Source: Streptomyces hoynatensis (GTDB taxonomy: Bacteria; Actinomycetota; Actinomycetes; Streptomycetales; Streptomycetaceae). Taken from it: 64,000 nucleotides of DNA. A model generated the notes under the pieces. It was not told the origin of the DNA. It did no database searches and was given only the letters and a program-made list of their open reading frames with translations. The position numbers were made by a program, and so were the translations under genes. This document shows positions 1 to 64,000 of this stretch, one piece after another (position 1 is the stretch's first letter; every line of letters begins with the position of its first letter). The DNA is taken from positions 186,001 to 250,000 of the forward strand of contig NZ_RBAL01000010.1 in NCBI RefSeq assembly GCF_003626535.1. The letters run 5' to 3'.

Positions 1-1147
1 CCTGGCGCAACGTCGTGCGGAACCAGCGGGAGAGGTCGGGCGCGCCGGCCGCGGTGCGGTGCGCCCAGGCGAGCAGCGCCTCCTCCGTCCCCGGCCTGGC
101 GGGGTGCGGGCGGTCCGCGGTGGCGGCCAGGACGGCGTACCTGAGCACCACCTCCAGCTCGTCCTGGCCCTGGCCCGGGTCGTAGAGCCGCCCCAGCCCG
201 TCGCGCCAGCCGCGGGGGGCGGGCAGCGGCTCCTTGTAGCTGCGGTGCAGCACCTCGGTGACCAGCCTGTCCAGGCTCGCGCTCGACGTGGGCGGGGGCA
301 ACTCGGCGAGCAGGCCGAGCAGTTCGACCCGCTCGCCGGGGCTGAGGGCGCGCTCGCCCGTGGCCCGCAGGTCGCTTTGCGCGTCGGTCCAGGTGGCGTC
401 GGCGGCGTGGTCGTCGCGGTGCCGGGCGGCGTGGTGGCGGTCGTGGGCGTGCATGACCCGCTGGTAGGTGTCGTCCGCCTCGGCCGCGACCGGCCCGGCG
501 GGCCGCGGCAGCCGCCGCAGCTGGAGCACGGAGGTGGCGAGGCCGCCGTCCCTGCCGGTACGGCGGGCCTTGAGGACGCCGATGACCTCGCCGCGCTCCA
601 GGTCCACGAGGGGGCCGCCGGAGACGCCGCGCGGTACCTCGTCCTCCGGGCCGAGCTTCAGCTGCCCGTCGCCGCCCATCTCGCCCCTGATGGTGCACCG
701 GCCGCTGAGGTGGGCGATGCGCCCGGCCTCCCCGTCGGGGGCGACGCAGCCGAAGAACGCGACCTCCTTGGAGGTGAAGACCCTGGCCGTGCGTTCGGTG
801 AGCCAGACGCACTCGTGCGGGATCGGGTCGACCAGCCTGACCAGGGCGAGGTCGGGGGCGGGCCAGCGGCCCTCGCCGCGGTGCTCCATCGGCTCGGCCC
901 ACTCGACCAGCCCGAGGGCCGGGCTGGTCATGTCGCCGAAGATCAGCCCCACTTCGCGACCACCTCCCTCGGCCGGTCCCCCGCCGAGTGCCACGTGCGC
1001 GCAGGTGAGCACCCAGTTCGGAGCGACGAAGAACCCGCTGCCCCTGGGTCCGGTCGTCGACTCGCCGTCGGCATACCCCCTCGGCGGGTCCTGAATGCGT
1101 ACGGTCGCCGCCTCGACGAGTGGCGCCAGGGACTCAAAGGGGTCCAT
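1..1147 (-). CDS. Trypsin-like serine protease with C-terminal helical region (partial, runs off left edge)
   Basis: Reading leftward from an ATG at 1147 gives at least 382 residues with no stop before the window edge. The first ~200 residues are a chymotrypsin-fold protease: VLTCAHV carries the catalytic His (residue 51), APDLALVRL the Asp (99), and GVSGGPL the Ser (176). No signal peptide is visible, so it is probably cytoplasmic. The rest is charged and helical, and may be the middle region of the vWA-MoxR-associated (VMAP) family; that assignment is uncertain. The start overlaps the end of the Trypco1-like gene by 14 bases, implying translational coupling. Proteases of this type next to Trypco1 proteins are known from actinobacterial NTPase-dependent conflict systems, where the protease is a likely effector. 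Confidence 0.85.
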   Translation of the reverse strand, partial: MDPFESLAPLVEAATVRIQDPPRGYADGESTTGPRGSGFFVAPNWVLTCAHVALGGGPAEGGGREVGLIFGDMTSPALGLVEWAEPMEHRGEGRWPAPDLALVRLVDPIPHECVWLTERTARVFTSKEVAFFGCVAPDGEAGRIAHLSGRCTIRGEMGGDGQLKLGPEDEVPRGVSGGPLVDLERGEVIGVLKARRTGRDGGLATSVLQLRRLPRPAGPVAAEADDTYQRVMHAHDRHHAARHRDDHAADATWTDAQSDLRATGERALSPGERVELLGLLAELPPPTSSASLDRLVTEVLHRSYKEPLPAPRGWRDGLGRLYDPGQGQDELEVVLRYAVLAATADRPHPARPGTEEALLAWAHRTAAGAPDLSRWFRTTLRQ

Positions 1148-1649
1148 GACCGCCGCCCGTGCGCCCCCCGTGCTCTCCCGCGCCGTCCGGGCGTCCCAGC
1201 TCCTCGGGCGGGCCGCCCTGCCAGGTCAGGGTGACCGAGATCGCGGCCTTGGCCTCCCCGTCGGCCAGCAGGCCGACCACCTTGCCCGCGCGCGCGGTCA
1301 GCTCGATGCCGAAGGAGACGCTGACCTCGTCGGGCCGGGCGGCCCGCAGCCCTTCGGCGACGGAGGCCGCGACCCCGGTGATCAGGCCGCGCAGGCTCTC
1401 CATCCTGGTGGTGCCCGCCGGGCGGGGCCGCGCGCGAAAGCCGGTGTCCGTGTAGCCGTCGTCCCCGGCCTCCCCGGTCTCCTCGGCCTTCTCGCCCCGG
1501 CTTCCCCGGGCGCCCCCCTGGCCCGGCCGCCCCTCCTCCTGCTCGGGCGAGCGCCTGGCCCCGGGCGGCGCCAGCTGCTCGGCCTCGGAGATCCGGGCGA
1601 GCACCGGCGTGCCGTCCGGCAGGCTGATCCGGGTGATTGCGCTGCTCAT
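1134..1649 (-). CDS. Trypsin-co-occurring domain (Trypco1, CU044_2847-type) protein
   Basis: This 171-residue protein has an N-terminal strand (ITRISLPDGTPVLARISE), a charged low-complexity middle, and a conserved C-terminal half. The pattern PDEVSVSFGIELTARAG...ISVTLTWQ is characteristic of small CU044_2847/Trypco1 proteins, which are encoded next to trypsin-like proteases. It has no enzyme motif and no membrane segment. It lies directly upstream of the protease and overlaps it by 14 bases. The family is thought to be a regulatory or scaffold partner of the protease; the biochemical role is unknown. A G-rich ribosome site precedes the ATG. Confidence 0.75.
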   Translation of the reverse strand: MSSAITRISLPDGTPVLARISEAEQLAPPGARRSPEQEEGRPGQGGARGSRGEKAEETGEAGDDGYTDTGFRARPRPAGTTRMESLRGLITGVAASVAEGLRAARPDEVSVSFGIELTARAGKVVGLLADGEAKAAISVTLTWQGGPPEELGRPDGAGEHGGRTGGGHGPL

Positions 1650-1710
1650 CGGCCCCCCATGCGTTCGGCGTGTGCTGTGCAGGTTAGCCTTCGTTACCGA
1701 CAGTTGCCCA

Positions 1711-1794
1711 TTTTCCTGGTTTCCCTGGTTCCCTGGTTCCCTGGTTCCCTGGTTCCCTGGTTCCTTGGTTTCCCGGTCTCCCTGGTTTCCCTGG
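1711..1794. repeat. 8-bp tandem repeat (TTCCCTGG), about ten copies
   Basis: Head-to-tail copies of TTCCCTGG, four of them perfect and the rest differing by one or two bases, fill the gap between the divergent Trypco1 gene and the DUF6104 gene. It is low-complexity DNA and codes for nothing convincing. Copy number could change promoter geometry. Confidence 0.9.
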
Positions 1795-1822
1795 CCACGC
1801 GATCCTTCCCCTGGAGCGCCCC

Positions 1823-2002
1823 GTGTACTTCACCGACCGAGGCATCGAAGAACTCGCCCAGCGACGCGGCGAGGAGGAGGTGAGCCTGGCCTGGCTCGCC
1901 GACCAGCTGCGTCTCTTCGTCGACCTCAACCCCGACTTCGAGGTCCCCGTCGAGCGCCTGGCGACCTGGCTGGCCCGCCTCGACGACGAGGACGACGAGT
2001 AG
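1823..2002 (+). CDS. DUF6104 family small protein
   Basis: A GTG start gives 59 residues beginning VYFTDRGIEELAQRRGEEE and ending in an acidic DDEDDE tail. The core motif VDLNPDFEVPVERLATWLARLDD is nearly invariant, as I recall, in streptomycete DUF6104 proteins. It is probably cytoplasmic and helical, with no catalytic motif. The function is unknown. It stands alone, divergent from the Trypco1 gene. Confidence 0.85.
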   Translation: MYFTDRGIEELAQRRGEEEVSLAWLADQLRLFVDLNPDFEVPVERLATWLARLDDEDDE

Positions 2003-2125
2003 CGGACCGCGGGGCCTCGGGGCCGGCGGGAACCGAAGGACGGCCGGCGGCCGGCGGGTGGACGTGACGAGACCGAGGACGAGGAGGAGGGCGCCACGGT
2101 TCCCCTCTTGACGCCACGGCTACGC

Positions 2126-2160
2126 GATATATCGTGTTCCTCAGGGAGTCACGATATATC
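2126..2160. promoter_or_regulatory. Probable PadR operator
   Basis: GATATATCGTG (2126-2136) and CACGATATATC (2150-2160) form a perfect inverted repeat of 11-bp arms with a 13-bp spacer. It lies just upstream of the DUF4097-padR operon. The left arm sits in a CGATATATCG palindrome, the AT-rich type bound by PadR proteins. The downstream PadR is the obvious candidate for autoregulation; this is inferred. Confidence 0.7.
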
Positions 2161-2203
2161 TTCGTGCGCTCGTCAGCGCGTGCCGTTCAACCGGGGAGGC
2201 CCC

Positions 2204-3064
2204 ATGGCGCGGAAATCCGAGTGGTCCGTCACCGAGCCGCGGACCCTCCACTTCGACGACCCGATCGAGGACCTGGAGATCCGCACGGTGAGCGGCACGG
2301 TGAACGTGGTGGGCACCGACTCGCCCGCCACCCGCGTGGAGATCGCGGAGCTCTCCGGGCCGCCGCTCGTCGTGAGCGTGCGCGGCCGCCGGCTCACCGT
2401 CGCCTACGAGGACCTGCCCTGGCACGGGTTCCTGAAGCGGCTCGAACGCAAGGGCTGGCGCCGGTCCGCGGTCGTCACCGTCAGCGTGCCCGCCTCGGTC
2501 CGGCTCTCCGTGGGCGTGGTCCGCGCCTCCGCCGTCCTCAGCCGCATCGCGGGCCCCACGGACCTGCGCGGCGTGAGCGGGGACGCGACGCTGGTCGGCC
2601 TCTCGGGCCGGGTCCGCGCCGACACCGTCTCCGGCGCCGTCGAGACCCAGGCCGTCACCGGGAAGCTGTCCTTCAACTCGGTCTCCGGCAGGCTCACCAT
2701 GCTGGACCACGCGGGCGAGAGCGTCGGCGTCAACACGGTCAGCGGCGACGTGGTCCTCGACCTCGCCGAGCCCGCCGCGCGCCCCACGCTCCGGCTCACC
2801 ACCGTCTCGGGCGACGTGGCCCTGCGGCTGCCGGCGCAGGCCGACGCGAAGGTCTCAGGGGCCACCACGAGCGGCCCCGTCTCCTCGGCCTTCCCCGAGC
2901 TCTCGGTGTCCGGCACCTGGGGGGCCAAGTCCGTCGGCGGCACGCTGGGCGCCGGGACGGGCAGCATCCTGTGCCACACCGTCTCCGGCGCCTTCTCCCT
3001 GTTGCGCAGGCCGCGGACCGAACCGGACGCGACCGCCGCCACCACCTCCGCTAAGGACGTCTGA
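2204..3064 (+). CDS. DUF4097 beta-strand repeat protein
   Basis: The 286-residue protein is a series of short beta repeats built around VSG motifs (TVSGTVNV, GVSGDATLV, SVSGRLTM, TVSGDVVL, TVSGDVALRL). This is the mark of DUF4097 beta-helix-like proteins. There is no signal peptide or membrane anchor, so it is probably cytoplasmic or peripheral. The ATG follows a good GGGGAGG site. It precedes padR by one base, so the two form an operon. DUF4097-PadR pairs recur in actinobacteria, often linked to envelope stress; the molecular role is unknown. Confidence 0.85.
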   Translation: MARKSEWSVTEPRTLHFDDPIEDLEIRTVSGTVNVVGTDSPATRVEIAELSGPPLVVSVRGRRLTVAYEDLPWHGFLKRLERKGWRRSAVVTVSVPASVRLSVGVVRASAVLSRIAGPTDLRGVSGDATLVGLSGRVRADTVSGAVETQAVTGKLSFNSVSGRLTMLDHAGESVGVNTVSGDVVLDLAEPAARPTLRLTTVSGDVALRLPAQADAKVSGATTSGPVSSAFPELSVSGTWGAKSVGGTLGAGTGSILCHTVSGAFSLLRRPRTEPDATAATTSAKDV

Positions 3065-3065
3065 C

Positions 3066-3956
3066 ATGCCTCCCGTCTTCGGTCACGGCCGACTCCGCCT
3101 CTACCTCCTGAAGTTGCTCGGCGAGGCCCCCCGGCACGGGTACGAGGTCATCCGGCTGCTCGAAGAGCGCTTCCAGGGGCTGTACGCCCCCTCGGCCGGG
3201 ACCGTCTACCCCCGCCTGGCCAAGCTGGAGGCCGAGGGCCTGGTCAGCCACGCCGAGGAGGGCGGCCGCAAGGTGTACTCGCTGACCGGCGAGGGATACC
3301 GGGAGCTGCACGAGCGCGAGCCGGAGCTGACCGAGCTCGAACGGGAGATCCGCGACTCCCTCACCGCGCTCGCGGCGAACATCCGCGAGGACGTGAGCGG
3401 TTCGGCCCAGGACCTGCGGCGGCAGGTCAAGGAGGCCACGGCGGCCGCCCGCGCCTCGGGCGGGTCCGAGGCGAAGGAGGGGCGGGCCGCCTGGCAGGCC
3501 GCCACCCGGCGCGCCAAGGAGGAGAGCCGCCGGGCCCGGCGGGAGGCCAGGGAGGCCCAGGAGGCGAGCGAGGCGGTCAGGACCCACTTCGAGCAGGCCG
3601 CCCGCCGGCTCCACGAGCGGGTGCAGTCGCACGCCAGGGCGGGCGACTGGCGGGGCGCGGTCCGCGAGGGCCTCGACGGGCTCAGCCACGAGATCGGCGG
3701 CTGGAGCCGGTTCGTCGAATACCCGAGCACGCCGTGGCCGCAGTGGGCGAGTGGCCGGGAGGAGGCCGAGGAGGAGGCGGAGGAGGTCGCCGACCCCGAG
3801 CGCGAGCTGGTGCGGCTGCTCGACCGCTTCCGCGACGAGGTGCGGGACACCGCCAGGGACCACGGCGTGAGCCAGGAGCAGCTGCGCGAGGCGCGCAGGC
3901 ACCTGTCCGCGGCCGCGGCCCACCTGGTGGCGCTGCTGCGCTCGCCGCACGGCTGA
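3066..3956 (+). CDS. PadR family transcriptional regulator
   Basis: The N-terminal ~80 residues form a PadR winged helix, with LLKLLGEAPRHGYEVIRLLE, the YAPSAGTVYPRLAKLEAEGL recognition region, and a wing ending RKVYSLTGEG. The remaining ~210 residues are a long, very charged helical region (RRAKEESRRARREAREAQEA) likely to form coiled coils and the dimer interface. At 296 residues it is longer than minimal PadR proteins. It starts one base after the DUF4097 gene and probably represses this operon through the 2126-2160 inverted repeat. Confidence 0.92.
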   Translation: MPPVFGHGRLRLYLLKLLGEAPRHGYEVIRLLEERFQGLYAPSAGTVYPRLAKLEAEGLVSHAEEGGRKVYSLTGEGYRELHEREPELTELEREIRDSLTALAANIREDVSGSAQDLRRQVKEATAAARASGGSEAKEGRAAWQAATRRAKEESRRARREAREAQEASEAVRTHFEQAARRLHERVQSHARAGDWRGAVREGLDGLSHEIGGWSRFVEYPSTPWPQWASGREEAEEEAEEVADPERELVRLLDRFRDEVRDTARDHGVSQEQLREARRHLSAAAAHLVALLRSPHG

Positions 3957-3975
3957 GCCCCAGGCGGCCGCGCTC

Positions 3976-4938
3976 TCAGACGGTGAGCACGATCTTCCCG
4001 AAGAGCTCGCCGCGGGCCAGCCTGGCGAAGCCCTCGCGCGCCTCGGCCAGCGGCAGCACGGTGTCGATGACGGGCCGAATCCCCTTGGCCACGCAGAAGT
4101 CGATCAGCGAGGAGAGCTCCTCCTTGCTGCCCATCGTGGAGCCGACGACCCGCAGTTCGAGGAAGAAGATCCGGTTCAGCTCGGCGGAGGGCGGCGCCTG
4201 CCCCGAGGTGGCCCCGGAGATCACCAGGGTGCCGCCGGGCCGCAGGGAGCGCACCGAGTGCTGCCAGGTGGCCGCGCCCACCGTCTCCAGCACCGCGTCC
4301 ATCCGGTGCGGCAGCCGCGCCCCGGCCTCGAACGCGCCCTCGGCGCCCAGCTCCAGGGCCCGCTTGCGCTTGGCCTCGTCCCGGCTGGTGACGAAGACGC
4401 GCAGCCCGGCCGCCGCGCCGAGCACGATGGCCGCGGTCGCGACGCCGCCGCCCGCCCCCTGCACCAGCACGCTGTCCCCCGGCCGCACCGCGGCGTTGGT
4501 GAACAGCATCCGGTACGCGGTCAGCCAGGCGGTGGGCAGGCAGGCCGCCTCCTCGAAGGAGAGCGCGGCGGGCTTGGGCAGCAGGTTCCACCGCGGCACG
4601 GCCACCCGCTCGGCGAAGGTGCCCTGGTACTTCTCGGTCAGCAGGGTGCGCCGCTCCTCGGGGCCCACCCCGTGGCCCGTGGCGCCGATGACCGAGTGCA
4701 GCACGACCTCGTTGCCGTCCTCGTCCACGCCGGCGGCGTCGCAGCCGAGGATCATCGGCAGCGCCTCCTCGCGCAGGCCGACCCCGCGCAGCGACCACAG
4801 GTCGTGGTGGTTGAGCGAGGCCGCCTTCACCTCGACCACCGTCCAGTGCGGCGGCGCCTGGGGCTCGGGCCGGTCGCCCAGCTCCAGTCCGTTCAGCGGA
4901 TGCTCCGGGTCACAACGCGCGGCGTAGGCAGCAAACAT
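3976..4938 (-). CDS. Medium-chain dehydrogenase/reductase (quinone oxidoreductase-like)
   Basis: This 320-residue protein has a GroES-like N-terminal domain (ASLNHHDLWSLRGVG, MILGCDAAG) and a Rossmann domain with the NAD(P)-binding glycine motif VQGAGGGVATAA. It ends ARGELFGKIVLTV, typical of zinc-binding-alcohol-dehydrogenase-like proteins. The structural zinc lobe of four cysteines is absent, pointing to the quinone-reductase/crotonyl-CoA-reductase side of the superfamily. The substrate cannot be told. It converges with padR. Confidence 0.88.
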   Translation of the reverse strand: MFAAYAARCDPEHPLNGLELGDRPEPQAPPHWTVVEVKAASLNHHDLWSLRGVGLREEALPMILGCDAAGVDEDGNEVVLHSVIGATGHGVGPEERRTLLTEKYQGTFAERVAVPRWNLLPKPAALSFEEAACLPTAWLTAYRMLFTNAAVRPGDSVLVQGAGGGVATAAIVLGAAAGLRVFVTSRDEAKRKRALELGAEGAFEAGARLPHRMDAVLETVGAATWQHSVRSLRPGGTLVISGATSGQAPPSAELNRIFFLELRVVGSTMGSKEELSSLIDFCVAKGIRPVIDTVLPLAEAREGFARLARGELFGKIVLTV

Positions 4939-5020
4939 GGGCTCACGCTAGCCGCAGGCGGTCCCTCCATTCCAGAAGCGACCCCGAAGTGACAGGATGA
5001 GGAGTCGCGGGGAGGTTGAC

Positions 5021-5554
5021 ATGGGCACGGTGTTCTTGCGACGGCTGAGCAGGTGGCAGGCCGAGTCCGAACGGGAGGGGATCGGGGATCTGTACGCCGC
5101 GGCGCACCGCGACGCGCCAGGCGCGCGTCCGCTGGAACGCGCCGAGTTCGTGCGCCGGTTCACCGATCACGACATCCAGCAGCCCGATTTCGATCTGGTG
5201 CTCGCCGGCGATCCGGGGCCGGTCGGCTGCGCCTGGGGCTTCCGCGCCGACCGCGGCAGCCGCTGGTGGCAGTCCTTCCTGGACGTGCCCGCGGAGATCG
5301 ACGAACTCACCCAGAGCCGCCAGGTGTTCGTCCTGGCCGGGGTGGTGGTGCTGCCGCAGCGGCGGCGCGGGCAGCTGGGCACCAGGCTGCACCGGGAGCT
5401 GCTGTCCCGCAGCCGCGCGCCGCTGAGCCTCGCCCTGGTCGAGCCGGGGAACGCGGCGGCGCTGGCGGCCTTGCAGTCCTGGGGCTGGAGCAAGGCCGGG
5501 CAGCTCACCCCGGCCGACGGCAGCCCGCCACTGGAGACCTGGGCCCGCCGCTGA
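5021..5554 (+). CDS. GNAT-like N-acetyltransferase
   Basis: The ATG at 5021 is chosen because GGGGAGG lies just upstream; an earlier in-frame start at 4997 has no such site. The 177-residue protein carries VLAGVVVLPQRRRGQLGTRLHREL, a GNAT motif A with the acetyl-CoA phosphate-binding RRRGQLG loop, then LALVEPGNAAALAALQSWGW as motif B. The acceptor is unknown. It is monocistronic and divergent from the oxidoreductase. Confidence 0.8.
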   Translation: MGTVFLRRLSRWQAESEREGIGDLYAAAHRDAPGARPLERAEFVRRFTDHDIQQPDFDLVLAGDPGPVGCAWGFRADRGSRWWQSFLDVPAEIDELTQSRQVFVLAGVVVLPQRRRGQLGTRLHRELLSRSRAPLSLALVEPGNAAALAALQSWGWSKAGQLTPADGSPPLETWARR

Positions 5555-5697
5555 GCCGAGCGCCCCGGCGGATCGCCGCACCCGGCTCCCCCGGGGCGCT
5601 CACGGCACCTGCCCCACGGCACCTTCGCCCGGGGCCCGTTGCTCAGCGCCCGTTGCCCACGGCGCGTTGCCCACGGGGCCCCGCCGGCGCCCCGCGC

Positions 5698-6465
5698 TCA
5701 CAGCACCTTGGACAGGAACGTCCGGGTGCGGTCGTGCCGCGGGTCGGTGAGCACGTCCCTGGGGCGGCCCGACTCCACCACGACGCCCTCGTCCATGAAG
5801 ACCAGGGAGTCGCCGACCTCGCGCGCGAAGCCCATCTCGTGCGTGACGACGATCATCGTCATGCCCTCCTCGGCCAGCCGCCGCATCACGTCGAGCACCT
5901 CCCCCACCAGCTCGGGGTCCAGGGCGGAGGTCGGCTCGTCGAACAGCATGAGCTTGGGGTCCATCGCCAGCGCCCTGGCGATGGCCACGCGCTGCTGCTG
6001 CCCGCCGGAGAGCTGGGCCGGGTAGGCGTCCATCCGGCCCTGGAGGCCGACCCTGGCCAGGAGTTCGGCCGCGCGCTCCCGGGCCGCCGCCTTCCGCAGG
6101 CCCTTGACCTGCACCGGCGCCTCCATGACGTTCTCGGCGGCCGTCATGTGCGGGAACAGGTTGAAGCGCTGGAAGACCATGCCGATGTCGCGGCGCTGGG
6201 CCGCCACCTCGCGCTCGCGCATCTCGTACAGCCGGTTGCCCCGCTGCCGGTAGCCGACCAGCTCGCCGTCCACGTACAGGCGCCCGGCGCTGATCTTCTC
6301 CAGGTGGTTGATGCAGCGCAGGAACGTGGACTTGCCCGAGCCCGAGGGCCCGATGACGCAGGCCACCTCCCCGCTGCGCACCTCCAGGTCGATGCCGCGC
6401 AGCACCTCGACGGCCCCGAACGACTTGTGGACCCGCTCGGCCCGCACCATCGGCTCGGCGCTCAT
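5698..6465 (-). CDS. Polar amino acid ABC transporter ATP-binding protein
   Basis: The 255-residue ATPase has Walker A GPSGSGKS, a Q-loop ([13 protein letters not shown]), the signature LSGGQQQRV, Walker [14 protein letters not shown] and the switch His in VVTHEMGFA. The sequence is closest in style to GlnQ/HisP-type importers of polar amino acids. Its start overlaps the permease stop by four bases, so it is the last gene of a three-gene binding protein-permease-ATPase operon. Confidence 0.95.
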
Positions 6466-7421
6466 ATCGTCACCTTCCCCACCCGGCTCGGCGTGCGGAA
6501 CGACCCCAGGTGCGACCGCAGCCGCTGGAGGGGCGTGGGCGGCAGCTGCCGGTGCGAACCGCGCGCGAAGCGCCGCTCCAGGTAGAACTGGGCGATGCTG
6601 AAGAGGGTGGTCAGCGCCAGGTACCAGACGGACACCACCATCAGCATCTCCATGACCGCCAGGTTCCGCGAGCTGATCGTCTCCCCGGCGCGGAACAACT
6701 CCTCGAACTGGATCGCGTAGGCGAGCGAGGAGGTCTTCAGCATGTTGACGAACTCGTTGCCCGTCGGCGGGATGATCACCCGCATCGCCTGGGGCAGCAC
6801 GATCCGCCGCATCGTCTTCGCGCCGCTCATGCCCAGGGCGTGGGCGGCCTCCGTCTGGCCCGGGTCGACGGACAGGATGCCGGCCCTGGCGATCTCCGCC
6901 ATGTAGGCCGCCTCGTTGAGCCCGAGGCCGAGCAGCGCGGCGAGGAACGGCGTCATCACGTCGTTCATCTCGTCCTTGTAGAACCCGAGGTTCACCGTGT
7001 CGAAGACGAAGGACAGGTAGTACCACAGGAACAGCTGCACCAGCACGGGCGTGCCGCGGAAGAACCAGATGTAGGCCCAGGACACGCTGGTCAGCACCGG
7101 GTTGCGCGAGAGCCGCATCACGGCGAGCACCAGGCCGAGGACCACGCCGAGCAGCATCGAGAGCACGGAGATCCACAGGGTCTTGCCCGCGCCCTCGACG
7201 ATGGTGTGGTACGTCAGCTGGTCGCCGACCACGTCCCAGTGGATGTCCGCGTTGACGAACGCCCAGACCAGCAGCCCGAGCAGGACGAGGACCACGACGG
7301 CCCCCGCCCAGCGGCCGTAGTGCCGGACGGGAACGGCCCTGATCGCCTCGGGCGGCGGGCCGGTCTCGGCCCGCCCCGGACCCGTCGGCGAGGCGGGGGC
7401 GTCCTTGTGGAGATCGGGCAC
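6462..7421 (-). CDS. Polar amino acid ABC transporter permease
   Basis: This 319-residue integral membrane protein has an N-terminal hydrophobic helix followed by a His/Glu/Gln/Arg/opine-type permease domain. The coupling-helix motif [21 protein letters not shown] is the EAA loop that docks on the ATPase. [17 protein letters not shown] is typical of this permease class. It sits 12 bases after the binding-protein gene and overlaps the ATPase by ATGA. One permease with the single ATPase probably acts as a homodimer. Confidence 0.94.
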
Positions 7422-7433
7422 GTCGGCCTCCGC

Positions 7434-8384
7434 TCAGCCCGCGTTGACGGTTGCCTCGTCGATGGCACCGCTCTGCGCGTCCCACTGCTCCAGGATCTCG
7501 GCGTAGGTGCCGTCGTCGATGATCTGCTGGAGGGCCGCCTGGAGGGCGTCGCGCAGCTGGGTGTTGTCCTTGGGGACGGCGATGCCGTAGGGCGCCGCGT
7601 TGATCTGGTCCCCGACCACCTCGAACAGGTCGCCGCCGCCGGCCGTCTCCTGGTTGTACAGGGCGACCGGGAAGTCGGTGATCACGGCCTGGGCCCTGCC
7701 GCTCTGGAGGGCGGTGATCGAGTCGGTGTCGACCTCGTTGATCACCGCGTCGATCGGCTCGTCGCAGTCCGCCTGCGCGTCCTCGATGACCTGCTCGTTC
7801 GCGGTGCCCTGCTGGGCGGCGACGGTCAGGCCGCACAGGTCGGCCGGGCCCTGGATGCCCTCGGGGTTGCCCGCGGCCACCAGGATCGCCGAGCCGGCGC
7901 GGAAGTAGTCGACGAAGTCGGCGCCGCCCTCGGCGTCGTCCGACGCACCCTCCTGGCGCTCCTGGGTGTCGGTCATCGCCGACATGATCACGTCGTGGCG
8001 GCCGTTGTTCATGCCGAGGACCAGGCCGTCGAAGGTGCCGTTCTCGAAGGTGAAGTCCACGCCGAGCACCTCGCCGAGCGCGGCGGCGATGTCCGGGTCG
8101 ATGCCGGTGACCTCGTCGTTCTCGTCCAGGTACTCGATGGGGGGATAGGCGATGTCGGAGCCGACCTTGATCTCCCCGGCCTGCTGGATGTCCTCGGGCA
8201 GCAGGTCGAAGAGCGGCGCCTCGGAGGACTGCGAGGACTGGGAGGAACCGTCCGCCTGGTCCCCGCCGCCGTCACCCGCGTCGTCGGTCTGGTCGCCGCA
8301 GGCGCTCAGCAGCAACGCGCCGGCGGCGAAAAGCGCGCCCACCGCGGCGCGGCGGCGGGAACTTCTGGGGCTGGGCAGGGTCAT
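7434..8384 (-). CDS. Amino acid ABC transporter substrate-binding lipoprotein
   Basis: The ATG at 8384 gives 316 residues with a twin-basic N-terminus and lipobox LLLSACGD, so the mature protein should be lipid-anchored outside the membrane. A Ser/Gln-rich linker precedes a family 3 binding domain ([34 protein letters not shown], abridged here by family pattern), with [10 protein letters not shown] and [10 protein letters not shown] typical of polar amino-acid binders. It heads the operon. The exact amino acid cannot be read from sequence. Confidence 0.92.
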
Positions 8385-9052
8385 CGCGTGGTCCTCCGGG
8401 GGTCGTGGAGTGTCCAGGGGCCGGGCACACGTCTTCGAGCGCGACGGCTTCGCCAGGTGCGCCGACGTCGCGGGCGTCCTCGATGTCGCGAACGCCCGGA
8501 AAGCCCCGGACATCCCACCCATCCCGGATGTCCTGGCTGTCGCGGACCTCGCGACCATCGCCGACGCCGTCGACTTCGTCAACGCGGAAGGTCAACGCAG
8601 GGCATCCTGCCATCAGGACCGCCCTGTTCGGCCTACTCGAACGTCAATATCGGATAACGGACACCGCGCACCGATGACCGGCTGCCCCAAAGTGCCCTCT
8701 TCCGCCCGAGGGTTGGCCCTCATGAGAGATCCGTCACGCTCCAGCGAGGCTTTTGCGTCCCGAATAGCGGCGCTTTAGCCGGACCGGGCAGGCTGTGAGA
8801 GCCCGGGACGGCAGACGGGCCGCGCCCGTTGCGGGGCACGGTTCGTGCCCCGGGTGTCCCATCGGGTAGAACCGACCGTTACACCCCTCATCCGGGGACC
8901 CGGGCGCTTGTGCGGCGCGTCCGGCGTCCGCTGCTCACCCTCGCGGACGAGTGCCCGCCCGCCGCCGCCCCCCACCGGGATTGCGGCCAGCGCTGATGGC
9001 AGTTGATGGCAGTCAGTGGCAAGGAAACTCGCAGACAAAGGGGTCAACCACA
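8385..9052. other. Long intergenic region between binding-protein operon and malic enzyme
   Basis: These ~670 bases lie upstream of two divergent units. The part nearest the binding protein (about 8450-8600) has degenerate repeats around GTCGCG/GGACATCC with no convincing gene. AT-richer DNA near 8640-8700 could hold promoters. No RNA gene or clear operator was recognised. Confidence 0.5.
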
Positions 9053-10252
9053 GTGGCATCGGAGATCGTCAATCCACGAAGCGACCTGGCGGACGAGGAG
9101 CCGGGGCTCGACCCGGCGTTCGCCCTGCACCGGGGCGGCAAGATGGCCGTGCAGGCGACGGTGCCGGTGCGCGACAGAGACGACCTGTCCCTGGCCTACA
9201 CGCCCGGCGTCGCCCGGGTCTGCGCCGCGATCGCCGAGCGGCCCGAGCTGGTGCACGAGTACACCTGGAAGTCCCAGGTCGTGGCCGTGGTCACGGACGG
9301 GAGCGCGGTCCTGGGCCTCGGGGACATCGGGCCCGAGGCCTCGCTGCCGGTGATGGAGGGCAAGGCGATCCTCTTCAAGCAGTTCGGCGGGGTGGACGCG
9401 GTGCCGGTGGCGCTCGACTGCCGGGACACCGACGAGATCGTCGAGACGGTCGCCCGCCTCGCCCCCTCCTTCGGCGGCATCAACCTGGAGGACATCTCGG
9501 CGCCGCGCTGCTTCGAGATCGAACGGAAGCTGCGCGAGCGCCTCGACATCCCGGTCTTCCACGACGACCAGCACGGCACGGCCGTGGTGACGCTGGCGGC
9601 GCTGCGGAACGCGGCGACGCTGACCGGGCGCAAGCTCGGCGAGCTGCGGGTGGTGATCTCGGGCGCGGGCGCGGCCGGGGTGGCCATCGCGAAGATCCTC
9701 CTGGGCGCCGGCGCCGGCGACGTGGTGGTCTGCGACCGCAAGGGCGTCGTCTCGGCCGACCGCGGCGACCTCACCGAGGTGAAGCGGGAGATCGCCGGCC
9801 TGACCAACCGGGACGGCCGCAGCGGCTCGCTGGCCTCCGCCCTGGAGGGCGCGGACGTGTTCGTCGGCGTCAGCGGCGGCACGGTGCCCGAGCCCGCGGT
9901 GGCGCGGATGGCGCCGGGGGCGTTCGTCTTCGCCATGGCCAACCCCGACCCCGAGATCCACCCCGACGTGGCGGCCCGCTATGCCTCCGTGGTGGCCACC
10001 GGGCGCAGCGACTACCCCAACCAGATCAACAACGTGCTCGCCTTCCCCGGCATCTTCGCGGGGGCGCTGCGGGTGCGCGCCTTGAAGATCACCGAGGGCA
10101 TGAAGCTGGCCGCAGCCGAGGCGCTGGCCGCGGTGGTCGAGGACGAACTCGCCCCCGACCGCGTGATCCCCTCCCCCTTCGACCCCCGCGTGGCCCCGGC
10201 CGTCGCCGAGGCGGTCGCCTCCCAGGCCCGCGCCGAGGGCGTCACCCCCTGA
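9053..10252 (+). CDS. NAD(P)-dependent malic enzyme
   Basis: A GTG at 9053, ten bases after an AAAGGGG site, starts a 399-residue malic enzyme ([16 protein letters not shown]). [12 protein letters not shown] is the N-terminal malic signature, and [18 protein letters not shown] carries the metal and active-site acidic residues. The Rossmann nucleotide-binding motif is [17 protein letters not shown]. It makes pyruvate and CO2 from malate with reduction of NAD(P)+. The ~400-residue size fits the short bacterial type without the C-terminal phosphotransacetylase domain. A strong hairpin follows the gene. Confidence 0.95.
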
Positions 10253-10274
10253 CGCGCGCCGACGCGCCCCGCGT

Positions 10275-10306
10275 GCGCGCCCCCGGGCACCGTCCCGGGG
10301 GCGCGC
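10275..10306. terminator. Hairpin terminator between convergent genes
   Basis: A perfect 13-bp stem (10275-10287 with 10294-10306) closes a 6-base loop. It lies between the malic enzyme and the convergent methyltransferase and has no T-run, as is usual for streptomycete terminators. It could serve both genes. Confidence 0.75.
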
Positions 10307-10355
10307 CGCGTTCCCGGGCCCCGCGCGGGGCCGCGCCCGGCCCCGCGCCGCCCGG

Positions 10356-11114
10356 CTACCGCAGCGCCAGCACCATCGCGTCCGTCAGCGAGGCCCAGGC
10401 CACGCCCGCCTCGGCGAACCCGGCCTCCCGCAGGGCCGCCAGGTGCCAGGCGGCCGGGTGGGACTCGCCCTCCGAGTGGTCCCCGCCGGCCGGGTCGCCG
10501 TAGATCCCGAACCGCTCCGCCGTCGCCTCGGCCAGCTCGGGGGACTCCGCCGCCGCCTTCCACCACGCGGCCCAGTCCTGCGCGCCCGCCGCCCGCTCCC
10601 GCTCCTGCCGCGCCGCGGTGAAGGCGCGTTCCGCCGCGTTGATCCGCGGGATCGAGGGGTCGGGCATGTGGTCGGCGTTCAGGAAGACCCCGCCGGGCCG
10701 CAGCAGTTTCGCCAGGTCCCCGTACAGGCTCCGCAGCGGCTCGGTCCGCAGCCAGTGCAGGGCCGTGGCCGTGAGCACCGCGTCGTAGGAGCCGTGCGGC
10801 AGCGCGTCCCGCCAGCCGGGGTCGGTGAGGTCGGCGGTGACGAACTCCACCCGGTCCTCCCCCGCGAAGTACCCGCGGGCGATGGTGAGCAGCGCCGGGT
10901 CGAGGTCCACGCCGGTGCTGACCGCGCCGGGGAAGCGGCGCAGCAGGCGCAGCGTGATGCTGCCGGTCCCGCAGGCCAGGTCGAGGACCCGCGGCCGGTC
11001 GCCCACCAGCGCCTCCACGGCGTCCAGCATCACCCGGAACCGCTCCTCCCGATCCGCCAGGTGCCACTCCTGCTGGCGGTCCCAACTGTCCTGCCACGTC
11101 TGCCAGTCGGCCAC
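10356..11114 (-). CDS. Class I SAM-dependent methyltransferase
   Basis: A GTG at 11114 preceded by GGAGAGAGG gives 252 residues. RVLDLACGTGSITLRLLRRFP is motif I for S-adenosylmethionine binding, followed by the acidic GVDLDPALL, then ADLTDPGW and LLRPGGVFLNADH. The fold is the Methyltransf_25/12 type. The C-terminal part ends in WASLTDAMVLALR. The methyl acceptor is unknown. It is divergent from the CGNR protein gene. Confidence 0.88.
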   Translation of the reverse strand: MADWQTWQDSWDRQQEWHLADREERFRVMLDAVEALVGDRPRVLDLACGTGSITLRLLRRFPGAVSTGVDLDPALLTIARGYFAGEDRVEFVTADLTDPGWRDALPHGSYDAVLTATALHWLRTEPLRSLYGDLAKLLRPGGVFLNADHMPDPSIPRINAAERAFTAARQERERAAGAQDWAAWWKAAAESPELAEATAERFGIYGDPAGGDHSEGESHPAAWHLAALREAGFAEAGVAWASLTDAMVLALR

Positions 11115-11213
11115 GCCTCTCTCCTCCCGCCCGGCACCCTGTAATAGGTGCAGCCCGTATACAGCCCTTACTAGTACCGTAGGGACTATAGGCGACCTCG
11201 GTAAGGAACACAA

Positions 11214-11837
11214 TTGGAACTGACCTATTACTCAGACTTCGCCGTGCGCCTCGTGAACACCGAGGAGCCGCTCCGCGGCACCGACCGGCTGACCTCGGTG
11301 GACACCGTGCGGGAGCTGTTCGGCGCGGCGCGGCACGCCGCCCGGCGGGTGGCGGAGGCCGACGTGACGCGGCTGCGCGGCGTCAGGTCCCGGCTGCGCG
11401 CCGTCTTCACCGCGGCCGCCGAGGGCGACGAGGTGCGGGCGGTGGACCTGCTCAACTCGCTGCTGCTCGAATACCCGGCGAGCCCGCAGATCTCCGGCCA
11501 CACCGAGCTGGACTCCTCGGGCCGCCCGAACTGGCACCTCCACCTGGCCGAGCACCCCTCGAACGCCACCGCGGGCTACGCCGCGATCGCCTGCATGGGC
11601 CTGGCCTTCCTGCTCACCGACCTGGGGGTCGACCGCCTCGGCATCTGCGAGGCCGACCCGTGCCGCAACGCCTACCTCGACACCTCGACCAACCGCTCCC
11701 GGCGCTACTGCTCCGACCGCTGCGCGACCCGCGCGAACGTCGCCGCCTACCGCGCCCGCAAGCGCCGCGAACGCGCCCTCAGCGGCCTGACGGACGAGGG
11801 CAGCCAGGAGAGCAGGGCCAGCAGCGCCGAGCGCTGA
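11214..11837 (+). CDS. ABATE/CGNR zinc-finger protein
   Basis: This gene starts at TTG (11214) eight bases after TAAGGA and encodes 207 residues. The N-terminal ABATE-like domain reads YYSDFAVRLVNTEEPLRG. The C-terminal zinc finger has GICEADPCRN and RRYCSDRCATRANVAAYRARKRR: two Cys pairs and an R-rich tail, in the place of the CGNR motif. Such proteins are putative stress-linked transcription regulators. Its last 91 bases overlap the convergent sodX gene. Confidence 0.85.
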   Translation: MELTYYSDFAVRLVNTEEPLRGTDRLTSVDTVRELFGAARHAARRVAEADVTRLRGVRSRLRAVFTAAAEGDEVRAVDLLNSLLLEYPASPQISGHTELDSSGRPNWHLHLAEHPSNATAGYAAIACMGLAFLLTDLGVDRLGICEADPCRNAYLDTSTNRSRRYCSDRCATRANVAAYRARKRRERALSGLTDEGSQESRASSAER

Positions 11838-12136
11838 GGGGTACGCCGCGGCGGGCGCAGCCGCAGCATCGCCCTGGCCACCACGAGACCGTCGGGCACG
11901 ACCCCGAACTCGCGGCTGTCGTTGGTGACTCGGGGGTTGTCCCCGAGCACCCACCAGCCGCCCTCGCGCCGCGCCGCGGCGCGCTTGACGATCAGCAGGT
12001 CGTGCTGGAAGGGGTGACGCACCACCAGCACGTCCCCGGGCCGCACCCTGGCCCCGTAGCCGAGCAGCAGGTGGTCCCCGGGCCGCAGGGTGGGCAGCAT
12101 GGAGGGGTTGTACACCTCGGCGAGCCCCAGCTTCAT
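11747..12136 (-). CDS. sodX: Nickel-type superoxide dismutase maturation protease
   Basis: This S26 signal-peptidase-like protein has VYNPSMLPTLRPGDHLLL with the catalytic Ser, and DLLIVKRAAARR with the Lys of the Ser-Lys dyad, then WWVLGDN. It should cut the propeptide from SodN to expose the His1 nickel hook; the divergent sodN supports this. I chose the ATG at 12136 because GAGGAGAGGGG lies just upstream. In-frame ATGs at 12160 and 12190 fall in a 30-bp tandem repeat. The C-terminal ~30 residues are basic, atypical, and encoded opposite the end of the CGNR gene. Confidence 0.87.
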   Translation of the reverse strand: MKLGLAEVYNPSMLPTLRPGDHLLLGYGARVRPGDVLVVRHPFQHDLLIVKRAAARREGGWWVLGDNPRVTNDSREFGVVPDGLVVARAMLRLRPPRRTPQRSALLALLSWLPSSVRPLRARSRRLRAR

Positions 12137-12146
12137 CGTGCGCCCC

Positions 12147-12206
12147 TCTCCTCGTGCCATCTTCCCGCGGGTCCCGTCTCCTCGTGCCATCTTCCCGCGG
12201 GTCCCG
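12147..12206. repeat. 30-bp perfect tandem repeat, two copies
   Basis: Copies at 12147-12176 and 12177-12206 are identical. Thirty bases is ten codons, so each copy supplies an in-frame ATG for sodX (12160 and 12190). It lies in the sodX-sodN divergent region. Confidence 0.9.
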
Positions 12207-12218
12207 CGGGACCCGCGG
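12195..12218. repeat. 24-bp perfect palindrome in sodX-sodN region
   Basis: A fully symmetric GC-only palindrome (half CCGCGGGTCCCG) overlaps the end of the tandem repeat. It may be an operator or a hairpin in the sodX leader. I saw no recognisable Nur box. Confidence 0.6.
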
Positions 12219-12398
12219 CGCCGTCCCCCCGGCCGGCCCCTCGCGCGGCCCCGCCCGGCCGCGCTCCGCCGCCGGGACCAGTCAAGCACCGGACTTTCGG
12301 CCTAAGCCCGCCGATCACTCCGGGGTACGCCGAGAAAACCTCGCTGCCACGGAGTAGTGTCGCCTGAGAGAAGACGATCACGAGGAAGGACAGCATTC

Positions 12399-12794
12399 AT
12401 GCTTTCCCGCCTGTTCGCCCCGAAGGTGAAGGTCAGCGCCCACTGCGACCTCCCGTGCGGCGTCTACGACCCCGCTCAGGCCAGGATCGAGGCCGAGTCC
12501 GTCAAGGCCATCCAGGAGAAGTACCAGGCCAACGAGGACCCGCACTTCCGCGCCCGGGCCACCACCATCAAGGAGGAGCGGGCCGAGCTGGCCAAGCACC
12601 ACGTGTCGGTGCTGTGGAGCGACTACTTCAAGCCTCCGCACTTCGAGAAGTACCCGGAGCTGCACCAGCTCGTCAACGACACCCTGAAGGCCCTCAGCGC
12701 CGCCAAGGGCTCGACCGACCCGGCCACCGGCCAGAAGGCCCTCGACTACATCGCCCAGATCGACAAGATCTTCTGGGAGACCAAGAAGGCATGA
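12399..12794 (+). CDS. sodN: Nickel superoxide dismutase
   Basis: The ATG at 12399 follows GAGGAAGGA. The 131-residue precursor has a 14-residue propeptide (MLSRLFAPKVKVSA) ending just before HCDLPCGVYDP, the nickel-hook motif. His1, Cys2 and Cys6 of the mature protein bind nickel. The remaining ~117 residues are the four-helix Ni-SOD body. It converts superoxide to oxygen and peroxide in the cytoplasm as a hexamer. In streptomycetes sodN is nickel-induced, opposite to the iron SOD repressed by Nur. A strong terminator follows. Confidence 0.97.
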   Translation: MLSRLFAPKVKVSAHCDLPCGVYDPAQARIEAESVKAIQEKYQANEDPHFRARATTIKEERAELAKHHVSVLWSDYFKPPHFEKYPELHQLVNDTLKALSAAKGSTDPATGQKALDYIAQIDKIFWETKKA

Positions 12795-12840
12795 CCCCGC
12801 CCTCCCGGCACCCCGGGAAGGCATCGCCCAGCAGACCGTT

Positions 12841-12883
12841 CGGGGCGCCCGTCCGCATGACGCGACGGGCGCCCCGATCTTTT
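12841..12883 (+). terminator. sodN terminator
   Basis: A 13-bp GC stem (12841-12853 with 12864-12876) is followed by ATCTTTT, a good intrinsic terminator 46 bases after the sodN stop. Confidence 0.85.
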
Positions 12884-12947
12884 GCGCGCCCCGCTTCCCG
12901 GCCGTGCGCCCGCTCGCGCGCAGCGGCCGTGAGGGCTCAGCGGCCGT

Positions 12948-13880
12948 TCAGGGGGCGGGCGAGGGCGCCGGGGGCGACGGCGCGCCCCGGGCGCGCAGCA
13001 GGTGGTCCCGCAGCGTGCCGCCCGGCGGGGTGAGCCGGGCCGGGTGCAGCAGCTCGGTGCGGTGGACCAGCCGGGGCTCGGACAGCGGAACGGCGCGCAG
13101 GCCGAGGGACGCGCCCGCCGCGGCGCGGGAGCGCGGCAGGAGCGCCAGGCCCAGGCCCGCCGCGGCCAGCGGGAGCAGCCCGCCCGGGTCGCTGCCCGCG
13201 TACCGCAGGCCGGTCCTGAAGCCTCCGGTCCCCGCGGCGGCGCGCAGCCGGTCGAGGGCCACCCCGGCGTCGGGGGCGTCCAGCCAGCGGGCCCCGGCCA
13301 GGTCCGCCAGCCGCAGCCGGGGGCGTCCGGCCAGGGGGTGCCCTTCGGGCAGCAGCACGGCGAGCGGCTCCTCCCCCACCTGCACGGAGCGCAGCGGGCC
13401 CACGTCGGGCAGGCGCAGCGGGTCGGTCGGCGCGGCGAAGCCCTCGACCAGCGCCAGGTCCAGCTCCCCGGTGGCCACCGCGGCCGGCAGCCGGGCGGCC
13501 GGCCGCACCTCGACGGTCACCTCCACGCCCGGGTGGGCGCGGCAGGCCGCGGCGAGGGCGGCCCCCGGGGCCGCGGCCTGCGCGGTCAGCGGGGCGAGCC
13601 CGACCGCGAGCCTGCCCGCCGGGGCGGACACCAGCCGGGCCACGTCGGCGCGGGCGGCGGCGAGCCGGACGAGCAGCGGGCCCGCGTGTTCGAGCAGCCG
13701 GGCCCCGGCGGGGGTGGGGGCGACCGGCCGGCGGGTGAGCAGGCGCGCCCCGAGGTCCTGCTCCAGGGCGGCGACGTGCTGGGAGACCGCGGACTGGGTG
13801 TAGCCGAGCTCGGCCGCGGCCGCCGAGAAGGAGCCCAGGCGGGCGACGGACACGAAGGTGCGCAGCAGGTGCGGGTCCAC
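12948..13880 (-). CDS. LysR family transcriptional regulator
   Basis: A GTG start gives 310 residues beginning VDPHLLRTFVSVARLGSFS. The N-terminal helix-turn-helix is AAAELGYTQSAVSQHVAALE. The effector-binding domain follows, with GRLAVGLAPL and a GLGLALLPRS stretch near the end. It is divergent from the amidotransferase-like gene, a classic LysR layout, so that gene is the most likely target. The inducer is unknown. Confidence 0.9.
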   Translation of the reverse strand: MDPHLLRTFVSVARLGSFSAAAAELGYTQSAVSQHVAALEQDLGARLLTRRPVAPTPAGARLLEHAGPLLVRLAAARADVARLVSAPAGRLAVGLAPLTAQAAAPGAALAAACRAHPGVEVTVEVRPAARLPAAVATGELDLALVEGFAAPTDPLRLPDVGPLRSVQVGEEPLAVLLPEGHPLAGRPRLRLADLAGARWLDAPDAGVALDRLRAAAGTGGFRTGLRYAGSDPGGLLPLAAAGLGLALLPRSRAAAGASLGLRAVPLSEPRLVHRTELLHPARLTPPGGTLRDHLLRARGAPSPPAPSPAP

Positions 13881-13965
13881 GTCGGCCAGTATGCAGGGAA
13901 GATAAGCGATCCTGATCCGAGGCCGGGTAATCATCGTTGGCGCTGATCGCGCCCCCGGGTCCAGC

Positions 13966-14886
13966 ATGGCCGACATGAATCCCGCCACCCCCATCCAGCC
14001 CGGCCCGCTCTCCCCCTTCCGCCCCGACGCGACGGCACCCACCCACTCCGGGCCCGTTTCCCCCATCCACCCCAGCCCGGCGGCCCTCCCCTCCCCCGCC
14101 TCCGGGGACGGGTGGACCGTGCCGCGGCTCGCGCTGGTGGGCGACCGCTCGCCGCACGTCATGTCGCACGCCCGGGTGCCCGGCCTGCTCGCCGCGCTCG
14201 CCGAGCGGGAGCGGCTGCCCGTGGACGCCTACTGGGTGCCGACGGCCGACCTCGCGCCCGGGGCGGAGGGGGCCGGCGAGGGGTCCGTCGCCGGCTTCGA
14301 CGCCGTGTGGCTGCTGCCTGGCAGCCCCTACCAGAGCGAGGCGGGGGCGCTGGCCGCGGTCCGCACGGCGCGCGAGCGCGGCATCCCGTTCCTCGGCACC
14401 TGCGGCGGTTTCCAGCACATGCTGCTCGAATACGCCCGCACCGTCTGCGGCCTCGCCGAGGCCAGGCACGGCGAGAACGAGCCGGGCCGGGAAGAGCCGA
14501 TGATCGGCCCGCTGGCCTGCTCCCTGGTGGGGCGCGAGGGGGAGATTCTGGTGGAGCCCGGCTCACTGGCGGAGCGCGTGCTGGGCACCAGGCGCTCCGT
14601 CGAGCGCTTCCACTGCGCCTACGGCTCGGTGGCGCCGCGCTACCTCGCCGCGCTGCGCGCGCACGGCCTGCGGTTCACCGGCAGCGATCCGGAGGGCACG
14701 CCCCGGATGGCCGAACTGCCTGGCCATCCCTTCTTCCTGGCCACGCTCTTCCAGCCGGAGCTCGCGGGGGACGGCCGCGTTCCCCATCCGATCATCCGGG
14801 CCCTGGCCGTGGCCGCGGCCCGGCACGCCGCGGGGCGCGCCCCGCGGGCCGCCGCCCCGGCGGCCGGCCCCGCCCCGGCCGCCTGA
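13966..14886 (+). CDS. CTP synthase C-terminal-region-related glutamine amidotransferase-like protein
   Basis: The first ~45 residues are Pro/Ser-rich and probably disordered. Residues ~45-290 are a class I glutamine-amidotransferase fold: RLALVGDRSPHVMSH, DAVWLLPGSPYQSEAGAL, and the nucleophile elbow FLGTCGGFQHMLLEYAR. This matches orphan proteins related to the C-terminal part of CTP synthase, some of which I recall carrying selenocysteine at the Cys position; here it is Cys. The synthetase domain is absent. The ammonia acceptor, if any, is unknown. Confidence 0.82.
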   Translation: MADMNPATPIQPGPLSPFRPDATAPTHSGPVSPIHPSPAALPSPASGDGWTVPRLALVGDRSPHVMSHARVPGLLAALAERERLPVDAYWVPTADLAPGAEGAGEGSVAGFDAVWLLPGSPYQSEAGALAAVRTARERGIPFLGTCGGFQHMLLEYARTVCGLAEARHGENEPGREEPMIGPLACSLVGREGEILVEPGSLAERVLGTRRSVERFHCAYGSVAPRYLAALRAHGLRFTGSDPEGTPRMAELPGHPFFLATLFQPELAGDGRVPHPIIRALAVAAARHAAGRAPRAAAPAAGPAPAA

Positions 14887-14900
14887 GCCGCGCGCCGGGC

Positions 14901-15308
14901 TCACATCCCGGCGGACAGCAGCTGACGGCAGGCGCGCTCACAGGTGCGGCACGCCTCGGCGCACAACCGGCAGTGCTCGTGCTCCCTGGCGTGCTGCTCG
15001 CACTCCGTGGCGCAGGCGTCGCACGCCACGGCGCACGCCTGGAGCTGGGCGATCGCGATGTCCGGCCGGCTGCCGGTGAGCCGGGAGAGCAGCCGGCCGG
15101 TGATGTCGCAGACGTCCGCACAGTCCAGGTCGAGCCGGATGCAGGCCAGCAGCTCCTCGACCCGTTCCTCGGCCAGACAGGCGTCGGCGCACGCCGTGCA
15201 GGTCTGCGCGCACTGGTCGCACTCCTGGATGCAGCGGGCCAGCGCGTCCCGGTCGATGGTGCCCAGGTCGGACGGGCTGGTGTTCATCATGTCCTTCACC
15301 GTGGTCAT
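14901..15308 (-). CDS. Four-helix-bundle copper-binding protein (DUF326)
   Basis: This 135-residue protein is packed with cysteines in CxxC and CxxxC spacing: CIQECDQCAQTCTACADAC, CADVC, CAVACDACATEC and CRLCAEACRTCERAC. This is the DUF326/Csp family, which stores Cu(I) by Cys thiolates lining a four-helix bundle. No signal peptide is evident, so the protein is probably cytosolic. It sits between two unrelated genes and is probably monocistronic. Confidence 0.9.
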   Translation of the reverse strand: MTTVKDMMNTSPSDLGTIDRDALARCIQECDQCAQTCTACADACLAEERVEELLACIRLDLDCADVCDITGRLLSRLTGSRPDIAIAQLQACAVACDACATECEQHAREHEHCRLCAEACRTCERACRQLLSAGM

Positions 15309-15370
15309 CGGTACCACCTCCGGTGGCGGGGTTACCGCTCCCGCCCGGCCCAAACCCGGGGAGGCCCAGG

Positions 15371-17683
15371 TCAGCCCCGCCCGGAGGCCGGCGGACCGGC
15401 CGCCCGCAGCTCCTCGGCGGCCACCCGGCGCAGCGGCGGCAGGTCCGCCGGCGGCCGCCCGGAGTGCACCACGCCCAGCCGCTGGGTGGCGCGGGTGAGC
15501 GCGACGTAGAGGTCGCTCAGCCCTCTGGGGGACTCCGCGACGATGCCGTCCGGGTCGACCACGAGGACCGCGTCGTACTCCAGCCCCTTCGCGGTGCGCG
15601 GATCGAGCACCTCGACCCGCCCGGCCGGGGCCGCGTCCGCGACGGCGGCGCGCAGCTCGGGCAGCCGGGCGGCGGGGGCGATCACGCCCACAAGACCGGC
15701 GCCCTGACCCGCGCACTCCCGGGCGGCACACTCGGCCACCGCGCCGGTCAGCCGCTCGGGCGGGACGGCGCACCGCCACGGGCGCACGCCGGTGGCGCGC
15801 ACCGCGCGCGGCGCCGTCCGCGCCGGATCGATGCGCCGGAGCACGTGCGCGGCGACCTCGGCGATCTCGGCCGGCAGGCGGTAGTTGACGCTCAGCTCGG
15901 CCAGCCGGAACCGCCGGCCGACGTGCGGGGCGAGCATCCGCTCCCAGGAGGGGGCACCCCCCGGGTCGCCGGTCTGCGCGATGTCCCCGACGATCGTCAG
16001 GGAACGCGCCGGGCAGCGGCGCATCACCAGCCGCCAGGCCATCGCGGAGAGCTCCTGCGCCTCGTCGACGACGACGTGCCCGAAGGCCCAGGTGCGGTCG
16101 GCGGCGGCCCGCCTGGCCTGCTCCCGGTGATCGCGTTCCTCGTGCCGCTCGGCCAGCGTCTCGGCGTCGACCAGGTCGAAGGGGGAGAGCTCCTCCGCCT
16201 CCCCGGGGTCCACGTCGTCCTCGATGTCGGTGCCGCGGGAGCCGAGGGCCACGTCCAGGGCCTCCTGCGCGAGGCGCACCCGCTCCTCCCGCTCGGCCGC
16301 CGCCGCGGCGCGCGCGGCCGAGTCGTCGGAGCCGAGCAGTTCCGCGGCCTCGTCGAGCAGCGGCACGTCGGCCGGCGTCCAGCGGCGGTGCGGGCCGCGC
16401 AGCAGCAGGGCGCGTTCGGCCGGGGTGAGCCCGGGGGCGGCGGCGGCCAGCCGCGCGGGCGAGGAGAACAGCTCGGCGAGCAGCCGCTGCGGGCTCAGGA
16501 GGGGCCAGAACTCCTCCAGCGCGGCGGCCACTTCGCGGCTGCCGTCCAGCTCGGCCCTGATCGTTTCCAGGTCCGCTTCGGTCAGCAGCGAACTGCCGTC
16601 GATCACGTCGGTGCCGTAGCGCTCGGCGTGCCGGTGGGCCAGCGCGTCCAGGAACAGCTCGTGGACCAGGGGCCGCGCCTCGTTGTGCGGAAGCCGCCAG
16701 GACCGCGCGGTGTCCCGCAGCCGCCGGCACTCCTCGGGGCCGAGGCGGAGCACGGAGCCCTCGTGCGGCACCTCGAACCCCTCCTCCCCGGAGGGTCCCT
16801 GCCGGGCGGCCACGGCCGCGGCGATCACCTCGGCCATGACCGGGCGGCCCTTGAGCTCGGCGGTGGCGGAGGGCTCCGCGCCCACCGCCCGCACGCCGGG
16901 GAAGAGTTCGGCCACCGTGGCCGTCAGCACGCTGGTCTCGCCGAGCGCGGGCAGGACGTCGCCGATGTAGCGCAGGAAGGTGGGGCTCGGCCCGATGACC
17001 AGCACCACGCTCCTGGCGAGCCGTTCGCGGTGGGTGTAGAGCAGGTAGGCCGCCCGGTGCAGCGCGACGGCCGTCTTCCCGGTGCCGGGGCCGCCCTGGA
17101 CGACCAGGACGCCGGCGTGCGGGGAGCGGATGATCTCGTCCTGCTCGGCCTGGATGGTGGCGACGATGTCGCTCATCCGGCCGGTGCGCGCGGCGTCGAG
17201 CGCGTCGAGGAGCGCGTCCATCAGGGCGCCGTCGCCCGAGATCTCCGCGGTGCCCTCCAGCTCCTCGTCCTGCACCCCGATCACCTGCCGGCCGCGGGTC
17301 CTGATGTGCCGCCGACGCCTGACGTTCTCGTGCGAGACGGCGGTGGCCACGTAGAAGGGACGGGCGGCGGGGGCGCGCCAGTCGATGAGCAGGGGCTCGC
17401 ACTCGGCCGAGCCGTCGAGGATTCCGATCCTGCCGATGTACCTGCGCTCCTCGTCGCGCATGTCGAGCCGCCCGAAGCACAGCCCGGTCTCGGCCGACTC
17501 CAGCCGGTTCAGCCGCCGCGCCAGCTCCGCGGCGGCGACATCGCGTTCCGCCAGGCCCTGGTGGCCAAGGCCGGTCGCGGCCAGCACGGAGTCCAGCCGC
17601 TCCTGGGTCTCGCCGCGCAGCGCGTCGAGCCGGCCGTACAGACGCGTCAGGTAGTGCTGCTCGGACCGCCGCGCTTCGTCCAT
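15371..17683 (-). CDS. HelD-type ATPase (UvrD-like, RNA polymerase recycling factor)
   Basis: The 770-residue protein starts with a coiled-coil arm (residues ~1-70). A split superfamily I helicase core follows: VVQGGPGTGKTAVALHRAAYL is Walker A (about residue 195), VVVDEAQELS Walker B, then VGDIAQTGDPGG, LSVNYRLPAEI and VALTRATQRL. The N-terminal arm and the insertion in the ATPase fit HelD/HelR proteins, which pull stalled RNA polymerase off DNA and can give rifamycin tolerance, rather than true helicases. The start is nine bases from a strong divergent promoter. Confidence 0.88.
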   Translation of the reverse strand: MDEARRSEQHYLTRLYGRLDALRGETQERLDSVLAATGLGHQGLAERDVAAAELARRLNRLESAETGLCFGRLDMRDEERRYIGRIGILDGSAECEPLLIDWRAPAARPFYVATAVSHENVRRRRHIRTRGRQVIGVQDEELEGTAEISGDGALMDALLDALDAARTGRMSDIVATIQAEQDEIIRSPHAGVLVVQGGPGTGKTAVALHRAAYLLYTHRERLARSVVLVIGPSPTFLRYIGDVLPALGETSVLTATVAELFPGVRAVGAEPSATAELKGRPVMAEVIAAAVAARQGPSGEEGFEVPHEGSVLRLGPEECRRLRDTARSWRLPHNEARPLVHELFLDALAHRHAERYGTDVIDGSSLLTEADLETIRAELDGSREVAAALEEFWPLLSPQRLLAELFSSPARLAAAAPGLTPAERALLLRGPHRRWTPADVPLLDEAAELLGSDDSAARAAAAAEREERVRLAQEALDVALGSRGTDIEDDVDPGEAEELSPFDLVDAETLAERHEERDHREQARRAAADRTWAFGHVVVDEAQELSAMAWRLVMRRCPARSLTIVGDIAQTGDPGGAPSWERMLAPHVGRRFRLAELSVNYRLPAEIAEVAAHVLRRIDPARTAPRAVRATGVRPWRCAVPPERLTGAVAECAARECAGQGAGLVGVIAPAARLPELRAAVADAAPAGRVEVLDPRTAKGLEYDAVLVVDPDGIVAESPRGLSDLYVALTRATQRLGVVHSGRPPADLPPLRRVAAEELRAAGPPASGRG

Positions 17684-17691
17684 CCTGCCGC

Positions 17692-17721
17692 TTGACACCG
17701 ATCCCCTCGATCCGCTATGAT
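17692..17721 (+). promoter_or_regulatory. Consensus vegetative promoter (TTGACA-18-TATGAT)
   Basis: TTGACA at 17692-17697 and TATGAT at 17716-17721 are separated by 18 bases, nearly ideal for the HrdB sigma factor and rare in this GC-rich genome. It points rightward, away from helD, into the small-RNA candidate. Confidence 0.75.
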
Positions 17722-17727
17722 GATTTC

Positions 17728-17815
17728 GGATAGCTCTTCCCCCCCCGAAGGGCAGGAGCATCAAGGAACCGAATATAGCCGGGAATTCCGCGCGCCGCCA
17801 CGGGCGGCTTTTTTT
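17728..17815 (+). ncRNA. Candidate small RNA with a C-only hairpin loop
   Basis: Between the consensus promoter and a T7 terminator lies about 88 bases without a convincing reading frame. Bases 17733-17739 pair with 17747-17753 to give a 7-bp stem with a loop of seven cytosines. A weaker stem follows (17765-17771 with 17780-17789), then the terminator hairpin. The C-only loop recalls the actinobacterial 6C RNA, but only one such loop is present, so this is a resemblance and not an identification. It could instead be an attenuated leader of the Nudix gene. Confidence 0.5.
17794..17815 (+). terminator. Intrinsic terminator with seven-T tail
   Basis: GCCGCC and GGCGGC form a 6-bp stem with a 3-base loop, followed at once by TTTTTTT. 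It ends the small-RNA candidate before the Nudix gene. Confidence 0.85.
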
Positions 17816-17902
17816 GTGCGCCTCACCCCGGCCCCGGCTCCCGCAGGAGCGGCCCACCGGCCCCGCACCCGGCCCCGCGAGGCGGCGCCTAGGCTGCACG
17901 CC

Positions 17903-18484
17903 ATGGCCTCCCCCCTCTCCTCCGCCTTCTCCTCCCCCGAGCCCGCCACCCCCGCGCCCGCCGTCCCGGAATCCGCCTCCCCCGAACCCGCCGCCGCGGA
18001 CGGCCCGCCGCCCGCGGCCCTGCCGCCGGCGACGGCCTCAATAACCCTCCTCGTCGGGGCCGTTGTGGTGCACGACCGGGAGCGGGACCTGGTGCTGCTG
18101 CTCAGGCGCGGCCCACGGGCGAAGTTCGGCCGCGGCATGTGGGACCTGCCCGTGGGCAAGAGCGACCCGGGCGAGCCCGTGACGGCCACCGCGGTGCGCG
18201 AGCTCCGCGAGGAGACCGGCCTCGTGGCCGACCCCGCCGACCTGCGCCTGGCCCACGTGCTGCACAGCTCCCGCGGCGTGGAGTCGCCGAACGGCTTCCT
18301 CACCGTCATCTTCCTCACCCACCGCTGGAGCGGGACCGCGCACAACGCCGAGCCGCACAAGCACTCCGAGGTCCGCTGGTTCCCCGTCGGCGACCTCCCC
18401 GCCAACCTCGTGTTCTCCGCCGACCGCGTCATTCACCGCTGCCTGGCCGGCGAGGCCGGGGTCACGCTCCTCGGCTGGGACTGA
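17903..18484 (+). CDS. Nudix hydrolase
   Basis: The 193-residue protein has a ~45-residue Pro/Ala/Ser-rich N-terminus, then the Nudix domain. The box reads GKSDPGEPVTATAVRELREE followed by TGLV, with the metal-binding REXXEE glutamates intact. It hydrolyses some nucleoside diphosphate linked to X; the late motifs FLTVIFLTHRW and HSEVRWFPVGDLP do not settle the substrate. The ATG at 17903 is the first start near the conserved part, and the extended N-terminus might be shorter. Confidence 0.87.
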   Translation: MASPLSSAFSSPEPATPAPAVPESASPEPAAADGPPPAALPPATASITLLVGAVVVHDRERDLVLLLRRGPRAKFGRGMWDLPVGKSDPGEPVTATAVRELREETGLVADPADLRLAHVLHSSRGVESPNGFLTVIFLTHRWSGTAHNAEPHKHSEVRWFPVGDLPANLVFSADRVIHRCLAGEAGVTLLGWD

Positions 18485-18836
18485 GCCCGGGGCCGGGGGA
18501 ACGGGGGCACCGACCTACGGCGGCCGCCGAACGCCGGGCGCCCGCGCGGAAAAGGCGGCATCCCCGCGCCCCAGGTCGCAGTACGATCAACGATCATGGC
18601 GCTGCGGGACCCGCAACGCCGGGAAGAATTCGAGGAATTGAACGTCACCGGAATGGCCACACTGCGCACCGAATGCATTACGATGAGTAATACCGCCGAG
18701 GTGGTCACGGAAGGCCGGACGCCCCCCGGGCCAGGCGACAGCAGGCTTGGGATCGCGGTAGCGTCCAAGGGCGAGCCCGGGCATCCCCGCGGTGCCGGTG
18801 AGCGCTCAATCAGTGTGAGTCTCTGTGGAGGTGAGG
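18485..18836. other. Intergenic leader of the anti-sigma/sigH operon
   Basis: About 350 bases upstream of the anti-sigma gene. The middle (18590-18700) is less GC-rich and probably holds promoters; sigH operons are known for several. A possible 86-codon frame from ATG 18596 overlaps the next gene and is not convincing. Confidence 0.45.
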
Positions 18837-19250
18837 GTGTCCCCAACCCCAGGTGAGCCCGGATCTCAGGACTTCGTGGAAGTCCGGCTGCCGGCGGCGG
18901 GTGCCTATCTTTCGGTGCTGCGCACGGCCACCGCCGGACTCGCGGCCCGCCTCGACTTCACCCTCGACGAGATCGAGGACCTGCGCATCGCCGTCGACGA
19001 GGCCTGCGCGATCCTGCTCCAGCAGGCGAAGCCGGGAAGCGTGCTCGACTGCGTCTTCACGCTGGTCGGCGACGCCCTGCGCGTGACGGTGTCCGCCCCG
19101 ACCACGGAGGGGCACGCCCCCGAGCGCGACACGTTCGCCTGGACGGTCCTGACCGCGCTCGCGGGCGAGGTCGAGTCGTCCGTCGGCGAGGACAAGACGG
19201 TCAGCATCAGTCTGCACAAGAAGCGCGGCGCGGCCCCCGGAGCGCCGTGA
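18837..19250 (+). CDS. prsH: Anti-sigma regulatory factor (RsbW-like kinase fold)
   Basis: The GTG at 18837 follows GGAGGTGAG and gives 137 residues. The body SVLRTATAGLAARLDFTLDE and DLRIAVDEACAILLQQA is a HATPase_c_2 fold, with the N-box Glu-Ala-Cys region of RsbW-type serine kinases. The gene overlaps the sigma factor by GTGA. By gene order and sequence it matches PrsH/UshX, the anti-sigma factor that holds SigH inactive until an anti-anti-sigma factor such as BldG frees it. An alternative GTG lies at 18825. Confidence 0.85.
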   Translation: MSPTPGEPGSQDFVEVRLPAAGAYLSVLRTATAGLAARLDFTLDEIEDLRIAVDEACAILLQQAKPGSVLDCVFTLVGDALRVTVSAPTTEGHAPERDTFAWTVLTALAGEVESSVGEDKTVSISLHKKRGAAPGAP

Positions 19251-20155
19251 CCGGCGCACAGGGGCCGCCACGGGACGAGGGGGCCGAGGTGAACGAGGTG
19301 GACCAGGCGGAGCGCACCGAGCGGCGGGAGCCGCCGGGCGCGGCCATTCCGGAGCAGCCGGAGCCGGGCCAGCCGGTGCAACGGCGCGCGCTGCCCGATC
19401 CGCAGGACCGCGGCGCGGCTCGCGACCTGTTCATCGAGCTGCGCAAGCTGCCCGAGGGCTCGCCCGAGCGCGCCGAGCTGCGCAACAGCCTGGTGCGCAT
19501 GCACCTGCCGCTCGTGGAGCACCTGGCCAGGCGCTTCAGGAACCGCGGCGAGCCGCTGGACGACCTCACCCAGGTCGCCACCATCGGGCTGATCAAGTCG
19601 GTGGACCGGTTCGACCCGGAGCGCGGCGTGGAGTTCTCCACCTATGCCACGCCCACCGTGGTCGGCGAGATCAAGCGGCACTTCAGGGACAAGGGCTGGG
19701 CGGTCCGGGTGCCGCGCCGGCTCCAGGAGCTGCGGCTGTCCCTGAGCCAGGCCACGGCGGAGCTGTCCCAGCAGCACGGGCGCGCCCCGACGGTGCACGA
19801 GCTGGCCGAGCGGCTGAAGATCTCGGAAGAGGACGTGCTGGAGGGCCTGGAGTCGGCCAACGCCTACAGCACGCTCTCGCTCGACGTTCCCGACACCGAC
19901 GACGAGTCGCCCGCCGTCGCCGACACCCTCGGCGCCGAGGACGACGCACTCGAAGGGGTCGAGTACCGCGAGTCGTTGAAGCCGCTCCTGGAGGAACTGC
20001 CCCCGCGGGAGAAGAAGATCCTCCTGCTCCGCTTCTTCGGGAACATGACCCAGTCGCAGATCGCGCAGGAGGTCGGCATCTCGCAGATGCACGTCTCCCG
20101 GCTGCTGGCCCGCACCCTGGCCCAGCTGCGCGAGAAGCTGCTCGTCGAGGAGTAG
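19247..20155 (+). CDS. sigH: SigB/SigF-family RNA polymerase sigma factor (SigH)
   Basis: The 302-residue protein has a ~60-residue acidic, proline-rich N-terminus, then region 2 (RMHLPLVEHLARRF, DDLTQVATIGLIKSVDRFDPERG, FSTYATPTVVGEIKRHFRDKGW), region 3 (ELSQQHGRAPTVHELAERL) and region 4 with the helix-turn-helix MTQSQIAQEVGISQMHVSRL. This is the group 3 stress/sporulation class. The long N-terminus fits SigH, which in S. coelicolor is made in several lengths from different starts. It is coupled to its anti-sigma gene. Roles known for the family are osmotic stress and septation. Confidence 0.9.
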   Translation: MTGAQGPPRDEGAEVNEVDQAERTERREPPGAAIPEQPEPGQPVQRRALPDPQDRGAARDLFIELRKLPEGSPERAELRNSLVRMHLPLVEHLARRFRNRGEPLDDLTQVATIGLIKSVDRFDPERGVEFSTYATPTVVGEIKRHFRDKGWAVRVPRRLQELRLSLSQATAELSQQHGRAPTVHELAERLKISEEDVLEGLESANAYSTLSLDVPDTDDESPAVADTLGAEDDALEGVEYRESLKPLLEELPPREKKILLLRFFGNMTQSQIAQEVGISQMHVSRLLARTLAQLREKLLVEE

Positions 20156-20224
20156 CCGCCCGGCCGCCGGGGAGTGGCCCCCGGCCCGCGGCCGGCCCGC
20201 GCGTGGGCGCCCCCGCGTGGGCGG

Positions 20225-20656
20225 CTACGCCTCCCGGGGGCCGACGCCCAGCGCCTCGGTGGCCGTGGGGTTGATCAGGCAGCCGAGCACCGCGAGGGCG
20301 CTGAGCGCGAGCGCCGCCCCGGCCAGCGGCCACAGCGCCCCGCTGCCGAACAGCGTCCAGGCCACGGGCAGCGAGATGAGCTGCACGATGACGGCGGGCC
20401 CGCGGCTCCAGCGCCGCAGCCGCCACAGGCCGTGGCCCGCGGCCAGCGGCAGCGCCGCCAGGGCGAGCACGGTGAGGGCACCGGTGACCGCCTGCGAGAC
20501 GGAGTCGGGGTCGCCCACCACGGCGAGCACCAGCATGCTCGCACCCAGCACGGCGATCACGGCCCCCTGGGCGGCGCAGATCAGGGCGGCCGCGCTCACT
20601 CTGCGCGGCCGGCCGGCTACTTCCGGTCCTGGCGACGTGGTGCTGCTCTCGCTCAC
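20225..20656 (-). CDS. Small integral membrane protein
   Basis: A GTG at 20656 gives 143 residues with four hydrophobic segments at roughly 21-47, 56-76, 86-105 and 108-128. A short Ser/Thr-rich N-terminus and the tail LINPTATEALGVGPREA flank them. It has no catalytic motif. It is divergent from the lipid kinase gene and convergent with sigH. The family is found near the same genes in other streptomycetes as I recall; the function is unknown. Confidence 0.8.
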   Translation of the reverse strand: MSESSTTSPGPEVAGRPRRVSAAALICAAQGAVIAVLGASMLVLAVVGDPDSVSQAVTGALTVLALAALPLAAGHGLWRLRRWSRGPAVIVQLISLPVAWTLFGSGALWPLAGAALALSALAVLGCLINPTATEALGVGPREA

Positions 20657-20717
20657 CCGGCCAGGGTATAGCCGTCCGTGAGCAACCTCGCCGTCCCGGC
20701 CGGTTACGCTGCACTGC

Positions 20718-21686
20718 ATGCGCGGACTTCTCGTGGTGAACCCGGTCGCCACCACCACAAGTGCCCGGACCCGTGACGTTCTCGCCCATGCCCTGGCCAG
20801 CGACCTCAAGTTGGAGGTCGCCGCGACCGAGTTCCGCGGCCACGCCCGGGAGCTGGCCCGGCAGGCAGCGGAGCAGGGGACGGCGGACGTGGTGATCGCC
20901 CTCGGCGGCGACGGCACCGTGAACGAGGTCGTCAACGGCCTGCTGCACCACGGTCCCGACACGGGGGAACTTCCGCGCCTCGCCGTCGTTCCCGGTGGTT
21001 CGACCAATGTCTTCGCCCGCGCGCTCGGCCTGCCCAACGACGCGGTGGAGGCCACCGGGGCGCTGCTGGGGGCGCTGCAGGCGGGCAGCGAGCGCTCCGT
21101 CGGGCTCGGCATCGCCGCCGGCACGCCGGGGACCGCGGACGCCGAGGTCCCGCGCCGCTGGTTCACGTTCTGCGCCGGATTCGGCTTCGACGCCGGCGTG
21201 GTGGGGCGGGTGGAGTCGCAGCGGGAGCGCGGCAAGCGTTCCACGCCGACGCTGTACGTGCGCCAGGCCCTGCGGCACTTCCTCGGGGACCGGCAGCGCA
21301 CGGACGGCAGCATCTCGCTGCTGCGCGAGGACCACGAGCCGGTGGACAAGCTGGTCGTGTCGATAGTGTGCAACACGGCTCCGTGGACCTTCCTCGGCAA
21401 CCGCCCGATCTACGTCGCCCCTCACGCCTCGTTCGACACCGGGCTCGACCTGGTGGCGGTCTCGCGGCTGACCTCGGCCGGCGTGACCAGGCACACCGGT
21501 CAGCTGCTGCGTTCCTCGCCGGAGCGCGGGCTGAGCGGCAAGCATGTGGTGTCCCTGCACGACGAGACCCACTTCACCTTGCAATCGCAGGCGCCACTGC
21601 CGTTTCAGCTTGATGGTGACCACCTCGGACTGCGTACGAGCGTCTCCTTCACAGGCGTGCGGCATGCACTGCGTGTGATTGTGTGA
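20718..21686 (+). CDS. Diacylglycerol/lipid kinase family protein
   Basis: The 322-residue protein carries the DAGK catalytic signature: LLVVNPVATTTSART, VIALGGDGTVNEVVNGL and AVVPGGSTNVFARALGLP. The C-terminal domain includes LDLVAVSRLTSAGV and the FQLDGDHLG strand. It probably phosphorylates a lipid or sphingoid substrate at the inner membrane face. It is followed by a 300-base gap before wblE. Confidence 0.92.
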   Translation: MRGLLVVNPVATTTSARTRDVLAHALASDLKLEVAATEFRGHARELARQAAEQGTADVVIALGGDGTVNEVVNGLLHHGPDTGELPRLAVVPGGSTNVFARALGLPNDAVEATGALLGALQAGSERSVGLGIAAGTPGTADAEVPRRWFTFCAGFGFDAGVVGRVESQRERGKRSTPTLYVRQALRHFLGDRQRTDGSISLLREDHEPVDKLVVSIVCNTAPWTFLGNRPIYVAPHASFDTGLDLVAVSRLTSAGVTRHTGQLLRSSPERGLSGKHVVSLHDETHFTLQSQAPLPFQLDGDHLGLRTSVSFTGVRHALRVIV

Positions 21687-21986
21687 GCGGAAGGCGCGAA
21701 ACTCCTTCCAGTCGAACGTTTAGCGCAGACTCCACCCCAGGGAAGTAGGGCTGTGAGCTAGGCGACACCAAGGATTCAAAAAAAACTTTCCGGAAGGGGT
21801 TGTATCCGAAGCCGAGGTTTGCGAACCTCTTCATGGCGATCGGGACGGCCAAGACAGACCTCGGCCCCCTTGAGAGCCCGAATCCCCTCCCCAAGCTTGG
21901 CTGAAGCTGATTATTTGTCCGGGGATTCGTGAAAGCGTTCACATTCACAAGCGATGTAACTGTCACGTGCAGGAGATGGAGCAGAC
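21687..21986. other. wblE upstream region
   Basis: This 300-base region is AT-richer than its surroundings, has an A8 run near 21779, and contains the palindrome GTGAAAGCGTTCAC at 21929-21942. It probably holds the wblE promoters. No reading frame is convincing. Confidence 0.5.
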
Positions 21987-22244
21987 ATGGACTGGCGTCA
22001 CAGCGCCGTTTGCCGCGAGGAAGACCCCGAGCTCTTCTTCCCCATCGGCAACACCGGTCCTGCGCTGCTGCAGATCGAGGAAGCCAAGGCCGTCTGCCGC
22101 CGCTGCCCCGTCATGGAGCAGTGCCTGCAGTGGGCGCTCGAGTCCGGCCAGGACTCCGGCGTCTGGGGCGGGATGAGCGAGGACGAGCGCCGCGCCATGA
22201 AGCGTCGCGCCGCCCGTAACCGGGCGCGCAAGGCCACCGCCTGA
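21987..22244 (+). CDS. wblE: WhiB-family iron-sulfur regulator WblE
   Basis: The 85-residue protein has the four cluster cysteines (AVCREEDPELFFP, KAVCRRCPVMEQCLQWA), the turn GVWGGMSEDERR, and a basic tail RRAARNRARK for DNA or sigma contacts. It begins MDWRHSAVCRE, matching the WblE/WhiB1 group. It should bind a [4Fe-4S] cluster and act with the major sigma factor. A bidirectional hairpin separates it from the convergent kinase gene. Confidence 0.93.
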   Translation: MDWRHSAVCREEDPELFFPIGNTGPALLQIEEAKAVCRRCPVMEQCLQWALESGQDSGVWGGMSEDERRAMKRRAARNRARKATA

Positions 22245-22354
22245 CCCAGCGGCGGTCTCGTCCGACGGCCGCCCACCCGTCACTTGCTGCCCCGAGCCGC
22301 AGCACGCGCAGCAGCCCGTCACAGAACGGGAGCGCACACCGCGACTGAGCATCC

Positions 22355-22395
22355 GAGCCCCGTCCCGTGGACCACGTCACTACGGGACGGGGCTC
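22355..22395. terminator. Bidirectional hairpin between wblE and histidine kinase
   Basis: A perfect 14-bp stem (22355-22368 with 22382-22395) closes a 13-base loop. Its right arm overlaps the last codons of the histidine kinase gene. It probably ends transcription from both sides. Confidence 0.75.
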
Positions 22396-24023
22396 TCGCG
22401 TTTCCCGGTACCGCGCCCGGCCGCCGGCGTGTTCCGCCCGGCCGGGTTCTTGTGCTTGTCCAGGGGCAGGTCGAGGATCACCCGGGTGCCGCCGCCCCGC
22501 TCCGCGCCCGGGGCTCCGTGGCCGCTCCCCTCCACCGCCGCGCCCGCGGCCTCGGCCGCGCCCGCGCCGTCCGGCGTGCCCTCCCCCAGGCGCACCATGT
22601 CGAACCTGCCGCCGAGTTCGCCCTCCACGAGGGCACGCACGATCTGGAGGCCGAGGTTCCCGTCGCTGCGCGGGTCGAAGGACTCGGGCAGGCCACGGCC
22701 GTTGTCCTGCACGGTCACCAGCAGCCGGCTCGCCTCCCGCCTGCCCTCGGTGCGGGTGGCGCCGACCTCGATCGTGCCCCGTTCGCCGGGGCCGAAGCCG
22801 TGCTCGAGGGCGTTCTGGAGGATCTCGGTCAGCACCATCGACAGGGGCGTCGCCGTCTCGGCCTCCAGGATTCCGAAGCGCCCGACGCGGCGCGCGGACA
22901 CCCGGCCGTCCGGGGAGAGTTCGGCCACCATGCCGATCACGCGGTCGGCGATCTCGTCGAACTCCACGCGCTCGTCCAGGTTCTGCGACAGCGTCTCGTG
23001 CACGATGGCGATCGAGCCGACCCGGCGCACGGCCTCGTCGAGGGCGGCGCGCGCCCGGCTGTCCCCGGTCGCGCCGATGCGCCGGGACTGCAGGCGCAAC
23101 AGGGCGGCCACGGTCTGGAGATTGTTCTTCACCCGGTGGTGAATTTCCCGGATGGTGGCGTCCTTTGTCATCAACTCGCGTTCCCGGCGCCGCAGTTCGG
23201 TCACGTCGCGGAGCAGGATCAGCGAACCGATGCGCTCGCCCTTGGGCTTGAGCGGGATCGCCCGCAGCTGGATCACGCAGTCGTTGCCCTCGATCTCCGC
23301 CTCCCGCGGCGCCCAGCCGCTGGCGAGCTTGACCAGGGACTCGTCGACCGGGCCGCGCGTGGGGGCGAGTTCGGCCGTCGTCGGGCCGAGCGGAATGCCC
23401 ACCAGGTCGGTGGCCAGGCCGAGCCGGTGGTAGGCGGAGAGCGCGTTGGGGCTCGCGTACTGCACGACGCCGTCGGCGTCCAGCCTGATGAAGCCGTCGC
23501 CGACGCGCGGGGCGCGGTCCATCCCGACCTGCTGCCCGGGGAAGGGGAAGGCGCCGCCGGCGATCATCTGGGCCAGGTCGGCGGCGCTCTGCAGGTAGGT
23601 GAGTTCGAGGCGGCTGGGGGTGCGGACGGTCAGGAGGTTCGTGTTGCGGGCGATGACGCCGAGCACCCGGCCCTCGCGCCTGACCGGGATCGACTCCACC
23701 CGCACCGGCACCTCCTCGCGCCACTCGGGGTCGCCCTCACGGACGATGCGGCCCTCGTCGAGGGCCACGTCGAGCAGCGGGCGCCGGCCGCGCGGCACCA
23801 GGTGGCCGACCATGTCGTCCTGGTAGGAGGTGGGGCCGGTGTTGGGCCGCATCTGGGCCACCGAGACGTAGCGGGTGCCGTCCCTGGTGGGCAGCCACAG
23901 GACCAGGTCGGCGAAGGACAGGTCGGAAAGCAGCTGCCACTCGGAGACCAGCAGGTGAAGCCACTCGAGGTCGCCCTCCTCGAGGTCGGTGTGCTGGCGG
24001 ACGAGGTCGTTCATGGAAGGCAC
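22380..24023 (-). CDS. PdtaS-like sensor histidine kinase
   Basis: This 547-residue soluble kinase has an N-terminal GAF-like domain (residues ~1-180), a PAS domain (about 190-300: RLDADGVVQYASPNALSAYHR), then HisKA_2 with the phospho-acceptor REIHHRVKNNLQTVAALLRLQSR and an HATPase domain (LTEILQNALEHGF, VQDNGRGLPESF, LGLQIVRALV). This is the architecture of PdtaS, which usually signals to an ANTAR RNA-binding regulator encoded elsewhere. The C-terminus has an Ala/Gly-rich insertion before TRVILDLP. An ATG nine bases in (24014) is also possible. Confidence 0.9.
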   Translation of the reverse strand: MPSMNDLVRQHTDLEEGDLEWLHLLVSEWQLLSDLSFADLVLWLPTRDGTRYVSVAQMRPNTGPTSYQDDMVGHLVPRGRRPLLDVALDEGRIVREGDPEWREEVPVRVESIPVRREGRVLGVIARNTNLLTVRTPSRLELTYLQSAADLAQMIAGGAFPFPGQQVGMDRAPRVGDGFIRLDADGVVQYASPNALSAYHRLGLATDLVGIPLGPTTAELAPTRGPVDESLVKLASGWAPREAEIEGNDCVIQLRAIPLKPKGERIGSLILLRDVTELRRRERELMTKDATIREIHHRVKNNLQTVAALLRLQSRRIGATGDSRARAALDEAVRRVGSIAIVHETLSQNLDERVEFDEIADRVIGMVAELSPDGRVSARRVGRFGILEAETATPLSMVLTEILQNALEHGFGPGERGTIEVGATRTEGRREASRLLVTVQDNGRGLPESFDPRSDGNLGLQIVRALVEGELGGRFDMVRLGEGTPDGAGAAEAAGAAVEGSGHGAPGAERGGGTRVILDLPLDKHKNPAGRNTPAAGRGTGKRESPVP

Positions 24024-24592
24024 ATCGGCGAGCCTACAGCGGGGCGCGTCCGCGCTCTGGGCGGCGGCCGAACGCCCGCACGCGCCCCTGGCTGCCCTCT
24101 TTCCGCCTCCGGGAACTCGACGAATGATGGTGCGATGACCAGGAAGTCCCTTCAGAGCATGGACACGCGACCGGCGGGCGGTTCACAATGGCTGCACGTT
24201 CACCGTAGGTCTTCTGTCCTCCCCGCACAGGAGGGCAGAGCGCGGCCCGGCGCTTTCTGCCCTGACGGCGTCCTGGGCCGGTAGTCGCTCCGGGCTGCGG
24301 TGCCGAGAGGGTTGAGGGTCCCTGCCCGGCGCCGCGGCCCGTGGGTGCTTTTCTGGCCCTGCGGCGGCCTTCCTCCCCGGCCACGGCCCTGCCGTACCGC
24401 TTCCGGTGGCCCTTCCGCGGCGCTTCTCCTCCCCTGACTCGCCCTTGCCTCCGCCCTGCACGGCCCTTTTTGCGGCCCTTCGGGAGGGCTCCTTTGCGGC
24501 CGGCCGCCTTCGAAGGCGGTCCGCGGAGGTCCGCGACGGTCCGCGGCGGCCCTCCGCCGTGCGCCGGGCCGGCGGGCGGCGGAGGTGCGCGC
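24024..24592. other. Intergenic region with palindrome
   Basis: About 570 bases between the kinase start and the TetR stop. It is very C-rich on this strand from 24330. A perfect 16-bp palindrome, CCGCCTTCGAAGGCGG, lies at 24504-24519, followed by GGTCCGCGG-type direct repeats to 24550. It may end the TetR transcript. No gene is supported. Confidence 0.5.
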
Positions 24593-25192
24593 TCAGCCGG
24601 GCCAGACCCCGAGGGCCGCCTCGGCGATCGCCTCAAGCTCGGTGCGGCCGGCCCCGTCCCGCGACTGCTGGCTCATCCCCTGCATGACCGCGGCGTAGAA
24701 CCTCGCCAGCGAGGCGGCGTCCACGCTCTCGGGGAGCCGGCCGGCCACCACGTCGGCGTGTATACGGCTCTCGAACGCACGCAGGTTGGCCGCGCGCCGC
24801 CGGCGCAGCCCGGCGGCGACCTCCTCAGAGGACTCCGAGTAGTTGTTCGCCGCGGAGAGGACCAGGCAGCCGTGGGGGCGGTCGGGCCGCGTGTACTCCA
24901 CGGCGGCCTCGCGCAGCGCGCGGCTCACGGCCTCCCTGGCCGTCGGCTCCTCCGCCATCGCGCGGTCGATGAATCCGCCGTACTTCTCGATGTAGTCGGC
25001 GACGGCCTCCTCGAAGAGCGTCCTCTTGTCCCCGAAGGCCGCGTACAGGCTCGGGGCGCCGATGCCCATCGCACGGGTGAGCTCGGCGACGGAGGTGGCC
25101 TCGTAGCCGTGCTCCCAGAAGACCATGACGGCCCGCTCCAGGGCGCTTGAGCGGTCGAAGGACCGCGGCCGCCCGCGCCGTTTCGTCGCCAT
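24593..25192 (-). CDS. TetR family transcriptional regulator
   Basis: The ATG at 25192 is preferred because GGGAG lies directly upstream. The 199-residue protein has the TetR helix-turn-helix TSVAELTRAMGIGAPSLYAAFGDKRTLFEEAV. The C-terminal domain has the AefR/TetR_C-like pattern CLVLSAANNYSESSEEV. It is divergent from the SDR gene with an operator-like repeat between, so it probably represses both genes. Confidence 0.92.
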   Translation of the reverse strand: MATKRRGRPRSFDRSSALERAVMVFWEHGYEATSVAELTRAMGIGAPSLYAAFGDKRTLFEEAVADYIEKYGGFIDRAMAEEPTAREAVSRALREAAVEYTRPDRPHGCLVLSAANNYSESSEEVAAGLRRRRAANLRAFESRIHADVVAGRLPESVDAASLARFYAAVMQGMSQQSRDGAGRTELEAIAEAALGVWPG

Positions 25193-25211
25193 GTCTCCCA
25201 TTCTAGCTTTG

Positions 25212-25258
25212 TGTAGTGACTACTACAGAAGGTGTGCTAGGGTATTTCTGTAGTGACC
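25212..25258. promoter_or_regulatory. Probable TetR operator region
   Basis: CTACAGAA (25223-25230) and TTCTGTAG (25246-25253) form an inverted repeat. TGTAGTGAC occurs twice in direct orientation (25212-25220 and 25250-25258), and GTAGTGACTAC is itself palindromic. The cluster spans the divergent promoters of the TetR and SDR genes. Confidence 0.65.
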
Positions 25259-25294
25259 GCTAGATAAATCTTGTGGAAGAGAGGGCGGGGCGGC

Positions 25295-26059
25295 ATGAGC
25301 GCGCTCAGGGGCAAGACGGCACTGGTGACGGGCGCCAGCAGGGGCATCGGCCGGGCGATCGCGGAGCGGCTCGGCCGCGACGGCGCCCGCGTCGCGGTCC
25401 ACTTCGGGGGGAACGAGACGGCGGCCAAGGAGACGGTGGCCGCGATCGAGGCGGCCGGGGGCAGCGCCTTCCCCGTTCAGGCCACGCTCGGGGAGCCGGG
25501 TGACGCCGAGGCGCTGTGGGCGGCCTTCGACGAGCGCTCGGGCGGCTCGGGCGTCGACATCCTGGTGAACAACGCGGGGATCGACGACGGCAGGCAGGGC
25601 CTGGCCGGCACGGCGCAGGCGGCCTTCGACCGCGTCTTCGCGGTCAACGTGCGGGCCCCCTTCTTCCTGGTCCAGCAGGGGGTGGCCCGGCTGCGGGACG
25701 GCGGCCGGATCGTCAACGTGTCGACGGCCCTCACCCACGCGCCCGGCGCGATGCCCCAGCTGGTGGCGTACACGATGACGAAGGCCGCCATCGACGCCTT
25801 CACCGCCACGCTCGCCAAGGAGCTCGGTCCCCGCGGCATCACGGTCAACGCGGTGGCCCCCGGCGCCATCGACACGGACATGAACGCCGACTGGCTGCGC
25901 GCCGACCCGCAGGCGCGGGCCGCCGCGGCGCAGTCCTCGCCGCTGGGCCGGGTGGGCATGCCCGAGGACGTGGCCGACGTCGTCGGGTTCCTTGCCTCCG
26001 AGGACAGCCGCTGGGTCACCGGGCAGTGGATAGACGCCGCCGGCGGCGTCCTGCTGTGA
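25295..26059 (+). CDS. Short-chain dehydrogenase/reductase
   Basis: The 254-residue protein has the NAD(P) motif TGASRGIGRAIA, the NNAG motif, the catalytic Ser in VNVSTAL, and YTMTK with the catalytic Tyr and Lys. It ends in the family pattern WVTGQWIDAAGGVLL. It resembles 3-oxoacyl-ACP-reductase-like SDRs; the substrate is unknown. TetR-divergent SDRs of this kind are usually induced by a small molecule they reduce. Confidence 0.92.
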   Translation: MSALRGKTALVTGASRGIGRAIAERLGRDGARVAVHFGGNETAAKETVAAIEAAGGSAFPVQATLGEPGDAEALWAAFDERSGGSGVDILVNNAGIDDGRQGLAGTAQAAFDRVFAVNVRAPFFLVQQGVARLRDGGRIVNVSTALTHAPGAMPQLVAYTMTKAAIDAFTATLAKELGPRGITVNAVAPGAIDTDMNADWLRADPQARAAAAQSSPLGRVGMPEDVADVVGFLASEDSRWVTGQWIDAAGGVLL

Positions 26060-26137
26060 CCCACCGCGCCCGGCCGTGGGCCGTGGTGAGCCGCCGTGGG
26101 CCGGGTGGGCCGCGGGTGGGACCGCGGCCCGCCCGGG

Positions 26138-27190
26138 TCAGCGGGTCTCGGTGACCTTGGCGAGGGCCCGGGGCGCGTCGGGGTCCTGCCCGCGGGCCAG
26201 GGTCACCTCGTAGGCGAGGCGCTGCAGCGGCAGGATCTCCAGGATCGGCTGCAGTTCCTCCGGGACCCCGGCCGTCGGCAGCGCGAAGCCGGCCGACGCG
26301 GCGTCGACCTGGCCCTGGGGTCCGACGACGACCAGGTCGGCGCCCCGGTCGCGCAGCCGGTCGAGCACCGCCTGGAGGGCCTGCCCGCCCCGGCCCTCGG
26401 TGACGATCGCGATCACGGGGGAGACGTTGTCGACCATGGCGAGCGGGCCGTGCAGCAGGTCGGCGCCCGAGTAGGCGAGCGCCGGGATGTAGCTGGTCTC
26501 CATCAGCTTCAGCGCGGCCTCCCTCGCGGTCGGGTAGCCGTAGCCGCGCGAGGTGAGGACCATGCGCTCGGCGAAGCGGTAGCGGCCGGCGAGGCGGCGG
26601 ACCTCCTCCTGCCGGTCGATGATCCGCTCGGCGAGTTCCGGCAGGGCCGCGGCGGCGGCCACGCCGTCGCCGCCGCGCAGGCTCTCGACGAGCAGGTACA
26701 GCGCCAGCAGTTCGGCGGTGTAGGTCTTCGTGGCGGGCAGGGCGCGCTCCGGTCCGGCGAGCACGTCGATGTGGAACTCTGCGGCACCCGCCAGCGGGGA
26801 CTCGGGGTTGTTGGTCACGGCGAGGGTGACCGCGCCCGCCTCGCGGGCCGAGACGGTGGAGGAGACCAGGTCGGGCGAGCCGCCGGACTGGCTGACGGCG
26901 ATCACCAGGCAGTCGGTGAGGTCGGGCTTGGCCGCGTAGGCCGTGGTGGTGGACATGGAGGTGAGGCCACAGGGCTTGCCCAGCAGGATTTCCAGCAGGT
27001 ACTTGGCGTACAGCGCGGCGTTGTCCGAGGTGCCGCGGCCGGTCAGCAGCACGAACCGGGGTCCCCTGGCCGCGATGTGCTCGGCCACCTCGCGGATGGG
27101 GCCGGCGCCCTCGGTCAGGATGCGGCGCAGCACGGCGGGCTGTTCGGCCATCTCGGCGGCCATCAGCTGCCCCGGGTGCCCGGCGCTCAT
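26138..27190 (-). CDS. SIS-domain sugar isomerase/deaminase (possible NagB-II type)
   Basis: This 350-residue protein has two SIS domains: LLTGRGTSDNAALYAKYLLE with AVSQSGGSPDLV, and SRGYGYPTAREAALKLMETSYI with the substrate loop. It resembles the isomerase half of GlmS without the glutamine-amidotransferase domain. Placed in the chitosugar operon and overlapping the GH3 hexosaminidase by ATGA, it may deaminate glucosamine-6-phosphate (NagB-II type) or act as a GlmS-like isomerase. I recall a classical NagB near the das genes in S. coelicolor, so the gene content here may differ. Confidence 0.85.
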   Translation of the reverse strand: MSAGHPGQLMAAEMAEQPAVLRRILTEGAGPIREVAEHIAARGPRFVLLTGRGTSDNAALYAKYLLEILLGKPCGLTSMSTTTAYAAKPDLTDCLVIAVSQSGGSPDLVSSTVSAREAGAVTLAVTNNPESPLAGAAEFHIDVLAGPERALPATKTYTAELLALYLLVESLRGGDGVAAAAALPELAERIIDRQEEVRRLAGRYRFAERMVLTSRGYGYPTAREAALKLMETSYIPALAYSGADLLHGPLAMVDNVSPVIAIVTEGRGGQALQAVLDRLRDRGADLVVVGPQGQVDAASAGFALPTAGVPEELQPILEILPLQRLAYEVTLARGQDPDAPRALAKVTETR

Positions 27191-28767
27191 CGCCCCTCCT
27201 CCCCCGCGCCGGGCCCGTCGGCCGAGGGGACGCGGCCGGCGATCGCCTCGGCGGCGGCCTCCCCGCAGACCCGGGCGGCGCCGTGGGTGGCGAGGTGCAG
27301 GGCCCCCGCGGGCGGCGCGTGCGGGACGCCCATCTCCACCACGACGGTGTCGGGCCTCGCGGCGAGGAGGGCGCCGAGTGCCTCGGCCATCCAGGGGTGC
27401 CGGTGCACGTCGCGGACCACGGCGACCACCGGGCGCTCCCCGGCCGCCGCCAGCAGCTCGGCGGTCAGCCCCTCGGTTCCGGCGCGTTCGGCGTCCTCGC
27501 GGGTGTGGCGGCCGGTGCGGGTGCCGGGCAGCAGGCGGGCGAGTTCCGGGCCCACGCCCCAGGGGACGTGCTCACCGGCCGCGTTGTTGGCGACCGGGGT
27601 GAACGCGGCGACGTACGGCGGGCTGGTCAGCGGCCGGAAGGGTGCGGCGCCGGGCGGCGTGGTCAGGCGCAGGGCGCGGCGGGCCGCCTCGCGGCCGATG
27701 CCGGTGTCGGGGGGGCCGTCGGTGGCGGCGACGCGGGCCGCGGTCGTCCAGCGGCCGAGGGCGCGGACGCGTTCGGCGGCCTCGTGCAGCCGCTCTTCGG
27801 GGAGTTCGCCCGCGCGCACGGCGTGGACGAGGGCGTCGCGCAGCCGGAGCACCTCGGCCTCGTCCGAGGGGGTGCCGCCGATGCAGACGGCGTCGGCTCC
27901 GGCCGCGACGGCGAGCACGCAGCCCTGGTCGAGGCCGTAGGTGCCGGCGATGGCGCGCATCTCGATGGCGTCGGAGTAGACGAGGCCGTCGAAGCCGAGG
28001 CCGCCCTCGGCGACGGGGGCCCGGAGCAGGCCGCCCAGGACGGTGGGGCTGAGGGTGCCGGGGCGCGCGGGGTCGAGGGCGGGCAGCAGGATGTGCGCGC
28101 TCATCACGCAGCGGGTGCCCGCCGCTATGGCGGCCCGGAAGGGGACCAGCTCGCGGTGGTGGAGGGTGTCCAGGTCGACGTCGATCCTGGGCAGGGCCAG
28201 GTGGGAGTCGACGCTGGTGTTGCCGTGCCCGGGGAAGTGCTTGACGCAGGCGGCGACGGCCGCGCCCTGGAGTCCCTCGACGTAGGCGGCGGTGTGCCGG
28301 GCGACGAGTTCCGGGTCGTCGCCGAAGGAGCGGACGCCGATGACGGGGTTGCCGGGGTCGGAGTTGACGTCGGCGGAGGGCGCCCAGTTGACGGTGACGC
28401 CGCAGGCGGCCAGCCGGCGGCCGACCTCAGCGGCGACCCTGCGGGTGAGGGCGGGGTCGTCGACGGCGCCGAGGGCGAGGTTGCCGGGGAAGGAGGAGCC
28501 GCCGTGCACCTCCAGGCGGGTGACGTCGCCGCCTTCCTCGTCCACGGCCACCAGGACGTCGGGGTTCGTCTCGCGCAGCCGGGCGGTGAGGCCGGCGACC
28601 TGCTCGGGGGAGACGACGTTGCGGCCGAAGAGGCCGACGCCTGTCATGCCGTTCTCCAGCTGCCGCAGCAGCCAGGCGGGGGCGGTGGTGGTTCCGGCGA
28701 AGGTGGGCTGCAGGACGGCCAGCGCGTCCCGGGTCAGGGTGTCGGAGTCGCGTACCGCTGTCGTCAT
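27187..28767 (-). CDS. dasD: GH3 beta-N-acetylhexosaminidase (NagZ/DasD-like)
   Basis: The 526-residue protein has a GH3 barrel with the NagZ signature KHFPGHGNTSVDSH (Lys176, His177, and the His-Asp general acid pair Asp187/His189) and the nucleophile Asp266 in VYSDAIEM. Residues ~370-526 form a second, alpha/beta domain. No signal peptide is seen, so it should split chitobiose or muropeptide-derived sugars inside the cell after DasABC import. It lies between dasC and the SIS gene in one leftward operon. Confidence 0.88.
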   Translation of the reverse strand: MTTAVRDSDTLTRDALAVLQPTFAGTTTAPAWLLRQLENGMTGVGLFGRNVVSPEQVAGLTARLRETNPDVLVAVDEEGGDVTRLEVHGGSSFPGNLALGAVDDPALTRRVAAEVGRRLAACGVTVNWAPSADVNSDPGNPVIGVRSFGDDPELVARHTAAYVEGLQGAAVAACVKHFPGHGNTSVDSHLALPRIDVDLDTLHHRELVPFRAAIAAGTRCVMSAHILLPALDPARPGTLSPTVLGGLLRAPVAEGGLGFDGLVYSDAIEMRAIAGTYGLDQGCVLAVAAGADAVCIGGTPSDEAEVLRLRDALVHAVRAGELPEERLHEAAERVRALGRWTTAARVAATDGPPDTGIGREAARRALRLTTPPGAAPFRPLTSPPYVAAFTPVANNAAGEHVPWGVGPELARLLPGTRTGRHTREDAERAGTEGLTAELLAAAGERPVVAVVRDVHRHPWMAEALGALLAARPDTVVVEMGVPHAPPAGALHLATHGAARVCGEAAAEAIAGRVPSADGPGAGEEGR

Positions 28768-28776
28768 GGCTGAGCG

Positions 28777-29595
28777 CTATCCCTTCACGGCACCCGCGGC
28801 CAGGCCGCCGGTGACCCGTCGCTGGAGAACGAGGAAGACGAGGAGGACGGGAACGGTGAACATGGAGGAGGCGGCCATGGTGGCGCCCCAGTCGTTGCCG
28901 AAGTTGGTCTGGAACTGCGTGATCCACAGCGGCAGGGTCGCCGCGTCGGGGGCCTTGTTCAGCACGAGCACCATGGCGTATTCGTTCCACGCCAGGATGA
29001 AGCCGAACAGCGAGGTGGCCATGAGTCCCGGGCCGAGCAGCGGGAAGATGACGCGGAAGAACGCCTGCCCCCGGTTGCAGCCGTCGATCATCGCGGACTC
29101 CTCCAGCTCCTTGGGGACCGCGGCGATGAAGCCGCGCAACGTCCAGATGCTGAAGGGCAGGGCCATCACGAAGTAGACGAGGACCAGGGTGCCGATGCTG
29201 TTGAGCATCGACAGGTCGCGGGCGTTGAGGTAGACGACGATGATGAGGATCTCCCAGGGCGCCATCTGGGCCATCATCACCGCGAGCAGCATTCCCCGGC
29301 GCCCGCGGAAGCGCATCCGGGCGAGTGCGAAGGCCGCGCACAGGGCGACGGCGAGCGCGAGGAGCACGGCGCCGACCGTCACCACCAGGCTGTTGCGGAC
29401 GTAGGTCCAGAACAGGTTCACGCCGGTGGCGGTGGAGTAGTGCTCGAAGGTCGGTGTGAAGAAGAACACCGGGTCCCGCGTCAGGACCTGCGAGTCGCTC
29501 TTGAAGGAGGTGGCGAACATCCAGTAGACGGGGAAGAGGAACGCCGCGGAGAGGGCGAGCGCCACCAGGTTCAGCCAGGTCTTCCGTGCGTTCAC
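28777..29595 (-). CDS. dasC: Chitobiose ABC transporter permease DasC
   Basis: A GTG start overlaps the dasB stop by GTGA. The 272-residue protein is a MalG-like sugar permease with about six membrane spans, and the EAA coupling motif ELEESAMIDGCNRGQAFFRVIFPLL. It begins MNARKTWLNLVALAL after the GTG is read as Met. Orthologues in S. coelicolor import N,N-diacetylchitobiose. No ATPase gene is present in the operon; these systems use the shared MsiK ATPase. Confidence 0.92.
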   Translation of the reverse strand: MNARKTWLNLVALALSAAFLFPVYWMFATSFKSDSQVLTRDPVFFFTPTFEHYSTATGVNLFWTYVRNSLVVTVGAVLLALAVALCAAFALARMRFRGRRGMLLAVMMAQMAPWEILIIVVYLNARDLSMLNSIGTLVLVYFVMALPFSIWTLRGFIAAVPKELEESAMIDGCNRGQAFFRVIFPLLGPGLMATSLFGFILAWNEYAMVLVLNKAPDAATLPLWITQFQTNFGNDWGATMAASSMFTVPVLLVFLVLQRRVTGGLAAGAVKG

Positions 29596-30605
29596 GCCCC
29601 GCTCCTCACCGGCGCCGTGGCCGTCTGCGTCGGCAGCCCCTCCTCGCGCTCCTGGCGGAGGATGAGCCGGAAGTAGAAGGACATCGCGACCAGCAGTATC
29701 ACCAGCGTCAGCACGGAGATGGCGGCTCCGGTGCCGTACTGGTTCTGGCCCATGCCCTCGATGTAGGCCATGACTGGCAGGGTCTCCGACTCGCGGTCGG
29801 GGCCGCCGCCGTTGAGCGCGTAGATCTGGACGAACGCCTTGAAGACCCAGATGATCTCCAGGAAGCTCGTGATGAGGAAGAACGGCCGCATGATCGGGGC
29901 CACGATGGACCAGAAGATGCGCCAGGCGTTCGCGCCGTCCATCCTCGCCGCCTCGTAGATCTCGCCGCCGATGGTGGTCAGTCCGGCGTAGAGGTTCAGC
30001 GCGACGAAGGGCACCGATCCCCAGACGATCAGCAGGGTGGCGATGGTCAGGGTGGACAGGCCGCTGCCGAACCAGTTGTGCTGTTCGTAGCCGGAGAAGC
30101 CGAGATGGCGCATCACCCAGTTCGCCACGCCGAACTGGGTGTCGAACAGCCAGCTGAAGACGGTGGTGCTGACGGTGACGGGCATGGCCCAGGCGGCGAC
30201 CAGGCTGATGGAGAGGACCAGCCGCATGGCGCGGCCCAGCTGGTTGAGGAGCAGGCCGATCAGCGTGCCGATGACCATGATCAGCACCACGTTGACGGCC
30301 ATGAAGACGAAGGTGCGTACCAGCGAGTCCCAGAACCTGTCGTTCTCGAGCACCTCGCGGTAGTTGTCGAGGCCGGTCCACTCGGTGGTGCGCGAGATGA
30401 GCTGACGGCGGCCGAACTCCTGGAAGGAGATGAGGAGGTTGCGCACCAGCGCGTAGCCGAGCACCGCGAGCAGGGCGACCACCGCGGGCGCGATCAGCAG
30501 GTAGGGCACCCAGCCCGTGGGCAGCCGCCGCCCGCGGCGGGCGCGCGGGCCGCCGGCGAGGGGGCCGGGCGGGCGGGATGGTGCTTCCTCGATGTCAACG
30601 GTCAT
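29592..30605 (-). CDS. dasB: Chitobiose ABC transporter permease DasB
   Basis: The 337-residue MalF-like permease has an N-terminal basic tail, six or more hydrophobic spans, and the EAA loop EIYEAARMDGANAWRIFWSI. Its C-terminus is cytoplasmic and charged (LRQEREEGLPTQ). The ATG at 30605 is preferred over one 18 bases earlier. It is translationally coupled to dasC and lies 72 bases after dasA. Confidence 0.92.
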   Translation of the reverse strand: MTVDIEEAPSRPPGPLAGGPRARRGRRLPTGWVPYLLIAPAVVALLAVLGYALVRNLLISFQEFGRRQLISRTTEWTGLDNYREVLENDRFWDSLVRTFVFMAVNVVLIMVIGTLIGLLLNQLGRAMRLVLSISLVAAWAMPVTVSTTVFSWLFDTQFGVANWVMRHLGFSGYEQHNWFGSGLSTLTIATLLIVWGSVPFVALNLYAGLTTIGGEIYEAARMDGANAWRIFWSIVAPIMRPFFLITSFLEIIWVFKAFVQIYALNGGGPDRESETLPVMAYIEGMGQNQYGTGAAISVLTLVILLVAMSFYFRLILRQEREEGLPTQTATAPVRSGA

Positions 30606-30677
30606 GCGGAACTTCCCTCGCAAGGAGAAGGGGGTGCCGGCGACCGCGCCCGGCCGCCGGCACCCTGGTGGCGCGGG

Positions 30678-31940
30678 CTATTCGCGATTGATCCTGGTGG
30701 TGATCTCCGAGTCGGCGTCGCCGGCGGCCGCGGAGAAGTCGTCGCCGTCCAGCGCTCGGGTCATGAACTCCTTTATGGGGTTGGGCTCGGTCTCGACGTT
30801 CGCCCAGCCCGGGGTGAGCGGCGGCAGGAAGCCGACGTCGGCGGACTGGACCATCGCCTCGGCGAAGGTGCCGGGCGCGGGCTCGGCGGTGACGTCGGTG
30901 CGGTTGGGCACGACCCCGCCCTCGTTGGCGTCGACGTACTTCTGCGCCCACTCCTGGGAGGTCGCCATCCGCAGCCAGTTCATGGCCATCTCGCGGTTGC
31001 CGGCGCGTTCCGAGACGGCGAGGTTCGAGCCGCCGAGGAAGACGTGGCCGAGTTCGTCCGCGGTCTTGCCCGGGATCGGGAAGTACCCGAAGTCGGCCTC
31101 GCCGCCCTGCTCCTCGATCGCGGCGGTGGCCCCGGCGGCCTCCCAGCCGAGTCCGATCCAGGAGGCGACGTCGCCGGCCGGCACCACCTCGGTCGACTGC
31201 TGCGGGGATGCCTCGTCGTTGTCGGTGGGCGAGTTGGAGAAGGACTGCAGCTGCCGGTAGAAGTCCATCCCGGCCTGCCCGGCCGGGGTGTCGAGCGCGC
31301 CCTCCCAGCTGTCGCCGTCCTGGACGGCGAAGCTGCCGCCCTCGTCGGCGATGAAGCCGCCCAGCACGTAGTAGCTCTGGCCCGGCAGGTAGATGGGCTC
31401 GGCGTCGGTGTTCTCGTCGATCTTCTCCAGCGCGTCGATCCATTCCTCGCGCGTGGTGGGCACCTCGGCGCCGGCGTCGGCCCAGATGCTCTTGTCGTAG
31501 ACGACCACGCGGTTGGCGCCGTACCAGGGAAGGGCGTAGAGGGTGCCGTCCACCCTGGCGGAGTCGAGCATGTTCTCGGACCAGGGCTCGTCGGCGAACT
31601 CGCCGAGGTCGGCGAGGCCGCCGGTGTTGGCGTAGCCGACGGTCTGGGTGTTGCCGATCTCCAGCACGTCCACGGTCCCGTCCTCGGACAGTGCCGTGGT
31701 GATCCGGTCCTGGATGCCGTCCCACTGCTGCGTCTCGACGTTGACCGTGACGCCGTACTTCTCCTCGAACGCCGTGTTGAGCTCGCTCACCCACGAGTCG
31801 GGCGCCGAGCCGTCCATCAGCCAGACGGTGATCGAGTCGGAGCTACCGCCGCCCCCACCGCCGCTGCCGTCGTCGCCGCAGGCGGCCAGGGCCACCGTCA
31901 TGGCTGCCGCCCCCACGGCGGCGACCAGCTTGTGCCTCAC
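30678..31940 (-). CDS. dasA: Chitobiose-binding lipoprotein DasA
   Basis: A GTG start encodes 420 residues with signal peptide and lipobox VALAACGDD, then a Gly/Ser linker and a family 1 sugar-binding domain ([24 protein letters not shown] in part, [27 protein letters not shown]). By position beside dasR and dasBC it is DasA, which binds chitobiose outside the membrane. Three DasR boxes lie upstream, so GlcNAc-phosphates should relieve repression. DasA is also tied to development in S. coelicolor. Confidence 0.93.
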
Positions 31941-31964
31941 GTCACGCTCCCTCCGGTACCTGTT

Positions 31965-32018
31965 AATGGTGTAGACAAGAGGTGTAGACCAGTTGCCGGG
32001 AGCTTGGACTAGACCAAG
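31965..32018. promoter_or_regulatory. Three DasR-responsive elements (dre)
   Basis: Matches to the 16-bp dre consensus ACTGGTCTAGACCACT occur at about 31965-31980 (weaker), 31978-31993 and 32003-32018. The last, CTTGGACTAGACCAAG, is almost perfectly symmetric. They fill the gap between dasA and dasR and should bind DasR. Confidence 0.88.
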
Positions 32019-32138
32019 GGGGGTGTCAAGGGTCCACGAGCGGCCGAAGCCGTCCGTTACCGGACCGACATCTGCCCGGGGGAGCCCGTGCGCTCAGGGG
32101 CGTGTCACGATGTGAACCGCGATGTCTCGGAGGAGCCG

Positions 32139-32963
32139 GTGACGGCACAGCAGAACGATTCGGGAAGGCCATCGATGGCGAGGGACGGAGGTGGGCCCGG
32201 CGGCCAGAGCACCACGGGAGCCGAGGGCGCCGACCGGACCCGCACCGCGAGAGTCCCGAAGTACTACCGCCTCAAACGGCATCTCCAGCAGATGACCGAG
32301 ACCCTGCCGCCCGGCACCCCGGTGCCGCCCGAACGGTCGCTCGCCACGGAGTTCGACACCTCGCGCACCACCGTGCGCCAGGCGCTCCAGGAGCTGGTCG
32401 TGGAGGGCCGCCTGGAGCGCATCCAGGGCAAGGGCACCTTCGTCGCCAAGCCGAAGGTCTCCCAGGCGCTGCAACTCACCTCGTACACCGAGGACATGCG
32501 CGCCCAGGGCCTCGAACCGACCTCCCAGCTCCTGGAGATCGGCTACATCAACGCCGACGAGCGGCTCGGCGAGCTGCTCGGCCTGCCGCGCGGCGGCCGG
32601 GTGCTGCGCATCGAGCGGCTGCGGCTGGCCAGCGGCGAGCCGATGGCGATAGAGACCACCCACCTCTCGCAGGAGCGGTTCCCCGCCCTGCGCCGCAGCC
32701 TGGTGCGCTACACCTCGCTGTACACGGCGCTCGCCGAGGTCTACGACATCCACCTGGCCCGCGCCGAGGAGACCATCGAGACCTCGCTTGCCACGCCCCG
32801 GGAGGCCGCGCTGCTCGGCACGGACGTCGGGCTGCCCATGCTGATGCTGTCCCGGCACTCCAGGGACGCCGAAGGCGAGCCGGTGGAGTGGGTGAGGTCG
32901 GTGTACCGCGGCGACCGGTACAAGTTCGTCGCCAACCTGGAGCGGCCGCGCCCCACCGGCTGA
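32139..32963 (+). CDS. dasR: GntR-family regulator DasR
   Basis: The GTG at 32139 follows GGAGGAG and gives 274 residues. An ATG at 32175 is a good alternative, since known DasR is ~254 residues. The N-terminal winged helix includes [20 protein letters not shown] and [14 protein letters not shown]. The C-terminal UTRA effector domain includes [21 protein letters not shown] and [18 protein letters not shown]. It is nearly identical in pattern to S. coelicolor DasR, the GlcNAc-phosphate-responsive master regulator of chitin use, antibiotics and development. Confidence 0.95.
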
Positions 32964-33092
32964 GCGGGCCAGGCCCAGCCGCCCGGGCGCGCGGAATCGC
33001 CCGGGCGGGATGCGCCCGTCCCATGGTTTTCCTGGCCCGACTGGCCTAGATTCCCGCCCGTCAGTCAATGATGACCGGCGGGAGGACACCCC

Positions 33093-35306
33093 GTGCACGT
33101 CATGCAGCAGGTACGACAGGCAGGACCCCGCACCGTCGCCGTCTGGACGGGCGTCGCGCTCGTGGGCGCCATCGGCTGGGCCATGCTGGCGCTCTCCAGG
33201 GGCGAGGAGGTCTCGGCCGCCTGGATGGTGGCCGCCGCGCTGGGCTCGTACGCCATCGGTTACCGGTTCTACGCCCGCTTCATCACCACCAGGGTGCTGA
33301 GAGCCGACAAGACGAGAGCCACCCCGGCCGAGCGCATGGCCGACGGCCTCGACTACCACCCGACCGACCGCCGGGTGCTGCTCGGCCACCACTTCGCCGG
33401 CATCTCGGGCGCCGGCCCCCTGGTCGGCCCGGTGCTCGCGGCCCAGATGGGCTACCTGCCCGGCACGATCTGGATCATCGTCGGCGTCATCTTCGCCGGG
33501 GCCGTGCAGGACATGGTGGTGCTGTTCTTCTCCACCAGGCGGGACGGCAAGAGCCTGGGGCAGATCGCGCGCGAGGAGATCGGGCTCGTCGGCGGCATCG
33601 CCGCGGTCGTGGCGATCTTCGTCATCATGATCATCATTCTGGCGGTGCTCGCGCTGGTCGTCGTCAACGCGCTGGCCGAGTCCCCCTGGGGCACCTGGTC
33701 CGTCGGACTGACCATCCCCATCGCCCTGTTCATGGGCGTCTACCTGCGCTATCTGCGGCCGGGCCGGGTCGCCGAGGTCACCGTGATCGGCGTCGCCCTG
33801 CTGCTGCTCGCCATCGCCTCCGGGCGCTGGATCGCCAACTCCGGGCTCGCGGACGCGTTCACCCTGGCCCCGGGCACGCTGGTGACCTGGCTGATCATCT
33901 ACGGCTTCGCCGCCTCGGTCGCGCCCGTGTGGCTGCTGCTGGTGCCGCGGGACTATCTGTCGACCTTCATGAAGATCGGCACCATCGTGCTGCTCGCGCT
34001 GGCGCTCGTCCTGACGCTGCCCACGCTGAAGATGGAGGACGTCACCGACTTCGCCTCGCGCGGCGACGGGCCCGTCTTCGCCGGCTCCCTCTTCCCGTTC
34101 GTCTTCATCACCATCGCCTGCGGAGCGCTCTCCGGCTTCCACTCGCTGATCTCCTCGGGCACCACGCCGAAGATGATCCAGAAGGAGACCCAGGTGCGCA
34201 CCATCGGCTACGGGGCCATGCTGATGGAGTCCTCGGTGGCGATGATGGCGATCACCGCCGCCTGCATCCTCGACCCCGGCGTCTACTTCGCGATGAACGC
34301 CCCGCCCGCCGTCATCGGCGACACGGTGCAGGCCGCCTCGGACACCATCACCTCCTGGGGCTTCACGCTCACCCCCGACCAGCTCACCTCGGCCGCCCAC
34401 GCGGTGCAGGAGTCCTCGCTGCTCTCGCGCACCGGCGGCGCCCCGACGCTGGCGCTCGGCCTCTCCACGATCCTCACCGACTTCGTCGGCGGGGACACGA
34501 TGGCCGCCTACTGGTACCACTTCGCCATCATGTTCGAGGCCCTGTTCATCCTGACCGCGATAGACGCCGGGACCAGGGTCGGCCGCTTCATCCTGCAGGA
34601 CGCCCTGGCCGGCCTCCACCCGCGGCTCGACCGCCTGCGTTCCACGAGCTGGGTCCCGGGCGTCCTGCTGACCAGCGGCATCGTGGTCGCGCTCTGGGGC
34701 TATCTGCTGTGGGTCGGCGTGCACGACCCGCTGGGCGGGATCAACACGCTGTATCCCGTCTTCGGCATCTCCAACCAGCTGCTCGGCGCCATCGCGCTCG
34801 CGGTGTGCACGGTGCTGCTGGTGAAGTCGGGGCGGCTGCGCTACGCCTGGGTGACCTTCGTGCCGCTGGTGTGGGTCTCGGTCGTCACGCTGACGGCCAG
34901 CTGGCAGAAGGTGTTCTCCGGCGACCCCGCGGTCGGCTTCCTCGCCCAGCGCGACAAGTACCAGGACGGCATCGACTCCGGGCAGCTGATCGGCGCCGCC
35001 AAGGACATGGACGACATGCACACCATCGTCACCAACGCCACGGTGGACGCGGCCGTGTCCGCGCTGCTGGCCCTGCTCGTCCTCGTCGTGTTCGCCGACG
35101 CGCTCCGGGTGTGCGTCAAGGCGGTGCGGCACCCGGAGACCGCGCGGCTGTCGGAGGCCCCGTACGTCGCGTCGCGGCTGATCGCGCCGGCCGGGCTGAT
35201 CCCGACCAGGCAGGAGCGCGAGGAACTCGCCGCCGCGGGCCTCGGCCCGGGCGGCGGCATCCCGGAGCAGTCCCGCGGCGCGGAGCGGGTGGAGGCCCGC
35301 GAATGA
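33093..35306 (+). CDS. cstA: Carbon starvation protein A (CstA-type pyruvate/peptide transporter)
   Basis: A GTG preceded by GGGAGG starts a 737-residue membrane protein with about sixteen hydrophobic spans. Signature stretches are DYHPTDRRVLLGHHFAGISG, GPVLAAQMGYLPGTIWI and SGFHSLISSGTTPKMIQKE. The CstA family takes up pyruvate or peptides when carbon is short. Its stop overlaps the YbdD-like gene by ATGA, as is usual for CstA operons. Confidence 0.94.
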   Translation: MHVMQQVRQAGPRTVAVWTGVALVGAIGWAMLALSRGEEVSAAWMVAAALGSYAIGYRFYARFITTRVLRADKTRATPAERMADGLDYHPTDRRVLLGHHFAGISGAGPLVGPVLAAQMGYLPGTIWIIVGVIFAGAVQDMVVLFFSTRRDGKSLGQIAREEIGLVGGIAAVVAIFVIMIIILAVLALVVVNALAESPWGTWSVGLTIPIALFMGVYLRYLRPGRVAEVTVIGVALLLLAIASGRWIANSGLADAFTLAPGTLVTWLIIYGFAASVAPVWLLLVPRDYLSTFMKIGTIVLLALALVLTLPTLKMEDVTDFASRGDGPVFAGSLFPFVFITIACGALSGFHSLISSGTTPKMIQKETQVRTIGYGAMLMESSVAMMAITAACILDPGVYFAMNAPPAVIGDTVQAASDTITSWGFTLTPDQLTSAAHAVQESSLLSRTGGAPTLALGLSTILTDFVGGDTMAAYWYHFAIMFEALFILTAIDAGTRVGRFILQDALAGLHPRLDRLRSTSWVPGVLLTSGIVVALWGYLLWVGVHDPLGGINTLYPVFGISNQLLGAIALAVCTVLLVKSGRLRYAWVTFVPLVWVSVVTLTASWQKVFSGDPAVGFLAQRDKYQDGIDSGQLIGAAKDMDDMHTIVTNATVDAAVSALLALLVLVVFADALRVCVKAVRHPETARLSEAPYVASRLIAPAGLIPTRQEREELAAAGLGPGGGIPEQSRGAERVEARE

Positions 35307-35527
35307 GCCGGGCGGGCGCGCTGGCCGCCGCGCCGCGCCGGGCGGCGGCCTGGCTGTGGTGGTACCTCACGGAACTCACCGGCGAGAACGCCTACGCGCG
35401 CTACGTGGCGAGGGCGAGGGGCGCGGACCCGGCCGCGCCGGTCGCGAGCCGCCGGGAGTTCGAGCGGGAACGCGTCGAGCGCCGGTACGCCGACCCGCGC
35501 AACGGGCCGGGCGGCGGCTGCTGCTGA
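35303..35527 (+). CDS. YbdD/YjiX family protein
   Basis: This 74-residue protein contains the family pattern LTGENAYARYVARARG and SRREFERERVERRYADPRN, ending CC. The initiating ATG overlaps the cstA stop. YbdD-type proteins are small partners of CstA/BtsT-type transporters needed for full transport. Confidence 0.88.
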   Translation: MSRAGALAAAPRRAAAWLWWYLTELTGENAYARYVARARGADPAAPVASRREFERERVERRYADPRNGPGGGCC

Positions 35528-35623
35528 GGCCGGGGGCGGCGGCGCCCCGCCAGGTCGCCGCCGCCCTCCGCACGCCGCCGCGCACGCCGCCCCCGGCGCT
35601 CGCGGGGCGGCAACGCCCGCCCC

Positions 35624-35680
35624 CGGGATGCCTTTCGGGTGCCCTCCGGGATGCCTTTCGGATGCCTCCCGGGTACCTTT
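35624..35680. repeat. Imperfect short repeats between ybdD and DUF2079 gene
   Basis: CGGGATGCCTTTCGG occurs at 35624-35638 and 35647-35661, with a degenerate third copy after it. They lie in a 299-base gap with no supported gene. Confidence 0.6.
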
Positions 35681-35826
35681 GGCGCGCCTTTGAGGGCTCT
35701 TGTCCGCTCTTCGGCCAGCGGCGCCCGGCGCAGAGGGGAACTTTTCGGCCGGGTGGCGCGTCCGGACGGGGAGGGACCCGGGTAGCCGCCGTCCCACGCC
35801 CCTTCCCCGGACCCGGCTGTACACCG

Positions 35827-37302
35827 ATGCCCCTGCCGACCACCGACGCCCTCCCGCTCGGCCACCGACCGGCCGCCTCGCCGCCGCCCGGCCCCGCGCC
35901 GCCGCGGTGGGCCCGCATGCCCCGCGGCGACGCCTACGCGCTCGCCGCCGGCTTCTTCCTGGTCTACGTGGCGCTCTCGGTGACCAGGTACCGCGCCTAC
36001 GGCAACCTCTCCTGGGACCTGGGGATATTCGAGCAGGTCGTGCGCTCCTACGCGCACCTGCGCGCCCCCGTCGCCGACCTGAAGGGGCCGGGATACCGGG
36101 CGCTCGGCGACCACTTCAGCCCGGTCACCGCGCTGATCGCCCCGCTCTACCGGCTGTTCCCCAGCCCCGTCACGCTGCTCGTCGTCCAGGCCGCGCTGTT
36201 CGCCGTCTCGGTGGTGCCCGTCACGCGCTGCGCCGGCCTGTTCCTCGGGCGGGCGCAGGGCGCCGCGATCGGCGCCGCCTACGGGCTGTCCTGGGGAGTG
36301 CAGCGGGCGGTGGACTTCGACTTCCACGAGATATGTTTCGCCGTGCCGCTGCTGGCCTTCGCGCTGGAGGCGCTGCTGCGCGAGCGCTGGTGGGCGGCCC
36401 TGTGCTGGGGACTGCCCCTGCTGCTGGTCAAGGAGGACCTCGGCCTGACCCTGGCCGCACTCGCCCTCCTCGTCGCCGCCCGGGCCGCCCGCCTCGGCGC
36501 CCGGCGGGCCGCGGCCGCCGCCCTGGCCGTGGCCGCGGGCGCCGTGCTGGCCTGCGCGCTGATCACCGCGGTGCTGATACCGGCGTTCAACACCTCCGGG
36601 CACTACGACTACTGGTCGAAGGTGAGCCACGAGGGCGGGCCGCTGCACACCATGGCCTCCGTCGCCTTCGCCGCCGCCGACCAGAAGCTGCGCACCCTCG
36701 CGTGGGTGCTGCTGCCCACCACCGGCCTGCTCGCGCTGCGCTCCCCGCTGCCGCTGCTCGCCCTCCCCACCCTGGCCTGGCGCTTTCTGGGCGACGACCC
36801 GCACTACTGGGGCACCGACTGGCACTACAGCGCCGTCCTGATGCCCGTGGTCTTCCTCGCCCTGGTGGACGCCCTTCCCCGCGGCCTGCGTTCGCCGCGC
36901 CCCTGGCTGCGCGGCTACGCCCGCCACCTGCCCCTCGCCGTGCTGGCCGCGGCCCTCGCCCTGAGCACCACCCTGCCCGTCGCCGGCCTCACGCACGCGG
37001 ACACCTACCGGGCGGGCCAGGCCGCCGCCGCCGGCGACCGGGTGCTCGCCGCCGTGCCCGACGGCGCCCGGGTCGCGGCCAACGTGCGCCCCATCGCCCA
37101 TCTCACCGGCCGCTGCCGGGTGTTCTGGATCGGCGACACCACGGCGGGGCCCGGCTATCCCGGCCACCCCGACTATGTGGCCTACTACGACGCGGCGCAG
37201 ACCACCTCGGGCCTGCTCGCGCACGCCGCCGCGCTCTACCCGGGCACCGCCTGGGAACTGCTCGCCGCCGAGGACGGCTTCTGGGTGCTGCGCCGGCGCT
37301 GA
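35827..37302 (+). CDS. DUF2079 multi-spanning membrane protein
   Basis: The 491-residue protein has about ten hydrophobic segments and the DUF2079 motifs NLSWDLGIFEQVVRSYAHL, ALGDHFSPVTALIAPLYRLF and DFDFHEICFAVPLLAFALE. Family proteins resemble GT-C glycosyltransferases with the acidic residue in the first outer loop (WDLGIFEQ). The role here is unknown and may involve lipid-linked sugar transfer. The first ~35 residues are proline-rich. No linked pathway genes are nearby. Confidence 0.85.
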   Translation: MPLPTTDALPLGHRPAASPPPGPAPPRWARMPRGDAYALAAGFFLVYVALSVTRYRAYGNLSWDLGIFEQVVRSYAHLRAPVADLKGPGYRALGDHFSPVTALIAPLYRLFPSPVTLLVVQAALFAVSVVPVTRCAGLFLGRAQGAAIGAAYGLSWGVQRAVDFDFHEICFAVPLLAFALEALLRERWWAALCWGLPLLLVKEDLGLTLAALALLVAARAARLGARRAAAAALAVAAGAVLACALITAVLIPAFNTSGHYDYWSKVSHEGGPLHTMASVAFAAADQKLRTLAWVLLPTTGLLALRSPLPLLALPTLAWRFLGDDPHYWGTDWHYSAVLMPVVFLALVDALPRGLRSPRPWLRGYARHLPLAVLAAALALSTTLPVAGLTHADTYRAGQAAAAGDRVLAAVPDGARVAANVRPIAHLTGRCRVFWIGDTTAGPGYPGHPDYVAYYDAAQTTSGLLAHAAALYPGTAWELLAAEDGFWVLRRR

Positions 37303-37365
37303 CCGGCCTCCCGTCCGCCGTGCGGGGGATGGGCGCTGTCGGTGGCCTGGCCCAGACTGGGGGCC

Positions 37366-37902
37366 ATGGACGTATCGATCAGGCGGGCCGAACCGCAAGA
37401 ACTGGCGGCGGTGGGCGAGCTGACCGCCGAGGTGTACCTCGCCGACGGGCTGCTGGCCGAAGGCGCGGACGACCCGTATCTGTCCCACCTGCGGGACGCG
37501 GCCGGGCGGGCGGCCCACGCCGAGGTGCTGGTGGCCCTCGACCCCGCCGACCCGGCCGCCGGGCCGCTGGGCACCGTGACCTTCGTGGGGCGCGGCGGGA
37601 AGCTGGCCGAGGTGTCGGGCGAGGGGGAGGCCGAGTTCCGGATGCTGGCCGTGCGCCCCGAGGCGCGGGGCCGCGGGGTGGGCGAGGCGCTGGTCCGCGA
37701 GTGCCTGCGGCGGGCGCGCGCCCTCGGCAGAAAGCGCGTGCTTCTTTCCAGTCAGTTGCAGATGCACACGGCCCATCGGCTGTACCGGCGGCTCGGCTTC
37801 GTTCGGGCCCCGGAGCGCGACTGGGAGCCGGTCCCGGGCCTCATGCTTCACGCGTTCGCGCACGAGTTCGCAGCCGACCCCGAGCCGGAACACAACATAT
37901 AG
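37366..37902 (+). CDS. GNAT N-acetyltransferase
   Basis: The 178-residue protein starts MDVSIRRAEPQELAAVGEL and carries motif A, FRMLAVRPEARGRGVGEALV, with the RGRGVG pyrophosphate loop, then QMHTAHRLYRRLGFVRAPE. It is a complete GNAT domain. The substrate is unknown. It lies directly upstream of the cobalamin riboswitch and reads into it. Confidence 0.9.
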   Translation: MDVSIRRAEPQELAAVGELTAEVYLADGLLAEGADDPYLSHLRDAAGRAAHAEVLVALDPADPAAGPLGTVTFVGRGGKLAEVSGEGEAEFRMLAVRPEARGRGVGEALVRECLRRARALGRKRVLLSSQLQMHTAHRLYRRLGFVRAPERDWEPVPGLMLHAFAHEFAADPEPEHNI

Positions 37903-37932
37903 GGGCGCGCGCGTTCCCCGGCACTAGATGTA

Positions 37933-38090
37933 TGCTCATCCCGCTGTCGCCGCAGGGGAATCCGGTGCGAATCCGGAACTGTCCCGCAACGGTGTGTTCC
38001 GGGCTGCTTTGAGGCGGCGCGGAGGGCCGGTTCGCCGTCCGTCCCCGCCGCCTCCTCCCGCCCGGGACGAGTCCGACCGCCCTCGGCGGC
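37933..38090 (+). promoter_or_regulatory. Cobalamin (B12) riboswitch
   Basis: The conserved core reads GGGGAATCCGGTGCGAATCC then GGAACTGTCCCGCAACGGTG (37976-38000 region), the classic B12 box. A 3-prime element GACGAGTCCGACCGCC (about 38067-38082) matches the end of the aptamer. About 140 bases of expression platform separate it from nrdA. In S. coelicolor the nrdABS operon is shut by adenosylcobalamin through this element, so the B12-independent reductase is made when the B12-dependent class II enzyme cannot work. Confidence 0.93.
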
Positions 38091-38227
38091 GTCGACACAC
38101 GTCCGGGCCCCGTGGGCTGGGCCGGCGGACGCCGCGGCATGCCTTTGCCTTACCACACGCATGCCTGCGCGCCCCGCTGCCGCCTTGCGCCACCAGGGGG
38201 CCACCGCGATACGAGGGAGAGCACCCA

Positions 38228-40678
38228 GTGACCATCGCACCCGAAGCACCCGCGGAGCCCGTCACAGCCGGGCTCGCGCGCACGCTCGCCGCGCTCGCCG
38301 CGGACCTGCCCGACACCGAGGCGGAGCGCGTCCTGGCCGCCGTGCGCCGCGGGCTGCGCCCCGAGGCGGACGCGGCCGAGGCCCGGGCCCTGGCCGTGGA
38401 GGCCGCGGCCGGGCTCATCGCCGAGGAGCCCGCCTACTCCCGGCTCGCCGCCCGGCTGCTCACCCTCGCGATCCGGGAAGAGGCCGCGGGCCAGGGCGCC
38501 GTCTCCTTCTCCGCCTCGATCGCCGTCGGCCACCGCGAGGGCCTGATCTCCGCCCGCACCGCCGGTTTCGTGGCCCGGCACGCGGCGCGCCTCGACCGGC
38601 TGGCCGAGGAGACGGTGGCCGCGGGCGCGGACGACCGTTTCGAGTACTTCGGGCTGCGTACCGTCGAGACCAGGTACGCGCTGCGCCACCCGACCACCCG
38701 CCGGCTGATCGAGACGCCCCAGCACTTCCTGCTGCGCGTCGCCTGCGGCCTGGCCGCCGACGAGTCCGCGGAGGCCGTGGCCGAAGTCACCGGGTTCTAC
38801 CGGCTCCTGAGCAGCCTGGCCTACCTGCCCTCCTCCCCCACCCTGTTCAACTCGGGCACCAGCCACCCCCAGATGTCCTCCTGCTTCCTGCTGGACTCGC
38901 CCCGGGACGAGCTCGACTCGATCTACGAGCGCTACCACCAGGTCGCCCGGCTCTCCAAGCACGCCGGCGGGATCGGCATCCCCTACACGCGGGTGCGCTC
39001 CCGCGGCTCCCTGATCCGCGGCACCAACGGCACGTCCAACGGCATCGTGCCGTTCCTGCGCACGCTCGACTCCTCGGTCGCCGCGGTGAACCAGGGCGGC
39101 AGGCGCAAGGGCGCGGCCTGCGTCTACCTGGAGACCTGGCACGCCGACCTGGAGGAGTTCCTCGAACTGCGGGACAACACCGGGGAGGACGCCCGCCGCA
39201 CGCACAACCTGAACCTCGCCCACTGGATTCCGGACGAGTTCATGCGCCGCGTCGAGGCCGACGCCGACTGGTCGCTGTTCTCCCCCTCCGACGTGCCGGA
39301 GCTGACCGACCTGTGGGGCGAGGAGTTCGACGCCGCCTACCGCCGCGCGGAGGCGGCCGGCCTCGCGGTCAGATCCGTGCCGGCGCGGCAGCTCTACGCC
39401 CGCATGATGCGCACCCTGGCGCAGACGGGCAACGGCTGGATGACGTTCAAGGACACCGCCAACCGCACGGCCAACCAGACCGCGCGGCCCGGCTCCGTCG
39501 TCCACTCCTCCAACCTCTGCACGGAGATCCTGGAGGTCACCGACGACGGGGAGACCGCGGTCTGCAACCTCGGGTCCGTCAACCTGGCGGCCCACCTCGG
39601 CGCCGACGGCCGGATGGACTGGGAGCGGCTGGACGCCACGGTGCACACGGCCGTCACCTTCCTGGACCGGGTCGTCGACCGCAACTACTACCCCACCCCC
39701 CAGGCGAAGACCTCCAACTCCCGCTGGCGCCCGGTGGCGCTCGGGGTGATGGGCCTGCAGGACGTCTTCTTCCGGCTGGGCCTGCCCTTCGACTCCGCCG
39801 AGGCCCGCGAGCTGTCCACCCGGATCGCCGAGCGGATCATGCTCGCCGCCTACGAGACCTCGGCCGCCCTCGCCGAACGGCACGGGCCGCACCCCGGCTG
39901 GGCCGACACCCGCACCGCGCGCGGCGTGCTGCACCCCGACCACTATCCGGACGCCCACCCGGCCTGGCCCGAGCGGTGGCAGGCCCTGCGCACCCGGGTG
40001 GCCGCCTCGGGGCTGCGCAACGCCCTGCTGCTCGCCATCGCGCCCACCGCCACCATCGCCTCGATCGCCGGGGTGTACGAGTGCATCGAGCCGCAGGTGT
40101 CCAACCTGTTCAAGCGCGAGACGCTCAGCGGGGAGTTCCTCCAGGTCAACTCCTACCTGGTGGCCGAGTTGAAGCGGCTCGGCCGGTGGCACGAGGCCAC
40201 CCGCGCCGCGCTGCGCGAGGCGAACGGCTCGGTGGCGCGGCTGCCCGGGCTGCCGCCGCGGCTGCGGGAGCTGTACCGCACGGCCTGGGAGCTGCCGCAG
40301 CGCGCGCTGATCGACATGGCCGCCGCCCGCACCCCGTACCTGGACCAGAGCCAGTCGCTCAACCTGTTCATGGCCGCGCCGACCATCGGCAAGCTCAGCT
40401 CGATGTACGCCTACGCCTGGAAGAGCGGCCTGAAGACCACGTACTACCTGCGCTCGCGCCCGGCGACCAGGATCGCCCAGGCCGCCGGCGCCGCCACGGC
40501 CGCCACGGCCCGGCCCGCCGGCGCCTCCCCCGCAGGCGGCGTTCCCGACGGCGTTCCCACCGGAGTTCCCACCGGCGTTCCCCCCGCCGGTTCCCCCGCC
40601 GCCGAGGCGGCCGCCTTCCCCGAGCAGGCCGTCGCCTGCTCCCTGGAAAACCCCGAGTCCTGCGAGGCCTGCCAGTGA
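38228..40678 (+). CDS. nrdA: Ribonucleoside-diphosphate reductase class Ia, large subunit
   Basis: A GTG at 38228 gives 816 residues. An ATP-cone-like N-terminus precedes the ten-stranded barrel. SSPTLFNSGTSHPQMSSCFL holds the first redox Cys, SSNLCTEILEV and TAVCNLGSVNL the active-site Asn/Cys/Glu set (NLCTE), and ACSLENPESCEACQ the C-terminal CxxC that relays electrons. Before that tail is an unusual Ala/Gly/Pro linker with GVP repeats. It reduces all four NDPs with NrdB. The gene is coupled to nrdB by GTGA and lies under B12 riboswitch control. Confidence 0.95.
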   Translation: MTIAPEAPAEPVTAGLARTLAALAADLPDTEAERVLAAVRRGLRPEADAAEARALAVEAAAGLIAEEPAYSRLAARLLTLAIREEAAGQGAVSFSASIAVGHREGLISARTAGFVARHAARLDRLAEETVAAGADDRFEYFGLRTVETRYALRHPTTRRLIETPQHFLLRVACGLAADESAEAVAEVTGFYRLLSSLAYLPSSPTLFNSGTSHPQMSSCFLLDSPRDELDSIYERYHQVARLSKHAGGIGIPYTRVRSRGSLIRGTNGTSNGIVPFLRTLDSSVAAVNQGGRRKGAACVYLETWHADLEEFLELRDNTGEDARRTHNLNLAHWIPDEFMRRVEADADWSLFSPSDVPELTDLWGEEFDAAYRRAEAAGLAVRSVPARQLYARMMRTLAQTGNGWMTFKDTANRTANQTARPGSVVHSSNLCTEILEVTDDGETAVCNLGSVNLAAHLGADGRMDWERLDATVHTAVTFLDRVVDRNYYPTPQAKTSNSRWRPVALGVMGLQDVFFRLGLPFDSAEARELSTRIAERIMLAAYETSAALAERHGPHPGWADTRTARGVLHPDHYPDAHPAWPERWQALRTRVAASGLRNALLLAIAPTATIASIAGVYECIEPQVSNLFKRETLSGEFLQVNSYLVAELKRLGRWHEATRAALREANGSVARLPGLPPRLRELYRTAWELPQRALIDMAAARTPYLDQSQSLNLFMAAPTIGKLSSMYAYAWKSGLKTTYYLRSRPATRIAQAAGAATAATARPAGASPAGGVPDGVPTGVPTGVPPAGSPAAEAAAFPEQAVACSLENPESCEACQ

Positions 40679-41754
40679 CCACCACCGCCGATTCCCCCGC
40701 GCCGCACACGCCCGGCACCCCGGACGCCGCGGACGCCCCGCCCGCCCCGGCGGAGCGGAACCTGCTCGACCCCGGCTTCGAGCTGACCCTGCGCCCGATG
40801 CGCTACCCCGGCTTCTACGAGCGCTACCGGGACGCGATCAAGAACACCTGGACCGTGGAGGAGGTCGACCTCCACTCGGACGTCGCCGACCTGGCCAGGC
40901 TCTCCCCGGGCGAGCAGCACCTCATCGGCCGCCTGGTCGCCTTCTTCGCCACCGGCGACTCGATCGTGGCGAACAACCTGGTGCTGACCCTCTACAAGCA
41001 CATCAACTCCCCCGAGGCGCGCCTCTACCTCTCCAGGCAGCTCTTCGAGGAGGCCGTGCACGTCCAGTTCTACCTGACGCTGCTCGACACCTACCTGCCC
41101 GATCACGAGGAGCGGGTGGCCGCCTTCGCCGCGGTCGAGAACATCCCCTCCATCCGGGAGAAGGCGAACTTCTGCTTCCGGTGGATGGACTCGGTGGAGG
41201 ACCTCACCCGCCTGGAGTCGAAGGCGGACCGGCGGCGTTTCCTGCTCAACCTGATCTGCTTCGCCGCCTGCATCGAGGGCCTGTTCTTCTACGGCGCCTT
41301 CGCCTACGTCTACTGGTTCCGCTCCCGCGGCCTGCTGCACGGCCTGGCCACCGGCACCAACTGGGTCTTCCGCGACGAGAGTTGCCACATGGACTTCGCC
41401 TTCCACGTGGTGGACACCGTCCGCGAGGAGGAGCCGGACCTCTTCGACGCGGAGATGGAGCGCGAGGTGACGGCCATGCTCAAGGAGGCGGTGGCCGCGG
41501 AGCTGCAGTTCGCGCGCGACCTGTGCGGCGAGGGGCTGCCCGGCATGAACACCGAGTCGATGCGCGAGTACCTGGAGTGCGTCGCCGACCAGCGCCTGAT
41601 CCGCCTCGGCCTGCGGCCGGTCTACGGCGCGCGGAACCCGTTCGCCTTCATGGAGTTGCAGAACGTGCAGGAGCTGACGAACTTCTTCGAGCGCCGCCCC
41701 TCCGCCTACCAGGTGGCGGTCGAGGGCAACGTGGCGTTCGACGACGAGTTCTGA
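40675..41754 (+). CDS. nrdB: Ribonucleoside-diphosphate reductase class Ia, small subunit
   Basis: The 359-residue R2 protein has all di-iron ligands: Asp95 (GDSIVANN), Glu126 and His129 (EEAVHVQFY), Glu201 (ACIEGLFFYG), Glu235 and His238 (DESCHMDFA). Tyr133, four after His129, is the expected radical tyrosine, so this is a standard Tyr-radical enzyme. The first ~28 residues are disordered and proline-rich. The C-terminal NVAFDDEF should bind NrdA. No nrdS-type regulator follows; a terminator hairpin lies just downstream. Confidence 0.95.
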   Translation: MTTTADSPAPHTPGTPDAADAPPAPAERNLLDPGFELTLRPMRYPGFYERYRDAIKNTWTVEEVDLHSDVADLARLSPGEQHLIGRLVAFFATGDSIVANNLVLTLYKHINSPEARLYLSRQLFEEAVHVQFYLTLLDTYLPDHEERVAAFAAVENIPSIREKANFCFRWMDSVEDLTRLESKADRRRFLLNLICFAACIEGLFFYGAFAYVYWFRSRGLLHGLATGTNWVFRDESCHMDFAFHVVDTVREEEPDLFDAEMEREVTAMLKEAVAAELQFARDLCGEGLPGMNTESMREYLECVADQRLIRLGLRPVYGARNPFAFMELQNVQELTNFFERRPSAYQVAVEGNVAFDDEF

Positions 41755-41763
41755 GCTTCCGGC

Positions 41764-41802
41764 GCCTGCCGGTCCCGTCGCGCCGCGGCGGGACCGGCAG
41801 GC
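41764..41802 (+). terminator. nrdAB terminator hairpin
   Basis: A perfect 14-bp stem (41764-41777 with 41789-41802) begins ten bases after the nrdB stop. There is no T-run. Confidence 0.8.
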
Positions 41803-42091
41803 ACCCGCGCCCCGGCATCCGCACGCCGCCCCCATGAATTCCCTGTCGAACGGCCACTTCCCCCGCCCTTCCCCCGGCGATTCCTGTCATCTCACCGCCG
41901 GGCGGCACGCTATTTCGGGGTTTTGGGGAAATTACCCGGGCGGCGGGACATGTGGCGAAGAAAGCCGAATCCGGAACGGCGGGGAAGGGCGCCGCCCCGG
42001 AGAATTGAAACAATAATTACTCGTTTCTCAGGAAGGACTCACAGACGTTCCCTGTGATGGGGCCACTGCCCGATACCACAGGAGGTCTCAG
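41803..42091. other. Upstream region of the dioxygenase gene
   Basis: After the nrdAB terminator, 41880-42060 is AT-richer (for example ATTGAAACAATAATTACTCG at 42004-42023) and probably holds the dioxygenase promoter. A strong AGGAGG site precedes the GTG. Confidence 0.45.
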
Positions 42092-42883
42092 GTGCACGAC
42101 CACACAGAAGAGCACGACAGGGGACTCGGTTACGACCTGCCGACGCTCGCCCGCCGCAAGATGATCACCCTGCTCGCCGGCGGCAGCGTGCTTCCGCTGG
42201 TCGCCTCCGTGAACCAGGCCCAGGGCGCCACGCCGGCCGAGGCCGCGGCGGCCGCCTGCGCCGAGGTGCCGAGCGAGACCGAGGGCCCCTATCCGGCCGA
42301 CGGCTCGAACGGGCCCAACGTCCTGACGCAGAGCGGCATCGTGCGCCAGGACATCCGCCCCAGCTTCGGCACCGCGAGCGGCGTGGCGGACGGCGTGCCG
42401 CTGACGATCGAGCTCACGGTCGTCGAGGCGGCGGACGACTGCGGCACCCCGCTGTCCGGCGCCGCGGTCTACGTCTGGCACTGCGACCGGCTCGGAAACT
42501 ACTCGCTGTATTCGCCGGGGGCGGCGAACGAAAACTATCTGCGCGGCGTCCAGGAGACCGACGAGAACGGCACGGTCTCCTTCACGAGCATTTTCCCGGC
42601 CTGTTATGCGGGCCGCTGGCCGCACGTCCATTTCGAGATCTACCCGAGCCTTCAGGAGGCCACCTCGGCGGGGAGCATCCTGAAGACCTCGCAGCTGGCC
42701 CTGCCCGAGGACGTGTGCGACACGGTCTACGACTCCGCGGGCTACGACGGGAGCATCGCCAACTTCTCCCGGGTGTCCCTGAGCACCGACATGGTCTTCA
42801 GGGACGGGGTCTCGCTCCAGCTGGCCACCGTCACCGGAAGCCTCCCGTCCGGCTACACGGCCGCCCTCCGGGTCGCCGTCTGA
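42092..42883 (+). CDS. Secreted intradiol ring-cleavage dioxygenase-like protein
   Basis: A GTG after AGGAGG starts 263 residues. A Tat-like N-region (LARRKMITLLAGGSVLPLVA) is followed by the catalytic domain: PSETEGPYPAD, VYVWHCDRLGNYSLYSPG and GRWPHVHFEIYPS. The non-haem iron Tyr/Tyr/His/His ligands fit YSLY and HVHFE. Intradiol enzymes cleave catechol rings between the hydroxyls. Extracellular versions in streptomycetes act on lignin- or plant-derived aromatics; the exact substrate here is unknown. Confidence 0.88.
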   Translation: MHDHTEEHDRGLGYDLPTLARRKMITLLAGGSVLPLVASVNQAQGATPAEAAAAACAEVPSETEGPYPADGSNGPNVLTQSGIVRQDIRPSFGTASGVADGVPLTIELTVVEAADDCGTPLSGAAVYVWHCDRLGNYSLYSPGAANENYLRGVQETDENGTVSFTSIFPACYAGRWPHVHFEIYPSLQEATSAGSILKTSQLALPEDVCDTVYDSAGYDGSIANFSRVSLSTDMVFRDGVSLQLATVTGSLPSGYTAALRVAV

Positions 42884-42952
42884 CCGCCCGCCCGGGCCGC
42901 GCGGATGCGCGCGGCCCGGGCACTCGCGCGGCCCGGCGCACCCGGGCCGGCC

Positions 42953-43636
42953 TCAGGAGCCGTAGGGGGTGGTGGCCCGGGCCTGGCGCAGGGCCCTCGA
43001 CCACCAGGCGAGCCGGTCGAGGAGGGTCGTGGCCGCGGCCGTGGCCGCCTCGGGCGAGGCCAGGCGGCCCGCGGCGTCGAACTGCTCCCAGACGTTGTGG
43101 AAGCTGACCGTCTCGCGGATCGTGGTGGCGTGCAACTCGGCGAAGACCACCCGCAGTTGCTCCACCGCCCGCAGGCCGCCCGCGAGGCCGCCGTAGGAGA
43201 CGAAGGCCACCGGCTTGGCCTGCCACTCCGTGCGGTACCAGTCGATGGCGTTCTTCAGCCCGGCCGGGAAGCTGTGGTTGTACTCGGGCGTGACGACGAC
43301 GAAGCCGTCGGCGGCGGCCAGCCTCTCGCCGAGGGCCGCGTGGGCCCACGCCGGGTCGGGCAGCAACGCGCCGCCGGGGCCCGGCATGCTGAGCGGCAGC
43401 GGGTGTTCGGCGAGGTCGACCAGGTCGACCTCGAGGTCCCCGCGTTCCGCGGCCCGCTCCGCCGTCCAGGCGGCGACGGTCGGGCAGAAGCGGCCCTCCC
43501 GCACGCTGGAGGTGATCACGGCGATCCTGAGCCGCTCCGCGGCGTCCACCGCGGCGCCGGGCGCCGCGGTGGTCGTGGCGGTGGACACGGAAGCGGGCAT
43601 GGAAGCGGACGCGGAAGCGGGCGTGGCTGCGGACAT
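42953..43636 (-). CDS. NADPH-dependent FMN reductase
   Basis: The 227-residue protein has an Ala/Ser/Thr-rich N-terminal ~30 residues, then a flavodoxin-like fold: RIAVITSSVREGRF (phosphate loop for FMN), VVVTPEYNHSFPAGLKNAIDW and PVAFVSYGGLAGGLRAVEQLR. This is the SsuE/ArsH/chromate reductase group. It could supply reduced flavin or reduce quinones. It converges with the dioxygenase gene. Confidence 0.9.
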   Translation of the reverse strand: MSAATPASASASMPASVSTATTTAAPGAAVDAAERLRIAVITSSVREGRFCPTVAAWTAERAAERGDLEVDLVDLAEHPLPLSMPGPGGALLPDPAWAHAALGERLAAADGFVVVTPEYNHSFPAGLKNAIDWYRTEWQAKPVAFVSYGGLAGGLRAVEQLRVVFAELHATTIRETVSFHNVWEQFDAAGRLASPEAATAAATTLLDRLAWWSRALRQARATTPYGS

Positions 43637-43749
43637 GGGCGTTCCCTGTTCCTTCTCGTGGTGGCCGCCGTGGCGGCCCGCGCGGTGGGTACGGGGAACA
43701 CTCTGAAGGTTCAAGTTATGTTGAAGTCAAGCGGCGCCCGGGGCCGCCC

Positions 43750-44484
43750 TCAGATGCCGCAGTTGGGCGCCGACCAGTACCGCGAGGATCGGTTGGCCAC
43801 GTGCGTGTGGTCGTTGTGGTCCGGGTAGCCGGGGCCGAGGATCTCGCGGAAGCCGTGGTTGCGGGCCTCCTTGGCCAGGGTGCAGAAGGAGAGCGAGCCC
43901 GTCAGGTCGACGGCGTCCCCGTACAGGTGCCGGCTGGTCGAGGAGCCGCCGGCCGCGCTGTTGCAGGAGTAGGAGCGGAAGCCGCTGCTCGTGGTGATCG
44001 GCCGGTCGCCGAGCGCGTGCCGCAGCGCCTCCAGCTTCCACATGTTCACCAGCGCGTTGGCCCTGGCGGTCGCCGCGCTGACGGCCCCGCCCGTCCAGGT
44101 GGAGTTGCAGCGGTTCATCTCCGCGTAGGTGAAGTGGATCGGCGTGCAGTCGTTGTCCTGGAGGGCGTAGATCTTGTTGAAGGTCTGGGACCCCGCGATG
44201 CCGTCGGCGGTGAGCCCGTAGGCCTGCTGGAAGCGCCGGACGGCCGCGGCGGTGGCGGGGCCGTACTCGCCGTCGAGCGCGAGCACCGCGCCGGTGCCCG
44301 GGTAGCCGGAGACGCGGATCTGGAGCTGGCGCACGTCCGCGCCGCTCGACCCCTGGCGGAGGGTGCGGCTCCAGGTGTAGCAGCCGTCCGCCTGCGCGGT
44401 GCCGGCGAGCACGACGTCACCGGCCAGGGCTACTGACGCGAGCATGACAATCGAGAGCAGAAAGCGAACCGTTCGTCTGAACAT
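43750..44484 (-). CDS. Secreted zinc D-Ala-D-Ala carboxypeptidase with peptidoglycan-binding domain
   Basis: The 244-residue precursor has a signal peptide ending near AQADG, a PG_binding_1 domain (LRQGSSGADVRQLQIRVSGY, DGEYGPATAAAVRRFQQAYGL), then a peptidase M15A domain. Zinc ligands are His186 and Asp193 in SRHLYGDAVDL and His228 in DHTHVA. It resembles the Streptomyces albus G DD-carboxypeptidase, with several cysteines for disulfides outside the cell. It trims peptidoglycan stem peptides. Confidence 0.92.
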   Translation of the reverse strand: MFRRTVRFLLSIVMLASVALAGDVVLAGTAQADGCYTWSRTLRQGSSGADVRQLQIRVSGYPGTGAVLALDGEYGPATAAAVRRFQQAYGLTADGIAGSQTFNKIYALQDNDCTPIHFTYAEMNRCNSTWTGGAVSAATARANALVNMWKLEALRHALGDRPITTSSGFRSYSCNSAAGGSSTSRHLYGDAVDLTGSLSFCTLAKEARNHGFREILGPGYPDHNDHTHVANRSSRYWSAPNCGI

Positions 44485-44726
44485 GCTGCCTCCGTGGCAT
44501 GAGCGACTGAGGAACCTGTGCCCGATCGGGGCGATCGCATCGAGCGTGACGCATCGGTCAACGCGCGTCAACCCACCCCGCGACCCAGGTGCGGGCGGGC
44601 GGCCGGGAGTTGAGGCCACCGCCCGCCGGCCGGCCACCTGCGGGCCGGCCGGCGTACGGCCCCCGCGCCGGGCGACCGCGGGACGGGCAACCGCCGCGCG
44701 GGGCGGGCCGGCGCGACGCGCCCGGC

Positions 44727-45356
44727 TCAGTCGTTCGGCAGGGTCTCGTAGCGCGGCGTGCCCTCGGCCATCATCTTCAGCGCGGCCTTGCGGTCCCGCT
44801 TGGACAGCCTGTCGATGTACAGGCGCCCGTACAGGTGGTCGGTCTCGTGCTGCAGGCAGCGGGCGAAGTAGCCGGTGCCGCGCACCCGGATCGGACGGCC
44901 CGAGGCGTCCTGCCCGCGCACCACGGCGGTGTCCGGGCGGGCCAGCTCCGCGTACGCGGTCGGCACCGACAGGCAGCCCTCGTTGTTGTCGTCCAGCACC
45001 CGGGCCTCGGCGGGCAGTTCCTCCAGCACCGGGTTGCACACCACGCCCACGTGCCGGACGCCGTCGTCGTCCATGCAGTCGTAGACGAACACCTTCAGGT
45101 CCACGCCGATCTGGTTGGCCGCGAGCCCCACGCCCTCGGCCGCCCGCTGGCTGGCGAACATGTCGTCCACCAGCGAGGCAAGTGACTCGTCGAACTCCGT
45201 GACGTCCCGGCACTCCCTGTGCAGCAGCGGGTGGCCGACGACGGTGATGGGCCGGACCGTGCCCCGCTCGCGGTGGGCCTGCTCCCGCTCCGCACAGTCC
45301 TGGGTGTCGTCGATGAACTCGTCGCCGAGCCGTTCATCGGTTTCTTGCCGCGCCAT
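44727..45356 (-). CDS. def: Peptide deformylase
   Basis: All three motifs are present: [17 protein letters not shown] with the metal-binding Cys128, and [12 protein letters not shown] with His170, Glu171 and His174. It removes the N-formyl group from nascent proteins. The 209-residue length includes a ~30-residue acidic N-terminal extension. It is probably monocistronic. Confidence 0.95.
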
Positions 45357-45475
45357 AGTCCGCCGTACGCCTTTCGGTAATGCTCCGCGGTGAACCCGTA
45401 CAGCTTAAGGCGCCGGACGCAGCCCGGCGGCGGCCCGGTGGGCGGCGCCCGGACACGGGCCCGGGCGGCACCGGC

Positions 45476-46471
45476 TCAGCAGACCTCCTCCAGGTCCCGC
45501 CAGTCCCTGCTGTCCGGGTTGTCGGCCACCCAGCCGTCGAGCAGCCCGCGCACCAGCGCGGCCGGGGCGGCCAGCCCGCACTCGCGCTCGGGCGACCACA
45601 GGGCGCCCACGCCCGTGTGCCCCAGGGGCCCGGGACGGCCCGGCATGCTGTGGTCGTGCGGGTCGTGCTGCGGCTCGTCCTCCCCCTGGCCGCTCGGCAT
45701 CCGGCTCTCCGAGCAGGAGCGGCACAGCAGCCGCACCGAGGAGGACCAGTCCTCCGCCGCGTACCCGGCGTCCGCCGCGAGTCGCTCCAGCGCGTCCCGG
45801 TCCGCCTCGGTCGCGGCCTCGATCAGCACCACCCAGGTGGGCACCGCGGAGGGCGCCCACAGCTCGATCTCGTCGAAGACCGGATAGACCGCGGCATCGC
45901 CGCCCTCCGAGGCCAGCGAGCGCTCCCCCCGCGGGACCCCGTCGTGCAGCACGACCTCGCCCCAGCGGCGGCCCGAGGAGGGCAGCGGAATGTTCTGCAC
46001 CTCGATCCTGGCCGGGTCGAGGCGGCGGCCCCAGACCACCTCGGCCTCCCCCTCGGGGGAGAGCCGCACCGCGGCGCCGCCGAGCTCCATGCCGAGCGGC
46101 TCCTGTGCGCCGGAGGCGGCGCCGGGCACCGGCAGCCCGTACGCCTGCCAGGCGCGCCTGGCCAGCGACCAGTCCTGGAGGGCGGTGGCCGCGATGCCGA
46201 CGTTCCACCAGTCCGGGGCCTCGGCGTCCCGCTCCAGCAGGGCCACCGCGCGCAGCCCCGCCGTACGGGCCTGCTCCCAGTCGTGGCGGAACTTGTGCAG
46301 CAGGGCCAGGTTGAACCAGGACTCGGAAAGCCAGGGCTCCAGGTCGGCGGCGCGCGTCAGCAGCGCGTCCGCGTCCTCGTAGCGGCCGTCGTCGATGAGG
46401 GTGAAGGCACGGCTGGTCGCCAGCCGCCAGTCCGTGGACGGGCGCTGCCTCACCCTGCCGAAGAACCTCAC
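45476..46471 (-). CDS. Tetratricopeptide-repeat protein
   Basis: A GTG start gives 331 residues. Residues ~12-115 form about three TPR units (ATSRAFTLIDDGRYEDADALL, SWFNLALLHKFRHDWEQARTAG, WWNVGIAATALQDWSLARRAW). A C-terminal region contains a LLCRSCSESRMP cysteine pair, a His/Asp-rich stretch (DEPQHDPHDHS) and an acidic tail. The Cys/His-rich stretch could bind a metal. No enzyme motif is seen; the role is unknown. Confidence 0.82.
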   Translation of the reverse strand: MRFFGRVRQRPSTDWRLATSRAFTLIDDGRYEDADALLTRAADLEPWLSESWFNLALLHKFRHDWEQARTAGLRAVALLERDAEAPDWWNVGIAATALQDWSLARRAWQAYGLPVPGAASGAQEPLGMELGGAAVRLSPEGEAEVVWGRRLDPARIEVQNIPLPSSGRRWGEVVLHDGVPRGERSLASEGGDAAVYPVFDEIELWAPSAVPTWVVLIEAATEADRDALERLAADAGYAAEDWSSSVRLLCRSCSESRMPSGQGEDEPQHDPHDHSMPGRPGPLGHTGVGALWSPERECGLAAPAALVRGLLDGWVADNPDSRDWRDLEEVC

Positions 46472-46759
46472 GATGTCCTGCCCGATTCCCGCCTCGTCGC
46501 CTGTACTTCACCGTTCTGATGTCCGCCCCGCACGGCATCCAACCATGGGCGGAGCGGCGCCTGCTCACAGCATGGGTCAGCGGGCCGCCGCGCGCGAGAC
46601 GGCGGGGCGGCCGGGGCGGGGGGCGGCAGGGGGCCGCGCCGCGGGCACCGGGCGTGCGGCCCCGAAACGCGCGCCCGGCGCGCAGGCAGGCGCGCCGGGC
46701 GTGACGGGCTCATCCGGGAAGCGTGGTCCACCCATCCGGGTGAACCGCGTGGCGGGGAT

Positions 46760-47092
46760 CTAGTCGGCGGCGGGCTCGATCGGGCTCTGCCCCGCCGCCG
46801 GGGTCTGCCCCGCCGCCGGGATCTGCTCCGCGGCGGGGGCGCCGCCCCGGATCAGGTCGATGCGGCCGAGCACCTTGGCCCGCAGGTCGGCCGGCACGTC
46901 GTCGTGGCCGCAGCAGCGCTTGACCAGCTTCTTGACCGACTGCTCCAGGCCGTACTTCTCCAGACACGGAGAGCACTCGTCGATGTGCTCCTGTATCTTC
47001 GCGCAGTCGCCGTCCGGCATCTCGCGGTCCAGATACTCGTACAGGCGGTCCAGGACCTCGGAGCAGTCCGTGGGGTGCGACTCGCCACTCAT
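46760..47092 (-). CDS. rsrA: Zinc-binding anti-sigma factor RsrA
   Basis: The 110-residue protein has Cys10, His36, Cys40 and Cys43 in the HxxxCxxC anti-sigma arrangement ([13 protein letters not shown]), plus Cys60-Cys61. These match the zinc and redox residues of RsrA one position earlier. Oxidation forms disulfides, releases zinc and frees SigR. The C-terminus is a repeated [12 protein letters not shown] tail. The gene overlaps sigR by ATGA. Confidence 0.94.
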
Positions 47093-47727
47093 GATCCTGT
47101 GCCTTTCTGAGCCCCGGCGGGGACCAGGCCGCGCTCGCGCGCGTAGTCCTCCAGCATGTCGCGAAGCTGACGACGGCCGCGGTGCAGCCGGGACATCACC
47201 GTGCCGATGGGTGTCCCCATGATGTCCGCGATCTCCTTGTAGGCAAACCCCTCGACGTCCGCCAGATACACCGCTATCCGGAACTCCTCCGGGATCGCCT
47301 GGAGCGCCTGCTTCACGTCCGAGTCCGGCAGGTGGTCGAGCGCCTGGGCCTCGGCGGACCGCAGCCCGGTCGACATGTGCGACTCGGCGCGCGCCAGCTG
47401 CCAGTCCTCGATGTCCTCGGCGGCGCTGCGCTGCGGCTCCCGCTGCTTCTTGCGGTAGGAGTTGATGAACGTGTTGGTGAGGATGCGGTACATCCACGCC
47501 TTGAGGTTGGTGCCCTGGCGGAACTGGTGGAACGAGCCGTAGGCCTTCGCGTACGTCTCCTGCACCAGGTCCTCGGCATCCGCCGGGTTGCGCGTCATGC
47601 GCAGCGCGGCGGAGTACATCTGATCGAGGTAGCCCAGTGCGTCGCGCTCGAACCTGGCGTTGCGCTCAGCCTCGGTCTCCGTCTCGTCCTGCGTGCTGAC
47701 GTCGTCGGTCCCGGTGACCGGACCCAC
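47089..47727 (-). CDS. sigR: Disulfide-stress ECF sigma factor SigR
   Basis: The short form from GTG 47727 begins [20 protein letters not shown], like S. coelicolor SigR, and has region 2 ([35 protein letters not shown] in part) and region 4 ([20 protein letters not shown]). The frame stays open upstream to ATG 47922, adding 65 residues that correspond to the unstable SigR-prime isoform. A sigmaR-type promoter lies just upstream, giving positive feedback. The factor directs thiol-redox genes during disulfide stress. Confidence 0.94.
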
Positions 47728-47963
47728 CTCCTCCGGAAGCGTCATGAGCCCGCGCACGGGCTCGCCCGCTTCGGAGGATAGACGACGACCGCCCTGGTCC
47801 GCCGGTCGGGAGGACCGCGACGACCGCTCCGCGGCCAGCCGCAGCGTCGCCCAGTCCACCTCGGCGGCCCGGCGCGGGGCGGGGGTCAGCCGAGTTCGTG
47901 GCGGGCAGGCGATGGAAGGCATGGTGGGCGCTCTCCCTTACTCGTTGCATACTCGCCTCGCAC

Positions 47964-47990
47964 AACGGTGCGGGAGGGCCACGCATTCCC
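47964..47990 (-). promoter_or_regulatory. SigR-dependent promoter of sigR
   Basis: On the minus strand GGGAAT is followed after 18 bases by GTT, an exact match to the sigmaR consensus GGAAT-N18-GTT. It lies ~40 bases upstream of the long-form ATG at 47922, so it should drive the SigR-prime transcript. Confidence 0.85.
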
Positions 47991-48135
47991 GGAACGCGCG
48001 CCGCGCCTCCGCCGACATCCGGCGTGCCCGGCTGCCGGCCCGGATCCGGGCCCCGGAGGGGAGCGGAGGACCACGCGGCGCCTGCGGCCGGACACGGAGC
48101 GTGGCGGCGGGGCGGGAGAAGGGCCAGGACGGCGC

Positions 48136-48948
48136 TCAGAAGAGGGTGGGCTCGGCGGGGGCGGCCAGCTCCCTGGTGAGCTCGGGGCCGTTGTTGCGCA
48201 CGTTGCTCACCTCGGCCGCGACCGGGTAGGCGCGCAGCCGGCCCTCGGGCAGCCCGGACAGCAGGGGCAGTATCGCCTCCGGCTCCTTGCGCGCCGGGTC
48301 CAGCCAGGCGTCCCAGCGCTCCGGCGGCAGGAAGACCGGCATCCTCGGGTGGATGTCCGCCAGGGAACGCGGCCCCTCGGCGGCGGCCCCGGGCAGCGGG
48401 CCGGTCTCGGCCTGGGTGGTCAGCACGGTGCACGTCGCCCACCAGGCGAGGGGGTGGTCCTCGGGCCGCGACGGGTCGCGCCAGAACTCGTACAGGCCCG
48501 CGAGCGCCATCACCGAGCCGTCGGCCGGGGTCACGAAGTAGGGCTGCTTGCGCGGCCGCTTCCGCTTGCCCTTCTCCTCCTCCCGGCGCTCCTCGCTGCC
48601 GGTCATCCACTCGTAGTACCCGTCGGCCGGGAGCAGGCAGCGACGGGCGGCGAAGGCCCGCCGGTAGGAGGGCTTCTCGTGCACCGTCTCGGACCTGGCG
48701 TTGATCATCTTCGCCGCCGCGTCGGGGGACTTCGCCCAGGACGGCACCAGGCCCCAGCGCAGCACCCGCAGCTGCCTGACCGGCGCCGGGCCCTCCTCCC
48801 GCACCGGCCGGTCGAGGACCGCGTAGACCTCCTTGGTCGGCGCGACGTTCCAGTCCTGCTCCAGGGAGCCGGCCGCGTCCCAGCGCGCCACGTCGAACAG
48901 CCCGGCCAGGTCCTCGGGCCGCCGGCTCGCCGCATACCGTCCACACAT
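48136..48948 (-). CDS. SRAP/HMCES-type SOS response-associated peptidase
   Basis: The 270-residue protein begins MCGRYAAS, so Cys2 becomes the catalytic N-terminal cysteine. It also has WNVAPTKEVYAV, LRWGLVPSWAK, INARSETVHEKPSYR, CLLPADGYYEWM and the His in HPRMPVFLP. SRAP proteins crosslink to abasic sites in single-stranded DNA through Cys2 and so shield them. An in-frame upstream extension lacks the required N-terminal Cys and is not used. Confidence 0.93.
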   Translation of the reverse strand: MCGRYAASRRPEDLAGLFDVARWDAAGSLEQDWNVAPTKEVYAVLDRPVREEGPAPVRQLRVLRWGLVPSWAKSPDAAAKMINARSETVHEKPSYRRAFAARRCLLPADGYYEWMTGSEERREEEKGKRKRPRKQPYFVTPADGSVMALAGLYEFWRDPSRPEDHPLAWWATCTVLTTQAETGPLPGAAAEGPRSLADIHPRMPVFLPPERWDAWLDPARKEPEAILPLLSGLPEGRLRAYPVAAEVSNVRNNGPELTRELAAPAEPTLF

Positions 48949-49185
48949 GCGGCCCAGCGTAGAACCCCCGGGCAAGCGCGCGGGACCGGCCCCGCCCCCG
49001 CGCGGGCCCGGCAAGGCGCCGCGAAAGCACCGCGGAGCCACCGCGCAGGCTCCCCGTGCAGACACCGCGCAGTCACCGCGAAGGCACCGTGCGGGTCCTG
49101 CGGAGAGGACGTGCGAACGCGGGGAAGGGCGCCGGGGTCCCGTGGGAACCCCGGCGCCCTCAACTCAGCGCCGTGTCACCTGCGG

Positions 49186-50943
49186 TCAGTCGACCGGCGG
49201 GTAGGCGTTGGCCAGCAGCTCCTGGAACTGAGCCGAGAACCAGTGGCCGGACAGCGGGGCGTTGGGCAGCGCCCCGGACATGTTGTAGTTGTTGCGCGCG
49301 TTGCCCTCGTACGTCGGGTCGCACATCCCGTCGAAGCCCTTGCCCTCGTCGTTCGGGATCTCCTCGCTCGCGCCGTCCGACTCCCCCGGAGGCTTGATCC
49401 ACGCGTAGGCGTCGATCCCGGCCGCGGGCGCCGCGGTCGGCCGCTCACCGAGGCCCGCGCCGGACTGGTTGCACCAGTTGCCGGTCTGGTAACGGCGGTC
49501 GATCCGGCTGCCCTCGACGTAGGAGTTGAGGTCCGTCATCGCCGCCGGGCCCGTGGGACGGTCGGGGCCGCCCCAGCCGTTGCGGGAGGTGTCGATCAGC
49601 ATGCCGATCTCGGAGTTGAAGCCCTGGCTGACCAGCTCGTCGCGGAACGCGAGCGCGAAGGACTGGTTGTCGATGTAGTTGTTCCAGTCGACCCAGTCGG
49701 ACTGCCGCACCGAGGTGCCGTTCACCGAGTCGGTGACGGCGTAGTAGGGCTCGGTGTTGGGGCCGTAGTTGGCCGTGTTGACGATGAAGCCCGCCACGTC
49801 GTCCACCGAGGCGCCGTTCATCGTCGCGGTCTCGTGGAACAGCTCCGCCGCAGGGCCGAAGTTGCTGTCCCAGCCGAGCCAGCCGTAGTGGCCGGCGTCG
49901 ATGTAGTTGTAGACGTTCGGGATGTCACCCAGCTTGGAGAGGGCGTAGGAGATGCCCTCCTGGTAGTTCCCGTTCTGTGCCATCGTCTGGCAGTTCGCGG
50001 TGCCGGTGTCGCCCGAGACGTTGGTGATGAGGTTGGGCAGCGAGTCGATCTCGACGACCGTGGCCACGCGCAGGTTGTCGTACTGCGCGTAGTCGCTGAG
50101 GATGTCCGCGATCGGGTCGATGAACTCCGACTTGTAGCGGTCGATCTCGTCCGGGCCCAGCTCGCCGTTGGAGGCCAGCGCCGCGCAGTCGCGGCCGGGC
50201 AGGTCGTAGATCACGGTCTGGAAGACGATCGGGTCGCCGTTCGCCTGCTCCAGGGCCGCGTCGAGGTGGTCCCTGAGGCTCATCCCGCCGTTGACGCCCT
50301 CGATCGCCGCGATCCGGTCCAGCCACACGGCGGTCGGCTCGTTGGCGATCGCGTCGCCGCCCGGCTCGGCCGCGGCCAGCGCGGACCACTCCGGGTTGAC
50401 GTAGACGTCGGCGCCCTCGTACGGGTTGTCCACGCGGTCGCCGGGCGGGTCGCCGGGGTCGCCCGGGTCCCCGGGGTCACCCGGGTCGCCCGGGTCGCCG
50501 GGGTCGCTCCCGCCGTTGCAGGCCACGCCGTTGACGGAGAACGAGGTCGGGGCCGCGTTGGACCCCGAGTAGGAGAAGTTGCCGCCCATGCTGACCGAGC
50601 CCCCGGCGGCGATGGCGCCGTTGTAGGACTCGTTGGTGACGGTGATGTTCTTGCCGGACTGCGACCACCGGCCGCTCCAGCCCTGCTGGAGCTGCTGGTT
50701 GCCACTGTAGGCGTAGGTCAGCGTCCAGTTGCTGGTCGGCGACGTGCCCGTGTTGTGAATGGTGATGTTGGCCGTGAAGCCTGAGCCCCAGTCATTGGCG
50801 CTGTAGTCCACGTCGCACCCGAAGGCGGCGGCCGACGCGGTGCCCTGCATCAGGCCCCCGGTGCCGATCGCGGTGGCGACCAGGACACCCGCCGTCAGCA
50901 GCGCGGAACGCCTGCGTTTGGGTGGGGGGTTGGTGCGGCTCAT
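49186..50943 (-). CDS. Secreted CBM2-GH6 exocellulase (copy 1)
   Basis: This 585-residue secreted protein has a signal peptide to about residue 39, CBM2 (~40-142), a (GDP)n linker (~147-169), and a GH6 domain. IYDLPGRDCAA holds Asp252, and VVEIDSLPNL holds the likely catalytic acid Asp300. IDTSRNGWGG and KPPGESDG complete the family signature. The size and the loop around ASNGEL suit a Cel6B-type cellobiohydrolase acting from non-reducing ends. It is divergent from the CBM2-GH48 gene, with CebR boxes between. Confidence 0.94.
   Translation of the reverse strand: MSRTNPPPKRRRSALLTAGVLVATAIGTGGLMQGTASAAAFGCDVDYSANDWGSGFTANITIHNTGTSPTSNWTLTYAYSGNQQLQQGWSGRWSQSGKNITVTNESYNGAIAAGGSVSMGGNFSYSGSNAAPTSFSVNGVACNGGSDPGDPGDPGDPGDPGDPGDPPGDRVDNPYEGADVYVNPEWSALAAAEPGGDAIANEPTAVWLDRIAAIEGVNGGMSLRDHLDAALEQANGDPIVFQTVIYDLPGRDCAALASNGELGPDEIDRYKSEFIDPIADILSDYAQYDNLRVATVVEIDSLPNLITNVSGDTGTANCQTMAQNGNYQEGISYALSKLGDIPNVYNYIDAGHYGWLGWDSNFGPAAELFHETATMNGASVDDVAGFIVNTANYGPNTEPYYAVTDSVNGTSVRQSDWVDWNNYIDNQSFALAFRDELVSQGFNSEIGMLIDTSRNGWGGPDRPTGPAAMTDLNSYVEGSRIDRRYQTGNWCNQSGAGLGERPTAAPAAGIDAYAWIKPPGESDGASEEIPNDEGKGFDGMCDPTYEGNARNNYNMSGALPNAPLSGHWFSAQFQELLANAYPPVD
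50440..50506. repeat. 9-bp coding repeat of the GDP linker
   Basis: GGGTCGCCC-like units encode about six Gly-Asp-Pro triplets between CBM2 and GH6. Being a multiple of three, length changes keep frame. The second GH6 copy lacks this linker. Confidence 0.75.
50617..50742. repeat. 126-bp perfect inverted repeat, left arm (CBM2 of GH6 copy 1)
   Basis: This stretch is the exact reverse complement of 51533-51658 in the GH48 gene. Flanking CBM2 sequence differs at a few positions only. Confidence 0.9.
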
Positions 50944-51028
50944 GAGAGTCCTTTCGGTGGTTGCCGAGTCCGATGCCCGACGCCCGTCCGCTGATGCGAC
51001 CGGTCAGCGGCCGTGCCGGCGTCAAGCT

Positions 51029-51042
51029 TGGAAGCGCTCCCA
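51029..51042. promoter_or_regulatory. CebR/CelR box (one mismatch) upstream of GH6 copy 1
   Basis: TGGAAGCGCTCCCA differs from the 14-bp operator TGGGAGCGCTCCCA at one base. It lies ~85 bases upstream of the GH6 start and should bind the LacI-family cellobiose-responsive repressor, whose gene is not in this window. Confidence 0.85.
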
Positions 51043-51205
51043 CTGGTTGAAGGGAAGGTAGCGCCAACGCCCCGCCTCCGCCAGGGTTCTGTTCAAGAAA
51101 TGTGTCGGTGACATGACCAGGAACCCCAGTTGGGGCACGCAAGTCACGCGTTCACCACCGCCGATCGTCCAAGGTCTTGACGCGTACGCGTCTTGGCCAC
51201 ATCCT

Positions 51206-51219
51206 TGGGAGCGCTCCCA
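51206..51219. promoter_or_regulatory. CebR/CelR box (perfect) upstream of GH48 copy 1
   Basis: A perfect TGGGAGCGCTCCCA palindrome lies ~70 bases upstream of the GH48 ATG, a little downstream of GGTCTTGACGC, which may include the -35. Confidence 0.9.
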
Positions 51220-51289
51220 CTGGTTCTTCACTCGCGACCACTGCACGTGCGCAGTCATGTATTCCGAGCCGCAAGGAGGAACCCCTGTC

Positions 51290-53974
51290 ATGCGGGTTCT
51301 CAGACGAGCTCCGGCAGGAGCGCCACCCCCATCGGAGGCGCGGCGCAGACGCCGCGCCCGCAGGGGCCGGATCGCCGCAATGGTCGCGCTGGCCCTCCCC
51401 CTCACCCTGACTGCCGGCCTGAGCCAGAGTTCCACGGCCCAGGCCGCCGCCTTTGCCTGTGACGTGGACTACAGCGCGAACGACTGGGGCTCAGGCTTCA
51501 CCGCCAACCTCACGATCCACAACACGGGCACCTCGCCGACCAGCAACTGGACGCTGACCTACGCCTACAGTGGCAACCAGCAGCTCCAGCAGGGCTGGAG
51601 CGGCCGGTGGTCGCAGTCCGGCAAGAACATCACCGTCACCAACGAGTCCTACAACGGCACCATCGCCGCCGGGGGCTCGGTCAGCATGGGTGCCAACTTC
51701 TCCTACTCGGGCTCCAACACCGCGCCCACCTCCTTCTCCGTGAACGGGGTGACCTGCGGTGAGGACGAGCCGCCCACGGAGGAGGCCGCCGTCGTGGCCT
51801 CGCCCTCCTCGCTGGCCGTCCGGCAGGGGGAGACCGGCACCTTCGGCATCAGGCTGAACACCCAGCCCACCTCGAACGTGACCGTCAGCGTGGCCCGCAC
51901 CAGCGGGAACACCGGCCTGTCGATCAGCGGCCCGGCGACGCGCACCTTCACGCCGTCGAACTGGAACATCACCCAGTCGATCACCATCGCCGCCGATGCC
52001 TCGGGCAGCGGGTCCGCGACGTTCACCGCGTCCGCGCCCGGCCACACCGCCGCCACCATCACCGTCACCGAACTCGGCGGCGGCACCGGGGACGGCGAGT
52101 ACGAGCAGCGGTTCCTCGACCTCTACAACGAGATCAAGGACCCGGCCAACGGGTACTTCTCCCCCGAGGGCATCCCCTACCACTCGGTGGAGACGCTGAT
52201 CGTCGAGGCCCCCGACCAGGGACACGAGACGACCTCCGAGGCGTACTCGTACCTCATCTGGCTGGAGGCCGAGTACGGCCGGATCACCGAGGACTGGGGG
52301 CCGTTCAACGACGCCTGGGAGCTCATGGAGCAGTACATGATCCCCGAGGCGGACGAGCAGCCCACCAACAGCTTCTACGACCCGTCCTCGCCCGCCACCT
52401 ACGCGCCGGAGTCCGACGACCCCTCGGACTACCCGGCCGAGCTGGACGGGAACGTGCCGGTGGGGCAGGACCCGCTGGCCAACGAGCTGTCCTCGACGTA
52501 CGGCACCGACGACATCTACGGCATGCACTGGATCCAGGACGTGGACGACGTCTACGGCTACGGTGACGTGTGCGGTGGGACGAGCGGCGAGCCGACGTTC
52601 ATCAACACCTTCCAGCGCGGCGCGGGCGAGTCGACGTGGGAGACGGTCACGCAGCCCTCCTGCGAGGACTTCACCTACGGCGGCGAGAACGGGTACCTCG
52701 ACCTGTTCACCGGCGACGCCTCGTACGCCAAGCAGTGGCGCTACACGGATGCGCCCGACGCGGACGCCCGGGCGATCCAGGCGGCGTACTGGGCCGGGCA
52801 GTGGGCGAGCGAGCAGGGCAACGGCTCGCAGGTCGCGGGCGTCGTGGAGAAGGCGTCCGAGATGGGCGACTACCTGCGCTACGCGATGTACGACAAGTAC
52901 TTCAAGCGCGTGGGCAACTGCGTGGGCGAGACGGCCTGCCCGGCCGGCAGCGGCAAGAACAGCGCCCACTACCTGCTGTCCTGGTACTACGCCTGGGGCG
53001 GCGCGCTGGACACGAGCGCGGGCTGGGCCTGGCGCATCGGCTCCAGCACGGCGCACTTCGGCTACCAGAACCCGATGGCCGCCTGGGCCCTGTCCAACGC
53101 GGGCAACATGACGCCCGACTCGCCCACCGCGGGTGACGACTGGGACCAGAGCCTGGACCGGCAGATCGAGTTCTACCAGTGGCTGCAGTCCTCCGAGGGC
53201 GGCATCGCCGGTGGCGCGACCAATAGCTGGGAGGGCCACTACGGTCAGCCGCCGTCCGGCACCTCGACGTTCTACGGCATGTACTACGACTGGCAGCCCG
53301 TCTACCACGACCCGCCGTCGAACCGCTGGTTCGGCATGCAGACGTGGTCGATGCAGCGGCTGGCCGAGTACTACTACACGACCGGGGACGAGCGTGCGGG
53401 CGCGGTGCTCGACAAGTGGGTCGACTGGGTCCTGGACGAGATCACCATCGGCGAGGGCGGGGACTACGCGATCCCGTCCGAGCTGTCCTGGTCCGGTCAG
53501 CCCGACACCTGGACCGGCACCCCGACCGGCAACAGCGGTCTGCACGTCACCGTCACCTCCTACACCCAGGACGTGGGCGTGACGGGCTCGCTGGCCAACA
53601 CCCTCTCCTACTACGCCGCCGCCAGCGGCGACACCGCGGCGCAGGAGACGGCGGCCGGCCTGCTGGACGCGCTGTGGGAGCACTCCGACGGCATGGGCAT
53701 CTCGGTGCCCGAGGAGCGCGCCGACTACAGCCGCTTCGAGGACGAGGTCTACATCCCGTCCGGCTGGAGCGGCACCATGCCCAACGGCGACACCATCGAG
53801 CCTGGCTCCACCTTCGAGTCGATCCGCACCTGGTACGAGGACGACCCGAACTGGCCCCAGGTCGAGGACTACCTCAACGGCGGCGACGTGCCCACCTTCA
53901 CGTACCACCGCTTCTGGGCGCAGTCCGACATCGCCATCGCCCTGGCCACCTACGCCAACCTCTTCGGGGGCTGA
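51290..53974 (+). CDS. Secreted CBM2-Ig-like-GH48 exocellulase (copy 1)
   Basis: The ATG follows AAGGAGGA. The 894-residue precursor has an Arg-rich signal region (~1-53), CBM2 (~54-152), an Ig/Calx-beta-like domain (~158-262: [16 protein letters not shown]) and GH48 (~268-894). The catalytic Glu lies in [18 protein letters not shown]. Other GH48 marks are [16 protein letters not shown] and [13 protein letters not shown]48 enzymes are processive and release cellobiose from reducing ends, pairing well with a non-reducing-end GH6. Confidence 0.95.
51533..51658. repeat. 126-bp perfect inverted repeat, right arm (CBM2 of GH48 copy 1)
   Basis: Exact reverse complement of 50617-50742. Together the arms could form a large cruciform or promote gene conversion. 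Confidence 0.9.
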
Positions 53975-54060
53975 CGCGGCGCGGGCGTTCGCGGGAAAGG
54001 GTGGGTGACCTTCGCGCCACCCACCCGACCCGCACCGCATGCACACGGGACACACACACC

Positions 54061-54092
54061 GGAGCCCCGGGGCACACACGCCCCGGGGCTCC
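54061..54092 (+). terminator. Terminator after GH48 copy 1
   Basis: A perfect 13-bp stem (54061-54073 with 54080-54092) closes a 6-base loop about 90 bases after the GH48 stop. Confidence 0.82.
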
Positions 54093-54163
54093 GGCCGCGT
54101 CGAATACACCTTCGACGCTATGGTGTTCGCCACCCCACCGGTCCATCGCAGAAACGGGGAGCC

Positions 54164-55084
54164 ATGGACTACTGCACGACCTGCCGCCGGCATCTGAACG
54201 GCGCGTTGATCTGCCCTGGTTGTGGGGAGCTGACGCCCGGATACCTGGCCGGGGACATGCGCCGGCGCCTGCCCGAGCGCGACGCGGCTCCCTCCTCGGA
54301 CCCCACGGACGCCGGCGAGGCGGCAGGCGGGGAGCCGCCGCGCGAGGAGCGGGGACCCGCCCGCGGGCGGGTCGCCCCGCCGGCGGGCGAGGCCGGTCCC
54401 GAGGCCGCCCGCCCCGGTGAACGGGCGGGAACGCGGCCGCTGCCCGTCGCCGCCCGCGCGGCGGCGCCCGGGCCAGGCCCCGGCGGCGAGGAGGAGGCGG
54501 GCGACGGGCCGGGGGCGGGCGCGGTGGCCGCGACGCGCGAGGGCCGCGGCCGCCCGGGCAAGCGGCACGCCGCCTCCAAGCACCTGCCGCGCAGGTACGT
54601 CCTGGCCACGGTGCTCGGCATCGTCGTGCTCGGCGCCGCCGTCGCGCAGGTGGGCGAGATGGTCATGCCGGCCGCCGAACCCACCCACGCGGAGCGCGAC
54701 ACGCAGGCCGCCGACCACTCGGAGGAGACCGAGCAGGCCGGCGACGAGGAGAGCGCGAACGAGCAGGCCGGGAACGCGGAGCGCACGCAGCCCGCGGCCA
54801 CCGCGACCGAGAGCGCGAGCGCCGAGGAGACCGCGACGGAAGAGGAGGAGGCGCCCGAGTCGCCGGCCGGGGAGAGCCCGCCCCCGGTGCGGGAGGACGG
54901 CAGCGTCCGGACGAGCGACGGGCCCACCGACCCCGAGTCGCCCTCGGACGGCGACTCGTCCAGCCCCGCGGAACCCGACCCCTCGGAGACGGACGGCACG
55001 CCGGGCGGCTCGGACGGCGGGGACGAGGGGGACGAAGGAGACGGCGACGAGGACGACGGCTGCTGGTTCCTCTGGTGCCCGTGA
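54164..55084 (+). CDS. Membrane-anchored zinc-ribbon protein (SCO2400-like)
   Basis: The 306-residue protein opens MDYCTTCRRHLNGALICPGCG, a four-cysteine zinc ribbon. A low-complexity Pro/Gly/Ala region follows, then a single membrane span (YVLATVLGIVVLGAAVAQVG, about residues 146-165). A long acidic Ser/Glu/Asp-rich outer tail ends CWFLWCP. The layout matches SCO2400-family proteins as I recall them. Its role is unknown. It sits between the two cellulase modules and has no clear link to them. Confidence 0.78.
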   Translation: MDYCTTCRRHLNGALICPGCGELTPGYLAGDMRRRLPERDAAPSSDPTDAGEAAGGEPPREERGPARGRVAPPAGEAGPEAARPGERAGTRPLPVAARAAAPGPGPGGEEEAGDGPGAGAVAATREGRGRPGKRHAASKHLPRRYVLATVLGIVVLGAAVAQVGEMVMPAAEPTHAERDTQAADHSEETEQAGDEESANEQAGNAERTQPAATATESASAEETATEEEEAPESPAGESPPPVREDGSVRTSDGPTDPESPSDGDSSSPAEPDPSETDGTPGGSDGGDEGDEGDGDEDDGCWFLWCP

Positions 55085-55108
55085 CGCCCCGGGCGCGCCA
55101 CGGCATCC

Positions 55109-55139
55109 GCCCCCCGGCACCTGGCGGGTGCCGGGGGGC
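55109..55139. terminator. Terminator hairpin between SCO2400-like gene and GH6 copy 2
   Basis: A perfect 13-bp stem (55109-55121 with 55127-55139) closes a 5-base loop. It lies between convergent genes. The remaining 250 bases up to the GH6 stop show nothing further. Confidence 0.8.
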
Positions 55140-55394
55140 GGCGCGTGGGGGGTCGCATGGTGCCCGCGTGGGGCGATCGGGCGGCGCGCCCGTGTGCACG
55201 CCCCGCGTGGGGGACCGCGGAAGGGCGCGCGCCCGACCGGTCGCCCGGCGGCTCCCGGCCCCGCGCGCCGGGTGGCGGGCGGGAACCGGGAGCCGTCGTG
55301 GAACCTGCGGACTTCGGCATTCACCCGTGGCCGTGCGGGGTGCGGCCCGCCACGGGCGGGACGGGCCGCACCTGACCCTCGGCGGAGGGCCGGT

Positions 55395-56777
55395 TTACAA
55401 CGGCGGGTAGGCGTTGGCGAGCAGCTCCTGGAACTGGGCGGAGAACCAGTGACCTGAGAGCGGAGCGTCACCCAGCGCGCCAGAGGGGTGGTTCTGGTTG
55501 CGCGGGTTGCCGCCGTAGCTCGGGTCGCACATCTGGTCGAAGCCCTTGCCCTCGTCGTTCGGGATCTCCTCGCTCGCGCCGTCCGACTCCCCCGGAGGCT
55601 TGATCCACGCGTAGGCGTCGATCCCGGCCGCGGGCGCCGCGGTCGGCCGCTCACCGAGGCCGGCACCGGCCTGGTTGCACCAGTTGCCGGGGTGCAGGCG
55701 GCGGTCGGTACGGCTCTCGTCGACGTAGGTGTTCACGTCCGTCGCCGAGGAGGTCCCGGTGGGACGGTCGGAGCCGCCCCAGCCGTTGCGGGAGGTGTCG
55801 ATCAGCATGCCGATGTCGCTGTTGAAGCCGTCCGAGACCAGCTCGTCCCGGAAGGCCAGCGCAAACGACTGGTTGTCGACGTAGTAGTTCCAGTCCACCC
55901 AGTCGGACTGACGCACCGAGGTGCCGTTCACCGAGTCGGTGACGGCGTAGTAGGGCTCGGTGTTCACGCCGTAGTTGGCGGTGTTCACGATGAACCCGGT
56001 GACGTCGTCCACGGTGGCGCCGTTCATCGTCGCCGTCTCGTAGAACAGCTGCGCGGACGGGGCGAAGTTGCTGTCCCAGCCCAGCCAGCCGTAGTGACCG
56101 GCGTCGATGTAGTTGTAGACGTTCGGGATGTCACCCAGCTTGTCCAGCGCGTAGGAGACGCCGGTCTGGTAGTTCCCGTTCTGCGCCATCGTCTGGCAGT
56201 TGGCGGTGGCGGTCTCGCCCGAGACGTTGGTGACCAGGTTGGGCAGCGAGTCGATCTCGACGACCGTGGCCACCCGCAGGTTCTCGTTCGAGGAGTAGTC
56301 GCTGAGGATGTCCACGATCGGGTCGATGAACTCCGACTCGTAGCGGTCGATCTCGTCGGGGCCCAGCTCGCCGTTGGAGGCCAGCGCCGCGCAGTCGCGG
56401 CCGGGCAGGTCGTAGATCACGACCTGGAAGACGATCGGCTGGCCACCGGCCTGCTCCAGGGCGGCGTCGAGGTGGTCCGCGAGGCCCATCCCGCCGTTGA
56501 CGCCCTCGATCGCCGCGATCCGGTCCAGCCATACGGCGGTCGGCTCGTCGGCGACCGCGCTGCCACCCGGCTCGGCCGCGGCCAGCGCGGACCACTCCGG
56601 GTTGACGTAGACCTGGGCGCCCTCATAGGGGTTGTCGACTCGGGCCAGGGTGTGCGGGGCCTCGTCGGCCGACGCGAAGTTCATCGTCCCCAGCGTGAGG
56701 GCCATGGCGCCGGCCAGGGCGCCCATGACGAGCGTCCGCTGCGTGCGGCGCCGGGGTGGGGGGTTGGTGCGGCTCAT
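55395..56777 (-). CDS. Secreted GH6 exocellulase without CBM (copy 2)
   Basis: The 460-residue precursor shares the first residues MSRTNPPP with copy 1. Its signal peptide runs to about residue 38 and leads directly into the GH6 domain (VDNPYEGAQVYVNPEWSALA). The catalytic signatures YDLPGRDCAA, VVEIDSLPNL, IDTSRNGWGG and KPPGESDG are intact. Long DNA stretches are identical to copy 1 (for example 55536-55661 with 49330-49455). It lacks CBM2 and the GDP linker, so it should act on soluble or loosened cellulose or with other binding partners. Confidence 0.94.
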   Translation of the reverse strand: MSRTNPPPRRRTQRTLVMGALAGAMALTLGTMNFASADEAPHTLARVDNPYEGAQVYVNPEWSALAAAEPGGSAVADEPTAVWLDRIAAIEGVNGGMGLADHLDAALEQAGGQPIVFQVVIYDLPGRDCAALASNGELGPDEIDRYESEFIDPIVDILSDYSSNENLRVATVVEIDSLPNLVTNVSGETATANCQTMAQNGNYQTGVSYALDKLGDIPNVYNYIDAGHYGWLGWDSNFAPSAQLFYETATMNGATVDDVTGFIVNTANYGVNTEPYYAVTDSVNGTSVRQSDWVDWNYYVDNQSFALAFRDELVSDGFNSDIGMLIDTSRNGWGGSDRPTGTSSATDVNTYVDESRTDRRLHPGNWCNQAGAGLGERPTAAPAAGIDAYAWIKPPGESDGASEEIPNDEGKGFDQMCDPSYGGNPRNQNHPSGALGDAPLSGHWFSAQFQELLANAYPPL

Positions 56778-57139
56778 TGCTGTGGTTCCTCCAGACTTGC
56801 GCCGGCGCCGGACCCGCCGAGGGGCCGGTGTGCCGTCGTCGTGATCGGGAATGAACGGAAATCTCCGGCAGGTTCACCGGGGTCCGGCAGCCGTGCGGAG
56901 GCGGGCGGCGTCTGTCGCCCGGGGGCCGTCTGCGGTGCCTCACCGGCATCGCCCACGGGCACGTCGCACACCCACGCATGCCGCCGGGCCCCACCGTGGG
57001 CAGCACGGGGCCGCCCGCGGCGTGGCACCGCCCGGGAAGGGAAACGGACCTGCGGGTACTCGTTCTCGCTCGCCGAACACGAGCCGGTGGCAGCCGGCGA
57101 AAACGCCGGCGGGAAGACCGGCAGGACGCCCGGCGAAGA

Positions 57140-57178
57140 GGGTGGGGGTGGATGTGGGGGGTGTGGGGGATGTGGGGG
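57140..57178 (+). other. G-quadruplex-type sequence
   Basis: Runs of five or six G occur at 57144, 57156, 57165 and 57174, separated by 3-7 bases, with an extra GGG before. This is a strong G4 motif on the plus strand, which is the template strand for the leftward GH6 gene. Confidence 0.75.
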
Positions 57179-57233
57179 TGCATGCGGAGCGACTCCAGGT
57201 CGTCAGGCACGCCGTCCGAGGCGTCCGACAGCT

Positions 57234-57247
57234 TGGGACCGCTCCCA
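57234..57247. promoter_or_regulatory. CebR/CelR box (one mismatch) on GH6 side of module 2
   Basis: TGGGACCGCTCCCA differs by one base from the perfect operator. It is the positional equivalent of the box at 51029. Confidence 0.85.
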
Positions 57248-57377
57248 CTGGTTGAAGGGACGGTAGGCCACAAGCCCCCTCCGCGCCAAGGGGTCGTTCG
57301 AGAAATTACCGCTGACCTGCCCCGCAACCGCGGGATTTCGCAAGGGTCTTGACGCCTGGAATCCATTGCTCAAAGCT

Positions 57378-57391
57378 TGGGAGCGCTCCCA
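57378..57391. promoter_or_regulatory. CebR/CelR box (perfect) upstream of GH48 copy 2
   Basis: A perfect TGGGAGCGCTCCCA lies ~70 bases before the GH48 ATG, equivalent to the box at 51206. Confidence 0.9.
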
Positions 57392-57461
57392 CTGGTTTCC
57401 GTGTGCACGCCACTGCGGGCGTGTGCAGCTCCTCATCCCCCACGAATCGCGAGGAGGCACC

Positions 57462-59537
57462 ATGCGGGTCCACCTGCGGGTCCCCACTCGGGGCCTGCGA
57501 CATTCCCCCACCACCCCGAGATCCCGGAAGGCACAGTCGCGAAGGAACAGGCGGCTGTGGACGATCGGCGCCCTCGCCCTGGCCCTCCCGCTGGGCCTGA
57601 CCGGCGCCGCCCAGGGCAGCTCGGCCTCGCCCTTCGGCGAGGACCCCCACCTGACGGCCTACGAGGAAGACTTCCTCAACCTGTACAACGAGATCAAGGA
57701 CCCGGCCAACGGGTACTTCTCCCCCGAGGGCATCCCCTACCACTCGGTGGAGACGCTGATCGTCGAGGCCCCCGACCAGGGACACGAGACGACCTCCGAG
57801 GCGTACTCGTACCTCATCTGGCTGGAGGCCGAGTACGGGCAGGTCACCGGGGACTGGGGGCCGTTCAACGACGCTTGGGCGCTCATGGAGCAGTACATGA
57901 TCCCCGAGCACGACGAGCAGCCCACCAACAGCTTCTACAACCCGTCCTCGCCCGCCACCTACGCGCCCGAGTCCGACGACCCCTCGGACTACCCGGCGCA
58001 GCTGGACGGCAACGTGCCCGTCGGCCAGGACCCCCTCGCGGACGAGCTGTCCTCGACCTACGGCACCGACGACATCTACGGCATGCACTGGCTGCAGGAC
58101 GTGGACGACGTCTACGGCTACGGCGACGTGTGCGGTGGGACGAGCGGCGAGCCGACGTTCATCAACACCTTCCAGCGCGGCCCGGGCGAGTCCACCTGGG
58201 AGACCGTCACCCAGCCCTCCTGCGAGGACTTCACCTACGGCGGGCAGAACGGGTACCTCGACCTGTTCACCGGCGACGCCTCGTACGCCAAGCAGTGGCG
58301 CTACACCAACGCGCCCGACGCGGACGCGCGGGCCATCCAGGCGGCGTACTGGGCCGGGCAGTGGGCGAGCGAGCAGGGCAACGCCGCCCAGGTCGCGGAC
58401 GTCGTCGCCAAGGCGTCCGAGATGGGCGACTACCTGCGCTACGCGATGTACGACAAGTACTTCAAGGAGGTCGGGGACTGCGTCGGCGAGTCGGCCTGCC
58501 CGGCCGGCAGCGGCAAGAACAGCAGCCACCAGCTGCTCTCCTGGTACTACGCCTGGGGCGGCGCCCTGGACACGAACGCCGGCTGGGCCTGGCGCATCGG
58601 CTCCAGCTACGCCCACTTCGGCTACCAGAACCCGATGGCCGCCTACGCGCTGAGCGAGGGCGGCATGACCCCCGAGTCGCCCACCGCGGGCGACGACTGG
58701 GCCGGGAGCCTGGATCGGCAGCTGGAGTTCTACCAGTGGCTGCAGTCCTCCGAGGGCGCCATCGCCGGCGGTGCCACCAACAGCTGGCAGGGCCACTACG
58801 CCCAGCCCCCGTCCGGCACCTCGACGTTCTACGGCATGTACTACGACGAGCAGCCCGTCTACCACGACCCGCCGTCGAACCGCTGGTTCGGCATGCAGGC
58901 CTGGTCGATGCAGCGGCTGGCCGAGTACTACTACGCGACGAACGACGAGCGGGCCGGGGCGATCCTCGACAAGTGGGTCGACTGGGTGCTCGGCGAGGTG
59001 ACCATCGGGGAGGGCGGCGACTTCCAGATCCCGTCGAACCTCTCCTGGGACGGCCAGCCCGACACCTGGGACCCGGACAACCCGGGTGACAACGCGGGCC
59101 TGCACGTGAGCGTCGACAGCTACTCGCAGGACGTGGGCGTGACCGGCTCGCTGGCCAACGCCCTCTCCTACTACGCCGCCGCCAGCGGGGACACCGCGGC
59201 CCAGGAGACCGCCTCCGGCCTGCTGGACGCGCTGCTCGCGCACGACGACGGCGTCGGCATCTCGGTCGAGGAGCCCCGCGAGGACTACAGCCGCTTCGAG
59301 GACGAGATCTACATCCCGTCCGGCTGGAGCGGCACCATGCCCAACGGCGACACCATCGAGCCTGGCTCCACCTTCGAGTCGATCCGCACCTGGTACGAGG
59401 ACGACCCGAACTGGCCCCAGGTCGAGGACTACCTCAACGGCGGCGACGTGCCCACCTTCACGTACCACCGCTTCTGGGCGCAGTCCGACATCGCCATCGC
59501 CCTGGCCACCTACAACCGTCTCTTCCCCGACGCGTAG
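57462..59537 (+). CDS. Secreted GH48 exocellulase without CBM (copy 2)
   Basis: The ATG follows GAGGAGG. The 691-residue precursor has an Arg-rich signal region to about residue 60, then only the GH48 domain, with the catalytic Glu in [14 protein letters not shown]. It lacks the CBM2 and Ig-like domains of copy 1. DNA at 57684-57838 and 59308-59513 is identical to 52124-52278 and 53748-53953. It is divergent from GH6 copy 2 and shares CebR control. Confidence 0.95.
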
Positions 59538-59632
59538 GAACCCCGGGACGAGCGGCGTTCGCCGCCCGACACACCCGAGGGCCCCGGACACTCCCGCCGG
59601 GGCCCTCGGCCTTTGCGCCGGGCGGCGGCCGC

Positions 59633-60860
59633 TCAGCCCCCGGGTCCCGGCCCGGGCGCCCCGGCCCGGGCGCCCCGGCCCGGGCGCCCCGGCCCGGGCG
59701 CGGCGGCCGCCGGTGCCTGGGCCGTGCCAGTCCAGGCACAGGACGGTGGCGTCGTCCCTGGGGTGGCCGCCGGTGGCCTCGCTCACCTCGGCGGTGAGCG
59801 CGCGGACCACCTCGCGTGGGTGCAGGGCGGCGGTCTCCCGCAGGCGCGCGGGCAGGTCGACGGCCGCCGCCTCCCGGTCCTGCAGGCCGTCGGTGTAGAA
59901 GAGCAGCCGGTCGCCGGGGCACACGGGCAGTTCCTGTACCTCGTAGACGCCGTCGGGTTGCAGGCCGAAGGGCAGGTCGACGCGGGGGGTGAGCTCCTCG
60001 ACCAGGCCGTCGCGCAGCCGCAGCGGCCAGGGGTGGCCGGCGTTGACCAGCCAGGCGCGGCCGGTGTCCAGCGAGAAGCGCAGCAGCTGGCCGGTGGCCG
60101 TCGCCTCCCCTCCGCCGTGGTTCCGGAGCGCCTCGTGCACGCGGCGGGCCTGGCCGGCCAGGTCGAGCCGGGCGCGGCGGGCGCCGCGTGAGGCGTTGAC
60201 CAGCAGGGTGGCGAGCAGCGCGGCGCGGACGTCGTGGCCCATGGCGTCGGTCACGGACAGGTGCAGGGTGTCCCGGTCGAGGGTGTAGTCGTAGGTGTCG
60301 CCGCTGATGTCGTCGGCGGGGACGACGGCCCCGGCGAGCACGAACTGGTCCGCCTCGCAGCAGGAGGCCGAAGGCAGCAGTTCCCGCTGGATCTCGCCGG
60401 CCAGGCTCACCGGGGTGGTGCGCTGCCCCCAGTCGTAGAGGTCGGTGAAGCGGCGGTCGGTGACGAGGAGGTACGCCAGCGCGTGCGCGCCCTGGCCGAT
60501 CTGTTCGAGCACCTCGCCGTCGGCCTCGGGCAGGGTCAGTTCGAGCACGCCGATGGCGTCGCCGCGGTTGGTGACGCGCGCCAGCACCCGCCGCTCCCGG
60601 TCCCCCGTGTCCGCGGTGACCACCCGCTGGGTGCGCAGCACCTGCTCGTACAGGCTTCCGGCCAGCGGGATGCGCTCCGCCTCCTGCTCCTCCGGGGCGT
60701 CGGCCTCGGCGCCCACCCGCACCACCTGACGGCCGACGACGTCGAGGAACCTGAAGGAGACGGAGCGCGCGCCGAAGCGGTCCCGCAGGTTCCGCGCCAC
60801 CACGTCGATGGATCGCGAGGGGGCGGCGTTCTCGGCCGCCGCGAGCACCTCGCCCAGCAT
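59633..60860 (-). CDS. SpoIIE-type PP2C phosphatase with GAF-like domain (3-prime frame disturbed)
   Basis: The ATG at 60860 follows AAGGAG (GTG 60878 is also possible). A GAF-like sensor spans residues ~1-170, then a SpoIIE/PP2C phosphatase: LAGAVVPADDISGDTYDY, VTDAMGHDVRAALLATLL and LLFYTDGLQDR, ending DDATVLCLDWHG. This class dephosphorylates anti-anti-sigma proteins. The listed end is the expected TGA at 59633-59635, but as written it is one base out of frame. The frame passes a 14-bp tandem repeat and stays open to 57306, antisense to GH48 copy 2. Confidence 0.8.
59647..59702. repeat. 14-bp tandem repeat, four copies, at the phosphatase C-terminus
   Basis: CCGGCCCGGGCGCC occurs three times perfectly and a fourth time with the last base changed. 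Fourteen is not a multiple of three, so each copy gained or lost shifts the phosphatase frame. One extra copy would bring the nearby TGA into frame. Confidence 0.92.
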
Positions 60861-61118
60861 CAGCGGCTCCTTCGCCACCGCACCCTCCGTCCTCCGGCGG
60901 TCCACCCGGCGCTCCCGGCGCCCCCGCCCCCGGCTCCGGGCCCGTTGCGTTCCCCCCAGGATCACGGCCCGCGGCGCGCCCCTCCGGCCGACACACCCTG
61001 GCTCCCGGGGCCGTCCGCCGTTCGCGGCCCTCCCCGCGGGGCCCCGGCGCCCGCCTCCCGCGGGGGCCGCCCCTCCCGGGCCCGCGCCCGCCACCGGGGC
61101 GAGGGGCGGGCCCACCGG

Positions 61119-61721
61119 TCAGGGGGCCGGGGTGCCCCGAGCGGCCCGCTCGCGGAAGCTCGTCTTCTTCGCCCGGTTGCCGCAGCTGCTCATGGAGCAC
61201 CAACGCCGCCTGCCGGGGCGGGAGTTGTCCAGGAAGAGGGCGCGGCAGTCGGGGGCGGCGCACTCGTGCAGGCGGGCGGCCGTCTCGGGCGTGGCGACCA
61301 GGTCGAGGGCGTCGCGGGCGATCAGGGCCAGCGTCGCCTGGACCGGGTCGTCCGCGCGGTGGCGCAGCTCACCGGCCGCCGTCAGCTCCGGGGCCGGCAC
61401 CGGGAGGGCGGCGAACCGGTTGACCAGGCGCCGGGCGGCGGCGGGGCAGGCGGCGACTCCGCCCGGGCCGCGGAAGGCGTGGATCAGTGCGTGCACCGCC
61501 TCCCGCAGCCGCCGCGCCCCGGCCGCGTCCGCCGGCCCCGCGCCGGCCGGACAGGGGCCGAACTGGTCGACCCACGCGCGGAGTTCGGCCTCGCCCTGCA
61601 GTTCCTCCGCCTCCCGGGCCGCGCCCCGGTGCCGCAGCGTTCTGATGAAGTCCAGGCACAGGCGGCCCGCCCCCTGCCGGAAGGCGGGCGCCTCGGCCTG
61701 CCGTGCCTCGCGCGCGTTCAC
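61119..61721 (-). CDS. CGNR zinc-finger (ABATE) regulator
   Basis: A GTG at 61721 gives 200 residues. The ABATE domain includes GRLCLDFIRTLRHRG and VHALIHAF. The zinc finger has HECAAPDCRALFLDNSRPGRRRWCSMSSCGNRAKKTSFRER in outline: Cys pairs around an Arg-rich loop and the exact CGNR motif. It is divergent from an MFS exporter with a perfect palindrome between them, so it probably controls that exporter and itself. Confidence 0.88.
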   Translation of the reverse strand: MNAREARQAEAPAFRQGAGRLCLDFIRTLRHRGAAREAEELQGEAELRAWVDQFGPCPAGAGPADAAGARRLREAVHALIHAFRGPGGVAACPAAARRLVNRFAALPVPAPELTAAGELRHRADDPVQATLALIARDALDLVATPETAARLHECAAPDCRALFLDNSRPGRRRWCSMSSCGNRAKKTSFRERAARGTPAP

Positions 61722-61766
61722 CCGGCCGATCCTATCCCCCGGGAACCGGTTCAACTGGTACGCTGC

Positions 61767-61787
61767 GGAACCGGTAATACCGGTTCC
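61767..61787. promoter_or_regulatory. Perfect 21-bp palindrome, probable CGNR operator
   Basis: GGAACCGGTA (61767-61776), a central A, and TACCGGTTCC (61778-61787) are exactly symmetric. A related half, GGAACCGGTTCAACTGG, lies at 61742-61758. Both sit between the divergent CGNR and MFS genes. Confidence 0.75.
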
Positions 61788-61902
61788 CGGGTTGCCTCTT
61801 CCCGTACCGCGCCCCTCGCCGTGCGCCCGGCGGTGCCGGCCGGCGCCCCGGCGAACCGATTCCGCCGCCGCCCGCCGCCCGTCACCGGAAAGGCCTTATC
61901 CC

Positions 61903-63171
61903 TTGCGCGACCACCACGCACCCCGGGGCACCGGCCTCAGGCCCGGCCTCCTCCCGCTCCTCGCGGCCACCTGCGGCATCGCGGTGGCCAACATCTACTT
62001 CCCCCAGGCCATCAGCCCACTGGCCGCCGACGGGCTCGGCGTCTCCCCGGGCGCCGCGGCCGCCGCGGTCATCGCCACCCAGTTCGGCTACGCCCTCGGC
62101 CTCTTCCTCCTCGTCCCGCTCGGCGACCGGGTGCCGCACCGCCGGCTGATCCCCCTGCTGCTCGCGGTCACCGGGATCGGCCTGCTCGCCGCGGGCAGCG
62201 CCCCCGGCCTGCCGGCGCTCGTGGCGGCCGGCGCCCTGACCGGGGCCGCCACCGTCGTCCCGCAGATCGTCATCCCGATGGCCGCCGGTCTGGTCCCGGA
62301 CGACCGCCGCGGGGCCGTCACCGGCACGCTGCTCAGCGGCCTGGTCGCCGGCATACTCCTGGCCCGCACCTTCGGCGGCTCCCTCGGCCAGTGGCTCGGC
62401 TGGCGCGCGCCGTACTACGCCGCCGCCCTGCTCGCGGCCCTCCTCGCCGCGGTGCTGCGCCGCGCCCTCCCGGACACCGCGCCCGCCTCGCGCGAGCGGT
62501 ATGCCTCCCTGGTGGCCGCCGCCCCGCGGCTGCTGCGCGAGGAGCCGGAACTGCGGCGCTCCTGCTGGTACCAGGCCGCGGTCTTCGGCGGGTTCAGCGC
62601 TGCCTGGACGAGCATCGCCCTGTACCTGACGGGCCCGGCGTACGGCCTCGGCTCGCAGGCGGTGGGCCTGGTCGCTCTGGCCGGCGCCGGGAGCGTCCTC
62701 TGCACGCCGCTCGCCGGCCGCCGCGTGGACCGCCACGGCCCCGACCCGGTGAGCGCGGTCTGCCTGCTGGGCACCCTGGCCGCCACCGGCGTCCTCTCCC
62801 TGGGCGCCCTGCGCGGCGCCCCCGGCCTGGTGGCGCTGACCCTGGGCGCCCTGCTTCTCGACGCGGCCATGCAAAGCGGCCAGGTCGCCCACCAGGCACG
62901 GGTGTTCAGCCTCCGGCCCGAGGCCCGCGGCCGGCTGAACACCGCCTACATGACCTGCGCCTTCCTCGGCGGCGGCCTCGGCTCCTGGCTCGGCGTGCGC
63001 GCCTTCGCCCTGCTCGGCTGGCCGGGCGTCACCGGGCTCGCCGCGCTGCTCGCCGCGCTTCCCCTCGCCCACCTCGCCCACCTCGCCCGCCGGGCACGCC
63101 GCGCCCGCCGCGCGTCGCCCGGCCACCGGGCGGCCCGGGCCCCGGAACGCGCCGGGGCCCGGGAAGGTTGA
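61903..63171 (+). CDS. MFS transporter (drug efflux type)
   Basis: A TTG at 61903 (after GGAAAGG) is the only near start, giving 422 residues with twelve likely spans. The MFS loop motif reads VPLGDRVPHRRLIPLLL, and the second half has LAGRRVDRHGPDPVSAV. It resembles small-molecule exporters of the YnfM/DHA1 type. The substrate is unknown. The tail after the last span is basic and low-complexity. Confidence 0.88.
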   Translation: MRDHHAPRGTGLRPGLLPLLAATCGIAVANIYFPQAISPLAADGLGVSPGAAAAAVIATQFGYALGLFLLVPLGDRVPHRRLIPLLLAVTGIGLLAAGSAPGLPALVAAGALTGAATVVPQIVIPMAAGLVPDDRRGAVTGTLLSGLVAGILLARTFGGSLGQWLGWRAPYYAAALLAALLAAVLRRALPDTAPASRERYASLVAAAPRLLREEPELRRSCWYQAAVFGGFSAAWTSIALYLTGPAYGLGSQAVGLVALAGAGSVLCTPLAGRRVDRHGPDPVSAVCLLGTLAATGVLSLGALRGAPGLVALTLGALLLDAAMQSGQVAHQARVFSLRPEARGRLNTAYMTCAFLGGGLGSWLGVRAFALLGWPGVTGLAALLAALPLAHLAHLARRARRARRASPGHRAARAPERAGAREG

Positions 63172-63205
63172 CCTCAACCCCGCTTGAACTTCTAGGCTCG
63201 GCGGC

Positions 63206-63622
63206 ATGGTATTCACCGAGAAGGAACGCGCCTATCTGGCGTCGCAGCGCCTGGCCAGGCTGGCGACCACCGACCGCGAGGGCCGCCCCCAGGTCCGGCC
63301 CGTGGGCTTCCGGCTCAACGAGGACGGCACCATCGACATCGGCGGCCCCGACATGGCGAAGAGCCAGAAGTACCGCAACGCCGTCGCCCGGCCCGAGGTC
63401 TCGGTGCTCGTGGACGACATGGCGCCGGCCGACGACCCGGTCGCGCCCGGCTGGGGCCGCGGCGTGGAGATCCGCGGCCGCGCCGAGGCCCTGGTCCTGG
63501 AGGTCCCGCCGGTGGCGCCCGACGTGTTCAGCAAGGACGTCATCCGCGTCCACCCCCGGCGGATCGTCACCTGGAACCTCGAACCGGGCAACGGCCGTTC
63601 CCGGTCCCGCGACGTCGCCTGA
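63206..63622 (+). CDS. PPOX-class F420-dependent oxidoreductase
   Basis: The 138-residue protein has the split-barrel pattern YLASQRLARLATTDREGRPQ, RPVGFRLNEDGTIDIG, KYRNAVARPEVSVLVDD and VEIRGRAEAL, ending RIVTWNLEPG. Proteins of this type bind deazaflavin F420 or FMN and form dimers. The substrate is unknown. It follows the MFS gene by 34 bases and could be co-transcribed. Confidence 0.88.
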   Translation: MVFTEKERAYLASQRLARLATTDREGRPQVRPVGFRLNEDGTIDIGGPDMAKSQKYRNAVARPEVSVLVDDMAPADDPVAPGWGRGVEIRGRAEALVLEVPPVAPDVFSKDVIRVHPRRIVTWNLEPGNGRSRSRDVA

Positions 63623-64000
63623 CCGCGGACGCCGGCCGCACGAGGCCGCAGGAAGGCCACACAAGAGATACAAGAGATGAATGGAAAGGGCACCTGTTCC
63701 CGCGCCTGGCGCCCTTTTCCGCGCTCCGCGCGGCCCGCCGGAAAGGGCCCGCTTCCCGCGGCGTTCGGCCGGGACATGTCCCGTTTCCCGGCAGCGGGGA
63801 GCGCGGCGGCGGCCCTCCCCCGGGGGTTTCCCGGCGTTTTCCCGGCGTTTTCCCGGCATTGTCCCGGCATTGCCCCGGCGCTTTCCCGCCGTTTTCCCAC
63901 CCCCGCACGCGGCCGTTCCCCGGCGGCCGAAATCGGGCGCCCCCAGCGGGCGTGCCGCGTCCCTCGGGGCGCGCGCCCGCGCGCCCTCCACCCCGGCGAT
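63623..64000. other. Right-end region without a supported gene
   Basis: This 378-base end contains the 11-bp repeat block at 63827-63898 and GC-rich DNA on both sides. No reading frame has convincing content. Confidence 0.5.
63827..63898. repeat. 11-bp tandem repeat (TTTTCCCGGCG-like), about seven copies
   Basis: Degenerate units such as TTTTCCCGGCG, TTTTCCCGGCA and TTGTCCCGGCA follow one another without gaps. Confidence 0.85.

Follow-up and report, generated by a model that had tools for sequence, protein, structure and literature searches.

How can two neighbouring pairs of cellulase genes share long stretches of identical DNA when one pair carries CBM2 on both of its enzymes and the other pair on neither? 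We examined this question in a genomic stretch of 64,000 nucleotides from Streptomyces hoynatensis (the whole of which is called the window below). The explanation that we favour, with a probability of about 0.75, is that an old duplication fixed the difference between a CBM2-bearing and a CBM-less type, and that gene conversion later homogenised the catalytic parts of the two pairs.

Two GH6/GH48 modules in one window

The host genome is a Streptomyces draft (7.26 Mb, 52 contigs, 99.7% complete), and the window contains two divergent GH6/GH48 pairs, module 1 (49186–53974) and module 2 (55395–59537), which lie 1.4 kb apart in the same orientation; the genome has no GH48 gene other than the one in each module. 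In module 1, the GH6 gene (49186–50943, minus strand; 585 aa; Pfam GH6 E=4e-91) encodes a putative exocellulase with an N-terminal CBM2 (CBM_2 E=4e-28), and the gene on the other side (51290–53974, plus strand; 894 aa from the likely start; NCBIfam CbhB-like) encodes a putative CBM2-GH48 exocellulase. Module 2 consists of a GH6 gene (55395–56777, minus strand; 460 aa; Pfam GH6 E=1e-88) and a GH48 gene (57462–59537, plus strand; 691 aa from the likely start; Pfam GH48). The Pfam search found a CBM_2 domain on both module 1 enzymes and none on either of the two module 2 proteins, as the original prediction had proposed for these two divergent pairs. The module 2 GH48 is also devoid of the ~100-residue module that follows CBM2 in the module 1 GH48. 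The likely GH48 starts are the ATG codons at 51290 and 57462, which stand behind AAGGAGG and GAGGAGG, respectively. A SCO2400-family gene (54164–55084, plus strand; NCBIfam NF049861, E=1e-14) lies between the modules and outside both of them, and downstream of module 2 a SpoIIE-type phosphatase gene contains, at its 3' end, head-to-tail 14-bp repeats of the CCCCGGCCCGGGCG type (59646–59701).

The GH6 domain is full length in the two copies (306 and 298 bits; curated cut-off 27), and so is the GH48 domain (1053 and 1036 bits; cut-off 25). The closest solved structures are the beta-1,4-exocellulases 4b4f/4avo for the GH6 enzymes (4b4f with E=1.5e-206 for module 1) and the cellobiosidase 4jjj for the GH48 enzymes (E=4e-264 for module 2); we take 4b4f/4avo to be T. 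fusca Cel6B and 4jjj to be T. fusca Cel48A. The catalytic aspartate motifs GRDC, EIDSLPN and PPGESDG are intact in both GH6 copies, with residue roles that are presumably those of T. fusca Cel6B. Judged by these nearest solved relatives, both pairs are predicted to be of the exocellulase type. Actinobacterial GH48 enzymes that have been characterised act as exocellulases on the reducing end (PMC3377646), and for Streptomyces a GH6 cellobiohydrolase is described that works from the non-reducing end (PMC4898821); each module would accordingly encode two head-to-head exocellulases that attack cellulose chains from opposite ends, with GH48 at the reducing and GH6 at the non-reducing end.

Identical tracts within the catalytic domains

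The exact tracts that had been claimed between the modules were recovered by sequence comparison, one of 126 bp in the GH6 genes (49330–49455 and 55536–55661) and two in the GH48 genes, of 155 bp (52124–52278 and 57684–57838) and 206 bp (53748–53953 and 59308–59513). Over the catalytic domains, the modules are 89% (GH6) and 90% (GH48) identical at the nucleotide level, and dS between them is 0.23 for GH6 and 0.21 for GH48, as compared to 0.38–0.56 to the sampled copies of other species. Permuting the codon order gave a mean longest identical run of 55 bp for GH6 and 69 bp for GH48, and the observed longest runs (126 and 206 bp) were reached in 0 of 5000 permutations; the tracts are for this reason read as conversion patches and not as marks of a young duplication. 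The putatively homogenised parts cover 55401–56643 in the module 2 GH6 (minus strand; 89%; containing the 126 bp tract) and 52112–53953 in the module 1 GH48 (plus strand; 91%; containing the 155 and 206 bp tracts). Sliding windows are suggestive of an unconverted stretch kept in GH48 at codons ~415–530, for which a tree of the segment gave no decision.

The similarity of the two modules is confined to the catalytic domains and ends ~20 bp before the GH48 stop codons. No significant similarity was found when the 3' flanks of the two modules were compared, and the centres are alike mainly at the operator region and in the first GH6 codons. A recent duplication of the whole module was rejected, as flanks and centre do not match. 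The draft state of the genome (52 contigs) and exact repeats of up to 206 bp could raise the suspicion that repeats were collapsed or misjoined in the assembly, but such an artefact is hardly credible: both modules lie within one contig, with different flanks and ~10% divergence, and in MP131-18 and S. radicis a single contig likewise holds both module types.

Both module types in related genomes

One CBM2 module and one CBM-less module each were found in Streptomyces sp. SBT349, Streptomyces sp. MP131-18, S. radicis and S. hainanensis (in S. hainanensis the modules are scattered over short contigs), and two genomes of the same rpoB clade (G069 and G188) have the CBM-less type only. This clade comprises seven genomes in the rpoB tree, and the branching order within it is not fixed by rpoB. 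In MP131-18 and S. radicis, the modules are ~10 kb apart and in opposite orientation. A SRAP family gene adjoins the CBM2 module in the window, MP131-18 and S. radicis (as part of a longer conserved block in MP131-18), and another conserved block adjoins the CBM-less module in MP131-18, S. radicis and SBT349 and is also present beside the single modules of G069, G188 and S. aidingensis.

Other arrangements were seen further afield. In G145 and G167, the CBM-less module is ~5 kb from rpoB, a location unlike that in the other genomes. G137, G216 and G079 (loci L156, L157 and L162) have a CBM-less GH6-GH48 pair whose genes are co-directional, with a GH48 leader of twin-arginine-like character and, upstream, one perfect CebR box. 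A parallel double system, with and without CBM, was considered for G079 and G216 and rejected, as the second GH48 there has no nearby GH6 partner and no adjoining CBM2.

CebR operators and promoter trees

Operators had been predicted in both modules, and each centre indeed has two CebR-type boxes, one perfect and one with a single mismatch. In module 1, TGGAAGCGCTCCCA lies on the GH6 side (51029–51042) and the perfect box TGGGAGCGCTCCCA on the GH48 side (51206–51219), with a spacing of 177; in module 2, TGGGACCGCTCCCA lies on the GH6 side (57234–57247) and TGGGAGCGCTCCCA again on the GH48 side (57378–57391), with a spacing of 144. There are 25 perfect boxes genome-wide (0 for a reversed-pattern control). 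In Streptomyces this motif serves as the CebR site, the number of such sites correlates with cellulolytic ability, and derepression of the CebR regulon by cello-oligosaccharides has been described for other Streptomyces (PMC4898821). CebR probably controls both modules in this strain, and the shared central promoter region of each would then be repressed until cello-oligosaccharide appears.

The CBM2 modules of all five species with both types have TGGAAGCGCTCCCA as the GH6-side operator and a spacing of 176–177, and all CBM-less modules of the same species have TGGGACCGCTCCCA and a spacing of 144; the TGGGACCGCTCCCA form of module 2 recurs in CBM-less modules of six further genomes. The two types differ across the entire centre, i.e. 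in operators, spacing, signal peptides and the presence of CBM2. In trees built on the region between the operators, module 1 groups with the CBM2 modules of the clade (support 100/100 and 99/99) and module 2 with the CBM-less modules (moderate support, 94/93 and 89/98), and the AU test rejects a sister placement of the window promoters (p-AU 8e-5). Across the inter-operator DNA, module 2 shares 84–89% identity with the CBM-less modules of MP131-18, S. radicis and SBT349, and the corresponding values are 77% for the S. hainanensis CBM-less module and 68% for module 1. The leaders of the CBM-less GH6 proteins cluster together as well, although weakly (87/90 on 47 columns). The promoter trees, together with the sequence and spacing of the operators (144 vs. 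176–177), show an old split, one in which the CBM2-bearing and CBM-less centres, as far as these sequences tell, separated before the five sampled species diverged. The idea of a duplication with coordinated gain or loss of CBM2 in this lineage, as put forward in the original prediction, has to give way to this older split.

Conflict between promoter and catalytic trees

In trees of the catalytic domains, the two window copies are sisters (100/99 for GH6 and 100/99 for GH48), and so are the two S. hainanensis copies (99/98 and 100/99). The modules are paralogues, as had been predicted, and the placement of the copies in distant catalytic clades was not seen; separate acquisition of the two modules is not supported by these sister relationships. 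AU tests reject a clade that unites module 2 with three further CBM-less copies (p 1e-5 for GH6 and 0.002 for GH48), and likewise a single clade of the catalytic domains of all seven CBM-less modules (p 7e-65 and 3e-6). Adjacent segments are in conflict, i.e. promoter trees against catalytic trees, in both the window and S. hainanensis.

That the catalytic copies are mutually closest in both genes would be expected if the CBM2 module had been duplicated in tandem within this lineage and the two genes of the second copy had then lost CBM2 independently, an account close to that of the original prediction. We regard it as quite improbable, since module 2 matches the CBM-less modules of other species in its promoter, its form of the operator, the 144 spacing and its leaders, the joined window promoters are rejected by the AU test given above, and the DNA is dissimilar outside the catalytic domains. 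The nearest rival to gene conversion is a swap of the centre, in which recombination would have replaced the centre of a recent copy of module 1, comprising promoter, signal peptides and N-termini, by a CBM-less one; the donor could have been a CBM-less module already in the genome or one gained by horizontal transfer. It would leave a mosaic nearly identical to that of conversion, and because both N-termini flank one central promoter, a single exchange could swap both. We still consider it unlikely: the similarity stops where the genes end on their 3' sides, S. hainanensis acquired the conflict between promoter and catalytic trees independently, and no new import has to be assumed when both types are already present in five species.

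Gene conversion following an old duplication is what we infer as the mechanism; the anatomy of the modules, the patchy identity and the phylogenetic conflict are directly observed. The duplication would have given rise to the CBM2-bearing and the CBM-less type, and later ectopic conversion between the neighbouring modules would have homogenised the catalytic domains in this lineage and, separately, in S. hainanensis, while the dissimilar centres would not have been exchanged. Among the papers searched, none linked gene conversion to GH48 cellulases.

Mosaic structure was also seen in other genomes. The CBM-less GH6 genes of MP131-18, S. radicis and SBT349 have a divergent middle (~64–72% to the partner copy) and more similar ends. 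The mosaic GH6 genes of CBM-less modules (L145:5438-6679, L146:5551-6795 and L152:6293-7537) branch close to CBM-less, co-directional GH6 genes from more distant Streptomyces, and partial domain replacement is their likely origin.

CBM2 segments and pairs without CBM2

The CBM2 coding segments of the module 1 GH6 (50515–50823, minus strand) and GH48 (51452–51757, plus strand) are 92.5% identical, the highest value among the species examined (GH6 and GH48 CBM2 identity is 75–84% in related species and 60–69% in others). They form an inverted repeat of 316–325 bp (50518–50842 and 51433–51757; 92%) that was absent from the original prediction. In the wider clade of the window, GH6 carries a CBM2 of the GH48-CBM2 type, which a 100/100 branch parts from the usual GH6 type. 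The two segments of module 1 have apparently been homogenised with each other, which inverted conversion would explain. Given the near-identical CBM2 segments, the GH48-type CBM2 on GH6 and the mosaic GH6 genes, the locus therefore seems to exchange pieces often.

Among related loci with both genes, CBM2 is present on both enzymes in 64, on neither in 14, and missing on GH6 only in 9 (L008, L009, L012, L013, L018, L019, L023, L025 and L026, where GH48 has CBM2), and none was found with CBM2 missing on GH48 only; the sample was picked by similarity to the module 2 GH48 plus short GH48 frames, and because of this bias the counts are descriptive. The joint absence of CBM2, which had been called unusual, does hold for module 2 but is not unique to this genome, as the 14 CBM-less pairs of this biased sample illustrate. 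These counts suggest that the loss of CBM2 can begin with GH6, and pairs with CBM2 on GH48 only are possible intermediates towards CBM-less pairs. The CBM-less pair of G125/G195 is probably a separate loss of CBM2, since its leader differs and only one operator was recognised.

Predicted roles of the two pairs

From their domains, one pair would be anchored to crystalline cellulose and the other unanchored, and a division of labour between anchored (module 1) and free (module 2) enzymes is plausible. "Anchored vs. unanchored" is safer wording than crystalline vs. soluble cellulose; since both pairs are predicted to be exocellulases, "soluble cellulose" fits them less well. Fungal cellobiohydrolases need CBMs when dilute, and CBM-less ones catch up at 20% solids (Varnai et al., PMC3599012). 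By analogy, a free pair beside an anchored pair under one regulator could serve a wider range of conditions. More tentatively, the head-to-head centre may be the unit that sets the CBM2 state of both enzymes, with selection keeping both pairs and conversion matching their cores, so that the locus would be a long-lived two-state system and not a passing duplicate; we hold this for possible, though doubtful.

The locus offers a natural matched experiment: a single genome holds both exocellulase cores in a form with CBM2 and in one without it, and the cores appear to be kept alike by conversion in some species and have diverged in others. PMC3599012 asked why a CBM is missing from many cellulases, and this question becomes testable within one organism. 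There is also a warning in these results: since the promoter and the catalytic parts of such genes differ in history, duplications are misdated when they are judged by catalytic-domain trees.

Comparison with known systems

Module 1 shares gene order and divergent orientation with the CebR-controlled GH6-CBM2/CBM2-GH48 pair of Streptomyces (PMC4898821), and is alike in its two CebR boxes and domain make-up (64 such pairs are found among the related loci). The GH6 CBM2 in the window is of the GH48-CBM2 type, whereas the other Streptomyces compared have another type. The window differs from the usual CebR-controlled pair in a second, CBM-less pair beside it, with catalytic domains apparently homogenised between the two. 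The catalytic domains are nearest to those of the exocellulases 4b4f/4avo and 4jjj, with conserved GH6 motifs; unlike these, the module 2 enzymes have no CBM. Lone CBM-less pairs, which contain the only GH48 of their genome (G069, G188, G145, G167 and G105), likewise have no CBM2 on either enzyme, and have CebR-type boxes 143–151 bp apart and GH6 leaders like that of module 2. Unlike the window, they are single modules with no CBM2-bearing partner.
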